The notes beneath the pieces are model-generated. The model was not told the DNA's origin, ran no database searches, and worked only from the letters and a program-made list of their open reading frames with translations. From the NCBI GenBank assembly GCA_001600635.1, contig BCKL01000038.1:153367-217366 (forward strand): a stretch of 64,000 nt of DNA, written 5' to 3'. The translations under genes were made by a program, and so were the position numbers. Shown piece by piece: positions 1 to 64,000 of the stretch (position 1 is the stretch's first letter; the number at the start of each line of letters is the position of its first letter). Origin of the DNA: Leucosporidium creatinivorum. Lineage: Eukaryota > Basidiomycota > Microbotryomycetes > Leucosporidiales > Leucosporidiaceae.

Positions 1-3000
1 TGTCCTTGCTCAGGAGAATCTCGTTCGATCCGAGATCTCCATCGGGTCCACCAGTCTGCACCTTGGTCACCTCCTCCTCCTTGAGGCCGAGAACGCGGTA
101 GATGCCAGTCGAGTAGGAGCGAACCGAGAGGGAGGTCATTCCGAAGCTGTAAAAGAGGTTCGAGTAAGCGATGAGCGAGAGGCAATGCGAGTGAGAAAGC
201 CTACGCGTCGTGAGGGATACCACCGTGGGTAGCAGCGGTCTTGCCGGTGGTGAACGACTTCCACCAGGGAGCGCCACGGTTGCGAGCGTGGGCTGTTGAG
301 CGAGACGAGGGTCAGCTCGAGTGAGCGAGATAATAGCTTAAGAGTAACGCACTAGCAGCCCAGTCCATCATCTCGGCAGTTCCCTCATCGGGTCCGAAGA
401 AGAGCTGTTCGGTGACGAGGGTCAGCTCGCCTCCTCGCAAAACTCGACAACCACTCACGATCTCTTCCTTCTTGTAGAGGTCGACAACCTGCTCCTTGAT
501 TCCGGGCGAGCGTCCAGGGAGGAGAAGGTCGATGATCGAGTCGACGTACTTCTCGAAAACGACACGGGGGACGGCTCCGATGTCGGGAAGGATGACTCCC
601 TTGGATCCTCCCTCGGGGATATCCTTGTTCTTGAGAGCCTGAGTCGAGGCGAGTCCGTAGTTCTCGTCGAAGAGGTTGCGCTGGTTGACTGCGAAGGGGG
701 AGGGAGATCAGCGCCGAGCTTGGAGGTAGCAGAGCGAGGGAGCGTACTAGAGTAAGCCTCGCGGTTACGCGACATGACGATACGGATACCACCACGAGCG
801 ACGTCCTTCATGCGAAGGTGGAAACCACTGCGGAGGCGAGACGGGTCAGATTCGGCGCCGAGCATCGACTTGAGCTCTGAAACTCACCGGAAGCCATCAC
901 CGACAACGAGGAAGAGACCGTAAGCGGGGGTAGGGTACTCGGAAGCGGGAAGGAAGGCGGGGTCGAGGCGGAAGGAGATGGCGACCTTGGTCTGCGAGTG
1001 CGCATGGGGCGAGGTCAGTGACAGCCTGCTACTCGCGAGAACCGCGATCGACGTACAGGAGTGAAGAAGTTGGTCTTGAGGATGGCCTTGTTGAAGGTGA
1101 CGAACGACTCGAGAATCTGAGCGTCGTGCTTGTTGAGGACCGTCTTCTTGATGTGAGCGAGAAGCTCCTCGTTGTTGAGGACGGTGCCGGTCTTCATGCG
1201 AGCGTATGAGAGAGTGGGCCTGTAGCGATGGGGCGGAGCGAGGTCAGCGAAAGCTCGGCAGAAGGAGGTCAGAAGCTCGGCGGCGACTCACATGAGCTGA
1301 TTGGGAGTGTAGACGCTGTAGTAGTGGGTCATGGCGAACGAGATGTAGAGCAGGCGGATCTGTACGGTTCAAAGGATCAGCAGGAATCGCGAGATGTAGC
1401 TAACTGCAAGCCGTACGATCTCAGGGTAGCTCTGAAGGGTCTCGAGAATCGAAGCACGAGTGAAGGTCTCCTGACGGAAGCGGGCACGAATGTCGGACAG
1501 CACGGCAGCCTGGGCAGTGTCCGACTCGTCAAGAATGTCCTTGAGCGCCGAGTAGGCGGGACCGAGGCGGTTGAGGAAGTGCTGGGCGAAGATCCATCCC
1601 GAGTAGGCGTAGGCGGCCTCCTGGACGGCGAGCTTCGAGGTTGCGTCGAAGAGGGGGTTGTTTGGGAGGACATCTGTAGTGAGAGAAGATCAGCGCCTGT
1701 TTTTCGAGCCCCAAATCGCAAGACGAACAGATGAGGGAGGCCTCCTTGATGATCTGAAGGATGCTGGCCTCGACAGGAGGGCCCGAAAGGGGACTCAGGT
1801 AGAGCGAGATGATGGTGATACCGTTCTTGAACGACTCTGTGTGCGCAAAACCGATCAGGGTCAGCTTCCTGGTCGTCGAAAGCTTGGGCGTCTTCGCCGA
1901 GAGCGAGAAATGAAGCACTCACCGACATATTTGCGAGTCGAGTAGAAGTTGTACGAGTGGTACAGGTCTGAAAGAGCCGAGAAGAAGGATTTGGTTCCTC
2001 CCTGCTTGTAGGCAATGACGAGCCTGCGCTCGCGCGACTGCTCGACCTCGTAAGCGGCGACGACGGGTCCCATCCTGCGCGAACAAGTCAGCATTAGGTT
2101 CGTCTCTCGCCCCCTACACATCAACTCACCTCTTGAGAGCCTCGTCCATGACCGACTGGTAGATCTCGAGGGTGTTGGAGGTGGCCTTCTCCAAGAAGGT
2201 CTTGTCCGAGACGGTGCGAATGTCGACGGGCTTGGTCAAGTCGGTTCCAGCAGTGATGGGAGGGTAGGTGCACTTGGAGACAAAGTAGCAACGAAGCTGC
2301 TGGGCGACCGCGGCGTTGCTCGAGACGTTGCCCGAGGCGCGGTACGATTCCAGACGCCAGGCCGACTCAGGAGTGGAGGGGTCGAGGTACTTGGAGTCGA
2401 TGCGCTGCTCGTATTGAGGTCCATCGACGAGAGAGACTCCGGGAGGCGAAGTGTAGATGAAGACGGCCGAGTTCTTCAGTGCAGAAAGAGGAAAAACGAC
2501 GTCAGCTGACGGCCTTCGCACGAGGGCGCTGTCGTGGTCGCTCACCTCGGTCTCCTTCTCGAGCTTGATCTCGAGGTAGTCCTGGTGGGCAGCATGGGCT
2601 TGTACCTTGGCACCGTAGAGCGACTGTGAAGGCGAGAGGATGAGCAAATGGAGCCGGAACGTGGCGTGAGCGAGAGAACCGAGCTGGCGACGAACCTCGA
2701 TGTGGTCAGCGCAAGTCTCTGGGGACTCTACAGCAAAGTAGCCGTCGTCGATGCCGAGCGAGGTGTAGAACCAGTCGACCTCGGAGCTGACGAGAGGCTC
2801 GGGGATGAAGCCGTTGGCAGAGACAATCTCGACGACCTTGGCGAGGTGAGCGTCCTTGCCAGCGAACTTGACCTGTAGCCCAGCGAGTTAGCTGTAGCTC
2901 GTTCGGCTGTAGCTGATAGGGAAGACCTACACGCTCGTATCCGACTTCATCGCGCGAGATGCGACCCGAGTTGGCGGGAGAAGGGGTGCGAGGGATGTCG

Positions 3001-3041
3001 AGCTGAGCGGCGAGATGGTTAAGAGGGCTGAGGGAGACCAT
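1..3041 (-). CDS. GDH2: NAD-specific glutamate dehydrogenase (large type), 3' end cut by window edge
   Basis: This gene deaminates glutamate to 2-oxoglutarate and ammonium with NAD+, the catabolic route for glutamate in fungi. It starts at the ATG at 3041 (MVSLSPLNHLAAQLD) and runs left through many short introns to base 1. Family hallmarks seen on the minus strand, in order, are SLYGAKVQAH near 2620, YKQGGTKSFFSALSDLYHS near 1985, RMKDVARGGIRIV near 790, EGGSKGVILPDIGAVPR near 590, FGPDEGTAEMMDWA near 390 and TGGPDGDLGSNEILLS near 30. The large fungal enzymes have roughly 1,000-1,100 residues, so the dehydrogenase C-terminus lies outside the window. The order of motifs and the absence of internal breaks suggest an intact gene. 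Exon borders were set by eye. The family call is very secure. Confidence 0.95.
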
Positions 3042-4125
3042 GATGCTCTAATGTATTGGGGGTGAGCGGGAAAGGGTTTATAGGTAAGAATCCAGTGTAA
3101 TGGATCGGAAAGATGTGAATGGCAGGAGAACAAGAGAGCGAGAGGGCGGGAGCTGAGGGAGATTTCTCCAGACTTGGGCGCGCAGACGCACCTGACCACC
3201 ACCCAGCCTGTGAGCGACGACTCGAGTCTGCGCCTCGATCGCGCCCGCCGGTCCGCTGCTCTGCAGCACATGCAGTGTACCACATTTCGGTTCACCAGCA
3301 GCATGGCCTTTTCACTACCATTTCGCCCTTGCTTGCACTCGTTGTAAGCGGTTAGAATGCTGCAGTACAGCCCTCTTCTGCTCGCAATCTCGACGCCGAC
3401 CGGAAAACAGCGGGGTCGAGCTCGGAGAGTTTCCCCTGACCTCCTCCGACAGATCTTGCCAGCTCCACAGCCTACAGCTGCAGTTGTAGCCCGTGCAGAG
3501 ACCTGGAGAACGAATCCTACTATCCTACAGCTGAACCGAGCCTCGTTACTAGCGCCGAGCTTTGCCGGGTGAGCCATTGCCAGCGAAAAGTTGCGCCGAG
3601 CCTGCTCGTGACCTTGGGCGCTCGAGCACGTCAAGAGAAAAAATCTGGCGCGTCAGGTGAGAAGTGGTCAAGGCGTCTTTTGCACATGAGCGCCCCTCAG
3701 TACTCAGTCACTTGATGGAGCATAAAGTCCTCCTTGTCCTTGGAAGGGCTTGTCGGTCACGCCGAGCTAGCAAAAGTCCCTGCAGCAGGGCAGGGAGTGG
3801 ACGTTGCAGGCGCTGTACGAGTGTACAGGGGAGAGCGAGTCGGTGCAGAGGTACAAGAGGGAACGAGTCGACCGAGTCGCTCCAACTTGCGCCGGTGGGA
3901 GCAATCACCGAACCTCGCTCTGGGGCTGGTGCGGAGGTTGGGGAAGGAGGCCGATAGCTTCAGGTCGACCGAGGTGGTGGAGCCCAGTGAAAGCTGTAGG
4001 CGTCGGTCAAGAGCTACCCTTCAGCATTAGCGAAAGCTCGCGTGCTTGTCTCGGTCCGAATGGCTCGTCGGTCGACATTCACATCGTCGATTCCATTTTG
4101 TACTTCCGAATGAGGATCAATAGAT
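3042..4125. other. Intergenic region upstream of GDH2, no gene seen
   Basis: This 1.08 kb lies between the GDH2 start and the 3' end of the RidA-family gene; both are on the minus strand. It should hold the GDH2 promoter and the RidA terminator. Open frames here are short, overlap one another on both strands and show no recognisable domain. Short CTGTAG/CTACAG words are frequent (for example 3465-3530). Confidence 0.6.
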
Positions 4126-5240
4126 CTACTTGGGGAGGGTAGCGATGGCCTCAATCTCGACGAGAACGCCGAGGGGGAGCTTGGCGACCTGTGTCAATCC
4201 AGAGCGAGGTCAGCGAACGAGTTAGGCATCGCCGAGAACGGAGAGGAGCGGCTTACCTCGACGCAGGAGCGAGCGGGCTTGTGCTCGTTGAAGTAGGTCG
4301 AGTAGACGGCGTTGATCTGTATCGGATGGGAAGCAGGTAAGTGGGAGTGTGAGAATGGGCAGGGCACGAGGGAGACCGACCTTGGCGAAGTCGTCCTGCG
4401 AGCGAGATAGAGCGAGAGGATCAGCTGTAGCTCGGCGCGCAGGGGTACATCTGGAACGTACCATGCTCTGGATGACTGTAGACGAGATCAACGGTCAATG
4501 CAAGCCCTCGGCAAAGCGGAGGAAGTCGAGACGGCAGCTCACAGACGGTGGTCTTGACGACGTTGTTGAGGGTAGTTCCTGACGCCTCGATAACGGCCGA
4601 CAGGTTCTTGAGGACTTGCTCCTGTATGCCATCCCAGTAGTCATCAGCCTCCGCCCCTCCCAAGCTGGTCTATCCGGCTGCCTCCGTGCTATCTCCTTCG
4701 GCGGCCGTCCTGAGCACTCCCAGCTGTCCTACAGCCACCCCACCTGCTCGAGCTACTCCGCCAGCAACCCTCCCCTGCTCCCCTGCTCCCCTGCTGCCCT
4801 CCGACTCACGGTTTGAGCAGTAACATCTCCCTCCACGACCTTCATCGTCTCTGGCACTAAGGGGATGCACCCAGAGAGGAACTGTAGCAGTACAAGTCAG
4901 CTCTACTCCAGCGTAATCCATGCAGCCAACGCACGACGAGCGAGTCGGTCTTGATCGCCTGGCTGTTTCAACGCGTCTCGTCAGCTCTCTCGCTGCACAA
5001 GATCAGCGAGGAGAGAGGAAGAACATACACATAAGGTCCGACAGCGGAAGGAGCGTTCTGAGTAGCGACGACGGAGAGGGACATGGTGAGATTGGGCTTG
5101 AGGTGGAGGAGGGAGGCAGAAGAGGGAGCTGCTCGAGCGGCGCGGATGGGGAGGGGGAGGAGAGAGGTGCGCTGTATTGGATTAGATTAGCGGGAAGTCG
5201 AGGTTGTACTGCTCTGAGAACAGCTCACTAGTCGGAACAT
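4126..5240 (-). CDS. RidA/YjgF/UK114-family reactive imine deaminase
   Basis: RidA proteins hydrolyse reactive 2-aminoacrylate-type enamines/imines made by PLP enzymes, protecting them and branched-chain amino-acid synthesis. Joined exons read APSAVGPYVQAIKTDSLVFL, then SGCIPLVPETMKVVEGDV, an exon with QEQVLKNLSAVIEASGTTL, and the end ARSCVEVAKLPLGVLVEIEA followed by IATLPK. That is the full RidA fold of about 120 residues. A conventional start is the ATG at 5084. An upstream exon (ATG at 5240, 12 coding bases, intron 5172-5228 with GCTAAT branch and TACAG end) joins in frame and adds 33 residues beginning MFRLRTSLLPLPIRAARA. That stretch is rich in Arg and hydrophobic residues and free of acidic residues, like a mitochondrial presequence. 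I therefore report the longer form. S. cerevisiae uses two genes (MMF1 mitochondrial, HMF1 cytosolic); here one gene may serve both sites. Family call secure, leader inferred. Confidence 0.9.
5172..5228 (-). other. Intron separating a possible mitochondrial leader exon in the RidA gene
   Basis: The donor is GTGAGC at 5228, there is a GCTAAT branch-like element, and the acceptor is TACAG ending at 5172. Removing these 57 nt joins ATG-TTC-CGA-CTA to a frame that is open through to the second ATG at 5084, with exactly 29 codons between. Confidence 0.7.
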
Positions 5241-5377
5241 GCGTAGTAGGAGGAGGAGAAGCGGGAAAAGGCAAGTTCGGCGCAAGAGCGGCCCTTCGCA
5301 GCTGACCTTCGGGGGAGCTTAAGGCAACTCTTATTACATCCCGTTCCTACATCCCAGCCATCTCAAGCACTCAACCA

Positions 5378-6813
5378 CTACTCCTCATCCTCAAAAGCCT
5401 CCCCCAACACCCTCACAAACTCCTCATAAGCCGTCCTCGCCAACTGACTCTCAGGCTGGAAAGACGAGAAAGCGTGGAAAGCCCTAGGCCAGACGTGTAG
5501 CTCTACTTGCACGCCTGCTTCCTTCAGTTTGGCGGCGTAAAGAGGTCCGTGGTCCGCGAGCGAGTCGAGGGCGGAGGAGGAGATGTCTGCGAGGTGAGAG
5601 GGTCAGCTCGGCGCCGAGAGGAGAGGAGGGAAGGAGAACGAAGAGTCATGTACAGTGGGGTGGCATGCCGGTGAAGTCGGAGGAAGAGGTAGAGCGGAGT
5701 GGTGCAGCTTCCACAGGAGCGTCCTTGCCGCCAAAGACCCATTCTGTGCGCGCAAACGATCAGCGAGCGCGTTCGGCGCTGGGTTCGAGCCAGCTTACTG
5801 CTCGCTTGCTGACAGTTGGCGCGGGTCCAGAGCTGTAGGCAAGACTAGTCAGCTTCCATAAGAACAGCTTCAGTGGAAGCAAAGACTACTCACAAAGTAC
5901 TTCTCATCCGGATGCTCCTCCCTCGAGCTTGGGTGAACATCGACTCGGTCGTCGGCGAGCATGCTGTCCCTCCCCTTGACATCAGCTCGCATCTTCTGCT
6001 AAAGAGCAAAGAGGACTCACGAATCACAAACGACAATCCTAGGCTGTACCTCTTCTCCTCTTACCCGCCCAGCCAAAGCAGTAGCCAACGCCGCTCCCGC
6101 CGAACTACCATAGATCGCCAACCTCTCCGTGTTCACGCCGAGCTTTTCCACTCCTGCATCAGACGTGATGTACCTCCAAGCACGCTCCGCATCGTCAAAG
6201 GCGGCGGGGTAGGGGTTCTCCGGCGCGAGACTGGCGGGTGGATGGTAGGGAGGGTCAGCGCCGAGCGGCTGGCAGGAAGAGGGAGGAGGAAGACACACCG
6301 GTAGTCCACTGAGATAGATTGGTAGCCCTGTTCCGCGAAGAAGGAGAGGAGGGGAAGGTCCATCCTGTGCTCCCCCGAAGACTTGAGCTCCAAATCGACT
6401 TGGCCGCCGAGCCCTCTCTCGCCTCGACTCGACTCACTCAGGCGCGCCAATCATGAACCCACCACCATGAAACACCACTACCGTTCCCTTCCCCTTCCCC
6501 TTCCCCATCGCCCCGGGCGCCGCCGCAGGGCCAACAAGTAGCAACCTCATCTCCCCTCTCCCTGCCCCTCCCTCACCCTCGGGGACGACTTGATTCCTCA
6601 CCTCGACTCTCTCCGGATGAGGCATAGGAGGAGAAGGTAGGGAAGCCATCATAGGCCTCACCAACTCGGCGGGGGGGATGCTGAAGTCCAAACCGCCGGG
6701 GGGCCAGTGGGACGCGAAGGGGCGGAACTGCGAGAGGGGGAGGGGGGTTAGTGAGGCCGAGGGAGGGAGAGAGAGGGGGATGGTACTTCGGGGCGGAGGA
6801 GAGGGAAGGACAT
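5378..6813 (-). CDS. Alpha/beta hydrolase, HSL / fold-3 family
   Basis: A serine esterase/lipase-like hydrolase with the hormone-sensitive-lipase signature. The oxyanion-hole motif HGGG sits in TVVVFHGGGFMIGAPE (near 6450), LAPENPYPAAFDDAERA follows (near 6220), and the nucleophile elbow is YGSSAGAALATALAGR (near 6090, Ser in GSSAG). The C-terminal block VWPRAFHAFSSF (near 5480) supplies the catalytic His. I chose the ATG at 6813: it opens a 27-base exon (MSFPLLRPE), and a 59-nt intron (6728-6786, CACTAACC branch, CGCAG end) joins it in frame to FRPFASHWPPGGLDFS. A longer frame upstream has no ATG. Several further introns follow. The stop is at 5378-5380. No signal peptide is evident. The substrate cannot be told; fungal relatives include esterases and acetyl-hydrolases. 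Confidence 0.87.
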
Positions 6814-7138
6814 TGCTGAATTTGAGGGGAGAGGATGTGGGAGGAGAGAGAGAGAGAGCGGGCAGCGGGAGAGGGGGGAGGAGGGAAGCCCCACTTGCTC
6901 GCTCGGTAGCGGGAAGCGAGAGCAACCCCCGCCGCTTGATGCTTGCCGAGGTGTATAGGCTACTGTAGAGTACGTACGTTCTTAGGTGTAGCTGAGAGAG
7001 GGATAGCACCGAAGAGCGTTGAGCTTTTACTGCCCAGTCCCGCGCGCCGAACCAACTCGGAGCTGCCTCCTTTCCATCTCGGCGCTCCTTGTCGCGCTCG
7101 CCCTACCCCTCTTTATGTGGAACGAAGTCACATATGAT
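6814..7138. other. Spacer between two minus-strand genes
   Basis: These 325 nt lie between the stop of the membrane-protein gene at 7139 and the hydrolase start at 6813. The part next to the hydrolase start is rich in pyrimidines on the minus strand, as often seen upstream of fungal starts. I see no gene or RNA. Confidence 0.5.
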
Positions 7139-8552
7139 TCAACAACAAAGAAACGACTTATCTACCGCACCGAAAATCCTCATGGCCTCCTGCTCATCGT
7201 CCCTGCCCAATCTCGTCAAACTCCTCCTCAACCGCCTCGAATCCTCAACCTCCCCGCGAGGCCTTCCAAGCTCCTCTGGCCGGAGGGAGGGAAGGGTGGG
7301 AATAGTGGGTGGTCTTTGGGTATGCGAAGAAGAGGCCAGAGTGAGCGTAACAAGGGTTGAAAGATGGGACGATGGGCGAGCGGCGAGATCAAGAGATCGG
7401 TCGGTACGGTGAAGGGGTAGGGTGGATGAAGAAGCAACGGGTCAGCGCCGAGCTCCTTACTTCTCCTCCTCTCTCACATCAGCCCGCCAACAAATCTGCG
7501 CAGCGCCCTCTTCAAAACCGAGGATTCGAAGGTTCAAAGCAAGCCTGAGACGAGCCGCGAACTCACCCTCCAACTCTTTCCCCTCCAGTACCTCGACCCT
7601 CTCAACTTGAACCCACCTCCTCCCCTCAGCCTTCTTCCACAGGATCATCTCCAACCCACTCTCCTCCTCTTCTCCGTAGACCTCGGCGAGCGGTCCCGGT
7701 CCTTCTCGGACCAACTCGCTCCCCTCTGCTCCTACTCCTACTCCTACACCCCGATTGCTCCGACTGAAAACCATCATCATCCCTCCAACGGCCATCATCC
7801 CCGTCGCCACCGGCAGCACACCCACTCCCATCCCCCCTAGTACCCAGCCCGCGGCCGAAGCAGAAGCCAGCGCTTCCGCCGTCGCTGATGATGCAGCCCA
7901 ATAGGCGCCGTATAGGGTTGCTAGGGAGGGGAGACGGTGGATTGTCGTTTGTGCGTGGGTGGAGAGAGTGGACCGAGAGCAGGGGGAGGGGGAGGGGGAC
8001 AGAGGGCCACGGGAGAGGATCGAGGAGGCTTCAGAGGAGGTTATTAGGTCTGTCTGTAGTGTGGTTCAGGTTCGGATGTGGAAGATGCGGAGAGAGTGGG
8101 GAGAATGGGAGAAAAGCGAGGGAAGAGGTCAGCGACAGGTTCGGCGGCGCGCCGACGCGAGCGGACAGCGACGGACGAGGAAGAGAGTAGCCAACAGGGT
8201 GTGCGTCTCGGTTGGAGTAGTAATGTGAAAGTAGTAGAACCCATCTGCTAATCCCACGTATCTGTAGCGTAGTGTAGCGCACTTGTCAGCTACACAGCTG
8301 TGGCGCCGCGCGCGGACTCTGGAGCTCTAACTAGACTCACCCTTTTACCAGCTGCGACTTGAGGCTATCGTCGGTGATTTTGCCTAGTTCGATGGCCCAA
8401 TCTTTGCGCTCCGGTGGCTGCTCTGTAGCCTTGCCTTTGCCCTTCCTTGATGATGACGCCGAGCTGGAGGAGGAGAGGCGGATGCCGTAACAGGTGTCGT
8501 GGCCTGGTTGTTGAGGGTAGCGGATTGCTTGGATGCGAGGTAATGAGGACAT
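7139..8552 (-). CDS. Unrecognised protein with a glycine-rich membrane segment
   Basis: I do not recognise the family. The joined exons start at ATG 8552 (MSSLPRIQAIRYPQQPGHD), then a Ser-rich and Lys/Arg-rich stretch and DWAIELGKITDDSLKSQLVK. An intron follows, then YVGLADGFYYFHITTPTE, another intron, and SLATLYGAYWAASSATAEAL. A Gly/Met-rich hydrophobic segment of about 35 residues (WVLGGMGVGVLPVATGMMAV onward, near 7810) looks membrane-spanning. After it come acidic and Lys-rich stretches (ILWKKAEGRRWVQVERVEVL) and, past a donor at GTAAGG near 7460, a charged C-terminus ending AVDKSFLCC. The small size, basic Ser-rich N-terminus and single Gly-rich membrane hairpin would suit a mitochondrial inner-membrane protein, but that is only a guess. 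The last intron ends in AAAG rather than CAG, so that join is the weakest. The start faces the kinase gene across a 209-nt divergent promoter. Confidence 0.6.
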
Positions 8553-8761
8553 TTGCTGTAGCAGAGCAGGGATGAGGCGAGAGATGAAAGAGAGGGAGTT
8601 GAAGCGGAGTTTGACGACTTGGCCGTTTCACAGCGAGCAGGTGATGAGAGGCTCTCCCTCCCCCCACTCGCTACCAAGTCACCTCGCTCGCTCGTCTCTC
8701 GGCTCTTCGAATCAGCTACATAACTCAGTCAGCCAAGCTACTCTACGTCTCTGGACGTTCA

Positions 8762-11700
8762 ATGTACGTCTCTTCTCTTCTCTACTCTCTCTCAGTCTTG
8801 GCCGTCTCAGAGCTGACTCGCTCCATCTCTCTCTCTCCCATTCCTGCACCTGATTAGGTCCCTAGCGTGGACCAACCCTCGTATTCCCCTACAGCAACAA
8901 CAACCTACCACTAGTACCTCCCCTACTAAATCCCCCTTCCTCGCCACGGCCAACTCGGCCCCTCCAGGTCACCACCACTCTCGCTCTCGCAAGCCCTTGC
9001 CCTTCCCCCTCCCCGACCCTTACGCCGATGATAGCAACTTTCAACTATACGACCCTAGAGGTCTCAACTTGAAGCGGAGAGAGAGCTCGTCTTACTCCTC
9101 TACAGCCTCAGCCTCAGCCTCAGCGGGCAAAGCGGGTGATGCGGGGGAGCAGCAGAACGTTGTCCTCGTAGAGAGGACTGTTAGCCCCAGGCTCGAGCAG
9201 CAAGGGTTAGTCGAGGAGGGTAGTGTCAGTGATAGGGTACCCAGCTTAAGCCCGCCTAGGAGGGACCTGCAGTTGCCCGAGGGGAGCTTGACCAAACAGG
9301 TGCGCTTTCTTCCCTCTCGAGAGCTACCGATGCGGGGCTCGCTCATCTCTTGCTGGGGTACAAGAGCTAATCTTGCCGCTTCTCACTACACAGGATTCTA
9401 CCTCGTCCACCTCTACCGTCACCAACGACCACCCTTCCTCGCCCATCAACGTCGATCCCTCCTCCGCCTCGTCGTCCGCCGCTCCTCCTACTTCCACACC
9501 GGCTCCAACTCGCGCACGAGGAGCCATGGCTTCTCTCAACCGCCTTCGCATCGGCTCCTTCCAATCCCCTCCCCCAGCGCCCAGCAGCACCACCGAGCCC
9601 GAACCTCCAGCCGCCGAGCCCTCCTCCTCCTTCAGCCACTCCCGCACCACGACCACCACCTCCACCTCGAGCACTACCGCCCGCTCCCGTTCCTCCTCCA
9701 CCGCCTCGGCCACCTCGACCCAACTCTCCCCCGCCGCCTCCTTCCTCTCCTCGTTCGGCCCCCGCTCACGAGACGTCTCCCTCTCCTCTTCTTCCGGTCG
9801 CTTCGCCGCCCTCGTAGATGGCGATGAAGAAGGATTCCACATCGCCGGCTATGTGCTCGGGAAGGAGCTCGGTCGAGGAGGGTTTGGGGTCGTTCGGGAG
9901 GCTACGAGAGTTGGAGGAGGGAGGGAAGGAGAGAAGGTCGCGTGCAAGGTGGTTAAGCATCGGCAGACTGCGGGGGTGGAACAAGCTGTGATGCCGGTTA
10001 GTTTGGTGGGAGAGGCGTTGAAGAGGAGTGCGAGTGGGTATCAGAGGGGCAGTAGGGTCGGCGGTGGGGTCGGGAATAGGGATCGGAGGATGAGTTTGGT
10101 GATTGGTGGGGAGCAGAGGGATAAGGAGAGGTGGAGGAGTACTAGTAGTCCGATGGCGCCTGCTTTCGCTAGGATGGAGGACCAGCAGCAACAGGCGAGG
10201 GGAGAGTCGACGCCGGCTCCTTCTTCCTCGAGACCTACCACCACCACCGACGAGCAGTCGGCCCTCCTCTCCTCCTCCATCGCCTCGGCACTCGAACCCT
10301 CCCCTCTCATCGCCGACGCGCCCACGACCAACTCGGACGAGGAACCCCCCTCCCTCATCCAAGCGCTCCTCTCCCGAGAAATCCACCTCTGGCGCCAACT
10401 CTCCCCGCACCCCCACATCGTCCAACTCATCTCCACCGCCTCGACCTCCGACTTTACCTACATCTTTATGCCCCTTTGCGAGGGAGGGAATTTGCTCGAT
10501 TTCCTCAATGGTGGGGGCGTTAATCGGAAGAAGAGGGAGGAGAGGGAGAGGAAGGAGAGGGAGAAGAGGAGGAGAGGGGGCAGTGTTGGGATTGCGGGGA
10601 CGATGGCGATGAGCAGCTCGATGATGGGGGAGGACGAGTGCGCCGTCACCGATTCGGACGACTCGACCTCGTCGGCTCAGAGGAAAGGGCTGCCCCTCCC
10701 CCTCGCTCGAACCATCTTTGGCCAACTCGTCGAAGGACTGCATTACCTCCACACCGAGGCAGGCGTCACTCATCGGGATGTCAAGCTCGATAATATCCTG
10801 TGCGACGAGTATGATGCGGCCGAGAGCGAGGGGGGAGGGACTTGGAAGATTGCGGATTTCGGGTTGGCCGAATCGGCCAGTCTTGGGGCGGGGAGGGTGG
10901 AGGAGGTGGCCAAGGGTGCGGTGGCGAGGGAGAGGGAAGCGTCGACGAGTCGGCCGTCTTCGAGGGCGCCGAGCCCTACGCCGCCCTCTTCCAAGCCTAA
11001 ACGACCTCGCATGATGACGCCCCATGGCTCGGCTTCCACGACCTCAAGCACAGGACACATTACACCCGGCCTGCCTCTCGCCTCCCTCTCGCGCGCCAAC
11101 TCGCTCTCCCGCCCCGACTCGTGCACCTCCCATTCCTCCAACCTCCCCCTCTTCGACACGATCGACCATCATCTCCATCCCGCCGGTTCTCTCCCTTACT
11201 CTACTCCCGAGCAGATGAGGTCCCCCGTCCCCATCCTCGAACCGAGTGGGGATATCTGGGCGGCGGGGTGCGTGCTCTATGCCTTAGTGCAGGGGACGCT
11301 GCCGTTCATGGACGAGTTTGAACCAAGGTTGAGGAGTAAGGTCATGAAGGGGGTTTGGGAGGTGCCGAGTAACCTTCTCCCCGGAGGAGGAGGGGGAGGG
11401 GGAGGGGAAGAGGAGCAGCGCTGCCTCGAAGTCCTTCGCGGCTGTCTGGAGGTCGACCCTCAGAGACGATGGACCATCAAACAGATTCGGGATTCCACCT
11501 GGCTTCGACCGCCTCCTCCCCCTCCCTCACCCTTCACCCGCGGTCGCCCACTCTCCCGTGGCCCCCCCTTCTCGAGAAACCCTTCCTCCTCCCGCTCCCG
11601 CCAGCCTTCCTCCGCTTCTCGCTCGGGGTCGGAGGGAGGACTCGGCCTCGCTCCCCTCCATCATCCTCACCCTCATCCACCGACGACGGCATCGAACCCC

Positions 11701-12099
11701 ACTACGACAAGGAGGAAGGAGCGCTCGACCTCGCGCTCTTCAGCCGCTGTCAAGCATCTTGGCATTTCGGAGCGGACGAGATCGAGTGAGAGGCATGAGT
11801 TGGAGAAGGAGGAGAGGAAGATGCGGTGGGATCGCTCGAGGTCGGCCGTGCGCGATCGTGAGGGGAGTGCGAGTGGGGTGAGGAGTGGTAGTAGGAGTTC
11901 GACGAGAGGGGGGAGGGCCAGAGCGGGCAGTAGGGCTGAGAGCGAGGAGGGGAGTAGGGGGAGGAGTAGGGAGCGCGCTCACGGTGCGGTCGGAGAGGGT
12001 GGGAGGCAGGAGAGCAGAGAGGGAAGGAGGGACGTCTTTGATTTGAGGGAGGTTAGTAGGGAGGCCGAGAGGCTGGGCAGGGTCGAGGAGCCGTATTGA
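8762..12099 (+). CDS. Serine/threonine protein kinase with large inserts and low-complexity tails
   Basis: All kinase landmarks are present: glycine loop ELGRGGFGVV (near 9871), beta-3 Lys in KVACKVV, HIVQLIS, hinge YIFMPLCEGGNLLDFL, catalytic loop THRDVKLDNIL (near 10780), DFGLAES (near 10855), STPEQM (near 11205) and DIWAAGCVLYALVQG. These make it a likely active, CAMK/CAMKL-like kinase. Three inserts are unusual: about 130 residues between beta-3 and helix C (REIHLWRQL near 10375), about 60 residues after the hinge, and about 115 residues in the activation segment. The N-terminal 290 or so residues are Ser/Thr/Pro-rich; the C-terminal 200 are Arg/Ser-rich. The exon ending TKQ (9299) joins to DSTSSTSTV (9400) by a clean intron. 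Upstream, intron 8764-8857 would bring A-T at 8762-8763 next to G at 8858, giving a split ATG and MSLAWTNPRIPLQQQQ. If that is wrong, the start is a later Met such as the one near 9525. Confidence 0.85.
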
Positions 12100-12987
12100 G
12101 CGAGTGAGGGATGGTTTCTGTTTGCTGTGATCCTGATGGTCAGTAGTTCCGTTTCTTTCCCCCCTTGTTATTACTGTGCTATGGAGCTGTGAGATGTCGT
12201 GTACCATTCGTCGCATGAAGCGGAGAGCGAGAAGGAGAGTGGAGCAAGTTCGGCGTAGAAGAGGACGTCCCGACAGCCACCTGTGGTGCTTCGGGACCCG
12301 TTAGATACACTTCGGGGAGTGTCGCGAGTGCTGTAGGCTCGTCTGCGCTATCCAGAGTCCTGCTCGACTTGGATACGAGCTGCCAGCCTCATCGCTTCGG
12401 AACCGACCGCCGAGATGGAGCTTGACGGCGTAAGCTGCACCCGAGGGCGACAACAAATCATCTGTAACGTCTTCGAGCAAGTCTTGGATCGACTCTCGCT
12501 CAAAACGGACGCTCTGCGACGCTGGGAAACCATCCCGAAGCTTCGCTCGGCCGCTCTCGTTCAGGTCACGACTGAGCGCCGAGCACAGCTCCCCAGGCTT
12601 CAATAGAGCAGGAGGCGAGTCTTTGATGCACTATGAAGACCTGACTGCTGCTAGAGCAGGATCCGAAAGCTTGTAGCTATTCCCCCGCCGAGGTTGCTGG
12701 CTGATGTGGAGCTCGGACCGCGTCGAAGCTCTGAGAGCAGTGAGCATGTCACTGAGCAGCCAGTGCAGGTCGTCTAGTACAAATCTGAGAGTTATTGTAG
12801 CGTTATAAGAAGCTAGCGGTGCGAAGTGGACGGAAGGGGATCTTGCTCAGGAGTCCTCCGCTGCTTGTGCTTTGACCGCCGCCTCGCTTTTCTGCTTGTT
12901 GCTTTTCCATGCTTCTCGCTCTCGACAGCACATCCTGAGCCCACTACACCTCACTCGTCATCTGCATCATCGCCGCTCGTCGCTTCC
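12100..12987. other. Intergenic region, no gene seen
   Basis: These 888 nt separate two plus-strand genes. They should contain the kinase terminator and the promoter of the helicase-like gene. Only short, overlapping frames without recognisable domains occur, and no tRNA-like box was found. Confidence 0.55.
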
Positions 12988-15900
12988 ATGGCACATCTCC
13001 TCACTCGTGGGGCCGCGCTGTATCTCGCTCAAAGAACCGCGCCGCTCCCTCGTTGCGAGGACGAGGACCAGCACTTCGTACTACAGGTCATCAGCGACAA
13101 GTCTGCTGCCGTCACAGGCTCGACTAAGTGAGTACAGAGCAACACGGCGTGTCTCGATATCCGGCAGCGCTAACCCCCGCCGCGCCTGCCAGCGCTGCAG
13201 CTTACGTACCGCTTTCACACAGAATTACGCTTTCGGACGGCGAGACCTGCGTAGAAGGTGTCGTCACGAAGCCATCCCTACTCGCTCGTAGGGAAAAGGA
13301 CGGCACGTCTCGTCCCCTCCGCCAGTTCGACATGGTGTATCTCACCGTCTGGGCAAGAGACGGGAGGTAAGCAATCCTTACGCCGGAAGCGGGCGCACAT
13401 CACTGACGATAATCCTCCTGCAGCACCCTCACCTTCCTCAACTTCACCTTCCGCTCGCCAAGCTCCCACAAGCTCGACCGAGTCCTCTTCGGCCGTCCCG
13501 TTCACTCTCTCCCTTCACCTCAAGCTCGCTGGTCTACCGTCGGCGCATTTGGGGGAAAGACGCACCAAGGATTCGTCGAGTGAGCCCTGGTCGCTTAGCC
13601 CTTCCCAGCCGCAAGCTCACCTTCTCGTTGCCTCGCAGCTTCCGAGAGTTCGCACCGAAGGAGTCTGCTGGCTTCAGCGGTCGTTTGGTGGCCACTCGAC
13701 TATGTCGGTCGATTCAAGTGTTCTCCCCTCCAGCTACCTGCAGCTGACTCGTGCTAAACACGCAGACATCCGTCTCGGCGTCTCCCACCCCTCATTCAAC
13801 TACGCATCGCTCATCGTCCCTGTTCTGCTGGAGCTCGGACCTCTCGCCGCCTGCTACTTCCTTACGCGTAAGCTTCCTCACACCTCTCCTTCGCTCGAAC
13901 CACAGCTGACCCTGCTCACCGTCGCCAGTGCCCGAGTCCACCGTTTTCGGCTTCGCCGAATGGCTCGCTAAGGCAACCTACGCCGACGCTGCGGCGAGCG
14001 CCTTCGCAGGCATCCTCGTCGAGGGATGCGGGAAGTACGTCAGAGGAGCCCTCGATCTTCGAGGCGTAGGGGACCTCGGCCTTGATGGCGCGCTCCGAAA
14101 CCTCACCAAGCTGGATGAAGTCATTGCGGATCTTGACGACCTCGTGAGACGCTTCGAGCGGTTCGAGGCGAGCTCTCAGAAGGTCTCGAACGGCCGTGGA
14201 CTGTCGCAGAAGGAGCGGAAGCGAGCTGGCCTCGGCGGCAAGCTCACTCGGCCGGCCCTTGACTGGCAGAAGACGGAGCGCTTCGAGGAGGTGTGCAAGC
14301 TCCCCGAGCCGACTACGCTGCTGGCAGCATCAGGCGCGCTCAAGCATTGTCGCGAGGAGCAGTGGAAGTGATCGGAGTGAGTTCATTGCGCATCTTCGTG
14401 CTCGGCGCGCGCTGACCCTGTTGCCTCCTTTCAGACGCTCGTCACCTGCCTACCCCGTGCTCAAGGCCGATTTGAGTCTCGGGCTGCTGTACGACGCCCA
14501 TCTGGATCGCGTCGGCTCTAGCCGAACTGCTCCCATTCCGATTCCGGCCACCACCAACCGCACTCTCACCGTCGGCCTGCCTCCCACCTCGTCCGACTCG
14601 GCTCTCGCGCATGCTCCCACCCCCGATCCTCCTCGCGCTCCTCTCCCCTCGACCAAAACGGCCAAGCCTCGTCGTAAAGCTACGCCAGCAGCTCCCGCTC
14701 CGCCCCCTCCCGTCGCCACCGAAGCTCCCGCCAAGACCGTCAGCGCTCCTACGACCATCCTCCCACTTCGTGCGGCCTCTTACTTCGATGGAGTCGCCTC
14801 CGAAGGTGGGGAGTGGACCCTTCTCATCGCTGGTCGAGCTCTGAAGGATTGGCGAGCGCTCAAGGATCCTGTTCGCATCGGCGCGGTCGAGAAGATCCTC
14901 ATTGCTCTTTCTCGTGCGTCGATTCTTGGTCAGTCAGAAAGACCAACGTGCTGATACTCTCGCTCTATAGGCGGCGACTTCGGGGGCGACAACCAGAAGC
15001 AGCTCGTCGGCAACCACGGCGATGTGAGCTGCCTCCTTGATTCGCTCGGCGCATCACTGACCTCGAGATGCCCGCTCGCAGGTTCCCATCTACGAGGCAA
15101 AAGTCCTCGGAGATCTTCGACTCGTGTACCAGGTGTGTCGGCTCTACTTTCTCAAGTACGGCGAACCGGCGCTGACGGTCGCTTCGCTCAGGTCGACCTT
15201 CTGCCACACGGAACCGAGCAAGTCACGCAAATTCTTCGCATCTGGGGCATCGAGCGGCTTCTACTCTCGACAACCGAGTTTGGAGCGCCATTTCCAACTA
15301 TTCGAGGAAAAGTGAGTATCGTCGTCGGTACGCCTTCTCGGTGCTGCTCGAAGCGCAGCGACCTCATCGCTCACGTTCGCTCAACGACTCGCAGATGCAA
15401 CTACCGTCGCAAAGCGCTACAGCGAGGCGCCAAAGCTCAGACAACAACGCTGCCGCAGTCTTTCCCCTTCGAAGACGAGCCAGACGTCGGTCCGCTCGAG
15501 TCGACCGGGTTCACGGAAGCCGAGATGCTCAAGGTGAATTGACCCTGAAGGAACAGAAAATAAAGCTGATTCTCTTAATCTCTCCTACAGCTACACGACC
15601 TCATCGCCCTCTCCAAAGTCGTTCCCTTCTCGCAGGAGGTCACCCGCTCGATTCTCGCGCAGGACGACGATGCTCGGCACGTCTTCAACATGTCGCCACG
15701 AGAACGCGAGGTCGTCGACCATCCCTCCTCCAGCTTCATCATCGGTCGCTCGGGAACCGGCAAGACGACCTGCATCCTCTTCAAGATGATCGGTCTGGAG
15801 CAGGCGGCCAAGCTCGCCCCAGGACTCGCTACTCGCGGCAAGCTCCGTCAAGTCTTCCTTACGCAGTCGCCTGTCCTCGCCAGCAAGGTCAAGCTCTACT

Positions 15901-18900
15901 ACCAGTCCATCGTCGCTACCCTCGCCTCGTCCAAGCTCAGCGAGGAGGAAGCTAAGGCGCTCGCTCAGCAACGAGCTCAAGCCGTCGAGCGGGAGGATCT
16001 CGACGACCTCGAGGATGAGTCGTCCGCCCTGAAAGGCCTCCCATCTCGCTTCTCGGACCTCAAGGACGAGCACTTCCCCCTCTTCCTCTCCTTCGACACG
16101 CTTCTTACCCTCCTCGAGTCCGAGTACTCGATCGACTGGGGAACTCGGCGCACGAGCGATGGACAGAAGGCGGCTTTCAAGCGCTACAAGCTCGAGGATT
16201 CGGATGCGATCGAGCACGCTGGAGTAGACTTGGACGCCGACGGCGATATTCTCGACTCGCTCGAGACGTCAGCTACTTCGTCTCGTCTCTGGGAGCGCTT
16301 CGTCGACGCCGAAACGTTCGCCGATTGGTTCGCTTCTTTCGACCAACGTTTGACAAAGGTGAGTCGAAGATGTGATGCTATAACTCGCGCTATGCTGACT
16401 CCTTTGTCTATAGGGAGTCGACCCCGCTCTCTGCTTCAGCGAGATCCTCGGCATCATTCGCGGTTCGGAGCTCGCCGTCGAGACGCCCAAGGGCTATCTT
16501 TCGCGCGAGCAGTACCTCGACCTCTCGGAACGACACTCGACCTACGTGTCCCTTCGTCCCGCCATCTACGACATCTTCCTCGCCTACCTCAAGCGGAAGC
16601 AAAACGACCTCGACCGAGCCGACCGCACCCACACCCTCATCCAAGCCTTTCGCAAAGCTCCTCTCCCACTAGCGGCTCAACTCGACTACCTCTACATCGA
16701 TGAGGCTCAAGACCTGCTCTTAGCCGACTGCAGCATGATCCGCTACCTCTCATCGAACCCGAATGGTTGGCTCTTTGCTGGTGAGTGGCTTGCTTGTGGA
16801 CGTGACTACAGCACGCTGACTCTAGACACTCGCAACAGGCGACACGGCTCAAACCATCGCGAGTGGCTCCTCGTTTCGCTTCAACGACCTCAAGGCCGCC
16901 GTCTATCGTCAGGAGGAGCGTCAAGCCCAGCTCGCCGACCGCAAGCCCGTTGAGTCCAAGCTCTTCTCGCTGTCGCTCAACTACCGTTCTCACGCTGTGA
17001 GTCAATACCATTTGGCTCGGAAAGCGCTCTTACTGACCCTGTCTCTCTGCAGGGGATCACTCGCGTCGGCAGCTCGCTCGTCGACGCCCTCCTTCGCCTC
17101 TTCCCTGAGTCGATCGACCGTCTTCCAGCAGAGAGGGGTCTCGTGGAGGGTCCAAGTGAGCTCTACATGGCTCTCCTCTGATACAGGATGAAAGCTCACC
17201 ATCCTTGCGCACCCTCAGAGCCGATCTGGCTGCTCAGCAGTGAGGATCCCGATGCGGGCGACGATCTCACCTCGAACTTCCTGTTTGGCGAGGCAGGGTC
17301 GGCTGTCGAGTTTGGTGCAGAGCAGGTGAGTCTATACTGCACCATTACGATGATCTCGAGGCTGCCGCTAATGCTCCCCGCTTTCCGTCAGGTCATTCTC
17401 GTTCGCAACGAAGCAGCACGAGAGAGCTTGCGCAAGAAGACGGGAGACGTCGGGCTCATCATGTACGTCGACTCACATCCAAGCATGAGGTCGCCGCCCC
17501 AATTCAGCCGCTGACGAGTCTGCTGTCTCTCACTTGCCGCAGGACCATCGCCGAGTCGAAAGGTCTCGAGTTCAGCGAGATCTTGCTCTGGGACTACTTC
17601 GCCGATAGCACTTCGAGGTTAGTCGGCCTTCTCGTGCGACGCGAGCGCAGGCCCTCGCTTACTCCAGCTCTCGACCAACAGCGCTGCCGATTGGCGAGTC
17701 GTCTTGAACCTCTGGAAGAGTGGCAAGGGAGTTCCCACTTTTGACGCCGTTCGCCACGCCTCCATCGGACAAGAGCTTCGTTGCCTCTGTGCGTCGCCTG
17801 ATGTTCTTTTTCCCGCCGCTCGCACTGACGCTCGCCTCGCCCAGACGTTCCCGCCGCTCGCACTGACGCTCGCCTCGCCCAGACGTTGCCGTCACTCGCG
17901 CTCGGAACGTTCTCTGTATCGTTGACCGAGATCGCACTGGAGACGCCATGAGGAGTTACTTCGAACATCTGGAGCTCATTAGGACGATACGCTCCGGAGA
18001 CCCGCTTCCCAACCTCGCGGCCGCCTCTTCGTCGGCATCATGGCTCAAGCAAGGCCGAGCTATGTACGGCCGCCGACTCTACCGCCAAGCAGCTCAGTGC
18101 TTCCGCAAGGCCGGCGCCAAGCTGGAGGAGGCCATTGCCAACGCCTACGAAGAGCGGAGGAAGACTAAGGCCGCTTACCGTCTCGCTGGTCGCTCCACTA
18201 CCGCCGTCGTCGCCTCCTTCGCCCGAGTCGCCACCCTCTTCCGCGCGTGTGCTCAGCTCGCCGGCGACTCATCCTCACAGCGCGTCAAGCTCTACATTGT
18301 CTCCGCCGAGCTGGCTCTCTCCGCCGACCGTCTTGCAGACGCTGCCAGCGATTACGAGCAAGCCGGCGAGTTTGACCGCTCGGCGTTGCTCTTCCTCCGC
18401 GCCCGCAAGATTGAGGAGGCGGTTCGAGTCGTCAAGGCTCACGTCAACATGGTGGAAGACTCTACTCGAGCTAAGGTCTTCTACCCTGCTCGCCTGTCGT
18501 ATCTCAAGCGCGGCAAGATCGAGTCGGCCAAGTCCCTCTTCACTACCGACGAGGAGCTGCTAGCCTTGTGAGTCGTCCTCCGCTCGGTTCTTCTTGTACC
18601 GCGACACTTACGCTTTCGATCTCGTACCACAGCGCCGAGGATTACGGCTTCGACGACGTGCAGCGCGAGCTTCTCGTCACTCTCGGTCGGTTCGAGCAAG
18701 CGGCTCGGCTTGGTATGGACGACGGTCAGCTTCGGATCGCCGCCACACTCTACGCGAAAGTGGGAAACCACGACTCGAGTGTCATGGCCGCCCGCTGCCT
18801 CTCGGAGCTGCTTTCGCAGCGTGAGTCGCTCTCGAGTCGTTTCATCCCCGACCCCCGCTGACCCTGCTTCGGCCTCACCAGAGCTCCCGTTTGGAGCCTC

Positions 18901-21900
18901 GGACGACTGGACAGACGAGAAGCGCTTCAAGCAAGCATCCGAGATGCTTAAGGAGACGTCATCGGTGCTCGAAGCCATCAAGGAGCCGTTCGATAGCGAG
19001 CAGGAGCTTCGCAAGGAGGTCAGTCTCGAGAGACCGTTCATGCTATCGATTACTGACCCTTTCCCTTTCTGCTAGATCTCTATGTACCAGCTCGTCACCT
19101 CCAAGGACCTCGTGTCGCTGCGAACGCTCGGCTTCGAATGGAAGGAAGAGGACAACCTCGCCCACGCCCTTAACTCGCTCGACGCCGCCCTCTCCGAATT
19201 TCCCGACTTCCGCTACACCTCTCTCGACCACATCAGCGCCTACATCAGCGACGTCGAGACGTACAGCTCTCTCGTTCGACGCCTTCTCAAGCAGGGAGGC
19301 AAGCTCGACATCGCCGANGCGCCAACNCAACGCCTGCTGGGCCTGCGTCAAGCCGACAGCGGCGAGAAGCTCGAGCTCTCCNNCATCAAGGTTCTCCCTA
19401 CGTCGCCTCTCTTCCTNCTCCTCCCCAAGCCTGGACAAGGCGAGGAGAAGGAGGCGGCACGTCTCGTGCCGGTCGCCGTTCTTCGCCCTCTCGCCTCTCG
19501 CTTCCTGGCCAAACGCTTAGACGACTTCCTCTTCCTCACCTCCAACTCGCTCAGCAAGGCTCGAGACCTTCGGCCGCCATGCTTCGCCTTCGCAACGGCT
19601 TCCTGCACCCATCCACAATGTGACCGACTGCACGTCTCGCCGGGCAATCTCACCGAGGCTCGATTCCAATCGCGACTAGACGTCCTTTCGGCTGTCCTTC
19701 GGATGACTGCAGCCTTCGACTTTGTCACTAGCATCCTCGGCGAAGGAGCGGATGGGGCGGCTCGGCGGGCTGAGCAAAAGTGAGTCGCTCAAGCCCGCTT
19801 TCCTCGCAAGATCATCTGCTAACAAACATTTTNGAGAACAGTAAATGGCTCGACATCCTCTCCCTCTCTCTTCATCCTCCTCACGCCTTCTCGGGAGCGT
19901 CGGGCGAGGCGCTCGACCGCAAGAGGGAGGGCGACTGGCTCCTCACCACCGCACGCATNGCCCGCCGCGCCGAGGACGCTCTCCTTCGTATCCCATCAAC
20001 CATCGGCTCCGCCATCCTCCCCAAGTGGACTCGCTTGGCCATGNTGGCCTCCGACATCTCTCCCGCCTCCTTCTCAGCGCTCGGCAGCCGCATCCCTCTC
20101 GTTACGAGCAAGAATCGCGACTTGCAGTACCACCACGGTCGGTCACAGCGTCCGGTCACTCAAGGTCTCGTGTTATGGCTGCAGCTTAAAGCCGACGCTC
20201 CCATCGTTTGGCAACCGCTGCAGGGGATTCTGAACGTCGTCGAGTCCGTCTCCGCCTCCCCACGGGTGTAGCTCCGAGCTGACAAGGTTCTTACTCTTGC
20301 AGACACATCTCTAACTATCACCTTCCATTCGACGCCACCGCTCTCGTCGAACTGCTCGAGGATCTCGGCGCTCTCGCAATCCTTTCGGCGGCGACCAAAT
20401 CAGGCTCGTTGGACGATCCTTGGTGTTGGAACGAGCTGCTCTTACCGCGATCCGTCATGCGTCGACTCATTCGCTTCGTATCGAGCCGTGATGTTGTCGA
20501 CTTTCCGTGCGTTCCGCTCTCCTGCTTCGTGGCTCGGCGCCGAGACGAGCGAAAGCTGATCTTCTTTTCCAGTCAACGCCTCGTCAACGACTTAGTCAAG
20601 GTCATCATCCGCGTCCTCTGGTCTTTGCTCGAGGACAGCTCGTGTCTGCAAGTAGGAGGTCCCGTCAGCGCCAGCAGCTCCGAAGCTAGTAACGTCGCCC
20701 TCGCAAGTCGTCTGTGAGTAGCGCGCTGTTTCCACTACAAGCTTGGAGCTGACCAGTTCCTCCTTGTAGACTTCGTCTTCTCGGTTTGCTCGGACAACGA
20801 GATCATGGAGGCAAGCTCAAGCGTAACATTCTCAGTCGTTTGAGGGAGGTCAGCGGGCTCGCCGCTCGGGCTTCGCCAGTTCTCGCAGAGTGCGCCTATC
20901 TCTTCTTGGTATTCTCGCCGAGGTAGCCTACTGACCTTGTACTCGCCTGCAGATTCGCCGAGGCCATCACCTATAGCGAGCTCGAGACGGCGGCGCTCAA
21001 CTTCGGCAGCGCGTTCGTTCTCGACGGCATGGTCCAACTGGACTTGGCGCCGGCTGCAGATCTCTCTGGAGTTGTTGGTGTTCGTGTTGTGTGGGTCGCT
21101 ACACCGAGCTCTACGGCAGCTCAGCAAACTGACCTCGCCACCCCTTCTTCTCCCTTCTCCCCTCCCCTCCTTCGCACTCCCTTGCTCTGGCAGTCGGGCC
21201 ACATCTCTCACCGGGATCCAAAGTCAACTATTCCCCACCGCACGCTCGGCCAAGGCCAAACCTTTCGTCCCCGCGTCAGCACGACAAGCCCTACAGGATG
21301 CTTCGGCGCGCGACGGCGGCGACGGCGAGTCGACCGTTTCGGAGGTAGAGCAGCAAGCTCTCGACGCCGCTACTGCGGCTCGAGAAGTAGAGCAGCTAGC
21401 ATTAGAGACGAAGAGCGCCATAGTATGCCAGAGACGAGTTCGGCTTCGTCTGAGGCGTGAGGAGGAGCGGCGGCAGCATGCTGCGACGGTGAGTCCGGGT
21501 CCAGTCGAGCTCGACGAGCGCGTCTAACTCTACAGCTCTCTCCCGACAGCCATTCACCATCTCCTGGCTTACCTTCGCCGCCGCCGGAAAGCATCACCGA
21601 GCTTTCACTCTCGGCCCCGTCATCGAGATCGCCTTCACCCTCGACATGCAGCTGAAGCAGCTCATCAGGTCTCGCAGTGGTAAGTGAAAATCTCTTCTTC
21701 GTTCACCGATACCAATGCTGACGCTTCGACGTTGTCCAGCTCTCAAGAAGGCGTGGAAGACTGCTCAGGAGGACGTTCTCGAGCTCGCTGGAGACCTCAT
21801 GACCTCGGGAAGGTGAGCAGGTGTGCTCACCTACTTCTCATGCTGTACTATCGCTGACCAGCCGCTGTTTGGTTCTACAGCAAGCTCCAACACGCCCTCG

Positions 21901-22244
21901 CCGCCGTCCTCGACAATCTCAAAGCCTCCAACCCCCTCATCATCGCCTCGTCTCCCGCGAAACTTCGCGCTCGCTTGGAGCAGGCTCCTTCCCTCTTTCG
22001 AGAAGCGGAGACGTGGTTCGCCGAGCTCGAGGGCCTCGCCCTCAAGTCCGTCCCCAACAATCAGCATGGTCAAGAGCTCGCCGAGCGGATGAAGATCGGT
22101 GTCAAGGGAGCTCTGACGACGCCCAAGGAGCGCACTCGCCCTACTGAGGAGAAGGAGAAGCCGACGCTGGGAGGGGTCGACGCTGACGAGGACGACGAGG
22201 AGGCGGAGGAGAGGGCCGAGGGGCTGGGGCGTATGAGGGCTTAG
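12988..22244 (+). CDS. Giant TRANK1-like SF1 helicase-like protein, with RPA70N-like N-terminal domain
   Basis: A many-exon gene for a protein of well over 2,000 residues. The core is a UvrD/Rep-type SF1 ATPase: GRSGTGKTT (Walker A, 15744-15770), FLTQSPVLASKVKLYY (Ia), LDYLYIDEAQD (Walker B, near 16690), WLFAGDTAQTIASG (III), LSLNYRSHAG (IV), TIAESKGLEFSEILLWDYFA (V) and LYVAVTRARNVL (VI). Ahead of it is IYEAKVLGDLRLVYQVDLLP, a block typical of TRANK1/TPR-ankyrin relatives. After it come helical TPR-like repeats (QAAQCFRKAGAKLEEAIA) and a CCCH-type finger at 19580-19633. The 5' exons (12988-13372) encode an RPA70N-like OB fold: LTRGAALYLAQ, FVLQVISDKSAA, HRITLSDGETCVEGVV. They join by intron to the rest, but the junction near 13700-13776 is ambiguous. 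A separate gene may start at the ATG at 13701, leaving the RPA70N part as its own gene. Eight n bases lie at 19318-20044. The role is unknown; nucleic-acid or RNP remodelling is likely. Confidence 0.8.
17810..17885 (+). repeat. 38-bp tandem duplication containing branch site and 3' splice site
   Basis: Two direct copies (17810-17847 and 17848-17885) lie at the end of the intron before helicase motif VI. Each copy contains CACTGACG and a CCCAG acceptor (AG at 17843-17844 and 17881-17882). Only the second acceptor gives the frame reading LYVAVTRARNVL. The first shifts the frame, because 38 is not a multiple of three. Confidence 0.9.
19580..19633 (+). other. CCCH-type zinc-finger-like segment in the helicase-like protein
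   Basis: The translation PPCFAFATASCTHPQCDRLH has spacing C-x7-C-x4-C-x3-H, which fits the CCCH RNA-binding finger pattern. It lies in the C-terminal half, downstream of the ATPase and the helical repeats. Confidence 0.6.
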
Positions 22245-22486
22245 TTTGGATGAAGAGGATGGACGAGAGGGAGCCGAGCTAGTGCCGTGTGTTGCTGTAC
22301 ATCTGTGCATTATCGTTCTTATCCCACTCGCTCGACGGGTCGAGCTTCGCGAGCCGATTAGTGATCTCGGCGTTTAACGACTCTCGTTTCGTCTCCGATT
22401 TGCGAGCCTGGTGCTCGAGTGGCTATGAAAAATAAGCGGTGCGGATTAAGAATAGTACAACATAAATTCTAGGGTGATACAGAACC
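22245..22486. other. Convergent intergenic region
   Basis: 242 nt between the ends of two converging genes (helicase-like on plus, ABC exporter on minus). It should contain both polyadenylation regions. An AT-richer stretch at 22425-22475 would suit this. No gene is seen. Confidence 0.5.
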
Positions 22487-25400
22487 TCACTGGCCCTCCC
22501 ACTCTCCTCCGCTGGCGAGCTGAGAGAATAGCCCTCCTTTCGCCTTGAGCGCCTCGACCGATCCACTGCGAGGACAAGAAGAGTCAGCAAGCTGTACAGC
22601 GAGGGAAGCGCAACTCGAAGCTCACCTCTCAACAACAACACCATCAGCCATAACGAGCAAGTAGTCGCAGCGCTCCATGATGGCGAGCTTGTGAGTGACG
22701 ATAAGGGTCGTCTTGCCCTCCTTGACGCTCAAGATTGTCTCGAGGACGGCGGCCTGGTTGGTGGGATCCAGTGCGCTGGTGCACTCGTCGAGAATGAGGA
22801 TCTCCCTCGGCCGAACGAGCGCCCTCGCAATCTGCAGCCTCTGCGCCTGACCTCCCGAAATGAGCGAGGCGTTCTCGCCAAGCATCGTCTCGTATCCTTT
22901 CGGTAGCGAGAGGATAAAGTCGTGGACGTGGGCGTCCTTGGCGGCGCGAACGACGGCCTCCTGCTCGACCGAGCCGTGGCCGTAGGCGATGTTCTCGGCG
23001 ACCGTCATGTCGAAGAGGGCGGGGTGCTGGGAGACGACGGCGACGTGGTCGCGGAGGTAGCGAGTGTCCATGCGACTGAGAGGGCGGCCATCGAGGAGGA
23101 CGGAGCCGGTGGTGGGCTCGTAGAGGCGCTGGAGTAGGGCGGTGACGGTCGATTTGCCAGATCCAGAGGCGCTGTAGGAGGAGAGGTCGAGATCAGCTCG
23201 AGATGATCGGCTCGAGTCGCAGAGAAGTAGCTCACCCGACAATACCGACACACTCGCCCGCCTTGACCGTGAAGGAGGTGTTGCGAAGGATGGGGACGTC
23301 GGGCCGAGTAGGGTAGGCGAAGTTGACCGAGTCGAAGCTGATGTCTCCCTTGATGGGGAAGGTCATGCGACCCTCGGCCTCCCTGGTCTCGGTCGAGAGG
23401 TCGAGGAGACGCCAGAAGTCCATCGCCGCTTGAGTCGCCTTGGCGATTCCGGGCACTGCGAGAACGGAGGGATGTCAGCGAGGTCTCGAAGGAGGCGAAG
23501 AGCGAGCTCGACTCACAGTACACCATTACTTGAGCGGCGAAGGTGATGGAGAAGATGATGAGAGCAAAGACTTGAGTCATTTTCTGAAAGTCGTAGCGGC
23601 CCTTGACGACGAGAATGGCGCCGACGTAGAACATGAGGGCTATCAAGTCGAGGGTGAAGTTAGCGCTCAGTCGGTGAATAGAGGGCGACTGGGACTCACC
23701 ATCAGCAGCGTACGTGAGAGCGTTTCCAGTCGCCGAGCCCATTCCGGCGTAGGGAGCAGCCTTGAGTCCTCCAGCGTACGCCTCGGCGGCAGCCTGCTCG
23801 AACTTGTTGAGGAAGACGGGCTCGATGGACATGGAACGAATGGCTCGGACGTTGGCAACAGTCTACGGCGGAGAGAAGAGGATGTCAGCTCGTCGCTCAT
23901 CGTCGCCGAGAGCGCTCGAAAGAAGCTCACCTGATGGAACCGCTTGGAGACGTCCTCGCGCAGGACCTTGTTGCGCGCCTCGATGACCGAGAGGGCGCCA
24001 GCTTGCAGACGAGTAGCGATGACGAAGACGGGAGCGAGGCCAAGTCCAACGAGGGTGAGCTCCCAGCCCGAGACCATCGCCCAGATGAGGCCGATGGAGA
24101 GCATGGAAACGACGACGACGATCTGGCCGATGATGGTGCCGACCATGAGCCTCGCGTCCTCGGTATCCTTGATGATGGAGTGGCAGAGCGAGGAGGTCGA
24201 GTTCTCGGGCTGATCGAAGAAGGACTTGTCCTGCTTGACGACCTTGCCGAGGGCGTCCCTGCGAAGAGCGACGATCCAGCCCATACCGCAGCGTTCGAGG
24301 AGGTAGTACTTGAGGAAGGTGGAAGCTCCATCGACAAAGGCGATGAGGAGGACGAGGAGCGAGGTGGTCGTGACGGTCGAGGCGTTGGGGTTGGACAGGT
24401 TGGCGAGCAGTTTGGAGAGGAGCGAGGCGAAGATGGGGGTGCAGGCGCCGACGACGATGCAGAAGAAGAAGCCGAGAAAAAGGAGCCATTTGCTGGGGAT
24501 GGTAGGGTAGTAGCGGCGGACGAGTTGGGTGAGGGACATGACGACTCGGGGCGGGCCACTCTGGTCCATCTGGATCGTCACCTCTCCGCCGCCGTACTCC
24601 TTCTTCTGCAGCGCCGTCCACTCCTTCTGCAAGTCTCCGCCATCGAGCATCGTCTTGTGCTTGATGCGAACTCCTCCAGGCCGGCGAACCGTCGCCGACT
24701 GACCAGCGAGCTCGAGAGCGGCCATCGACATGCTCGAATCTCGACGATTGTCGGGGGAGGAGGAGTAGTGCGAAAAGTCGTAGTGAGGAGGAGGAACGGC
24801 GGTGTTGACGGAGGTGCGAGAGGAAGGGCGACTGCGGTTCGAAGATGAACGAGGAGGAGTGCGAGGAGGGGTGCCGGTGAGGCGACTCTCCTGGCGCTCG
24901 ACGAAGGTGGAGGAGGCGCGTCGGATCGCCTTGAGCTCGCGACTAGCTCGACCGAGGTCGACGGGAGGAGCGACGAGGAACCCACCGGCGGGAAGGCGGA
25001 AGTCGTCGGCGTCGCTGATCTCGATCCTCGGCGTCGAGTGCACCGAAGGGTATCCCTCGTCGACGAACTCCCATCCGAGATTCTCGACCGAGTCGGAATC
25101 GTCGAGCTCCTCGACGACGTGAGTCGCCTGGATGTGAGCGAGCGAGTGGAAGGGACCGCCGTAGTTGGATTGGAGGTCGACTCGGTAGCCCTGCTCAACG
25201 ACCTTGCCTTCGGCCATGACGTAGACAAAGTCGTGTGGGTCGATGGGAGAGAGGTCGTGCGTGATGATGATGGTGGTGCGGTTCTGGCGCCAGACTTTGA
25301 TGGCCTCGGAGACGAGAAGACGGGAGGTGGCGTCGAGCGCCGAGGTGGCTTCGTCTGTCGGGCAGCGAGCGCAAGTCAGCGAGCTGTTCGGACACCGAGG

Positions 25401-28078
25401 AAAAAGGACAATTGAAACTCACCGAGAATGAGCACCGTAGGGCCCCTCAACCACGCCCTCGCAATCGCCAACCTCTGCCTCTGTCCTCCCGAAAGGCTCG
25501 CACCCTTCTCCCCACTCAACCAAGTATCATACCCCTCGGGCAGATCCCTAATGAAATCGTGAATGAGCGCCCCTCGGCAAGCAGCGACGACCTCCTCCCT
25601 CGTCACATCCTTGGCCTTCCTCCTAGTCCCGTCCTCCTGGATCTGACCGACAATGCCGATGGCGACGTTATCGTGTACCGTCCCGTCGAACAAGACCGAC
25701 GCTCCCTGCGAGACACAAGCGACATGTCCTCTCAACCACTCCTCGTCGATCCACTCGGACCCCTGCTCGTCCACCTCGACCCTCCCCTCCTCAGCCTTAT
25801 ACAAGCCGAGCAGCAAACTCCCGACGGTCGATTTACCGCTCCCCGATCCTCCCACAATGTAGGTCGTCTCCTTCGCCGCGAGGTAGAGGGAGACATTTTG
25901 GAGCGCTGGAGGGGCGGGGTGCGGTCGAGTTGGGTAGTGGAAAGTGACGTTCCGGAGCGAGAGCTCGCCGGTGAAGAGTTGGGGGCGGAGCTTGGCCATT
26001 GCTCGAGCGGCGAGCTTGCGACCTCCTCGGCGGCGGGAGGGTTGGGTCGCGGAGAGAGGGATGAGGTGGGGTGTGTTGGGGAGGGTCGGGGAAGCGAGTT
26101 GGAAGGGGTGGGGAGAGAGGGGAGAGTCGGAGAGGTCGGCGCCGGTGGAGGAGGGGCGGATGGCGAAAGGCTCGGAGGACTCGAGGGAGGGGAACCGACC
26201 GCGGGATTGACGGCCCTTCTTGGCGAGGTTGAAGCGCGGGGAGAGGGCCGAAGTCGGCTGAGAAGAAGGGGACGACCTAGCGAGCACGACCTGCGGCTCC
26301 TCCTGCAACTCTCTCGCCAACTCCAACAACCCCGCCGCGGCAATCTTGCCCTTCTCGATCGTGACCAGCATGGGCACGCATTGCTGCAAATAGGTCGCCG
26401 CGATAAGGCAAGCCCAAAAGCAGGTATTGACCTGCGCGGCGGTCGACTTGCCCGTCCTGACGAGGTAGGCTCCGAACCAGAACCCTTGCACAAACATGGA
26501 GAGCATGATGAACTGTGTTGCGCCAGTTCGAATGCCCCAGACGAAATGAAGGCGATTGTAGGCGGCGTGGGCGTGGCGGGTGATGGTGCCGAAGGAGGCG
26601 AGTTCGTTCTCCTCGGCGTTGAAGGCTTTGACGGTGGGCATGGCGCCGAGGACTCGGTCCAAGCGGGAGGAGGACTTGGTAGAGTAGGAGCGGTCGAGTT
26701 GGTAGAGAGGGCCCGAGAAGCGTTCGGTGATGGAGACGATGAGGGTCACGATGGGGAAGGAGGCGAGGATGACGAAGGTGAGCTTCCAGTCGCGGTAGAA
26801 GGAGAGGATGAGGCAGGCGATGAAGGAGGTGAGGTATTGGAGGACGAGGCCGATGTTCTGCGAGGCGCCGAGGCGGACGTCGTCGGTTTCTCTGCGAGCG
26901 CCGAAGTTAGCTTCTCCTCCGCCGAGCTCGGCTCGAGCGAGAACAAGAGACACAACTCACTTGGTGAACCTTCCCATCAGCCCACCAGCACCCTGACTAC
27001 TCTCCTTCTCCTCCCCCTCGACCTCCTCACCCTCCTCCTCAACCGCTCCCATCCCCAAATCAAACCACGCCAACTCCCTCCTCCCCACCCCCTTAAACAC
27101 CTCCATCCTCAACGTCCTAACCGCTCTCTCCCCATTGACAACCCACAGATACACCATCCCCGTACTAACGAAGAACGTCAACGCCGCGAGGATACAGAAC
27201 TTGATGGTCGCATCGCGGACGGTATGGAGGAGCTTGTCCTGCGCTTCTTTGAGAAGGGTGGGAGTGAGGCCGGGAGTGGAGGTGGTGAGGGTGTAGTCGG
27301 TGAAGGCTTGGAAGGCCTTGCCTACGAGGTCGGTCATGTAGGGTGGAAAGAGGCCGCAGATGATGGACAGGAGCGTCGCGGGGAGGAGGATGGTGTAGTG
27401 GGTGGATTTGGGCGAGAGGGAGAACATGAGCCCGAGGGTCGGGCGGATGGTGGGTTTCTTGGGAGGTGGAGAGGGTGTGCTAGAGGTCGAGGAGGAGGTG
27501 GCGGTCGAGAAGCGTAGAGTCGAGATGGGCACTCCTTCGGCGATGACCGTCTTGCCGCTGCTGCTCGACTGCTGGGTCGATTGGGAGAGGTCGAGTTTCG
27601 GTGGTCGGGGTGTAGTAGTAGTCCGAGTGACTTCATCCGCCTTAGCCACCTGCTCCGCCCCGCCTCCCTTCTTCTTCTGCTCGTCGCTCTCCTGCTCGGA
27701 CTCGGCTCGCCTCTCCTCCTCCTCCTCCTCATCGACAAACAGCTGCCTCGGCTGCATCCCCAACCTCGGCATCCCCATCTCCATCTCCATCCCATGCTCC
27801 TGCTGCTCTCCAGCCCCAGGCTCAAAAGCCCTCGGACTGGAACTCGGACTCATAAAAGCAGCGACCGGGCTAGGATGGACAGTGCTCCCGCCTCCTCTGT
27901 CCAGGGCGAAAGGGGAAGCGCTCCGACTCGCAGCAGCACCAGCGACGGATTGGTCGAACGACTGCTGACCCAGCCTCGGAGAGCGGGAAGCGAGCGAGGT
28001 GGTCCTTGGGGAGAGAGTGGAAGAGCGGAGAGGGAGCGACGAGGAGCGGGGTGGGGTGGACGGCGGCGTGCTGGTCAT
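22487..28078 (-). CDS. Full-size ABCB exporter, Ste6-like (a-factor-type pheromone transporter)
   Basis: This is a TMD-NBD-TMD-NBD exporter of about 1,600 residues starting at ATG 28078. A Ser/Pro-rich cytosolic N-terminus of about 200 residues precedes TMD1 (HYTILLPATLLSIICGLFPP). NBD1 has GGSGSGKST (near 25840), LSGGQRQRLAIARAWLRG and, across an intron, DEATSALD with ITHDLS. A linker of about 250 Ser/Arg-rich residues leads to TMD2 (KWLLFLGFFFCIVVGACTPI) and NBD2 with GASGSGKST (near 23165), ISGGQAQRLQIARAL, LDECTSALD and VTHKLA. The Walker B Glu is present in both sites. NBD2 carries ISGGQ instead of LSGGQ. The last exon is short and ends QLASGGEWEGQ at 22487. Ste6 exports farnesylated mating pheromone in ascomycete and basidiomycete yeasts. 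Resemblance to Ste6 rather than a drug pump rests on overall layout and is moderate; the ABCB call is secure. Confidence 0.88.
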
Positions 28079-28513
28079 GGTTGGTGTTGTGTTGGCGAGT
28101 AGGTGCTAAGATGTGGTAGGTAGGAGACTCAGCCCCTTCAGCCCTCAGCCACCGCCCTCAGCCATCTTCGTCGTCCAGCACAAAGGGAGAAGTGAGAGAG
28201 AGCGCTTTGTTTGTCCTCGCTGAGACAATGGGGCTCGAATGCCGACTGAGCCGAGCCGAGCGATTAGTACAGAGCACGGCCGTCATCGCCTTCTGTATTC
28301 GATTCAATTCGACGAGCGAGGTTTGAAGCGAGGAGAGCGGCGGAAGGCAAGAGTCGACTGTCGCTCGGAGTCGCTGGCCTCTCCCTCTCGTATCCGACCG
28401 AGCGAGTAATGGTCAAAGCCGAGAAAGAAGAAGAAGAAGAAGTTACACAACTAGCCACAGCAGTCTCCGGAAAGCCATTTCTGCACCACTCCCACCACAT
28501 CTCCACGCTCGGG
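28079..28513. other. Spacer between Not2 and ABC exporter genes
   Basis: 435 nt hold the Not2 3' end and the ABC exporter promoter, both on minus. A GA-rich microsatellite-like run (28420-28442) lies near the Not2 end. No coding signal is visible. Confidence 0.5.
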
Positions 28514-30726
28514 CTAACCTCTCCGACTCTCCAGCGCCGAAAACTCGAGCACAAACTCCTTGCGCACTCGTTCCCACACGGTCGGGTCAAAGATGCTATT
28601 AAGATCACACGCCGTCAGGTTTCATCCCGAGAGAGAAGGGAGGAAGAGATAGAACTTGAACGTACATGTAGCTCCCCCTCTCGTACGAACTCGTCTTCTG
28701 CGTCGGCTCGGTGCCCGCCTCCTTGGTCAACCACAGGCGCAGCTCCTTGTGATACCGCCAGTTGTGCTTGTACCTGTTTGATCATCGACCTCTGTCAGCT
28801 TCTCTTCTCCCTCCCTGCCTCCTCGGAGGAGAAAGAGAGAGCTCGGTACTCACAGCTCATGCGCCGCCATCTCCTGCATCGCATCCCTCGGCTGCGAGTA
28901 AAAGATGAAGAACAACGTCTCGTCGCTAAAGTTGCCAATCTTGCTCTGCGCGGGTGGGGGCTGGACATTGTAGCAGCTGGGCAGGTGGAACTCGGGCTCA
29001 ATGTTCAACGCCGAGGCCGCTTTGCTGTCGGACCAGGGGGTGATGAAGGTTGAGTAGAGGTTGCTGTTTTGAGGTGAGGGGGAGCGTTAGCGAGCGCGCG
29101 AAAAGGAGGAAGGAGAGAGAGAAGGGAGAGGAAAGGACACTCACTCGGTAGCCCCCAAATCCAATCCCAAGCTCGTCAAATCGCTCCCCAACGCCAACAT
29201 GCTCAAATCCGGATCCGTCGTCTTGATAATCTGCAACAGCCCGAGCAAGCCATACCTATCCGCCGGGCTGAAGAGGACTTGATCGGCTGGCGTTTGGGGG
29301 GCGAGGGAAGTTGGAGGAAGGCCGCCGCCCCCGCCGGAGAGGGAGCTGGGAAGAGAAGAGCTGTTGGAAGGAGCGCCGACTGCTCGGGGGACTCCTGGAG
29401 GGGGTGCGGAGGAGGAGGGGGAGCGCAGCGAGTCGGAGGTTGCTGGTGGGGGGAGGGGGGAGGAAGCTGCTCCGCCGAGGTTGGCACCGTTGTTGAGTGG
29501 AGGTTGGGCGTGTTGGGATGGAGGTGTCGAGGCCCATGGCTGTTGCTGCTGCTGTTGGGAAGCGTTGCCGCCGGAGGAGGACGAGGAGGGCTTGTTGGCG
29601 AAGGCCTGTGGTTGCTCGAATCGTTTCGTCGGCGAGGACGGTGGAGAGAAGAGAAAGATCAGCCTACAAATCCCTAACAAGTCTACCTTCCGCCTCCTAC
29701 TCGTCTACATCCCTCCCTCGCCTCGGTACCAGCAAGCTGAAACCCGTAAAACCAACCCACCTTAGCCGCGTCCTGTCCTTGTCCACCGCTGGAAGGCATC
29801 CTCTGCTGCTGTCCAGCCTGACCATTCATACTGCCCAATAAATTGGCTCTATGCTGCTGCTGCTGCTGCAATGCGGCCATGGCGCTCGCTTGCTCCTGTC
29901 CGTTGGAAGGAGGGGGGGGAAGGTTGGAGGCGGAAGGAGCAGTGGACCTGGCGACGCCGCCGGGGAGGAGCGAGATGCCGTTCATCTGTTGTTGGCCGTT
30001 CATTTGCTGTTCGGTGAGAGAGAAGGGGGAAAGAGCGGGAAAGTCGGAGGAGGGGGAGGGGGAGGAGAAGGACCTCGTTGGTGCGCTGGTCGAGGAGAGG
30101 TGTTGGCCTGGTGCTGGTGCTGCTGCTGCTGTGTTGTTGGTTAAGGGTGGTGGTGGTGGATGAGTGCTGTTGCCTGCTTGTGAAGCGTAAGACGACGAGA
30201 GCGTCGGCGTTGGCTGTTGCTGAGGCGGAGGAGGGAGTGAGGTTGAGGCTGAGGAGGAAGTGGCTGCTTGCTGCTGTTGCTGTTGGAGTTGTTGGCCCAG
30301 AGCAGGAAAGTCTGAAGGGTCGAGGTTGCCTTCAGGGGGTGGTCCTCCTGCTGTGTAGACGGCGACGAGAGAGCGAGACGACGACGACGACGACGACGAC
30401 GAGGAGCGGGAGCAAGAGGGAGAGAGAGAGAGAGTTGCGAGCGAGGCGTCAGCTACTGAGTTCGATTCGGCGTGACCCATCACTACTCTCCTACAGAAGC
30501 GAGGATCTCTGTAATGTAGCAATGTACACTGACCTGTAGGAGCTGCACCTAAATTGAACTGTCCCCTCCCAAACGGCGGTGATTGCACTCCTGGGGCAAC
30601 AGCAGCTCCGCTCCCTTGTCGTCCTGCTACAGGGAACCTCACCGGTAATCCTTGTCCTACGCCTGGATAGCTTCCTGATCCTACTGCGCTCCCTAGTACT
30701 CCGCCTCGGAATGGTGGTAACGACAT
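28514..30726 (-). CDS. NOT2: CCR4-NOT complex subunit Not2 (CNOT2)
   Basis: Not2 is a scaffold of the CCR4-NOT deadenylase and forms the NOT module with Not5/Not3 and Not1. The C-terminal NOT box is visible across several exons: DRYGLLGLLQIIKTTDPDLS, LALGSDLTSLGLDLGATE, then NLYSTFITPWSDSKAA, then IEPEFHLPSCYNVQPPPAQS, KIGNFSDETLFFIFYSQPRD, AMQEMAAHEL and the end FDPTVWERVRKEFVLEFSAL. The N-terminal half is Gln/Ser/Pro-rich and contains two FPAL motifs (PSDFPALGQQ and SSDFPALSPF), as in other Not2 proteins. The start is the ATG at 30726 (MSLPPFRGGVLGS). The stop is a TAG at 28514-28516, just after ALESRRG. The length of about 600 residues is normal for fungi. It sits between unrelated minus-strand genes. 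Confidence 0.93.
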
Positions 30727-31329
30727 GGCTTCAAACGGGCGAAGAGAGATCTGGAGGAGTGGGGAGAGAGAGAGGAGAGAGAGGGATCAGCTGCTGCAGC
30801 TGAGTACAGTCGTAGGGCGGCAGGCTGCAGCTCGGCTCTACAGAGCTACACCTCGCCACTGCTCTCCTACTCACTTGTACACAGCTACTCGTTGGCTAGA
30901 GCCTGATGAGCTGATCCCACTCGCTCAACTTGGACTTGCGATTCGGGGCGATTAGAAGCTCGGACTTGCAGTCGAATACTCGCTTCTCGACGCGCGGCTG
31001 CTCTCCGTCTACTCAGCTACAGCTCCACAATAATAGATTCAAGGAGTTACGCCGCGCCGCCTCTTTAGCCTGCTCTCTGCCTCCAGCGCCAGCTCGGCGC
31101 TCCGAGTCGATCCTCCCTTCGCCGAGCGAGCGAGCCCTGACCTGCCTCGAGCTGTGAACCGCCCTCCAAACGATGTAGCAGACGGTGCCCAACAGTTCTT
31201 AACTCAAACTCCTGTTCTCCAAATACGTAGAGCTACCAGTCCCCTTCGCACCGGCTCTGCTCGGCGCGGCGCGGCGCACACTCGTTCCCCATTCCGATCC
31301 TCCTGCCACGCCCTACAGCTCCCCCCTAC
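30727..31329. other. Spacer upstream of Not2, no gene seen
   Basis: 603 nt hold the 3' end of the SF1B helicase gene and the Not2 promoter, both on minus. CTACAG/CTGTAG words recur at 30835-31025. No recognisable frame or RNA gene is seen. Confidence 0.5.
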
Positions 31330-34300
31330 TCACTCGGGCACCACGACCCAAGCCTCCTCCTCCAACCACTGCATCCACCTCCTCAGATACCCCGAGCCTT
31401 TGGATACCGTCTCCGAGTCGCCCACTACGACGAGTTGGCGGCGAGGGCGGGTCATGGCTCTGCTCTCGGTTTCGAGCGTCAGCGTCAGCGAGGGGAGGGA
31501 GGAACAAAGGAAAAGAAGGGAGAGGGAGAGGGAGAGCAGACTCGAGAGAGGAGACGTACACGTTCAACCGCCGCTCGTCGGCTAGGAATCCAACTTCTCC
31601 CTGTTTCGGCGGCGCCCAAACCCAACCCATCAGCCCTCCTCACTCGCCACCTCCCAAAGAAAAAGAGGAGAGAGAAGAAAAAAAAAACCAAAAACTCACC
31701 GTCTCATTACTCCTAACCAAACTAATCACCACCACCTCATTCTCTCTCCCCTGCATGCCGTCCACGCTGCCCACCTCGATCTCCGGCCAGCGTGGGTGGA
31801 GGAGCGAGGCGAGGAGCGTCACTTGGGCGTTGTAGGGTGAGAGGAGGGTGATGTAGGAGGGTGGGAGACCGGACGCGATCTGATGGCGCGGGCGTGGGCG
31901 TGGGTTGGGTTGGGATGGGATGGGTCAGCGAGCGCCGAGGAGCACGCCGAGAAGGGGGAAGAGAGCGAGAGAGAGAGAGAGAGACAACGCACGAGTTGTT
32001 CCACGTATTTGACACACAGATCCGCCTCATTCTCGTTTGACTTGGAGGAAGCGCCGAAGGAGCTTGAGCCTGAGTCGCCCGAACGCTCGTACATGGCGAG
32101 ACCGGCGGCTGTGGCGGAGCGGACGTAAGGGATGTGATGTGAGGAGGAGGAGGCGGAGAGAGGAGGAAGGGAGAGAGACCAAGTCAGTCACCCACCCGCG
32201 CTGCGCCGAGCTCAAAACCGGCCGAAACGAAAGAAAGAGAAAGCAGCCCAACTCGACTCACTATCAATGAACACGACCTCCTCCCCCAGTACACCCTCGT
32301 CCCCTGCCCCTCCCTCCTTCTCCCCACCATCATCGATCAACCCACTCACTCTCCGCTCGGCGCACCCCTCACTAACCCTCAGCTCCCCGCCATACATCTC
32401 GCGACTCGGAAACTGACAGATCTTGTCGTTGAACCGGTACGAGGTGGACAGCATGGTGCGAATGGTGGGGCCGTGGAGGGCGAGGAGGCGTTCGAACAAG
32501 GTCAAAGCTAGGGCGGAGGAAGGAGCTAGAGGGAAGGGTTTGCTGAGGGTGCTGGTGGGTAGAGGTGGAGGTGGGGGAGAGGGGGGGAGGGAGAGGGCGT
32601 CGAGCGAGGGAGGAGGAGGAGCTGGCGCTGAGGCTGAGGACGAGTCCGAGTTCGAGACGGCGGTAGAGTCTTGTGTTCTCGGCTGCACTGGCGTCGGTTC
32701 GTCTTCGTCCATTGGAGGAGGACAAGTCGAAGGTAGAGGAGGCGTCTTCTCCTTGATCTTGATCTCCTCCTTCTTCTGCGACGATGAGGGTTTCTTCTTC
32801 TTCCCCTCCTTCGCTCCCCCCGCCGAGGAGCTCGAGTGCGAATCAAGCGTTTTGATCGTCGGCGGTAGTTGTAGATGATCTCCGGCCTATTCAAGCGGAT
32901 TCACAGCAAGTCAGCAATCGATCATCCAGCACTGCGAGAAAGGAAGGGGGAGCGGTCGGACGCCCAGCCCAACGCACCAGGATAAGTTTGGTCGCTCTCG
33001 GTTGATTGGCGAGAGGGATCCAACATGCCGGCTCAGTCGCTTGAGCAGCTTCATCAATGACGATGACGTCGAAATGCTGGTTCTGGAGGACTCGGGAGCC
33101 GACTCTATCTCGAAAACGAAACGTAAACTCGAGGATCAGCGCCTGCACCGAGCTCATCGCCGAGCCTTCCAATCTCGAAAGCGAGCAAGAGAACGAACGC
33201 ACCCATGAGTCGTCCCCAAAACGACCTTCGCCTTCCCCACCACCTCCCCCACCACACCCCCTTCCCTCCTCCTATAATCCCTCCTCAACTCCCTGACCTC
33301 TTCCCAGCCTTTCTTCCTCTCGCTCCCCCTCACTCTCTCCTTGCCTGTGATCCGGAGCTTCCCTTCAAGCGACTCGAGCTCGGATTTGATGTCGGAAACG
33401 AGTGCTGAACTGTCGGAGGAGGAAGACTGCGAATCGAGCGTGTAGGGTGTTAGGGAAGTGAGCACTCGGGCGGGGTGGCCGAGCCTTGTCAATGGAATCG
33501 GCGTCGCCAGCCTCGGGTCCACGTCGGTGGGGGCGGAGGCGGAAGCCGGGCGCGCGGCGAGACGTTGCAAGACGTTATCGACGCTGAGGTTGGATCCACC
33601 GCAGACGAGCACTCGCAGGCGTTGGACGAGGACCAACTGCCGAATCACTTCGACGAGGGTTTGGGTCTTGCCCGTCCCTGGTGGGCCCCAGATTAGGGAG
33701 AGAGAGTGCGTGAGAGCATGTTGGACGGCGAGTTGTTGGGAGGGGTTTAGAGTTGGGTCGAGGAAGGTGAAGGAGGGGGGGAGGGGGGTTGGAGGAGCGG
33801 GCGAGGTCAGGCCTAGGCAGAGGGAGATCAAGGGTGGGAGAGGAGAGGGGGAGGCGAGTTGGCGGATGACGGAGCGGAGGGAGGTGATTTGTCGGGTGTA
33901 GGTAGATGGATTGGAGAGCTTGAGCCTGTTCAGAGCGGGAGGGAGCGAGATGGCCGAATGAAGATCAGCACAAGGTCGTACAGCTACAGACAGAGCAAGC
34001 ACGTACAATCGAATGTTCGAAGGTACTTCCTCGCCTTCATCCCCCTCATTAGCACCCTTGCCGGCTCCTCCCAGTGCAATGACGATTCGCTTCTCCTGCA
34101 CCTTCCAAACGACGCCCTCCAAGCCTCCTTCTGTACCCTGTCCACCCCCAACAGCAGTCGTATCACCCTTCTTCTTTCCCTTGCCCTTTGCTCCAGCTCC
34201 AGCTCCATCGCCCAGCAAGACGACACTATCGCCCGACCTAAATCCATGAGGAGGGAACGTCTGCTCCTGATGATGGGCCAAGCTGCGTTCCAAGTCGACT

Positions 34301-34482
34301 AGAGTTCGTCCGCCTAGTCCTAGAGAGGTTTTGACGGGTTGTAGTCCGCCGAGAGCGATTCCTTTGGCAACGAGTTGGTTGAAGGGGCATGAGGAGGAGA
34401 GGAGAGAGGTTTCAGTTTCTTCGGCTTGTTGCTCGGCTGAGGTGAGGGTGATGAGCCGTTCGAGGAAGGGGATTGCCGTCAT
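31330..34482 (-). CDS. HCS1: SF1B DNA/RNA helicase, IGHMBP2 / Hcs1 (DNA helicase A) type
   Basis: A Upf1-like 5'-3' helicase matching yeast Hcs1 and human IGHMBP2. The N-terminal barrel region includes FRSGDSVVLLGDG. Motifs in order: LNPSQQLAVQHAL (Q), LIWGPPGTGKTQTLVEVI (I, near 33685), VLVCGGSNLSVDNVLQRL (Ia), VLGTTHG, FDVIVIDEAAQATEP (II, near 33050), LILAGDHLQLPPT (III), LSTSYRFNDKICQFPS (IV), VGSVDGMQGRENEVVVISLV (V) and FLADERRLNVAMTRPRRQLV (VI). All catalytic residues are present. An insert of about 130 residues rich in Pro, Ser and Lys separates motifs III and IV. The start is the ATG at 34482 (MTAIPFLERLITLTSAEQQ). The end is EEEAWVVVPE with the stop at 31330. Relatives act in translation and tRNA/ribosome-linked surveillance or with DNA polymerase alpha. 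It shares a 318-nt divergent promoter with the FHA gene. Confidence 0.93.
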
Positions 34483-34800
34483 GAGAGGTGATGAGGTGCA
34501 GAAGACTAGGTAAAAGTAGGAGGGAAAGAGGGTGCTTCACGTGACCCGAGCTGACTTGAGGACTTTGAAACGGCCAAGTCGAAACTCGCTCTCTTGTGCT
34601 CGTCGTCGTCGTCGCTCGTCTCGCCAGGGCCACGAGTTACTCCTCTACTAATCCCTTTATTCAACACCCTATTACAGCCTCTTACTTTACGACTATAGCC
34701 CCTACCTTACCGACCCACAGCTCCAAGCAACAGAGCTCTCTCCCTCGGCCATCACTCAACTCGCCCTCTCTCCCGCTCTCAGCGCTCAGCTCAGCCCCAA
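34483..34800. promoter_or_regulatory. Divergent promoter between helicase and FHA genes
   Basis: The two starts are head to head (34482 minus, 34801 plus). The 318 nt between them become pyrimidine-rich on each coding strand towards the starts. No TATA box stands out. Shared regulation is possible but not shown by the sequence. Confidence 0.5.
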
Positions 34801-35365
34801 ATGGAAGCGCCTTCGCTATTCGTGTACGGCACAGTGAGCCTCGTGCGGCCAGGAGGATCCATTCGCCGCACCACCTCACTCTCCTCACCTCAATTCACCT
34901 TTGGCCGCCTCTCCTCCTCTGACTGCCGCTTGCTCTTTGAAACGGTATCCAAATTGCACGCTCGTATCGTCGTAGATCAGCAGGCTCCTTATCAGGTATG
35001 TTTGGAGTCTCCTTGGGTGCTAGAAGGGGATGTAGAGTGGTACAGCGCGCGAGGAGAGACGGGCCAAACAAGTTGACTGACTCGCTTGAACGACCAAACA
35101 ACAGGCCGTCCTCGAAGTACACGGCGTCAATGGCCTTACGCACAATGGTATCGTCTACGAGAAGGGGTATGTCTTTCTCATCTACTCTGCTGTACTACAG
35201 CACAAGCTGGAGCTGACCCCTCGGCGCTCCCTCATCTCTCCCTCTCCCGACTCCGACTCGACTACGCAGATGCCACATTCCCCTCGAGAACAACGACGAA
35301 ATCATCATCTGCGATCGGACCTTCCGTTGGGGAAGCGCTACTGCTCTCGAGATCAACGTAGACGT
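34801..35365 (+). other. FHA domain coding region
   Basis: Three exons encode the conserved GR, S-x2-H, LE-x2-G-x-NG and N positions of an FHA phosphothreonine-binding fold. The last strand, DRTFRW, is close to the DRSFRY end of the Ki-67 FHA domain. Confidence 0.85.
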
Positions 35366-38300
35366 GAGTACTTAGTCGGCTCGCTTCGTTCTCCCTTCCC
35401 CTCGCTGATCTCGTCGCCCACATTCCTCTCCTCCAACGCTCACTCGCATCATCCACAACACAACACAACACAACACAACAGTCCCCGCCCCCCTCGCAAC
35501 GTCGCGCCCCGCGTCAATCCCTCATCTCCGCCGCCCTCGCCATCACTCCCTCCAAGCCCAAACCCTCTTGCGCCTCGGCCTCGGCCTCACCCTCAATCTT
35601 CAGCAACCTTCTCTCGCCTTTCAGATCCACCTCACCCTCGGAGGAGGAGGAGGAGAAGAAGGAGAGGATCATCGCCCCCTCGTTCCCTCTCGGCGAAGAG
35701 GAGGACGAGGAGCTCATGTCCTGGGATGAGAGGCCCGACAATTTGTTGGATGGGGAGAAGGGGGATTTGATCACGTGGGATGAGATTGAGGAGGAGGAGG
35801 ATTTGGTCGAGGAGTTGGAGAAGGCCGCTGCTGTCGCTTTGGCTGAGAGGGAGGCGCCCAGCACCCCTCAGCGCGGGCGGGGGGAGCAGCTCGAGATGGG
35901 AGAGACGCCGTCGTTGCCTAACAGGGTATGACTCTTCCCTCCTCTTCCCTTCTACCTCTCCTTCTCTCGCTAACCCTCCCTCCAACCCGAAACAGGCCCG
36001 CTCCCTCCGCCCCCCCTCCTCCGCCCAAGCCTCCCAACGCACCACCACCACCACCGCCCTCGACTCACCCCGCTCCGCCCGCCGGCGTTCCATGCGCATG
36101 ACGATCGTCCCTTGCTCTCGCGCGGAGGAGTGGATTCGGGAGCGTGACGAGAAACGTCGGGAGGAGGAGAGGGTGTTGCGCGAACAGGCTCGCCTTGAGG
36201 TGGAGGTGGAGCAGAGGGAGAGGGAGAGGGAGCAGGAGGTGACGCCCGTGAAGCAGAGGGCTGGATCGGCTAGCCCCAGCTCGAGTGGAAAGGGAAGGGT
36301 GATGGCCTCGGATAGGTCGAGCACGAGTAGGAGGATCTCGGCGTTGCTGTTGAGTCCTGCGGGGTCTTTGGGGTCGGCGCAGGGAGAGGAGGAGGAGGAG
36401 GAGGAGGAGGAGGAGAGTAGCGATGAGGAGGACGAGGGGTTGGAAGATGACGAGGAGCAGAGCTTTGACGGAGAGGAGGAGGAGCCTCAACCCCAGCCCG
36501 AGCCCGAGCCCGAGCAGGAAAGGGAGGATCTAGTAGCGCTCGCAGCCGCCGTCCCTCTGCCCGAATCGCCTTACGTACGTTCTCTCCCTCTCGCGCTCTC
36601 GGCTCGGCTCGGCTCGGCGCTGCGCTGACCCCCTCGACTGTCGACATCAAACAGAACACTCCCACCGCCACCCCCCTTCCCTTCACTCCCACTCCCGTCG
36701 CCCACCAACAGCAACAGCAAACGACACCAATCTACATCCCCCGCTATTCCGCCCGTCGGCACTCCCTCCGCGAGAAGGTATTGATTCGGAGCGCGATCAA
36801 GAAGGCGATCACGCCGCCCATCACCCCTGCCGCCGCAGTCGTCGCTGTTGCTCCTTCCCCCGCTACTAGTAGGGTTGAGGTGCGGGAGCAGGAGCAGGTG
36901 CAGGAGCCCGAGCTCGGGGAGGGAGAGGTCGAGATGAGGGATGATTTCGCTGATGGAGAGGACGAGGAGGAGGAGGAAGAGGAGGATGTGATCGTCCCCG
37001 TCGCAGTGAGGGTCAGGCCGGAGGACGTTCCTCTTCCCGAGTCGCCCGCCGTCGCTGTACGTTGCTCCTCCCTCCCTCCCTTCTCCTCGCGAGGTCGGGC
37101 GCGCTCGCTGACCCTCTCTCTCACACACGTCTTCCGATACAATACAATACAGCTCAACACCCCCTCCCGCCCTCAGCAGCAAACCCAAACGCTCACACCC
37201 TCCTTCTCGCGCAACACGCCTCGTGACTCGATGGACTTGATGGTGGTCCGAAGCGCTGAGAGGGTCTCGAGCGCGCAGAGACTGTTGGGCGCGGAGACGG
37301 AGGTGGAGGATCATGGGGAGGGGAGTGAGAGTGAGAGTGAGAGTGAGGAGGATAGTGAGAGCGAGAGCGAAGAGGGAGAGATGGACGAGGAGGAGGAGGA
37401 GGTGGGAGGATCGCCTTCGCCGGTGAGTTGCTCATCGATTTCGCTCACCGCCGAGAGAAAAGGACTGACGCCCTCACTCGCGATGTGATAGGCCATCCGT
37501 TTCGCCCCCGCTACCACTTTCGCGCCGTCCCAATCGCCCGCCATGCCTCGTTCGACCCCAGCTCTCCAACGCGCCGCCGCTGTTCCTCTTCCCGAGACGC
37601 CTGCTGTTCGTCTCGCTCTTCTCTCTTGCTTTCTCGCTCTCACTGACCCTCCCGCTGCAACGAACAGGGCGCCCTCTACTCCTACACCCCTAAACCCTCC
37701 ATCGGGCTCGGCGCTCCTTCCACTCCTCGCACTCCCGCTTCGATGGCTCAGACGACCGATTCGCCGCTCTCCTCCTCCGCTGCGGCTGGGAGCAGCAAGA
37801 CCCCCCGCTCGATCCCCCTCCCCGAGACGCCCGAGGGAGCGAGACCTTATGCTGTTCAAGCGGCGACGCCCGAACAGAGTGGTGGAGAGAAGAGGAGGGA
37901 GATGATGATGAGTACGCCGATGAGGGAGGCGTTTAGGAGTGAGATGACTAGTCCTGTTACTGGAGTGCGTCCGCTTTCTCTTTCTCTGGAAGTCACGTCG
38001 TGACTCTCTTTCGAGCGCCGAGCTGACCCCCCTCCTTCACCTCAAACAGCACCGTCTCCTCCCCACTCCCCGTTCAGCCCTCCGCTCCTCCACCAAACCC
38101 CCCTTCCCCTCCTCCCCCAACGCCCGTCGCAAATCCGCTCGCGGCTTCCTCGCTCCTTTCCTCGCCGCTCCTCCGTCGACCAAGCGCAAGAGCGTCGTGT
38201 TTGATGAGCAGTTGTACATTCAGGAGATTGTGGATATTCGGGATAAGACGATGCATTGGGATGAGAGGCTTGATGGGGCGCCTACCGAGGAGAAGGAGAA

Positions 38301-40820
38301 GGGGGAGGTGCAAGAGAGGAAGCAGGGTGCGAGGACGAGTTTGTTCGGCTCGCCGGCGCCGAGGGTGAGTTCTCCTACTCTCTCGCGTTTCTCTTCCGCG
38401 CGTCCAACTGACCTGATCCTCGAGCCACAGACCCCTCAGGCAACGATCATCGCTCGAGCGAACACCACCCCCACCACCTCCGTTCGCAAAGCCCAACGCA
38501 ACCCTCACCTCTCCGCATCCCTCACCGCTTCGCTCCTCAAATCCGTATCGCCTTTCGCCCTCCCTCCCGTCGGTACTCAGAACCAGGGAACGCCTCGAGG
38601 AGCGACGTTCGGAACGCCCAGCAAGTCGAGTTCGGCGATGAAGGCGAGTACGCCGAGGAAGGCGGGGAGAGTGGCTACGCCTGCGAGGGAGGGAGGAGAG
38701 GAGGCGAGTGGGACGCCGGTCAGGCTGTCGACGCCTGGATCGGTTAGGAGGAAGGCTGGGAAGGTCGCTACGCCTAAGCAGCCCGAGCAGCAGCAGCAGC
38801 AGAGGCAGGAGCTCAGCGCTTCGGTCGTTGCCCAGCGTCAGATTGAGGTGAGTCCGATTTGCGGCTTCTCTCGTTCGGCTCTCGCTAACCTCCAGCTTGA
38901 CTGCAGATCCAACAGCTTCTCGCTACCCCCGACTCAGCTCTTTCCTCCTCGACCCCGGCCGCTCCCAACACCATCGCTGCTCCCAAGTCCACCTCGGCCC
39001 TCATCGAGCGCATGGAAGCGCTGAGGAGGCGCTCCCTCCCTGCCCTGCAGATCAACTTTATCGAGCGCCCTGCCGCCAAGGAGGAGGAGCCCGAGGTGCT
39101 CATCCTCGACGACGACGCAGAGGAGACGCCCGTCGCCTCGACCTCTACTCCGACTCGCGACCTCCCCATCGCCTCAGTACCCACTCCCAACCTCTCCATT
39201 AGCCTCCGCCGCCTCTTCGCCGCCCCTGCCCCTCCTCAAGCGACGCCCAAATTCACGGGCCTTCGCTCCCTCTTCTCCATCCCTGGATCGCCAGCTCATT
39301 CGCCTCAGTTCGACGGAGTAGCAGAGATGCTCCGCACCCCCGTCGCCGCCGCGGTGGAGCCGACGCTCGCTCCTACGCCCGTCAACTCGCAGCCGTCCAC
39401 GCCGGTTCGCGAGGCTTCGCCCGAGCAGCATCATGAGGAGGGGAACGAGCCTTCCATCGGCCTCAACTCGGTGGACCTGGGATCGCATGGCGTCGGAATC
39501 GAGGCCGATATCCTCGCTGCTAGTGCGCTCAGGCCGAGCTTTATTGACGACGAGGTCTCGCCGCCTGTCTCGCCTTCGCCGAAAGAGAGTGAGGTCGAGG
39601 TCGAGCAGGTCGAGGCTGAAGACGAGGAGACGGTTGGGCAGCAAGAGCAAGAGCAGGAGCAGACCGAGGAAGTCGAGCAGGTCGAAGAGGAGCAGGTCGA
39701 GTCGGCGCCCGAGCAGCCGGTCGAGGAGGATCCGTCGCCTGTCGAGGAGCAGCCCGTCGAGGAGGAGCCCATCGTCGAGGAGGCCATCACTCCTGCACCT
39801 CGCAAGACTCGCACGACCCAGACTACCACGAGCAAGAAGTCGACTACTCGCAAGGCCGCCAAGCCCGTCGTCGCCGAGCCCGAGCAGGAGGATTCCGCCG
39901 ACTCGGAGCCTACGCCCGCTCCTGCTCCCAAGCGCACTTCCGCCGCCAAGTCTACTCGAGGCTCTACTCGCTCGACCCGTACCGCCAAGGCCACCGACTC
40001 GGATGGGGAGAGCCACGAGACGCCCGCTGCACCTGCTCGTCGTAGTCGAGTGGTCAAGAAGGTCGAGCCTGTGGTCGTCGAGGCGGCCAAGGTCGAGGAC
40101 GAGCCGGAGGAGGGGGCAGAGGAGGTCGCTGTCGTCAAGCCTGCTCGCGGTCGAGCGGCGAAGGCCAAGGTTGTTGCCGAGGACGAGAAGCTCAAGCCCG
40201 TCAAGCGTGGACGCAAGATGGAGCCTGGTGAGTCCGAACCTTCCCCTTCTTCTTCTCGCAGCCATATGCTGACCTCATCGGCTCCACACAGTCGTCGAGG
40301 TCATCGTCGCTCCTGCTCGAGGTCGCCGAACCGTCGCCGCCAGGAAGGTCGTCGAGGTCGAGTCTTCGCACGAGTCCGACGCTGAGGTCGAGAAGGGTAC
40401 GCTAACTTGCTGCTCATCTTCACTCTACTCTTTGGCTAACCTACCTTCGCTTGCACAGTCGAGGAGAAGCCCGTACCGGTCAAGAAGGCCGCTCCTGCTC
40501 GCAAAAGTCGTGCCGCCAAGGCCCCCATCGCCGTCCTCGAAGACGAAGAGGAGGAGGAATCTGACGCCGCTCCGACCCCTGCACGCACTCGCGCGACTCG
40601 AGGCAAGCGCCCCATCCTCGAGCAGTCGAGCTCCGAGGACGCTGCTCCCTCCGCCGCTGCTCCCGCCAAGGCTACTAGGACTACTCGCACCAAGGCTGTC
40701 GAGTCGGAGAACTCGGCTCCCATCGCTCCTAAGGCTAGGCGAGCGCCCGTCAAGAAGGTGGTGAAGGAGGAGGAAGCGCCGGCGACGACGACGGGAAGGG
40801 CGCTGCGCGCGCGGAGGTAG
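34801..40820 (+). CDS. FHA-domain chromosomal protein with Ki-67-like motif order
   Basis: About 14 exons encode roughly 1,650 residues. The N-terminus is an FHA domain: FTFGRLSSSDCRLLFETVSK, LHARIVVD, LEVHGVNGLTHNGIVYEKG, IPLENNDEIIICDRTFRW (34801-35365). Next are acidic stretches with two WDE motifs (SWDERPDNLL, TWDEIEEEE) and four PLPE[ST]P repeats (36554, 37029, 37583, 37813), three of them ending exons. At 38188-38202 is KSVVF, a fit to the PP1-docking RVxF pattern, followed by HWDERLDG. At 39252-39340 come FTGLRSLFSIP and FDGVAEMLRTPV, which match the core of Ki-67 repeats. The C-terminal third is acidic, then rich in Lys/Arg with AT-hook-like RGR motifs (near 40145, 40205, 40320) and ends GRALRARR. 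SP/TP sites are very numerous, suggesting CDK control. Vertebrate Ki-67 has FHA, RVxF, repeats and a basic DNA-binding tail in the same order. The coding call and FHA are firm; homology to Ki-67 is a hypothesis. Confidence 0.85.
35455..35481 (+). repeat. ACAAC-type microsatellite against a 3' splice site
   Basis: About five CACAA/ACAAC units run into the acceptor ACAG just before TCCCCGCCC in the FHA gene. A similar ATACA repeat precedes the acceptor at 37151 in the same gene. Confidence 0.8.
36554..37832 (+). repeat. Four PLPE[ST]P motifs, three at exon ends
   Basis: Copies near 36554, 37029 and 37583 lie within a few codons of a 5' splice site; the first two are followed by an exon beginning with NTP or LNTP. 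The fourth (37813) is internal to an exon. This looks like amplification of an exon unit in the FHA gene. Confidence 0.7.
38182..38280 (+). other. RVxF-like PP1-docking candidate followed by a WDE motif
   Basis: The translation KRKSVVFDEQLYIQE contains K-S-V-V-F, matching [RK]-x-[VI]-x-F. About 18 residues later is MHWDERLDGAPT. Ki-67 and Repo-Man have an RVxF motif followed by an FDE-x-L element in a similar relation. Confidence 0.5.
39252..39344 (+). repeat. Ki-67-repeat-like pair
   Basis: Two adjacent segments, FTGLRSLFSIPG and FDGVAEMLRTPV, share the pattern F-x-G-[LV]-x-x-[LM]-[FL]-x-x-P. Ki-67 repeats carry the same core with LxG[IL]xE[LM]F[KQ]TP. They are 19 residues apart. Confidence 0.55.
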
Positions 40821-41003
40821 TCTTTGTGCTCTAGTTTTGTTTTCGCCTTTCTTACACTATTCTTTGCGTGCTATTGATTGCTATTCACCTTAATGTGGAG
40901 CGCTACAAGGCGGTGGCGACTTGGGATCGCCGAGAGTCTTTCGGACTGGCTTCAGGCGGCTCATCTCGAGACGGCGCAAGCAATATACATATCTCTCACA
41001 CGA
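40821..41003. other. Convergent intergenic region
   Basis: 183 nt between the stops of the FHA gene (plus) and the APH-like gene (minus). It is AT-richer than its surroundings around 40830-40900, as expected for polyadenylation signals of converging genes. Confidence 0.5.
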
Positions 41004-42237
41004 CTAACCACGCTGGACAAGGGTACTAAACATCTCTATGTGCCACTCGAGTAAAGGGTCCATCAACTGACGAGGATACCACTCCATCCTGGCGATCAGG
41101 CCGATGCACACTTTCGACCACCTCTTCTTCTTCTCCAGTTCCATCCTCATCACCTCCAAGTAGCTAGGATACCATCCAGCAAGCTCCCAATCGATGAGAC
41201 CGACCAGTTTCCCGTCGCGATCCACCAGAATATTGCGCTCGGCGATATCGCCATGCGTCAAGACGAGCCGGTGGAGCCGTGAGGTCGCTCTCAGGGCTGG
41301 CGGAAGCCCATCCCATCCATTGTACGCCTCCTTCTCCCAGAGCTCGACCATGAAGTCGACCATGGCGTCCTCATCACGGAAGGGGCCGACCTCTCGGTCA
41401 AAGCCTGGGAGGATGAGAGGCGCGGACCGGCCTGATAGGCTGCCGATCTGAGCATGCTTGGGCGGTGTGACGGATCGGAGGGTGTCCAAGATGCGCTTGA
41501 GAGCGACGTCGAGGGTGGTGTACTGCTCTCGACTGAGCGTCTGCAGAGGCCTATCCAGGGGTTCGCCATCGATGTAGGACATGAAAAGGTAGGCGACATT
41601 GTCGTTGATGTAGTATCCGAGGAACTGGGGTGGTGTAGTCGGTCGGCTTTTCGAACTCGAGCTCGAGAAGCGGCGAAACTCACCTTCGGCGCCTCGGCGA
41701 TGTAACGGCTTGCGAGCTCCATTGCCAGGCCCTCGTCCTCTCTGACCCACTCGGGAGCTCCGTACTTGACAATCATGTTGTTGGACATGTGCTTGACTCG
41801 GCGAGTCGGCCAGATGTCGAGCAAGAGCTTGCCGGGATCCGTCTCGACCTCACTCGGGGAAAGGAGCGCCGAGCCGTCGAACTGCAAAGTGCGGAGACCT
41901 TTAGTGGAGCTGATGGGCACATCAGACGTCTCTTGACTTACAGCGTACTTGGAGGGGCCTTTATACCAGCTCACAAAGTCAGCTTGATCGAGCAAGCTCC
42001 CCTTCTCACCGCCGTCAACGTTCGGCGGATTCTGAGAGCCTCGAGAAACGCGTCAGCCGTTTCTGCTGCCTTGACAGCGAGGCAGATACTCACCAAACGC
42101 GTTGGAGGAGAAGTGGACGAGCAAGCTGCAGTTGAGGCCTCCAAGCGCGAGACAGCGTCGACTTGCTTGCGCCGGGCTCGGACGAGCCTGCCCTTCAGTA
42201 GACGCGCCGCTGATACGATCGAGGCGAGTATTGGCAT
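41004..42237 (-). CDS. Aminoglycoside-phosphotransferase-fold (APH / choline kinase-like) protein
   Basis: Protein-kinase-like phosphotransferases of this family phosphorylate small molecules. The Brenner motif is RLVLTHGDIAERNILVDRD (near 41230) and the metal-binding region is LVGLIDWELAGWYPSYLEVM, so catalytic Asp, Asn and DxE/D-type residues are present. The nucleotide-binding lobe includes MIVKYGAPEWVREDEGLAME and VAYLFMSYIDGEPLDRPLQ. The start is the ATG at 42237 (MPILASIVSAARLL). I chose it because its frame joins in phase at TTG/GTGAGT to NPPNVDGGEKGSLLDQADF, while the longer overlapping frame upstream runs into a stop after splicing. The length is about 330 residues, usual for fungal APH proteins, which are often multicopy and of unknown substrate. 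The gene converges with the FHA gene. Confidence 0.85.
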
Positions 42238-42898
42238 CCGAAGCACGCAGAGATTCAGTGTAGTCCTCCTCCGGCTGCTGACTGAGCGTTAAGAATGAGC
42301 GGCGGAACGAGGGGATGGGAGAGAGCCAGAACGAGTCGAACGAGTCTGGCCGTCCACCTCTGAGCAAAGGGCTGTTGCGCTTCATGCGCTGAAGAGCTTT
42401 ACGAGCTTCCACTGAGGTACCAAAGTAGTCTACAGTCGCGCAGAGAGCCCTTCGAGACTCTTCGGACCATACTCCAACTGCTCGGCGTTCGAACTTAAAG
42501 CTGCCCTGTGCGCTCAGTGGATGCTCAGATGATCGCCTCGACGGTCTCGACTCGCCGAGTTGGAGGCCTTGATTTGTGCTCTCGCAGCTCCTTCGCTGCG
42601 CATGCTCCACTCCAGCTCTCCCCTCGCAGCCCGTCGCCCCCGCCGAGTAAAGCCAAAGCGAGCGTCGGAACGTTCCAGGCAGCCTACAGAGCCTTGTTAA
42701 AATTCTCGGTCGATCACCTGAGTGAAGAAGGGGTCAGTGAGATGAAGCCGAGCCTGAAAAAAGGGAGACGACTCACCACGGCTCGAAGAAGCGCTCCCAT
42801 TCAAGCAGCTCGTCATGTCCCTCCCATCCCAAGCGGTACTCGAATGATCCTCCTCGATCTTCCATCACCCGAATGAGCTTCTCCATACTACAGACGGC
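42238..42898. other. Spacer between APH-like and F-box-like genes, with a trailing open frame
   Basis: 661 nt on the minus strand lie downstream of the F-box-like stop (TAA 42899-42901). The same frame stays open from 42898 to a TGA at 42773-42775, including 37 residues from an ATG at 42886. An intron-like element follows (GTGAGT donor, CACTGACC branch, CTCAG end, about 42776-42719). The rest should hold the APH-like promoter. Confidence 0.5.
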
Positions 42899-43966
42899 TT
42901 ACTCGCTTGTCGCCTCGTCGATGCGCTCAACTGATAGCATCTTGAGCTTTTGAACGCTCGGCGCCGCCTGATCGAAGGCATCCGAGATAGTTTCCAGCAC
43001 ATCCCGCTGCCAGGGTGCCACTACGCGATATTTGACTTTTGTACTTCTGCAATCGCCAACGCGAAGCGCCGAGAGGGAGCTTGGGACGCCTTGGAGAGCG
43101 GCTCGGACGAGGGGAGCCGACTCCGAGAAGCGCGGATAAAGCGCCAGCTTGCATAGCCCGGTGAACATCGCCCAGGGGAAGTTGGGTTTAATGCCGAGCG
43201 CTGATTCGCCTTGAGCAAGGGAGAAGTGTGTAAGTTGAGGAGCGAGCACGGAGAGAGCTCGGTCGAAGTCGTTGTCCTCGCCGAACTCTTGTCCGTCAGC
43301 GGTGAAGCCAACGGAGAGGCGGCGCAGGAGAGGAAGCTGGGTGGAGTTGAGCCAGTGAGTCCACCCGGGAAAGGTTTGAGGGAAGAGGTATGGATCGAGG
43401 AGGGAGAGCGTGGAGAGCGAAGCGAAGTGAGGGAGAGATGGTGGAGCGCGGAGGGCGTAAGGTGGGCCCCCGGGATACCCGAGGTCGATCCAGCGCAAAT
43501 GCAGGACCTTGAGCTCTGGAGGTAAGTGTTATGGTCAGCTGGCGCTCGCCGAAAGCTCGCGGCCAAAGCTGAGCATAGGGTCAAACGCACGAGCAAGTGA
43601 CGGCAGGTCCACTACGTCGAGACGCAGGTTTGAGACGACCAGTCTCTGCGCACTTCTCGGCAGCTTGGCTGGCGTAAGATCGAGGTCGTCCAAGTCGTCG
43701 CTGTCGAACCGGCCGTCTCCGCCGAGATGCACGCGCTTCACCATCTCCCAAGCTCCCTCGACCCTCAACGCAGCAGCAGCACGATTCGGATCTCTCGCAA
43801 ACAGCTCCTCGTACAGCTCCTTCCTCGCCAGGGCCCTCCAGGTCGAGTTGACGAGCGAGTAGGCGAGCAAGATCCGGTAGCGTTGTCTGTAGGTGCCGAA
43901 CGAGACGGCGGGAAGGGAAAGCTGGATGATGTGGTGCAGGATCTCGGTGGGGAGTGGTGGCATCAT
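42899..43966 (-). CDS. F-box-like protein, paralogue of the gene at the right edge
   Basis: Two exons (first ending near 43590, second from about 43516) encode about 320 residues. The N-terminus MMPPLPTEILHHIIQLSLP, then RILLAYSLVNSTWRALARKE, has the LPxEIL..II....SL....W pattern of fungal F-box proteins, which recruit targets to SCF ubiquitin ligase through Skp1. The rest is leucine-rich and repeat-like: LKVLHLRWIDLGYPGGPPYA, FASLSTLSLLD, LPLLRRLSVGF, LAPQLTHFSLAQGE. The end is SVERIDEATSE with TAA at 42899. The first exon and about 190 nt upstream are closely matched by 63535-64000 in inverted orientation. Such F-box families are often amplified in fungi. No target can be inferred. Confidence 0.78.
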
Positions 43967-44160
43967 CCCGTGCTGTGATGAGTTGGGAGAGAGGCGAGGC
44001 GATGAGAGAGCTTCGAGCGGAGGGGGTGCGATGCGCTTGGCAGGGCTTCGAGGAGGGCGAGAGGTGCTTGGGGTGTCGAGTTGTAGCCAAGTAGCGAGTT
44101 TTACTATCCCAGTGCTTCCCTGCGAGTCGAAAGCTGACAGAGACGAGGTGAGGGCGGGAG
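43690..44160 (-). repeat. Copy A of an inverted segmental duplication (F-box gene 5' region)
   Basis: The minus-strand sequence from 44160 down to at least 43690 matches 63535-64000 on plus: shared CCTCACCTCGTCTCT, GGGAAGCACT, CCCAAGCACCTCTCGCCC and the whole first part of the coding exon. Identity by eye is high in the coding part and lower upstream. Confidence 0.85.
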
Positions 44161-44447
44161 AGCAAGGAGCAAGTCGAGCTGAGCGGGCTTCGTCTACCCG
44201 CGTTCAGACTTACTAAGGGGTAGCCAGACTATTCAGGGGCTCTAAGCAGGTGTAGAGTAGGCTTCCATGGCAGTCGAATACTCTGCAAACTCTGCCGTCG
44301 ACTTTGCAGCTCGCGCAACCGCCGTTCGGCGATGAGCAGCTCAACAGCGCGGAGCTCTCCTCGTTCGCTCTCGTGTGGTGGACGTTTGCTGGCCTCAGTC
44401 CGTCACAGCTGGGCTGTAAGAACGTACCACACAGCTCCATAGCATGC
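43967..44447. other. Spacer upstream of the F-box-like gene
   Basis: 481 nt. About 190 nt next to the F-box start (43967-44160) form part of the inverted duplication with 63535-63727. The rest contains the 3' end of the PIG-M gene. No gene is seen. Confidence 0.55.
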
Positions 44448-46097
44448 TCACTCGGCCTTCTCACGCGCTATCCGAGCCCCTTCCGCCGTACGCGCTGCCT
44501 GCACCCTCTCGGAGCCCTCTGATACCCCCTCAAGCTCCATCGAACGGTACCCCCGCACGAGCTCAACAATGGCCCAGCAATTCACGCCAAAAAATACGAC
44601 TCCTGCTGCCCATACTCGGAGGTACACTGGCCGAGCGAGCATCTCGAGCTGGAAGGCTTGCGAGAGCCAGAGGGCCTGAGGGGAGGCGAGGGAGAGGTGA
44701 GGTTGCGGGGGCAGAACGAAGGGGCAGACGAGAGAAAGGTGATCGAAACGGCAAAAGAGAGCGACGTGAAATCAGCGACACAGTCTTCAAGGGAGTCGAA
44801 AACTGACAACGGGCTCGGCGCACCTGGCTGAGCACCCAAACGGCGATGAGGACGATACCTCGCCTTCCCGAGATGTGAAGATTCGGGAGTACTGGAGGAA
44901 GGAACCAGAGGTACCAGAGGAAGTACTGCAGAAGCGTAGAGGAAGGTCAGCTCGCTAGCGCCGAGCATCAAAGAGTAAACCACGAGCTCACCTGTGACGT
45001 GCAGACCTTGTTGAAAGTGACGAAAGTCATTGTCTGCACTAGCCATGCAAACGCCAGATCCTTGGCACCGAACGCGAACCCCAGGGCGATAGAGAGGCCG
45101 AGTTGAGGGAGGAAGGCGGCGAGGGGATGGCGAACGAAGGAGGACCAGGGTACGGAGGGAAGGTTCGAGGAGGTGGAGAGATAGAAGGAGTAGAAGTAGG
45201 GAGAGAAGTTGTGTCGGTGGTCGAGGCGGTGAATATGGTAGAGAAAGGTGTGCTCCAAGAAGGGTTCTCCCCAGCTGTTGTAAGCGGACCGGGTCAGCGA
45301 TCCATCGAGACCGGCTGACTCAGACTCGATCTACTCACAGAGCGTACATGACCGCATTAAGGGCCATGAAGGAAGCGAAGCTGATCAAGCCGAACTTGAT
45401 GTGCACCGAGGTGATCCATCCTCCTTTGCTCGCCCCAATAGCCGCCAGCAAACTCGATCCGTAGATGATGGGGAATATCTTGAAGTGTACCGCCAATCCG
45501 AACGCTACAGCCGCAGCATTCCACCTCCCCCGCTCCGCCAGCGCCAGCACCGAGACAACAAAGACTCCGAGCACGCTCTCGGCGCTCCCTCGGGTCGAGA
45601 TGTTGGCGATGATGGGGTTCAGCAGCCAGATCGAGGCGACATAGAGGGTCGCTTTCGAGCTTGAGACACCTCGCTTCCGTACGAGTGATTGAAGGAGCAC
45701 ACCGACGAGGAGGTCGGCGAGGGAGAAGAGGACCTTGCCGAAAGCGGGGTGGAGGAGGATGTTGGGAGCGGCGAGGATGGCAAGTAGAGGAGTGTAGCGA
45801 TATGTGTCGCGGGCGTAGGGGTCGCCGAGCTTGCTGAAGATTGGGAGAGAAGCGAGGGGTCCGCTTGCGAGCGTGCAGTCGGCTGAGGAGGAAGGGTGGA
45901 CGAGACAGCGGGCGGCATCGCTGAAGACCGTGTAGTCGACATCTGTGTATTTGACGCTGCTCGCCGAGTCCTGGTGGAAGGACCACAGGATCAGAACGAA
46001 GCGAAGGAGGGCGGCGAGCAGCAACGCGGCGGAGAGCCGCCTGTAAGGATCCAGAGTCAGCTGACGCTTACTCAGAGCTCAGCGGGGGTACTCACAT
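44448..46097 (-). CDS. GPI14: GPI mannosyltransferase 1, catalytic subunit (PIG-M)
   Basis: This ER multipass enzyme adds the first mannose (alpha-1,4, from dolichol-P-mannose) to the GPI-anchor precursor. It is recognised by [19 protein letters not shown] with the lumenal DxD near the N-terminus, then [84 protein letters not shown] and [20 protein letters not shown]. These are the conserved PIG-M blocks. The length is about 450 residues with many hydrophobic segments. The N-terminal frame has no ATG of its own: A-T at 46097-46096 ends an exon at a GTGAGT donor, and the G at 46040 starts the next, giving a split ATG and [15 protein letters not shown]. The upstream frame stays open to a stop without any ATG. 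The end is [15 protein letters not shown], stop 44448. It shares a 285-nt divergent promoter with TRS130. Confidence 0.93.
46041..46095 (-). other. Intron splitting the start codon of the PIG-M gene
   Basis: The donor is GTGAGT just after ...ATCAT, there is a GCTGAC branch, and the acceptor is TTACAG before GCGGCTC. The start codon is A-T (46097-46096) plus G (46040). No other in-frame ATG precedes the conserved N-terminus. Confidence 0.65.
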
Positions 46098-46382
46098 GAT
46101 ACTCTGGCTTTTGCGCGAGCCTGAGCCAGAGGCGAGTGAGACGTCGAAATCAAAGAGGTGAGCTCGCTTCTCAACGACTCTTAGCACCGTTCAAATCGCT
46201 CAACACCACACATCGCCCTCGAGGAGCTCAACAAGAGTCTCTAGGTTATCGACCAGCTCCTACATACGACAGCCTCGCTCGCTAGGCTTCCCCTTCACCT
46301 CCCCCCACCCGGCACGCGCCTCGTTTCGCTCTCTCGTCTCGCGCCAGAGCAGCCTGGATAGCGGCTGTAGGCCAGGAGCAGG
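46098..46382. promoter_or_regulatory. Divergent promoter between PIG-M and TRS130 genes
   Basis: 285 nt between the PIG-M start (minus) and the TRS130 start at 46383 (plus). Both products work in the secretory pathway, so shared control is conceivable, but no specific site is evident. Confidence 0.45.
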
Positions 46383-49300
46383 ATGAGGGTGCGCGTCTCG
46401 TATGAAGCTCTGCCAGGGCCAGGCGACTACGAGTTTGTACGGAGCGACGTCGAGCGCCAGCTGCCTCTCCGCAACCTCCACTGGGTCCGCACCTCGGGCG
46501 CCAACCGCTCAATTCGGACCATCCAAACGCTCCCCGTCGACTTTCGGCCTCTACACTCGTTCGCGAGCAACCAGGGAGGGCTCAGCCTGCTCGAGAGGCC
46601 ATACTTGCACCTCCTCTTTGTCGTCTGCGATGTGCGAGGCTTTGAGCTCTCTAGACAAGCTGTAGGGCACCAGGCTGACTCGTGCAACCCTACAGGACAA
46701 CGAGACGTATCGCGCGACGATTCGCACGCAGATCAGGGAGTGGTTGGACTCGGTCATTGCGAGACAGAACCAGGAGTGGCTCATCGTCCATGTCACTAGC
46801 GGGCGGAGTGCTGGGGCCAAGTTCTACCAGCGCAAGGGTGCTGTAGTCGACAAGATCAAGGCCGACTTCAACACGGGCAAGAAGGACCGGTCAGGCGACC
46901 CTCCCTCGAACCTCGGCGCTCGCCGCTGACCCCCCTTCTTCGCCTCTCAGGTGCATCCAAGTCTACCAGGCTGCTTCGGCAGACGATCCTACAGCATGGG
47001 CAGAGTTCTCGAACAAGGTCAAAGAGGGCATCATCGCGACATTCGACTCGAACGTCGCGCTTTACGAGGAAGACGTGCGCAAGGCCGACAGTCAGCGACA
47101 GCTCGAGGGCTGGCAATACCTCCCGTTCTTCCTACAGAAGGTGAGTGACGATGTCCTGTGTCTAATTCTGTTCCACTGACCCTTGTTTGACCTCACAGGA
47201 AGCACTCGCCGATTCGTTCGAGTCGATGAACCTCTTCGACGATGCGCTCGTGCAGTACGATGAGCTTGAGGCTTCCTTCTTCCAAGCAATGAAAGGTGAA
47301 AGGACTTGCGTATGTTCTTTCGAGCGACCGCTGACCCGCTCACTTTGAGCAGAGCATAATATGTCGTCCTTCGGCAAGGTCGGAGGACTCGCCCCAGGCG
47401 ACGATGCACTCCCTCTCCTCTCCGTTTCCAACAAGCCGTACCGCAAGCTTATCCAAACCAACGACATCTCCATCTTCGACTTCCGGATATACCTCTTCGC
47501 AAGGCAGGCCGCTATGCTCTTCCAATTCGGCAAGATCACCGAGGTCGCCAAACGAGGCGCTTTCTTCATCTCGACCTTTGCGAGGCGGTTACGAGAAGAT
47601 CAGGTGAGCTTACAACTCGACCCGCTGCGAGCTGTTGCTCACCCTATGTCCCGCTAGAACTCGCTCGGTCAGAACTTCATCGAGTCGTGGACTTACTCTG
47701 CATGCCTCAGCATCGTTGACGAGTGCCAGCGACGGGTCGACGGCGAGCTGGTGGACAAGGCGACAGCATCGAGCTTCCTAGCAGTCAAGGCCGAGCTGCT
47801 TGAGCTGGCGCGCAAGCAGGTGAGCATTCTCTACGGCCAGTCGAAATCGGCGTTGACCACGCCCCCCTACAGCTCGACAAGATCGGTATCGGCGCAGGTC
47901 ACCTTCCTCTCGTCCATCCCTTCTCCATGAGCCTCAACGAGACGGTCGCCGAGATCTCGTCGGACCCAACAAGAGACGCTAAGAACCGACCACCAGTCTC
48001 TCGCCGCGATCTCATCGACGCCGTCGCTTCTCGCGAGGTGTTTGACAAGCTCTACATCGACCTCACCAACCGCTCGATCCAGGCGTACCAAGGCGCAGGG
48101 AGGAAGAGGTGCTCGCTCAAGCTGCATGCTTCGCTGGCGGCACTCGAAGAGTCAGTCCTGCTGCCTCTCTCGCCCAGCTCGGAGCTGATACGATTCTCCT
48201 TCAGCCATCGAGATCGTCAAGCCTCCGCACAGAAGCTCTACTCGCACCTTCCCGCCCACTACGTCGACCTCCGCTGGGTCAAGATCGAGTCCTCGCTCCT
48301 CACTCAATGCACTCGACTACAAAGGACGCTCGACATGTCACGAGAACGGCTCCTCTCCACGCTCGCTCTCATTCGCGCTGGAGTCGAATTTGGTAGCAAG
48401 ACGTGGAGTCTCGACGCTGTGGAGGATCCCTCGGTGCATCGGTCAAGAGGGGAGGACTCAGTAACACTCGCGAAGAAGTTGATGGACGATGTTTACTCGT
48501 TGTCGAGCACATTGAGCAAAGGTGGGTCTTCGTTCTCCGCCTTCCGCGAACCCCGCTGACTCTTCGGCTCCACCAGACTTCGCCGCCATCGCCTTCCCGA
48601 CTTTCTCGATGCGCCTCAGCAGCGAGCATGGATCAGCAGCAGCCGATGAAGATGGCGTTACGGTCCAGCTCATCATCAAGAGTTTGTTACCTTGCGTGAG
48701 TCCTGCTTTGCCAGCGAGAACGCGACCGAGCTGATCATGCTCGCCCTCGCAGACCCTCAAGATTGACGAGGTCCGACTCAAATTCGCCACCGCCGAGGGC
48801 GAGCAGATCTGGTTCACGTCGGGAGGATGTACGCTCGCCGTCGGCGAGACACGAGTTACGCTCTTTTGTCCCGTAAGCTCTCCTTCGCTTGCGACTCGGC
48901 TCGGCGCTGACCCGCCCGTCTTCGCAGACTGCCGTCACTGGTCGTCTCGCTCTCGAGCTCTCGCAGATTCGCTTTTCTCGGATCATCTTCCAATACTCCC
49001 ACCGTCCCGTCTCTCCTCGCAACCTCGCTCCCGACCCTCGCAACGCTCCCCTCACCGTCCAGCAGCCTCACGTCCAGTTTCCTCGGGACCATCAGGCGCT
49101 CGACATCTACACCGAGCTACCTCGGACTAGTAAGCATGAATACGCGCACAGCTCCGAGTTGCAAGCTGACATTTCTCTGTGCAGTCCACCTCGACCAAGG
49201 CCGACACGCCATCATCTGCATTGCCGCCGGGCGGAACCATATCGTCAAACTCTCGCTCAAGATCACTACACCAACGCAAGACCTCACTTTCGCTCTTGAT

Positions 49301-51122
49301 CACGCCGAGGTGATTGACGGAGGTTCGACTTCTCCCGTTCGAGCTTCTCGAACCGAGGCTGACTCGGCTCGTTCCGCAGCTGCCAAGGTCTCATCGTCGG
49401 CACCAGAAGGGTCGCTCGTCATGGAAGGGATACACGCTGCTACCATCGTCAAAATTCAGGTGCCCATCATCGGCCCCATCCGCGATGCCTTAATAGACGT
49501 GAGCTGCTCTCTCGCCTCGCCGCCCAGCAGTCGCTGATGCCCAATCTCGCAGCTCAACATTGTCGCAGAGTACTTCACCACCAAACGACCGACCACTCGC
49601 CGTATTATTCGGAGAGCGATCAGCTACCCCGTCGCGCTGCCTCTCGCCGTCAACGTTCAGGACTTCTTTCGCGAGGACTGGTGAGCGAGCTCAGACTCGA
49701 CTACACCGGTCGAAGCTGATCCGCTTCTCTCTCCCCACACTCAGTCTTCTCTCCAAGTTCTCCGTTACAACCGACGGCCTTCGCGGTCTCAAGGTTCGCT
49801 CGGCGCACCTTGAGGCGGTTGCCGGTATCGTCGTCAAGCCATGTCGTAGCCCGAAGTCGCGCACTTTGGTGAGCTCGATTCTCACGAAAGCCGTGCGCTT
49901 CGTTAACAGCTTCTCCCGACAGACCATCCTGCCGCTGCAGACGGCCAACTTCCTGTTCAAAATCATCCGCGAGCCAGCAGCTGTGGTGGAGCGTGAGTTG
50001 TTGAGCATTTCGCCGTCCATGTGAAGTCACTGACACCTTTTCCACTACACAGAAGCCCTTCGCTTGACCCTCACGTACTGCTCTGTTGAGGATCGTGAGC
50101 TTCCCTCTTGCCCCCTCGCTTCGACGTCGCTCACCTCACCTCACCTGACAGAGCTTCAAGCTCGGATACACGAAGCGATCAACAGCATCGTCGCCTCCAG
50201 CGACTTCGTCGACGACGTTCGGTGGTTTCTCGAGCTCGTCACCGCCGAGGTTAGCGCTCGGACGAACCTGCACGAGTTCAGCACGGGAGGAACACTCGAC
50301 CATCTCGAGTTCGATGCTGAGGCGTGGTCGTCGGCGGTGGAGCTGAGGTTCGGCAAGCAGGTCGAGCAGGCGCTGGAGGCGATTCGGCGGATCCATGAGG
50401 TGAGTCCGAGTGACCTGAGGCGGCGGCCCGATGACTGACGCTCTCCCGCCTACAGACTCTGCGCGAAGGCGGCGCTCGAGAACCAGAAACGGCATGGCGC
50501 ACACTCACGATCCCAGTCGAGCTACCATCTCTCAACGTAGGCTCATGCTCGGCGCTCAGGTCTTCGCTCGCTAATCTCGACTGGCTCTCACAGATCCTGA
50601 ACCTCGTCCACATCGCCGCAAGCTTCAGCCGTGTCGAAGTTGGACAAGCTATTCCCATCACCCTCTCCATTCGACCAACCTTCAGCTGGTCCAGCGGCGG
50701 CCTTCCCGACCCTCTCGTGCTCTCCTACGATATTACCGCCAAAATGGACGATTGGCTGATTAGTGGACGGAAGAAGGGCGAGTTTGAAGCAAAGGTGAGC
50801 CTCTCCTGAGATGCGCAGAAGAGCTACAGCTAACATCTGCACGCACAGGACGGCGAGGAGACGGCGATCCAGCTCACTCTCGTTCCACTGCGAGCCGGCG
50901 CCCTCTTCCTCCCCTCGGTGGCTATTCGACCCATCTCGCCATCAAGACATCCACTCTCGTGCGAAACCCAGCACCTGAACGCAGCGACCGTGAGTCCCTC
51001 TTCGTTTCTTGCTCGCTCGGCGAAGCTGACCTTCGGCCTACCCCTGATCTCAGAACATCGAGGTGCTGCCAATTGCCAGTCAAGGGCTGTTTGTGTTGGA
51101 TCTAGATGGCGTCTCAGTGTGA
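46383..51122 (+). CDS. TRS130: TRAPP-II complex subunit Trs130 (TRAPPC10)
   Basis: Trs130 is a large subunit specific to TRAPP-II, the exchange factor for Ypt31/Rab11 (and Ypt1) in late-Golgi traffic. The start is the ATG at 46383 (MRVRVSYEALPGPGDYEFV). Characteristic blocks are IREWLDSVIARQNQEWLIVH, WQYLPFFLQKEALADSFESM, LFDDALVQYDELEASFFQ and the conserved PYRKLIQTNDISIFDFRIYL, FARQAAMLFQFGKITEVAK, RGAFFISTFARRLRED. A long beta-sandwich-rich C-terminal half follows (IEVLPIASQGLFVLDLDGVS at the end). About 20 short introns. The length of about 1,250 residues is normal. The stop codon TGA (51120-51122) lies inside the first copy of a 65-bp tandem duplication, so the second copy is 3' untranslated. 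The next gene starts 173 nt on, in the same direction. Confidence 0.94.
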
Positions 51123-51200
51123 TTGAAGCTGTACAAATTGCCAGTCAAGGGCTGTTTGTGTTGGATCTAGATGGCGTCTCAGTGTGATTGAAGCTGTACA
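51071..51200 (+). repeat. 65-bp perfect tandem duplication across the TRS130 stop codon
   Basis: Copy 1 (51071-51135) holds the last codons of TRS130, the TGA and 13 nt of 3' UTR. Copy 2 (51136-51200) repeats it exactly by eye. The duplicated coding part in copy 2 cannot be translated because of the stop in copy 1. Confidence 0.95.
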
Positions 51201-51295
51201 ATGTAACTCCACCGCATCTTAAAGCACCTCGCTCCTTCCTGACCCAACTTGGCCTCTGCGAGCAGCCATCTCTCGTCTCTTCTCATCACTTCGCA

Positions 51296-53776
51296 ATGAG
51301 GTAAGCTCGGCGAGCAGAGCTTGCACCCGCCCATAACTCACACCTTCCTTCTCTCCACAGTTCACCAACACCAGATCGCCCTCAAGCGACTAGAGAGCGC
51401 TCCTCGAGCCTCTCACTCGCCGCACCTTCAGTGCGAGTTCGGCGCAACCGCGCTCCGACCGTCGCCATGCCGGCGCTCAGCACCATCACCTCCAATCAAG
51501 CTACCACCTCTGACGAGCACGCCAGCCCAGCTGTCTCGCATGCACTAGGAGCAACAGCGCCTGCGGGGAGGAGGCGGAGAGGAACGATTACGGAAAGGCT
51601 GTTTGCTGCAGATGGCTATGTCGAGGTCGAGGATGACGAGGATCCCGCGACTAGAAGAAGGACTCGCTCGTCCTCGCAGGGGTCGATGGGAAGCGGCAGG
51701 AGGGCGGTCGAGGTGGTGGTCCCGGGGGAGAGGGAGGCGAGTCGGAGGAGAGGATCGATGAGTTCCAAGCAGCAGGCGGATGAGGAGCACCATCACGAGC
51801 AAGAGGTCGAACTGGTGAGCTGCCTTGATGTGCTACAGCCTCCCCGCAAGGCCGAGCTGATCGGTTCGCGCATGTTTACCGTGCTTCTCAGCTCGATGTG
51901 CTGGACCAGTCCGTATCGACCACATCCCATCTCGCCAACATCCAAGCAGCATTCTGGCCCAACGCTCTCTGTCGCCAGCCCGTCGTCGAACTTCAAGCTC
52001 CCAGCCCCGCCGAGGAGAAGGCCGAGTCGGCGGCGACTGCTGCTTCGGCCCTTTCCCACGAGGATCTGCATCTACTCGAGGACGACGAGGAGGATCCGCT
52101 TGGAAAGCATCTGGCCAAGGTCATGAAGCAGCAGAAGCGCAAGGAGAAGTTCCAAGCGGCGATGAGGGGAGTGTGGGCCTTCCTCAAGACACCTCTCGGC
52201 GTTTGTGCGGCCATCTACATGATCCTCGTCGTCGTCTGGGGAGGAGGACTCGTCCTACTTCTCATGATCCCGATGAACTCTTACGTCAAGAAGCTCTGGG
52301 TCGGTGAGTGCAGCGAGCTTGGTTCCCGTCAACGCCGACCGAGCCTGACTTCTGGCTCCCATTTCGCAGAAATTGCCTCGCAGATTCTCACTGGTGTGTT
52401 AGCTTCCCGACTACCACGCAGGACGGGAACTGCTTGACGTTGAGCCTATAGCTGACCTCACCTCCTCGCAGGTCTCTTCACTCTCACTTCACTGCTCCCT
52501 CTCCCCTGGCGCATGTACGACTCGTGCGAGATCTTTGTCATCGTTCACTACGCCCGCATCACCGCCAAGCGCCGTCTCAAGCGTGGTCTCCCTCCTCTGC
52601 GCGACCCCAACGACCTCCCTGACCCCATCGACGCCGAGGTGACCTCGATCGAGCTTCATCCAGCGCGCTGAGCTAACGGTTCGCCCTTTGCAGTACTGGG
52701 TTGGCCCTGGAGGAGAGAAGGTACGCAGCTGCTCCGAGCTCTATCGTGATTGCTTGCTGACCCTTCCCATTTCGCAGATGACTGGCCCTCGACCTGCGCC
52801 AATCCCATCCGTCAAGTCTCAGCGTAAGAAGGACAAGAAGGAGAAGCACAAGCACACCTCTGACGAGACTCCCGACGGCTCGCCACCGAAGGACGGAGCA
52901 GTAGAGCTCGCTGCGATGGAGACCAAGGCGGGCAGCTCGGTCGATACGTTCGAGGAAGAGGTCGTCTTGACCGACAAGGAGCAGTGGCGCCTGCGTCTCG
53001 CTCAGGTGGGCTCTGGTTTGTCGTGAAGCTACACTCAAGGGCTGACCGTGTCTCTCGCATGTGCAGGTGAGGTACTCAAAGAGCCAGACGTGGTATCGCG
53101 CCCACACGACCCCGACCCACCACGCTTTCCCGATCCGTCAAGCCTTCTACATCTCGCTCTTTGTAAGCTGTTATCTCATCTCGTGTCTGGATGTTGCTGA
53201 CATGCGCTTTGTAACTGCAGATGATCGGCAACAGCGTCTTCCAAGCCTTCCTCTGCGGCGTCATGTGCGTCGAGCTACTCGTTTCGTCTTGCTCGCTCCG
53301 CTAACCATCTCTCGCGCTCAATAGGTGGGGCATGAACCGCTGGGATCGACCTGCGTGGACAACAGGATGGTGAGCTAGCCCGCCTGCTCCTCGCGGCGTG
53401 GTTCGTCGCTTATCAGCTCGCTCTCTCTGGCAGCCTCATCCCGCTCTCTTTCGGCTGTATGATCGGTGCTTCGGTCATGATCTGGATCTACGGCGAGCGT
53501 ACCAAGCGGTGAGTGGCGTTGTTTGCTGCGTCCATGAGAGCTCGCTGATCTTTCCCCTCCTTCGGTGTTCGCAGAAAGGCTGAGGTCTCTCGCAAGGTTT
53601 GGCATGTAAGTGACCTCGGGTTTCTTCTTTTTTCCCGACCTGACACGGCTGTCGTACTCTAGATGCTCAAGAAGGATGAGGAGGAGTTTGAGGCTCGGCG
53701 CAAGGCCATCATCGACAAACGACTCGCCGAGAAGGAGGCGAAGAAGCATCATCATCAGACGCCGCTGTCGTCGTAG
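51296..53776 (+). CDS. Fungal multipass membrane protein, DUF2985-like
   Basis: Resembles the fungal DUF2985 family of integral membrane proteins, function unknown. A short first exon (ATG 51296, ATG-AG) is joined by a 60-nt intron (51301-51360) in frame to TTCACCAACACC, giving MSSPTPDRPQATRERSSS. A cytosolic Arg/Ser-rich segment of about 170 residues follows. Then come TPLGVCAAIYMILVVVWGG (TM1) with GLVLLLMIPMNSYVKKLW, EIASQILTGLFTLTSLLPLP (TM2) with WRMYDSCEIF, a Lys-rich loop, AFPIRQAFYISLFMIGNSVF (TM3), AFLCGVMWGMNRWDRP and LIPLSFGCMIGASVMIWIYG (TM4). The tail is charged and Lys/His-rich (KKHHHQTPLSS). About nine introns. Alternative in-frame starts exist (Met at 51467), but the spliced start gives the longer natural frame. 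Confidence 0.83.
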
Positions 53777-54047
53777 ATGGGCTGCAGAGGATGTCGCGCT
53801 TGCTTTGGTGTACTCTTTAGGTGTCGTATCGCGTAATAGATCTTTATCAAGCTTCGAGGAAAACGCCGAGCTTGAGAAACGCGATGAGTCGTCAGCCGAG
53901 CTGGGAAGCTGTTGTCTTTCAGGGCTCATGTTTCGAGCGAGATATTAAACATTAGAATGAATGGCAAGTACGAGATGTGGACGGTATTGACTACATCAAC
54001 CAGCGCCACCGGTGGACGCCTCTCCAACGTCAACTCCGAACCTCCGC
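53777..54047. other. Convergent intergenic region
   Basis: 271 nt between the stop of the DUF2985-like gene and the stop of the single-exon F-box-like gene on minus. It contains AT-rich stretches (53930-53960) suited to polyadenylation. No gene is seen. Confidence 0.5.
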
Positions 54048-55226
54048 CTAAGCTAAAGGTCGCCAATCCTGAGCAACCTCCTCCTCTCCATCGGCAAGCA
54101 TGGGAAGCACCTCCACCACAAGCTGTTTCGGATCCCACTCCGCCTCCTCTAGCACCCTCCTAACCTCCTCGCCTTCCTCGCCGTCGAGCCACTTCTCGAG
54201 CGGATGACCGGCGCGAATGGTCAGCCGCTCGAGGCGTTGAAGGGGGCTGTTGGGGACGGCGATGAGCCGAGCGAAGTTGAGAGGGGTGATGTCGCCGCGA
54301 GAGCCGAGACGAAGAGTGCGAATGGAGGTGAGGGCGGCGAGGGCGTCCGAGAGCTCTCCGAAGTGCAGAGGCTCAATGTCGTAGAAGAAGTGCCGCAAGG
54401 AGGTGCAGAGTCGGAGGCGGGAAAACGCCTTGGGGTCCTCGTCATCGTTGTCGAGCTCGTTCCCTTGTAGTAGCGCGAGAGCTTGCAGGTTCGGCGCGAG
54501 CTTGGCAAAGCCCGCATGGTGACTGACGGGGTCCGGACCGATCCAAATCAAGCACTGGAGCTTGGGGAGCTCCTTGATGCGCATGTTATACCAGGGACCG
54601 TTTGGTCGATAGCTGGCGGTGAGGGTCGTGACGTTCGGCAGGTCTCGAGCCTCGTACTGTCCGATACTCGGGTAGTGGAACTCAACATCCTGCAGCTCGG
54701 CGAGGATGTCACTTAAAGCCGACTTGGGAGAAGAGGAGAACTCACTCGGCAGGAAACTCAACACCTCGTCAAAAAACTCATCTCCTGGGCCGGGGGACTC
54801 GAGCTCGTTCACGACAATCCTGCGAAGCGCCGTGCAGCCCTTGAGAGCGATCAAAGAGTGCCGATATAGCTTGTTTTCCGGCTCCTGCTGCTCCCACCAG
54901 TCTGGCTCTTCCCGGTACGTAGGCCAGTAGCTCTCCCACAGATTCCAGTTCACCGAGCGGAGCCCTGCGAGCGCCTGCTTCCATTGCGCTTTGCTCGTCT
55001 TGCGCTGCGCAGGATATAGAGCTTCACGCAGGATACGCTGATGGCATGGACTCCATTCGTAGACGTCGGCGTGCTGGCGCAGGAGAGCCTGTGCTGGCTG
55101 GCGGAAGGCTGAGTGGACGAGCGATAGCGATGCGAGCGCGTCCTGGCGAGTCTTTTCGTCGAGAGCGGTGAGCTGTATGATCTCGTGGTATACGTCCAGC
55201 GGTAGGCGAGATTTGAAGGCGTGCAT
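54048..55226 (-). CDS. F-box-like / leucine-rich protein, single exon
   Basis: An intronless frame of about 392 residues, unusual next to intron-dense neighbours. I chose the ATG at 55226 (MHAFKSRLPLDVYHEIIQLT); the frame continues upstream, but only with non-ATG codons. The N-terminal RLPLDVYHEIIQLTALDEKT, then LASLSLVHSAFRQPAQALL, fits an F-box (LP-x-[ED]-[IVL]-x-x-x-I ... LSLVHxxF). The remainder has leucine-rich repeat character: LKGCTALRRIVVNELESPGP, LPNVTTLTASYRPNG, ELPKLQCLIWIGPD, LAPNLQALALLQGNELD, LTSIRTLRLGSRGD, SPLQRLERLTIRAGH. It ends EEEVAQDWRPLA. Likely an SCF substrate adaptor, target unknown. It is not an obvious copy of the F-box-like genes at 43 and 63.7 kb but shares their general plan. 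Confidence 0.75.
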   Translation of the reverse strand: MHAFKSRLPLDVYHEIIQLTALDEKTRQDALASLSLVHSAFRQPAQALLRQHADVYEWSPCHQRILREALYPAQRKTSKAQWKQALAGLRSVNWNLWESYWPTYREEPDWWEQQEPENKLYRHSLIALKGCTALRRIVVNELESPGPGDEFFDEVLSFLPSEFSSSPKSALSDILAELQDVEFHYPSIGQYEARDLPNVTTLTASYRPNGPWYNMRIKELPKLQCLIWIGPDPVSHHAGFAKLAPNLQALALLQGNELDNDDEDPKAFSRLRLCTSLRHFFYDIEPLHFGELSDALAALTSIRTLRLGSRGDITPLNFARLIAVPNSPLQRLERLTIRAGHPLEKWLDGEEGEEVRRVLEEAEWDPKQLVVEVLPMLADGEEEVAQDWRPLA

Positions 55227-55488
55227 GAGACCTCGAGATGAGCGAGCAGGGCGAGCAGTGAACGGTGGAAGACGAAGAGGCGTTTGGCCAAAGGCAACTC
55301 TCACCTCGACTACATCTCTCGTCTAATTCAATCGACTATAGCGACAGCCAGAGCAGCGCCTTCTACCCCCCTGCAGCTCTACAGAGTCTGTCAGCCTCAC
55401 CACCTCATCCAACTCTCTCCCACTCCCCACTAGACTACTTACCGCTCGTCTACGCCCTTACGAGCTCAGCCCCAGCAGAGGGGACAGC
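55227..55488. promoter_or_regulatory. Divergent promoter between F-box-like and SAC3 genes
   Basis: 262 nt between the F-box-like start (minus, 55226) and the SAC3 start at 55489 (plus). It is pyrimidine-rich on the plus strand before SAC3. No specific element was identified. Confidence 0.45.
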
Positions 55489-58400
55489 ATGGCAACCTGG
55501 CGAGGAGCCTCGAATGGCGCTACACGAGGAGGAAGCAGCGCACCCGCTTTGCCGGCAGGTCTAGCTGGTCGACCTCGAGGGAGAGGCAGGGGAGCTGCTC
55601 GAGGTGCTTCGCGAGGAGCTGCTGGGGCAGGAGGCTTCCCGCGCAGCAGCAATCTTAGCTGGAGAGCTCCTGCTGTACAACAAGCGGAGGACGGCGCTAT
55701 GGACGAAGGTCAGGACGAGGGCGACGAGGAGGAGCAGGAGGAAGGCAGCTCGGGAGGGTCCACGCCGTCCGCTTTCCCAGCATTCGGCAGCGCTCCTAGC
55801 GCCTTTGGCACGCCTGCCTTTACGGGAGGAGGCTCGTCCAGCGCTTTCGGCGGAGGAGGCTCAGTGTTTGGAGGAGGGGCAGCATCAACGCACGCGTTCG
55901 GCGGCTCAGCGTTCGGTGCAGGAGCTAGCACGTTCGGTGGGAGCGCTTTTGGAGCATCAGTAACCCCCTCCGCTTTCACCTCGGCGCCCCCAGCCCCTCC
56001 AACAACGGTCGCCGAAGCACCAGCGCCCGCCTTCGTACCCTCACGGCCGCCGTCTACCAACCAGATCTCAACCCTTGAGGTACTAGGAGAGGATTCAGAT
56101 TCGCGCAAGAAGCGTTTCGAGAGCTCGCTGGCCAACAATCGGTTCATGGAGGTGAGTCGTCGAGCGGTTCGGCGCTCAATCTCTCGCTAACTCGCCGCCC
56201 TTTCGCAGCTCAAGCCGCTACGAGAAGCTCAGCGCGCTCGCGACATCAAGGCCGGACTCATCCCCGATCCTCTCAAGCCCATGCGCCTCGACCAAGCCAC
56301 GGACTTCCTCGGCACCTGCGTCGAGATGTGCCCCGAGTTCGAGCGCGAGGAACGAGAATACCAGAACAACGTCGATGTGCTGGAACGAGTGAGTATGGCT
56401 GTAGCTGAGAGATGGGGCCTCGCTGACTCGGCCTCCCTCTGCAGTATTCTGGCACCAATCGGATCGACCCCAGCCGAGCAGTCAAGGCCTTCCATCGACC
56501 AGCGGCTGGCAACGACCAACCCCTCCCCTCCGATGTTCGCCCACCTCTCATACTCAAAAGCACACTCGACTACCTCTTCCACGACCTTCTACCCACCCAA
56601 CCTCTTCACCTCACTCACCCCTTCCTCCGCGACCGAACGAGGGCGATTCGGCAAGACTTCACGATGCAGAACGAGCGCGGCGTCGTCGCCATCGAGTGCA
56701 ATGAGCGGATAGCCCGCTACCATGTCCTCGCTCTCGGCGCCCTGCGGGAGCAGAGCGGCTTCAGCGAGAGTCAGGAGCTCGAGCAGCTTCGCAAGGGTCA
56801 GCTCTCCCCCTTTCCCCCCTTCCCATCTCTTCGCGCCTCGCTGACTCCCCGCTTGCAGTCCTCAAATCCCTCAACGAGTTCTACGACGACGCTCGAATGT
56901 CCAACCCTCCCATCCCCACGCCCAACGAGGCCGAGTTCCGCTGCTACAACATCCTCACCCACCTCCGCGACCCCGACATCATCTGGTCCAGCGAGCTCCT
57001 CCCTCCTCACGTCTTCGGCCACCCACTCTTCCAACTCGCACTCTCCCTCCACGCTCTCGCACAACGCTCCAACACCTCTCGCGGCGAGCGAGCAAGCCCC
57101 AACGCCGCCTCTCGCTTCTTCAAGCTCGTCTCGCGTCCCGAGGTCCCCTACCTCTTCGGCTGCATCCTCTCCACCCACTTCGCCGACATCCGCAAGAATG
57201 CGCTCGAGGCGATGAAGAACTCGTACCTCCATCAGCACAGTCTCTACCCGGCTCGGACGCTTGCAAAGGTGCTCGGCTGCGACGACGAGGAGGAGGTCGT
57301 AGCGGTCTGCTCGAAGCTGGGCATCAACTCGAAGCAAGGGGAGAATGGACGTTTGGTGATCGAGTTGCATAAGGCGGCGGTGATGAAGAGTGAGTACCAG
57401 CGACTCTCGGCCGAACCTCTCGCTGACGCCTGCCTACTTCACAGACGGAGTCGTCACTCCTCACGTCTCGCAACGGCTCGTCGAGGCCAAGCGGGGCTCA
57501 ACGTCCTACCAACAAGTTATCGACGGCGCTTCGTACAGCTCAGGCGATGTCGTCATCATCCCTCCGAGCCCGTGGGTAGCAGCAACGCCGGCATTCTCCT
57601 CAGCTCCCGCCGCTCGGTCAGCACCACCCGTCGTCGCTACCACCACGACCTTCGCTCCACCACCCAAAGTATCGGCAGCTCGTCCAGCACCCTCAGGCTT
57701 TGGCTTCTCCGCTCCTCCAGCGACGACCGCCGCCCCATCCTCGGCCTTCTCGGCGCCTCTGCAGCCCACCGCCTCGCCTTTCACTCCGGCATTCGCCGAT
57801 CCAGCATCCGCATCCAATCCCTTCGCACCCTCACCAGCAACAGCAGTCCCTCCCAATCTCAATCCCGTCGCGCCCTCCTTCGTTCCCTCTCGCCCATCAC
57901 CCGCACCGTTGCAGCCGCCAACATCTCAACCGCCTGCCTTCTCGTTCACCAACTCAGCACCTCCATCTGTGCCACCACCCGTCTCGTTCGAATCGCCAGC
58001 TTCTCGACCTGTCAAAAAGCTCCCAACACCCTCCTTCACAACTTCCGCACCTCCCGCTCCCCTTTCCACGCCTCCCAAATCTTCACTCAAAGTGGACCCT
58101 CCACCACCACCACCACCCGCACCGAAGATCGACCGCACCCCTCTCATCAAGTCCCTCGCCGCCTCTCTCACCGACGAGCTACTCCGCTACGTCGTTCAAT
58201 TCCCCGTCCGCCGAGCAGTCGAGCTCGCGCTCAAAGAGCGGTGGGAGCGTGTTCGGCAGCGACAGCTGGAGGGTCGGCGGATCCTTACGCAGAGACTGAC
58301 GGATGAGCTCGTTCGCGAAGCTGTGCGGAGGGAAGTTCGACGACTTGCGATTGGAGCGGCGAGAGAGCGCAGGCTCGCGAGGGACGTCTTCGCCGAATGG

Positions 58401-60454
58401 AGGGTGAGGACTGTGCAGAGTCAGGAGAGTCGAGCAGATGAGGAGGAAAGGCGGAAGAGGTTTGGTGAGGTGGCGGGCGAGATTGGGGTAGGGCCGAGTT
58501 GGGAGGAGGGCGACGAGTCCATGGACGAGGAGATTGAAGGGCTCGACATGTCGTCGCTCTCCATTGAACGAGGAGGAAGGATCGCGCAAGGCGAGGGAGC
58601 AGCCAAGGCTGATCGCTCGATGGCAGCGAGGCTCAAGCAGGTGCGGTCGTCTCGTCGTTTCCCCTTCCCCAGCCTAGCTAACCTTGCGCTTCTCAGGCCG
58701 AGACCGACCGTCACCGCATCTGGTCCCCTGCGACCTTCCTCGACATCATCGCCGAGCGCATCGACACCGCCTTCTCGCACCAGCACCTGTCGAAGCGTCC
58801 ATCCTGGAGCGCGGTTGTCTCCACCGCCGACGTGTCCTCGCCTTTCGCTTCCTGGTTGGCGTGCAAGTTCGACCTCTCGGGCTCAGACATGGTCGCATCG
58901 ATGGATACAGCACATGCCGATGTCGATGTACAGATGGTCGGCAATGGCGACACACCATCGGACGAGGTGAGCTTGCCTTGTTCGCCCCGTCGACGAGAAG
59001 CTAATCTGCTGTCCCATTCAGGCCATGGACGACACCGGCCTCGTCATCTTCGACTGTACCGCCTACGGAACATCGCTCGAGTGCGTCCGTTGCTACTCGT
59101 CGTCAAGGCGGCAGCTGCTAACGCCTTCCCCCATCACAGCTCGCCTTGGACCTTGGCTCGGCAACGTCTCGCTGCGCTGGTGCAGAAGGCCGATCGAGAG
59201 TCGCTCTACAAGAGCGACCTCCTCATCATCTACTGCCCCGACCGCTCGCTGCTGCCAGATTCCGAATCTGCTCTCAAGACCGCGGTCAGTCGAGTCGATG
59301 CTGCTTGCGCCGAGCTTTAGCTGACCCGCTTTCTTTCAACAGCTGCTCTCCGACCTCGCTGTCTCGTCGTTCAGCGGTCTCAAGTCGACTTCGGTGCTGC
59401 TCGCGCGACTGCAAGATGCCGAGTCTCAACTCGCCGACGCTCTCGATGGTCCGCTCTCGGCGGTCGAGGTGCGAACCGAGCGGGTTCTCAAGCCACTGAG
59501 CGGTGCGTTCTTGCTCGATTTTACTCTCTCCCTCCCATGCTGACCTGCTATGCTTTGCAGCCTTCGTCAAGCCTCTCTTGGACGTCTGGCGAGCAGCGCT
59601 GCAGCAAGCGGCCGCGCTTCCCATCTCGCCGGATCGTGAGCTCAAACCGCTTCTTGGTCTGTAGCGGCCTCGAAAGCTGACTCTCCGCTCCTATCCGCAG
59701 CGACCCGACTTCTCAACCTCTTCATCGAGGCGCTCAACACTGTGCTCGGCGAAGCCAGAACCGCCTCAACCCCTACCGCCGACTTGGCTGCTATCTCCAG
59801 CTTTGGAGCCAACGACTCGTACGTTCTTTTGTCCTCTCTCGTCTGCACGGATGCTGATCCTTTCGGCCCTCGCAGACCACTTCGGAGCAGGTTGCGGCCT
59901 TACATCGAGCGCCCCGCCTTCGCATCAGCCGGACATTTTCCCTTCGTCGACGCCGAGCTGTCTCGACGCCCACCAATAACGGATCGTACGCTCCTCACGG
60001 TTCCCGTTACCAGAGCTTCACAGCTGACCTTTTGCCCCACCAGTCGCCCTCGCCAAACTGCTGCTCGAGCATCTCGCCAGCTTCGCCCTCGCCAACACAG
60101 CCAGGGCCACGACTCAGCAGCACAGTCTCATCGATACACTTTCTACCTCACTCGCACGGTTGGAGAGCTCGCTACAAGAGTCGGTGGCCTCCCTTTCGCC
60201 GGTGGAGAACGGATTCGGCTCCGTGCTCAAGTCGGAGAAGAAGCGCAAGGCGAGCCTGGGGCCGCCGTCGGAGACGAGGTGAGTTGGGTCGGAGTTTGAC
60301 CTCCTATTCGCTGTATCGCTGACCAGAGCTTTGTCTCAGCAGCCACAAAAAGCAACTCTTCGACGACTCGGCGAACGTGCCGGTCGGCGCTGGCGACAGG
60401 CTGAGCGCGCTGGATGCTATTATGAGGGACGCGAGAGGTTTGTTGGCGCAGTAG
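55489..60454 (+). CDS. SAC3: Sac3/GANP-family nuclear mRNA export scaffold with FG repeats
   Basis: Sac3 is the scaffold of TREX-2, which ties transcribed genes and mRNPs to the nuclear pore. The start is the ATG at 55489. The N-terminus is Gly/Arg-rich, then carries about ten FG-type dipeptides (SAFGTPAF, GSVFGGG, STFGGSAFG) of the kind that bind export receptors. The Sac3/GANP core includes FLGTCVEMCPEFEREEREYQ, RAIRQDFTMQNERGVVAIEC, NERIARYHVLALGAL, SLNEFYDDARM, NEAEFRCYNILTHLRDPDII and YLFGCILSTHFADIRKNALE. A Pro/Ala-rich linker follows, then a Sac3-type helical region (DELLRYVVQFPVRRAVELAL, RLTDELVREAVRREVRRLAI) and a GANP-like C-terminal part, LYKSDLLIIYCPDRSLLPDS. The end is LDAIMRDARGLLAQ with TAG at 60452. 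The motif FVPSRP occurs on both sides of the core (56031 and 57878). Confidence 0.92.
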
Positions 60455-60730
60455 AAGATATGAGCGATGCAGTGCAGAGAAGTATTGTATCGCCTAGCTA
60501 CTTTACTGTCGAGCAAAGAAGGCTCTGCGCCGAGCACCAAAGACAGCTGGCTTTCGCACGCTCCCCTCACGTTGAAGATCAAGCTGTGCCACAAAGTGCG
60601 AATCACTGTTACACCAATTGAATCTTGAGTGAAGCCGAAGCTTCCAAGTGGAGGGAAGAGACGAGGGAGCCTAGGAGAGGGACCGAGCTGAGGCGAAGGG
60701 AGGGCAGAGAGGAACGCGGAACACATGCGC
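60455..60730. other. Convergent intergenic region
   Basis: 276 nt between the SAC3 stop (plus) and the stop of the cysteine-rich gene (minus). No gene or RNA is seen. Confidence 0.5.
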
Positions 60731-62482
60731 CTAGTGAAGGTCATCACAGTTGCTGCCGTCACTTGTACGGATGCAAGATCCGCTGGCAAATGAGACGTCA
60801 ATGCAGGACGCGACTGTACGGCAAAACTCGGTCAGCTCGTCATCACCGAGCGCTGGCGACGATTGAAAAGCAGGCGGGGTGATGGAACAGAGAAGGGCAG
60901 AGTCAAAGAGTGCACTTACTGCCTTTTTTGTTCGACTCGCAGGTACCTTGAAGCTGCGCCACGGAAGATGTACCCCAGAAGGTGCTGGTGAACTGCGCCG
61001 CGTCGGCGGTGGTGCAGAAGCAGTAGCTGTAGGGGAACAGCCAGGGGTGGTCCCAGTACATGGTAGTTGCTACCAGATTGCCGCAAATTGCTCGGCACTC
61101 CGATGTGGTAATATGGGAGCCGAGTCCTGCGAGAGGAGACTGTCAGCCGAGGTCGGCAAGGCCAGCCGACAATATGAGCTTCGTACGGTAATCAGGAGAA
61201 TCGTGATCCTGGTAGAGTAGGTCCGCATGCGCTTGTGTGGTGCTCAGAGTTGAAACACCATAATACAAGGCATAGGTGTCCTCAACCATGCAGGCGCCGT
61301 TGACCGCGACATTGCCGGCGGTCGAGCAGGTCAACGCGCCAGCCGAGTTGCAAGTAGCGGCATCTGGGAAGACCGAGCAGCTGCTACAAGTCGCTCCATT
61401 GAGGTAGAAGGCGGTCTTGCTGCAAAGTGACGAACCGCGTCAGCCTGTCGCTCAGCCATCACCGAGCCGTCAACCGAGCACGGACAAGGAAGGGGAAGCG
61501 AGGAAAGGATGTACCATGAGGTGGAAGCAGTAGCCGTGCAGGTGACTGCGTTGGTGTCGACGCAGCTCTTGCAAGTGTGGGACGGGACTGTAGACGGAGG
61601 AAAGAGAAACGGTCAGCTCGGCGATCATCAGTGACGTTCAGCTCCGCTCGAGGTGCCCGAGAGGACTCACCGTCTCCAAATTGACCATCAGCGCAGGGGT
61701 CAATACACTTCCCATTGCTCAAGAATTTGGTCGTGCTGTAGGACCCAGGCGAAAGGGTCAGCGGAAGGGACGAGAGGACGAAGTCTGCGCGCCGTCGAGC
61801 CGAACTCACCAGGAAGTGGCAGCAGTGGATGTGCACGTGGCGGCGTCGGGATCCACAGTGGTGCATTCAATGCAGGCGTTGGCGGCAGCTGTAGTGCGAA
61901 ACATTCGGTAAAGTCAGTCGGGCTCGGCGCTCGGTCGCGCGGAGCAGTAGGCCTACAGCTAGCCCAGGTGGACGAGGGACAAGTAGAGCCGCATGCTCTG
62001 TTGTAGAGGAACCATTTGTCCTTGCTGTGGCAGACAATAGAGTCAGCGACAAGCCCAGCAAGAGCTCAAGCCCGGTTTGTGACAACCGCTCGGCCGACTC
62101 ACCAGCTCAAAGCGGCGGTCGCGGTGCAGGTGTTGGAGTGAGGTTGTCCCGAAGCCGAACAGTCCTTGCACGCCTTGTTGGTCCCTATCACGCGAGCTTT
62201 GAGTCAGCTGCCGAGGCAAGGGATAAATCGCTGAGAAAAGGAGACGAACCGTCATTGAACTTGCCCGAGGGGCAGGTGACGGGTGAGGCTGGCTGTGAGC
62301 CAGCTGCAACACGAGAGGAAATCAGTACAGATCTGGAGGATCCCTCTGTACACTCTGGAGACAGCAGGCTCAAGCTGGCGCTTGACGAGGTCTGCAAGGC
62401 TCGGGCGAAATTCGGGCGCGAGGCGCATGGCAGCAGCGAGAGACGCTGTAGCGAGAAGGAGGGGGGCGCTATAAAGCAGCAT
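60731..62482 (-). CDS. Secreted cysteine-rich repeat protein
   Basis: No named family was recognised. The ATG at 62482 opens a signal peptide (MLLYSAPLLLATASLAAA), followed by a short segment with a Kex2-like KR (SLADLVKRQLEPAVSR). An intron (GTGTAC to CTCACAG, TACTGATT branch) joins to PASPVTCPSGKFNDG. The mature part is built of repeated modules, roughly one per exon: CKDCSASGQPHSNTCTATAA; CIECTTVDPDAATCTSTAAT then KFLSNGKCIDPCADGQFGDG; CKSCVDTNAVTCTATASTSW then CSSCSVFPDAATC. The C-terminal part (TSECRAICGN ... YSYCFCTTADAAQFT) has spacing reminiscent of a WSC-type domain. A final exon after a GTAAGT intron ends SCIDVSFASGSCIRTSDGSN and CDDLH, stop 60731. No C-terminal GPI-type hydrophobic tail is seen. 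A cell-wall or extracellular protein is likely. Confidence 0.75.
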
Positions 62483-63727
62483 GGCTTGTGATGTGAAAAG
62501 TTGCGAGTGTAGGTGAAGAGAGAAAGAGCAGCAAGAGGGGAGAAAGGGCCAAGAGACGCCCCGTTCCAGCTGCTCGGGAGCGGTGGAATTGAATAGTCGA
62601 CAAAGTTCGCCAAGCAGCTGCCGATCGTAACTCTGCAATTCCCGCTGCTTCTTGACCTGGATCAGCGGGAGTCCTTTGGCGAGCAGCATGTAAAGCAGGA
62701 GAAAGTCGAGGAAGCGAGGGAACAGTCGCTCGGCGCTCGGCGCTCGACGCTCTTCAGGCGGCGAGATCTGATACAGCAAGGTAGCAAGCTCGCTGGAGAG
62801 CTATGCTTGGTATACGTATTATTCCCATACAATGCGCCATGTCGCGGGCACAGCATCGCCTTCGTCAACTTCGGTCGTTGAACGAGGAGCGGGAGGGGGT
62901 GACAGGCTCCCGAAAGCTCCAGGCCTCGCAGCGCGACCCGAACCTGGGACTTGCCACACGCTCGGGACCGTATCAGCGGGGAGCCGCATCGGAGATCGCC
63001 CCCTTCGTGCTAGGAAGAAACTCCCGCCGCGCCGAGCGAGTGTTTCGGTTCTGCTGCATTCGGCGAAGGCAAGAAAGCGTTGCACTCCTCTCGCGGAGAA
63101 AGTAGTAGGCTTTGTCGAAAGCAGCATATGATCCCTATAAAGAGGGGCTGCACAGTGAGCAGCCCACCTCGGAGCCCTTCTAAGACGACTCGAACCCGGG
63201 CGAAGGCTTCGCCGAGCAGCTCGCTTCGAGAGCTATTGCGGGAGAAACAGGGCTCCCTCTCAGAGAACGAGCTTCGCCGATAGTTGGATTTATGACCACT
63301 GAGTACGCCCGTCTTCTCCTGCAAGACGTGGTACGCGAGAGCGCCGAACTCAATTACAACCAGGAGAGTCTCCGAGCACCGAAGCGTGAGCGAGAGAGTG
63401 AGCTTGAGTTGAGGCTGCCGTGTCGCTTGCAGGTGTATATGCAGTTTGTGAAGAGGTCCTGCTGGCCACAGACCTCACTTGCGCTACAGCACGTTCGCGC
63501 AGAAGGACGAACTCAGCTCGAATCGCTCTTCCTTTCCCGCCGTCACCTCGTCTCTCTCGGCTCTTGACTCGCCGGGAAGCACTAGGATAGTGAAGGGCTC
63601 TACTGGACTACTGTTCCTCACCCCAAGCACCTCTCGCCCTCCTCGAAGCTCTCAAAGCGCATCTCATTCCCTCCGCCTCGAACCTCCCTCCTCGCCCGGC
63701 CTCTCGTCCAACTCACTACAGCACGGA
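62483..63727. other. Divergent intergenic region, no firm gene
   Basis: 1,245 nt between the cysteine-rich gene (minus) and the F-box paralogue (plus). Small frames occur, for example 63292-63567 (91 residues beginning MTTEYARLLLQDVVRES), but they show no domain or splice context. From about 63535 the sequence closely follows the upstream region of the 43.9 kb F-box gene. Two tRNA B-box look-alikes (62935 and 63186) lack matching arms. Confidence 0.5.
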
Positions 63728-64000
63728 ATGATCCCACCACTTCCCGTCGAGATCCTGCACCAAATCATCAAGCTCTCCCTCCCCGCCGTCTCCTTTAGCA
63801 CCTACAGACAGCGATACGACCTCTTGCTCACCTATTCGCTCGTCAACTCGACCTGGAGGGCGCTGGCGAGGAGAGGCCTGTACGAGGAGCTGTTTGCGAG
63901 GGACTCGAATCGTGCTGCTGCTGCGTTGAGGGTCGAGGGAGCTTGGGAGATGGTGAAGCGCGTGCATCTCGGCGGAGACGGCCGGTTCGACAGCGACGAC
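63535..64000 (+). repeat. Copy B of an inverted segmental duplication (F-box gene 5' region)
   Basis: Partner of 43690-44160. It begins near 63535 upstream of the F-box start and is cut by the window edge, so the true length is unknown. Confidence 0.85.
63728..64000 (+). CDS. F-box-like protein, paralogue of the 43 kb gene, cut by window edge
   Basis: The ATG at 63728 opens 91 codons to the window end: MIPPLPVEILHQIIKLSLPA, then LLTYSLVNSTWRALARRGLY, EELFARDSNRAAAALRVEGA, WEMVKRVHLGGDGRFDSDD. Residue by residue this is close to the first exon of the minus-strand gene at 43966, differing at a minority of positions (for example MIPPLPVEIL against MMPPLPTEIL). The F-box pattern at residues 1-45 is intact and there is no stop or frameshift in the visible part. 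Upstream DNA back to about 63535 is also shared. The two genes are inverted relative to each other and about 20 kb apart. The C-terminal leucine-rich part lies outside the window. Confidence 0.78.
   Translation, partial: MIPPLPVEILHQIIKLSLPAVSFSTYRQRYDLLLTYSLVNSTWRALARRGLYEELFARDSNRAAAALRVEGAWEMVKRVHLGGDGRFDSDD

Follow-up and report, generated by a model that had tools for sequence, protein, structure and literature searches.

A probable bridgin gene with Ki-67-like motifs in a Microbotryomycete yeast close to Leucosporidium

The forward-strand interval 34801-40820 of the window, this being the whole stretch of 64,000 nucleotides analysed, is one real protein-coding gene, and the resemblance of its product to Ki-67 is real. 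The gene is very probably the bridgin gene (Bgi1) of a Leucosporidium-like yeast of the Microbotryomycetes, a placement made by architecture. Bridgin was described by Sridhar et al. (2021; PMC7794384), who call Ki67 its homologue in metazoans, and the account is repeated in a 2022 review (PMC9252888). The original prediction of a fungal Ki-67-like protein was right in outline, as regards motifs, layout and conservation, but does not amount to a discovery; the family is already published and most of the resemblance that had been seen is known. The features of the gene are as follows:

34801..40820, + strand, bridgin-like gene of 14 exons encoding 1658 aa, from in-frame splicing with splice sites picked by hand
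34801..35363, + strand, N-terminal FHA region (exons 1-3, aa 1-117), ending with CDRTFRW plus 12 residues; Pfam FHA and PDB match
36551..36571, + strand, VPLPESP copy 1, end of phase-0 exon 5
37027..37047, + strand, VPLPESP copy 2, end of phase-0 exon 6
37582..37602, + strand, VPLPETP copy 3, end of phase-0 exon 8, also in relative P0004
37812..37832, + strand, IPLPETP copy 4, middle of phase-0 exon 9, also in P0004
38188..38202, + strand, KSVVF (aa 866-870), putative RVxF-type PP1 docking site by motif, KSVV[FW] in relatives P0002-P0005
38254..38271, + strand, HWDERL element (aa 888-893), HWDE invariant in 5/5 aligned rows
39195..39227, + strand, unit 1, SISLRRLFAAP (aa 1160-1170), degenerate FxG-like, aligned with P0001 and P0002, low score against Ki-67 cores
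39252..39284, + strand, unit 2, FTGLRSLFSIP (aa 1179-1189), by motif and alignment with relatives
39309..39341, + strand, unit 3, FDGVAEMLRTP (aa 1198-1208), nearest to the Ki-67 repeat core, by motif, alignment and core score
39798..40817, + strand, basic C-terminal region (aa 1361-1658), pI 9.93, net charge +16, with acidic stretches and two introns inside

The 13 introns are all of the GT-AG type and 59-118 nt in length, and with hand splicing the reading frame is open throughout. The junctions of exons 8/9 and 9/10 are supported by P0004, although this is itself a predicted protein from a database, and that of exons 11/12 by P0002, the same residues being continuous in these relatives. Exons 4-11 are in phase 0 at both ends. 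All of the motifs named beforehand lie within the one spliced protein and in the order given, namely CDRTFRW (aa 100), KSVVF (866), HWDERL (888), FTGLRSLFSIP (1179) and FDGVAEMLRTP (1198), with RGR motifs at aa 248, 1477, 1497 and 1513. The very many SP/TP sites are also borne out, as the protein has 72 compared to a mean of 33.0 and a maximum of 49 in 60-residue block shuffles, none of 1000 reaching 72. The middle (aa 118-1280), presumably unstructured, is acidic with a computed pI of 4.84 and a net charge of -58, and has within it a basic stretch (aa 841-1150, pI 10.07). The Lys/Arg-rich tail that had been proposed is present at aa 1361-1658, where the last three RGR motifs lie, but it is interrupted by acidic stretches and its start is a chosen boundary, the C-terminal part from aa 1281 onward being net acidic (pI 5.18).

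On either side of the gene there are minus-strand reading frames. That at 33154-34536 possesses a GPPGTGKT Walker A motif and is presumably a SMUBP2-type helicase, while that at 41004-41849 possesses HGDIAERNILVD and appears to us to resemble the aminoglycoside-phosphotransferase-type kinase fold.

Three features of bridgin, these being an N-terminal FHA, a long acidic middle and a basic C-terminal region, are present in the window protein, which also shares a putative PP1 site with Bgi1 (CNAG_01903) of Cryptococcus neoformans, likewise a basidiomycete. Bgi1 has its FHA at aa 1-124, its putative PP1 site at 161-164, an acidic unstructured region (pI 4.65) in which a consensus motif is repeated 13 times, and a basic domain with a pI of 11.20 (PMC7794384). 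There are differences between the two proteins. The window protein is 1658 aa in length compared to 1295, its acidic middle has a pI of 4.84 rather than 4.65, its putative PP1 site lies far from the FHA instead of adjoining it, and its tail, with its acidic stretches, is less basic. Homologs of bridgin are reported from each of the basidiomycete subphyla, but not from each order (PMC7794384).

Recruitment of Bgi1 needs the KMN network and takes place via the FHA and the middle region, while its basic domain binds DNA or chromatin by charge and can be substituted by the basic region of Ki67; its level is highest at anaphase and the table of its pulldown includes PP1 (PMC7794384). By analogy with the Cryptococcus protein, the window protein would act as Bgi1 does, with its FHA reading phospho-threonine on an outer-kinetochore (KMN) protein. 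The FHA and the acidic, SP/TP-rich middle would together bring the protein to mitotic kinetochores, where the basic tail may attach through its charge to centromeric chromatin close by, so that the outer kinetochore would gain a further link to DNA. KSVV[FW] may dock PP1 for the removal of mitotic phosphates at anaphase.

A protein search with exon 12 identified two relatives among 7377 candidates, P0001 (E-value 1.3e-21) and P0002 (E-value 2.3e-13). With an alignment of these and the window protein as query, at least five of the 8000 candidates scored, a capped number, had E<=1, adding P0003, P0004 and P0005. P0004 is listed for Leucosporidium creatinivorum (Microbotryomycetes) as a hypothetical protein, and the window accordingly derives, in all probability, from a closely related fungus. 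The motifs whose conservation the original prediction put forward for testing are conserved in those relatives that cover them, though all five may be close kin and the conservation thus spans perhaps a short distance. In exon 11 (38431-38847), a block around SLTASLLKS[VI]SPFALPPV is also conserved in the window protein, P0002 and P0003.

With the protein scanned in two halves, the Pfam FHA domain was detected at aa 33-99 (E-value 4.2e-5), and the pattern DR[ST]FR[YW] occurs in none of 1000 block shuffles. The top of its 14 PDB matches is the FHA of Ki-67 (E-value 0.001, the next different protein being at 0.045), in an alignment that takes in the DRTFRW/DRSFRY end. However, this E-value does not show family membership, because the FHA segment of human Ki-67 itself matches unrelated FHAs down to 4.3e-5, the value for one from a mycobacterium. 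The likeness of the FHA to that of Ki-67 therefore stands as a best match, but not as a specific one. With a control FHA of the same genome (L004, one of eight Pfam FHA loci), Ki-67 was absent from the eight PDB matches. A protein search with the FHA region found no relatives at E<=1 among 100 candidates. Within the genome, all three matches to the window FHA are the gene's own exons, indicating that there is no second copy by sequence. The gene is missing from the eight Pfam FHA matches of its genome because its FHA is split by introns; for the same reason, little is shown by the lack of any match in this genome to the FHA segment of human Ki-67.

KSVVF is the one RVxF-type match in the protein. 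Its presence alone is not beyond chance, such a match occurring in 40.6% of 500 shuffles, and it is conservation that supports the putative site. KSVV[FW] and HWDE are kept in four of the five relatives (P0002-P0005), while P0001 does not extend to that part, and the block around KSVV[FW] has 32 invariant columns in these four and the window protein (n=5), including KRKSVV, EIVDIRD, HWDE and DG. The sequence thus has a conserved RVxF motif as in PP1 regulators, with putative PP1 docking. The PP1-docking claim of the original prediction is upheld as far as this conservation goes, but not in its Ki-67 form. No Pfam match to PP1_bind was found in the protein at E<=10, with HMMER filters that discard most weak matches, and the KiR-SLiM (FDxxLP, searched as FD..[LMK]P) is absent. 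The PP1 region of Ki-67 aligns to the protein no better than to shuffles, 328/500 reaching the score, or 263/1000 when confined to aa 855-910. The exon carrying KSVVF had no PDB match at E<=10, and a PP1_bind search of the genome gave no matches, but is uninformative since the control genomes gave none either. In the literature the KiR-SLiM is reported solely in Ki-67 and Repo-Man (PMC5005033).

The repeat core is suggestive as the most Ki-67-like part of the sequence. The pattern [LF]xG[ILVF]xx[LM][FL]xxP, written after the hits had been seen, occurs twice in the window protein and in none of 500 shuffles. Of the relatives, only P0001 and P0002 cover this region, and both have the FxG units. 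P0001 has two units of the strict pattern and P0002 none, its aligned units being looser (FAGLKRLMEVP and VEGLEELLRTP). Against the Ki-67 core LSGIAEMFKTP, unit 3 scores 37 and the best scores of P0001 and P0002 are 36 and 29, with 0/150 shuffles reaching the score in each case; this core was picked in the original prediction after the resemblance had been noticed, and the match is therefore suggestive only. With the core LAGFKELFQTP, 5/150 shuffles reach the best score of the window protein and 0/150 those of P0001 and P0002. The published 22-mer used for comparison to Ki-67 gives a score reached by 3/1000 shuffles within aa 1150-1215 but by 111/500 of the whole protein, and the likeness to the Ki-67 repeats is limited to an 11-residue core. 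K167R is the Pfam family name for these repeats; with HMMER filters discarding most weak matches, it gave no match in the window protein at E<=10. The proposed Ki-67-type repeats are thus retained as a core in unit 3 that outscores 150/150 shuffles, but not as K167R repeats. As proof of homology to Ki-67 the units were rejected, given the 22-mer and LAGFKELFQTP results and the strong result coming from a pre-picked core. FxG units are not mentioned for bridgin in the passages of PMC7794384 consulted.

Another repeated element, not mentioned in the original prediction, is [VI]PLPE[ST]P, which has four copies in the window protein while 0/1000 shuffles have one. These copies and the FxG units are candidates for the consensus repeat of bridgin. 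Exons 5 and 6 align to each other above shuffles (z 5.7, 0/200), in part via acidic runs, as do several others among the 28 pairs of exons that were compared. From its sequence, growth of the gene through exon duplication is possible.

Candidates for other kinetochore genes were identified in the same genome. At L009 (G000:C1:936484-939570) there is a part-match to Pfam CENP-C_C over the cut-off (E-value 2.0e-4), with an adjoining frame containing RRSSRQRLQPLEYWRNE, which we take to be the CENP-C signature; Pfam gave no match with that frame alone. The CENP-C-type match, along with one to Mis13/Dsn1 (1.7e-5), was counted in favour of the bridgin reading. A search for CENP-T gave one match above the cut-off, with five more under it, and at L010 (G000:C6:73975-77085) a CENP-T histone fold is split by two introns, matching Pfam CENP-T_C at 2e-17 after splicing. 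The possession of CENP-T is a difference from Bgi1 in C. neoformans, and bridgin and CENP-T coexist in this genome if the filing as bridgin is right. The published link between bridgin and the loss of other linkers is consequently not followed here in its simplest form. Ustilago maydis, too, retains CENP-T together with bridgin (PMC7794384).

It is very improbable that the gene is a direct counterpart of Ki-67 (MKI67), meaning a protein that coats the surface of mitotic chromosomes, recruits PP1 as Ki-67 does and carries Ki-67 repeats. The two proteins do share an FHA ending with DR[ST]FR[YW], a basic C-terminal region and an RVxF-type site ahead of FxGxxEMxxTP-like units, and both are rich in SP/TP sites. 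The leading place of Ki-67 among the PDB matches, the scores of unit 3 and its counterparts in P0001 and P0002, and the 22-mer result within aa 1150-1215 all speak for a counterpart. Against these stand the matches of the Ki-67 FHA to unrelated FHAs, the 22-mer and PP1-region scores that shuffles reach, and the lack of any PP1_bind, K167R or KiR-SLiM match in the window protein. The repeats also differ, with the PLPE[ST]P copies lying on several phase-0 exons and those of Ki-67 in one exon (PMC8354752). Against the chromosome-surface role that had been suggested is the characterised fungal relative, Bgi1, which works at the kinetochore (PMC7794384). Ki-67, noted beforehand as usually described as a vertebrate protein, has been reported outside vertebrates as well. 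Booth (2014) lists Ki-67 sequences of Ciona, Saccoglossus, Hydra and Trichoplax in the legend to a figure, and the protein is reported in Platynereis, where the authors knew of no validated orthologues reported in other invertebrates. Repo-Man (CDCA2) likewise has an RVxF-type PP1 site with an acidic/aromatic element downstream, but its PP1 region, which is common to Ki-67 and present in PDB, is unmatched by the window protein.

An unrelated CDK-regulated FHA scaffold, be it Mdc1-like, forkhead-type or other, in which the short motifs are convergent, is considered very unlikely. The weak single-sequence similarity of the FHA and the frequency with which shuffles contain one RVxF match are in keeping with it, but the architecture is that of bridgin and the KSVV[FW]...HWDE block is conserved in 5/5 of the sequences covering it. 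A clear grouping of the FHA with another family, for example Mdc1- or Fkh-type, had been named beforehand as speaking against the Ki-67 reading. The Pfam scan contains neither BRCT nor forkhead domains, and none of the 14 PDB matches is to MDC1. The Mdc1- and forkhead-type readings were dropped on the absence of their domains.

With the gene taken as bridgin, a further reading may be put forward tentatively, and as one that we doubt more than we favour. The RVxF block and the FxGxxE[ML]xxTP units could be homologous between bridgin and Ki-67 and not convergent, in which case animals and fungi would have inherited an FHA-PP1-FxG-basic scaffold from their common ancestor, and the repeat core of Ki-67 (the FKELF epitope motif) would be a kinetochore or chromosome docking motif that predates animals.

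The finding adds a probable bridgin from the Microbotryomycetes, along with the conserved KSVV[FW]...HWDE block, the FxG units and the PLPE[ST]P copies, all of which could be traced across fungal and animal lineages. Should the FxG units prove to be shared with Ki-67, the unexplained repeat core of the latter would become approachable in a simple yeast, in a protein that would act at the kinetochore.
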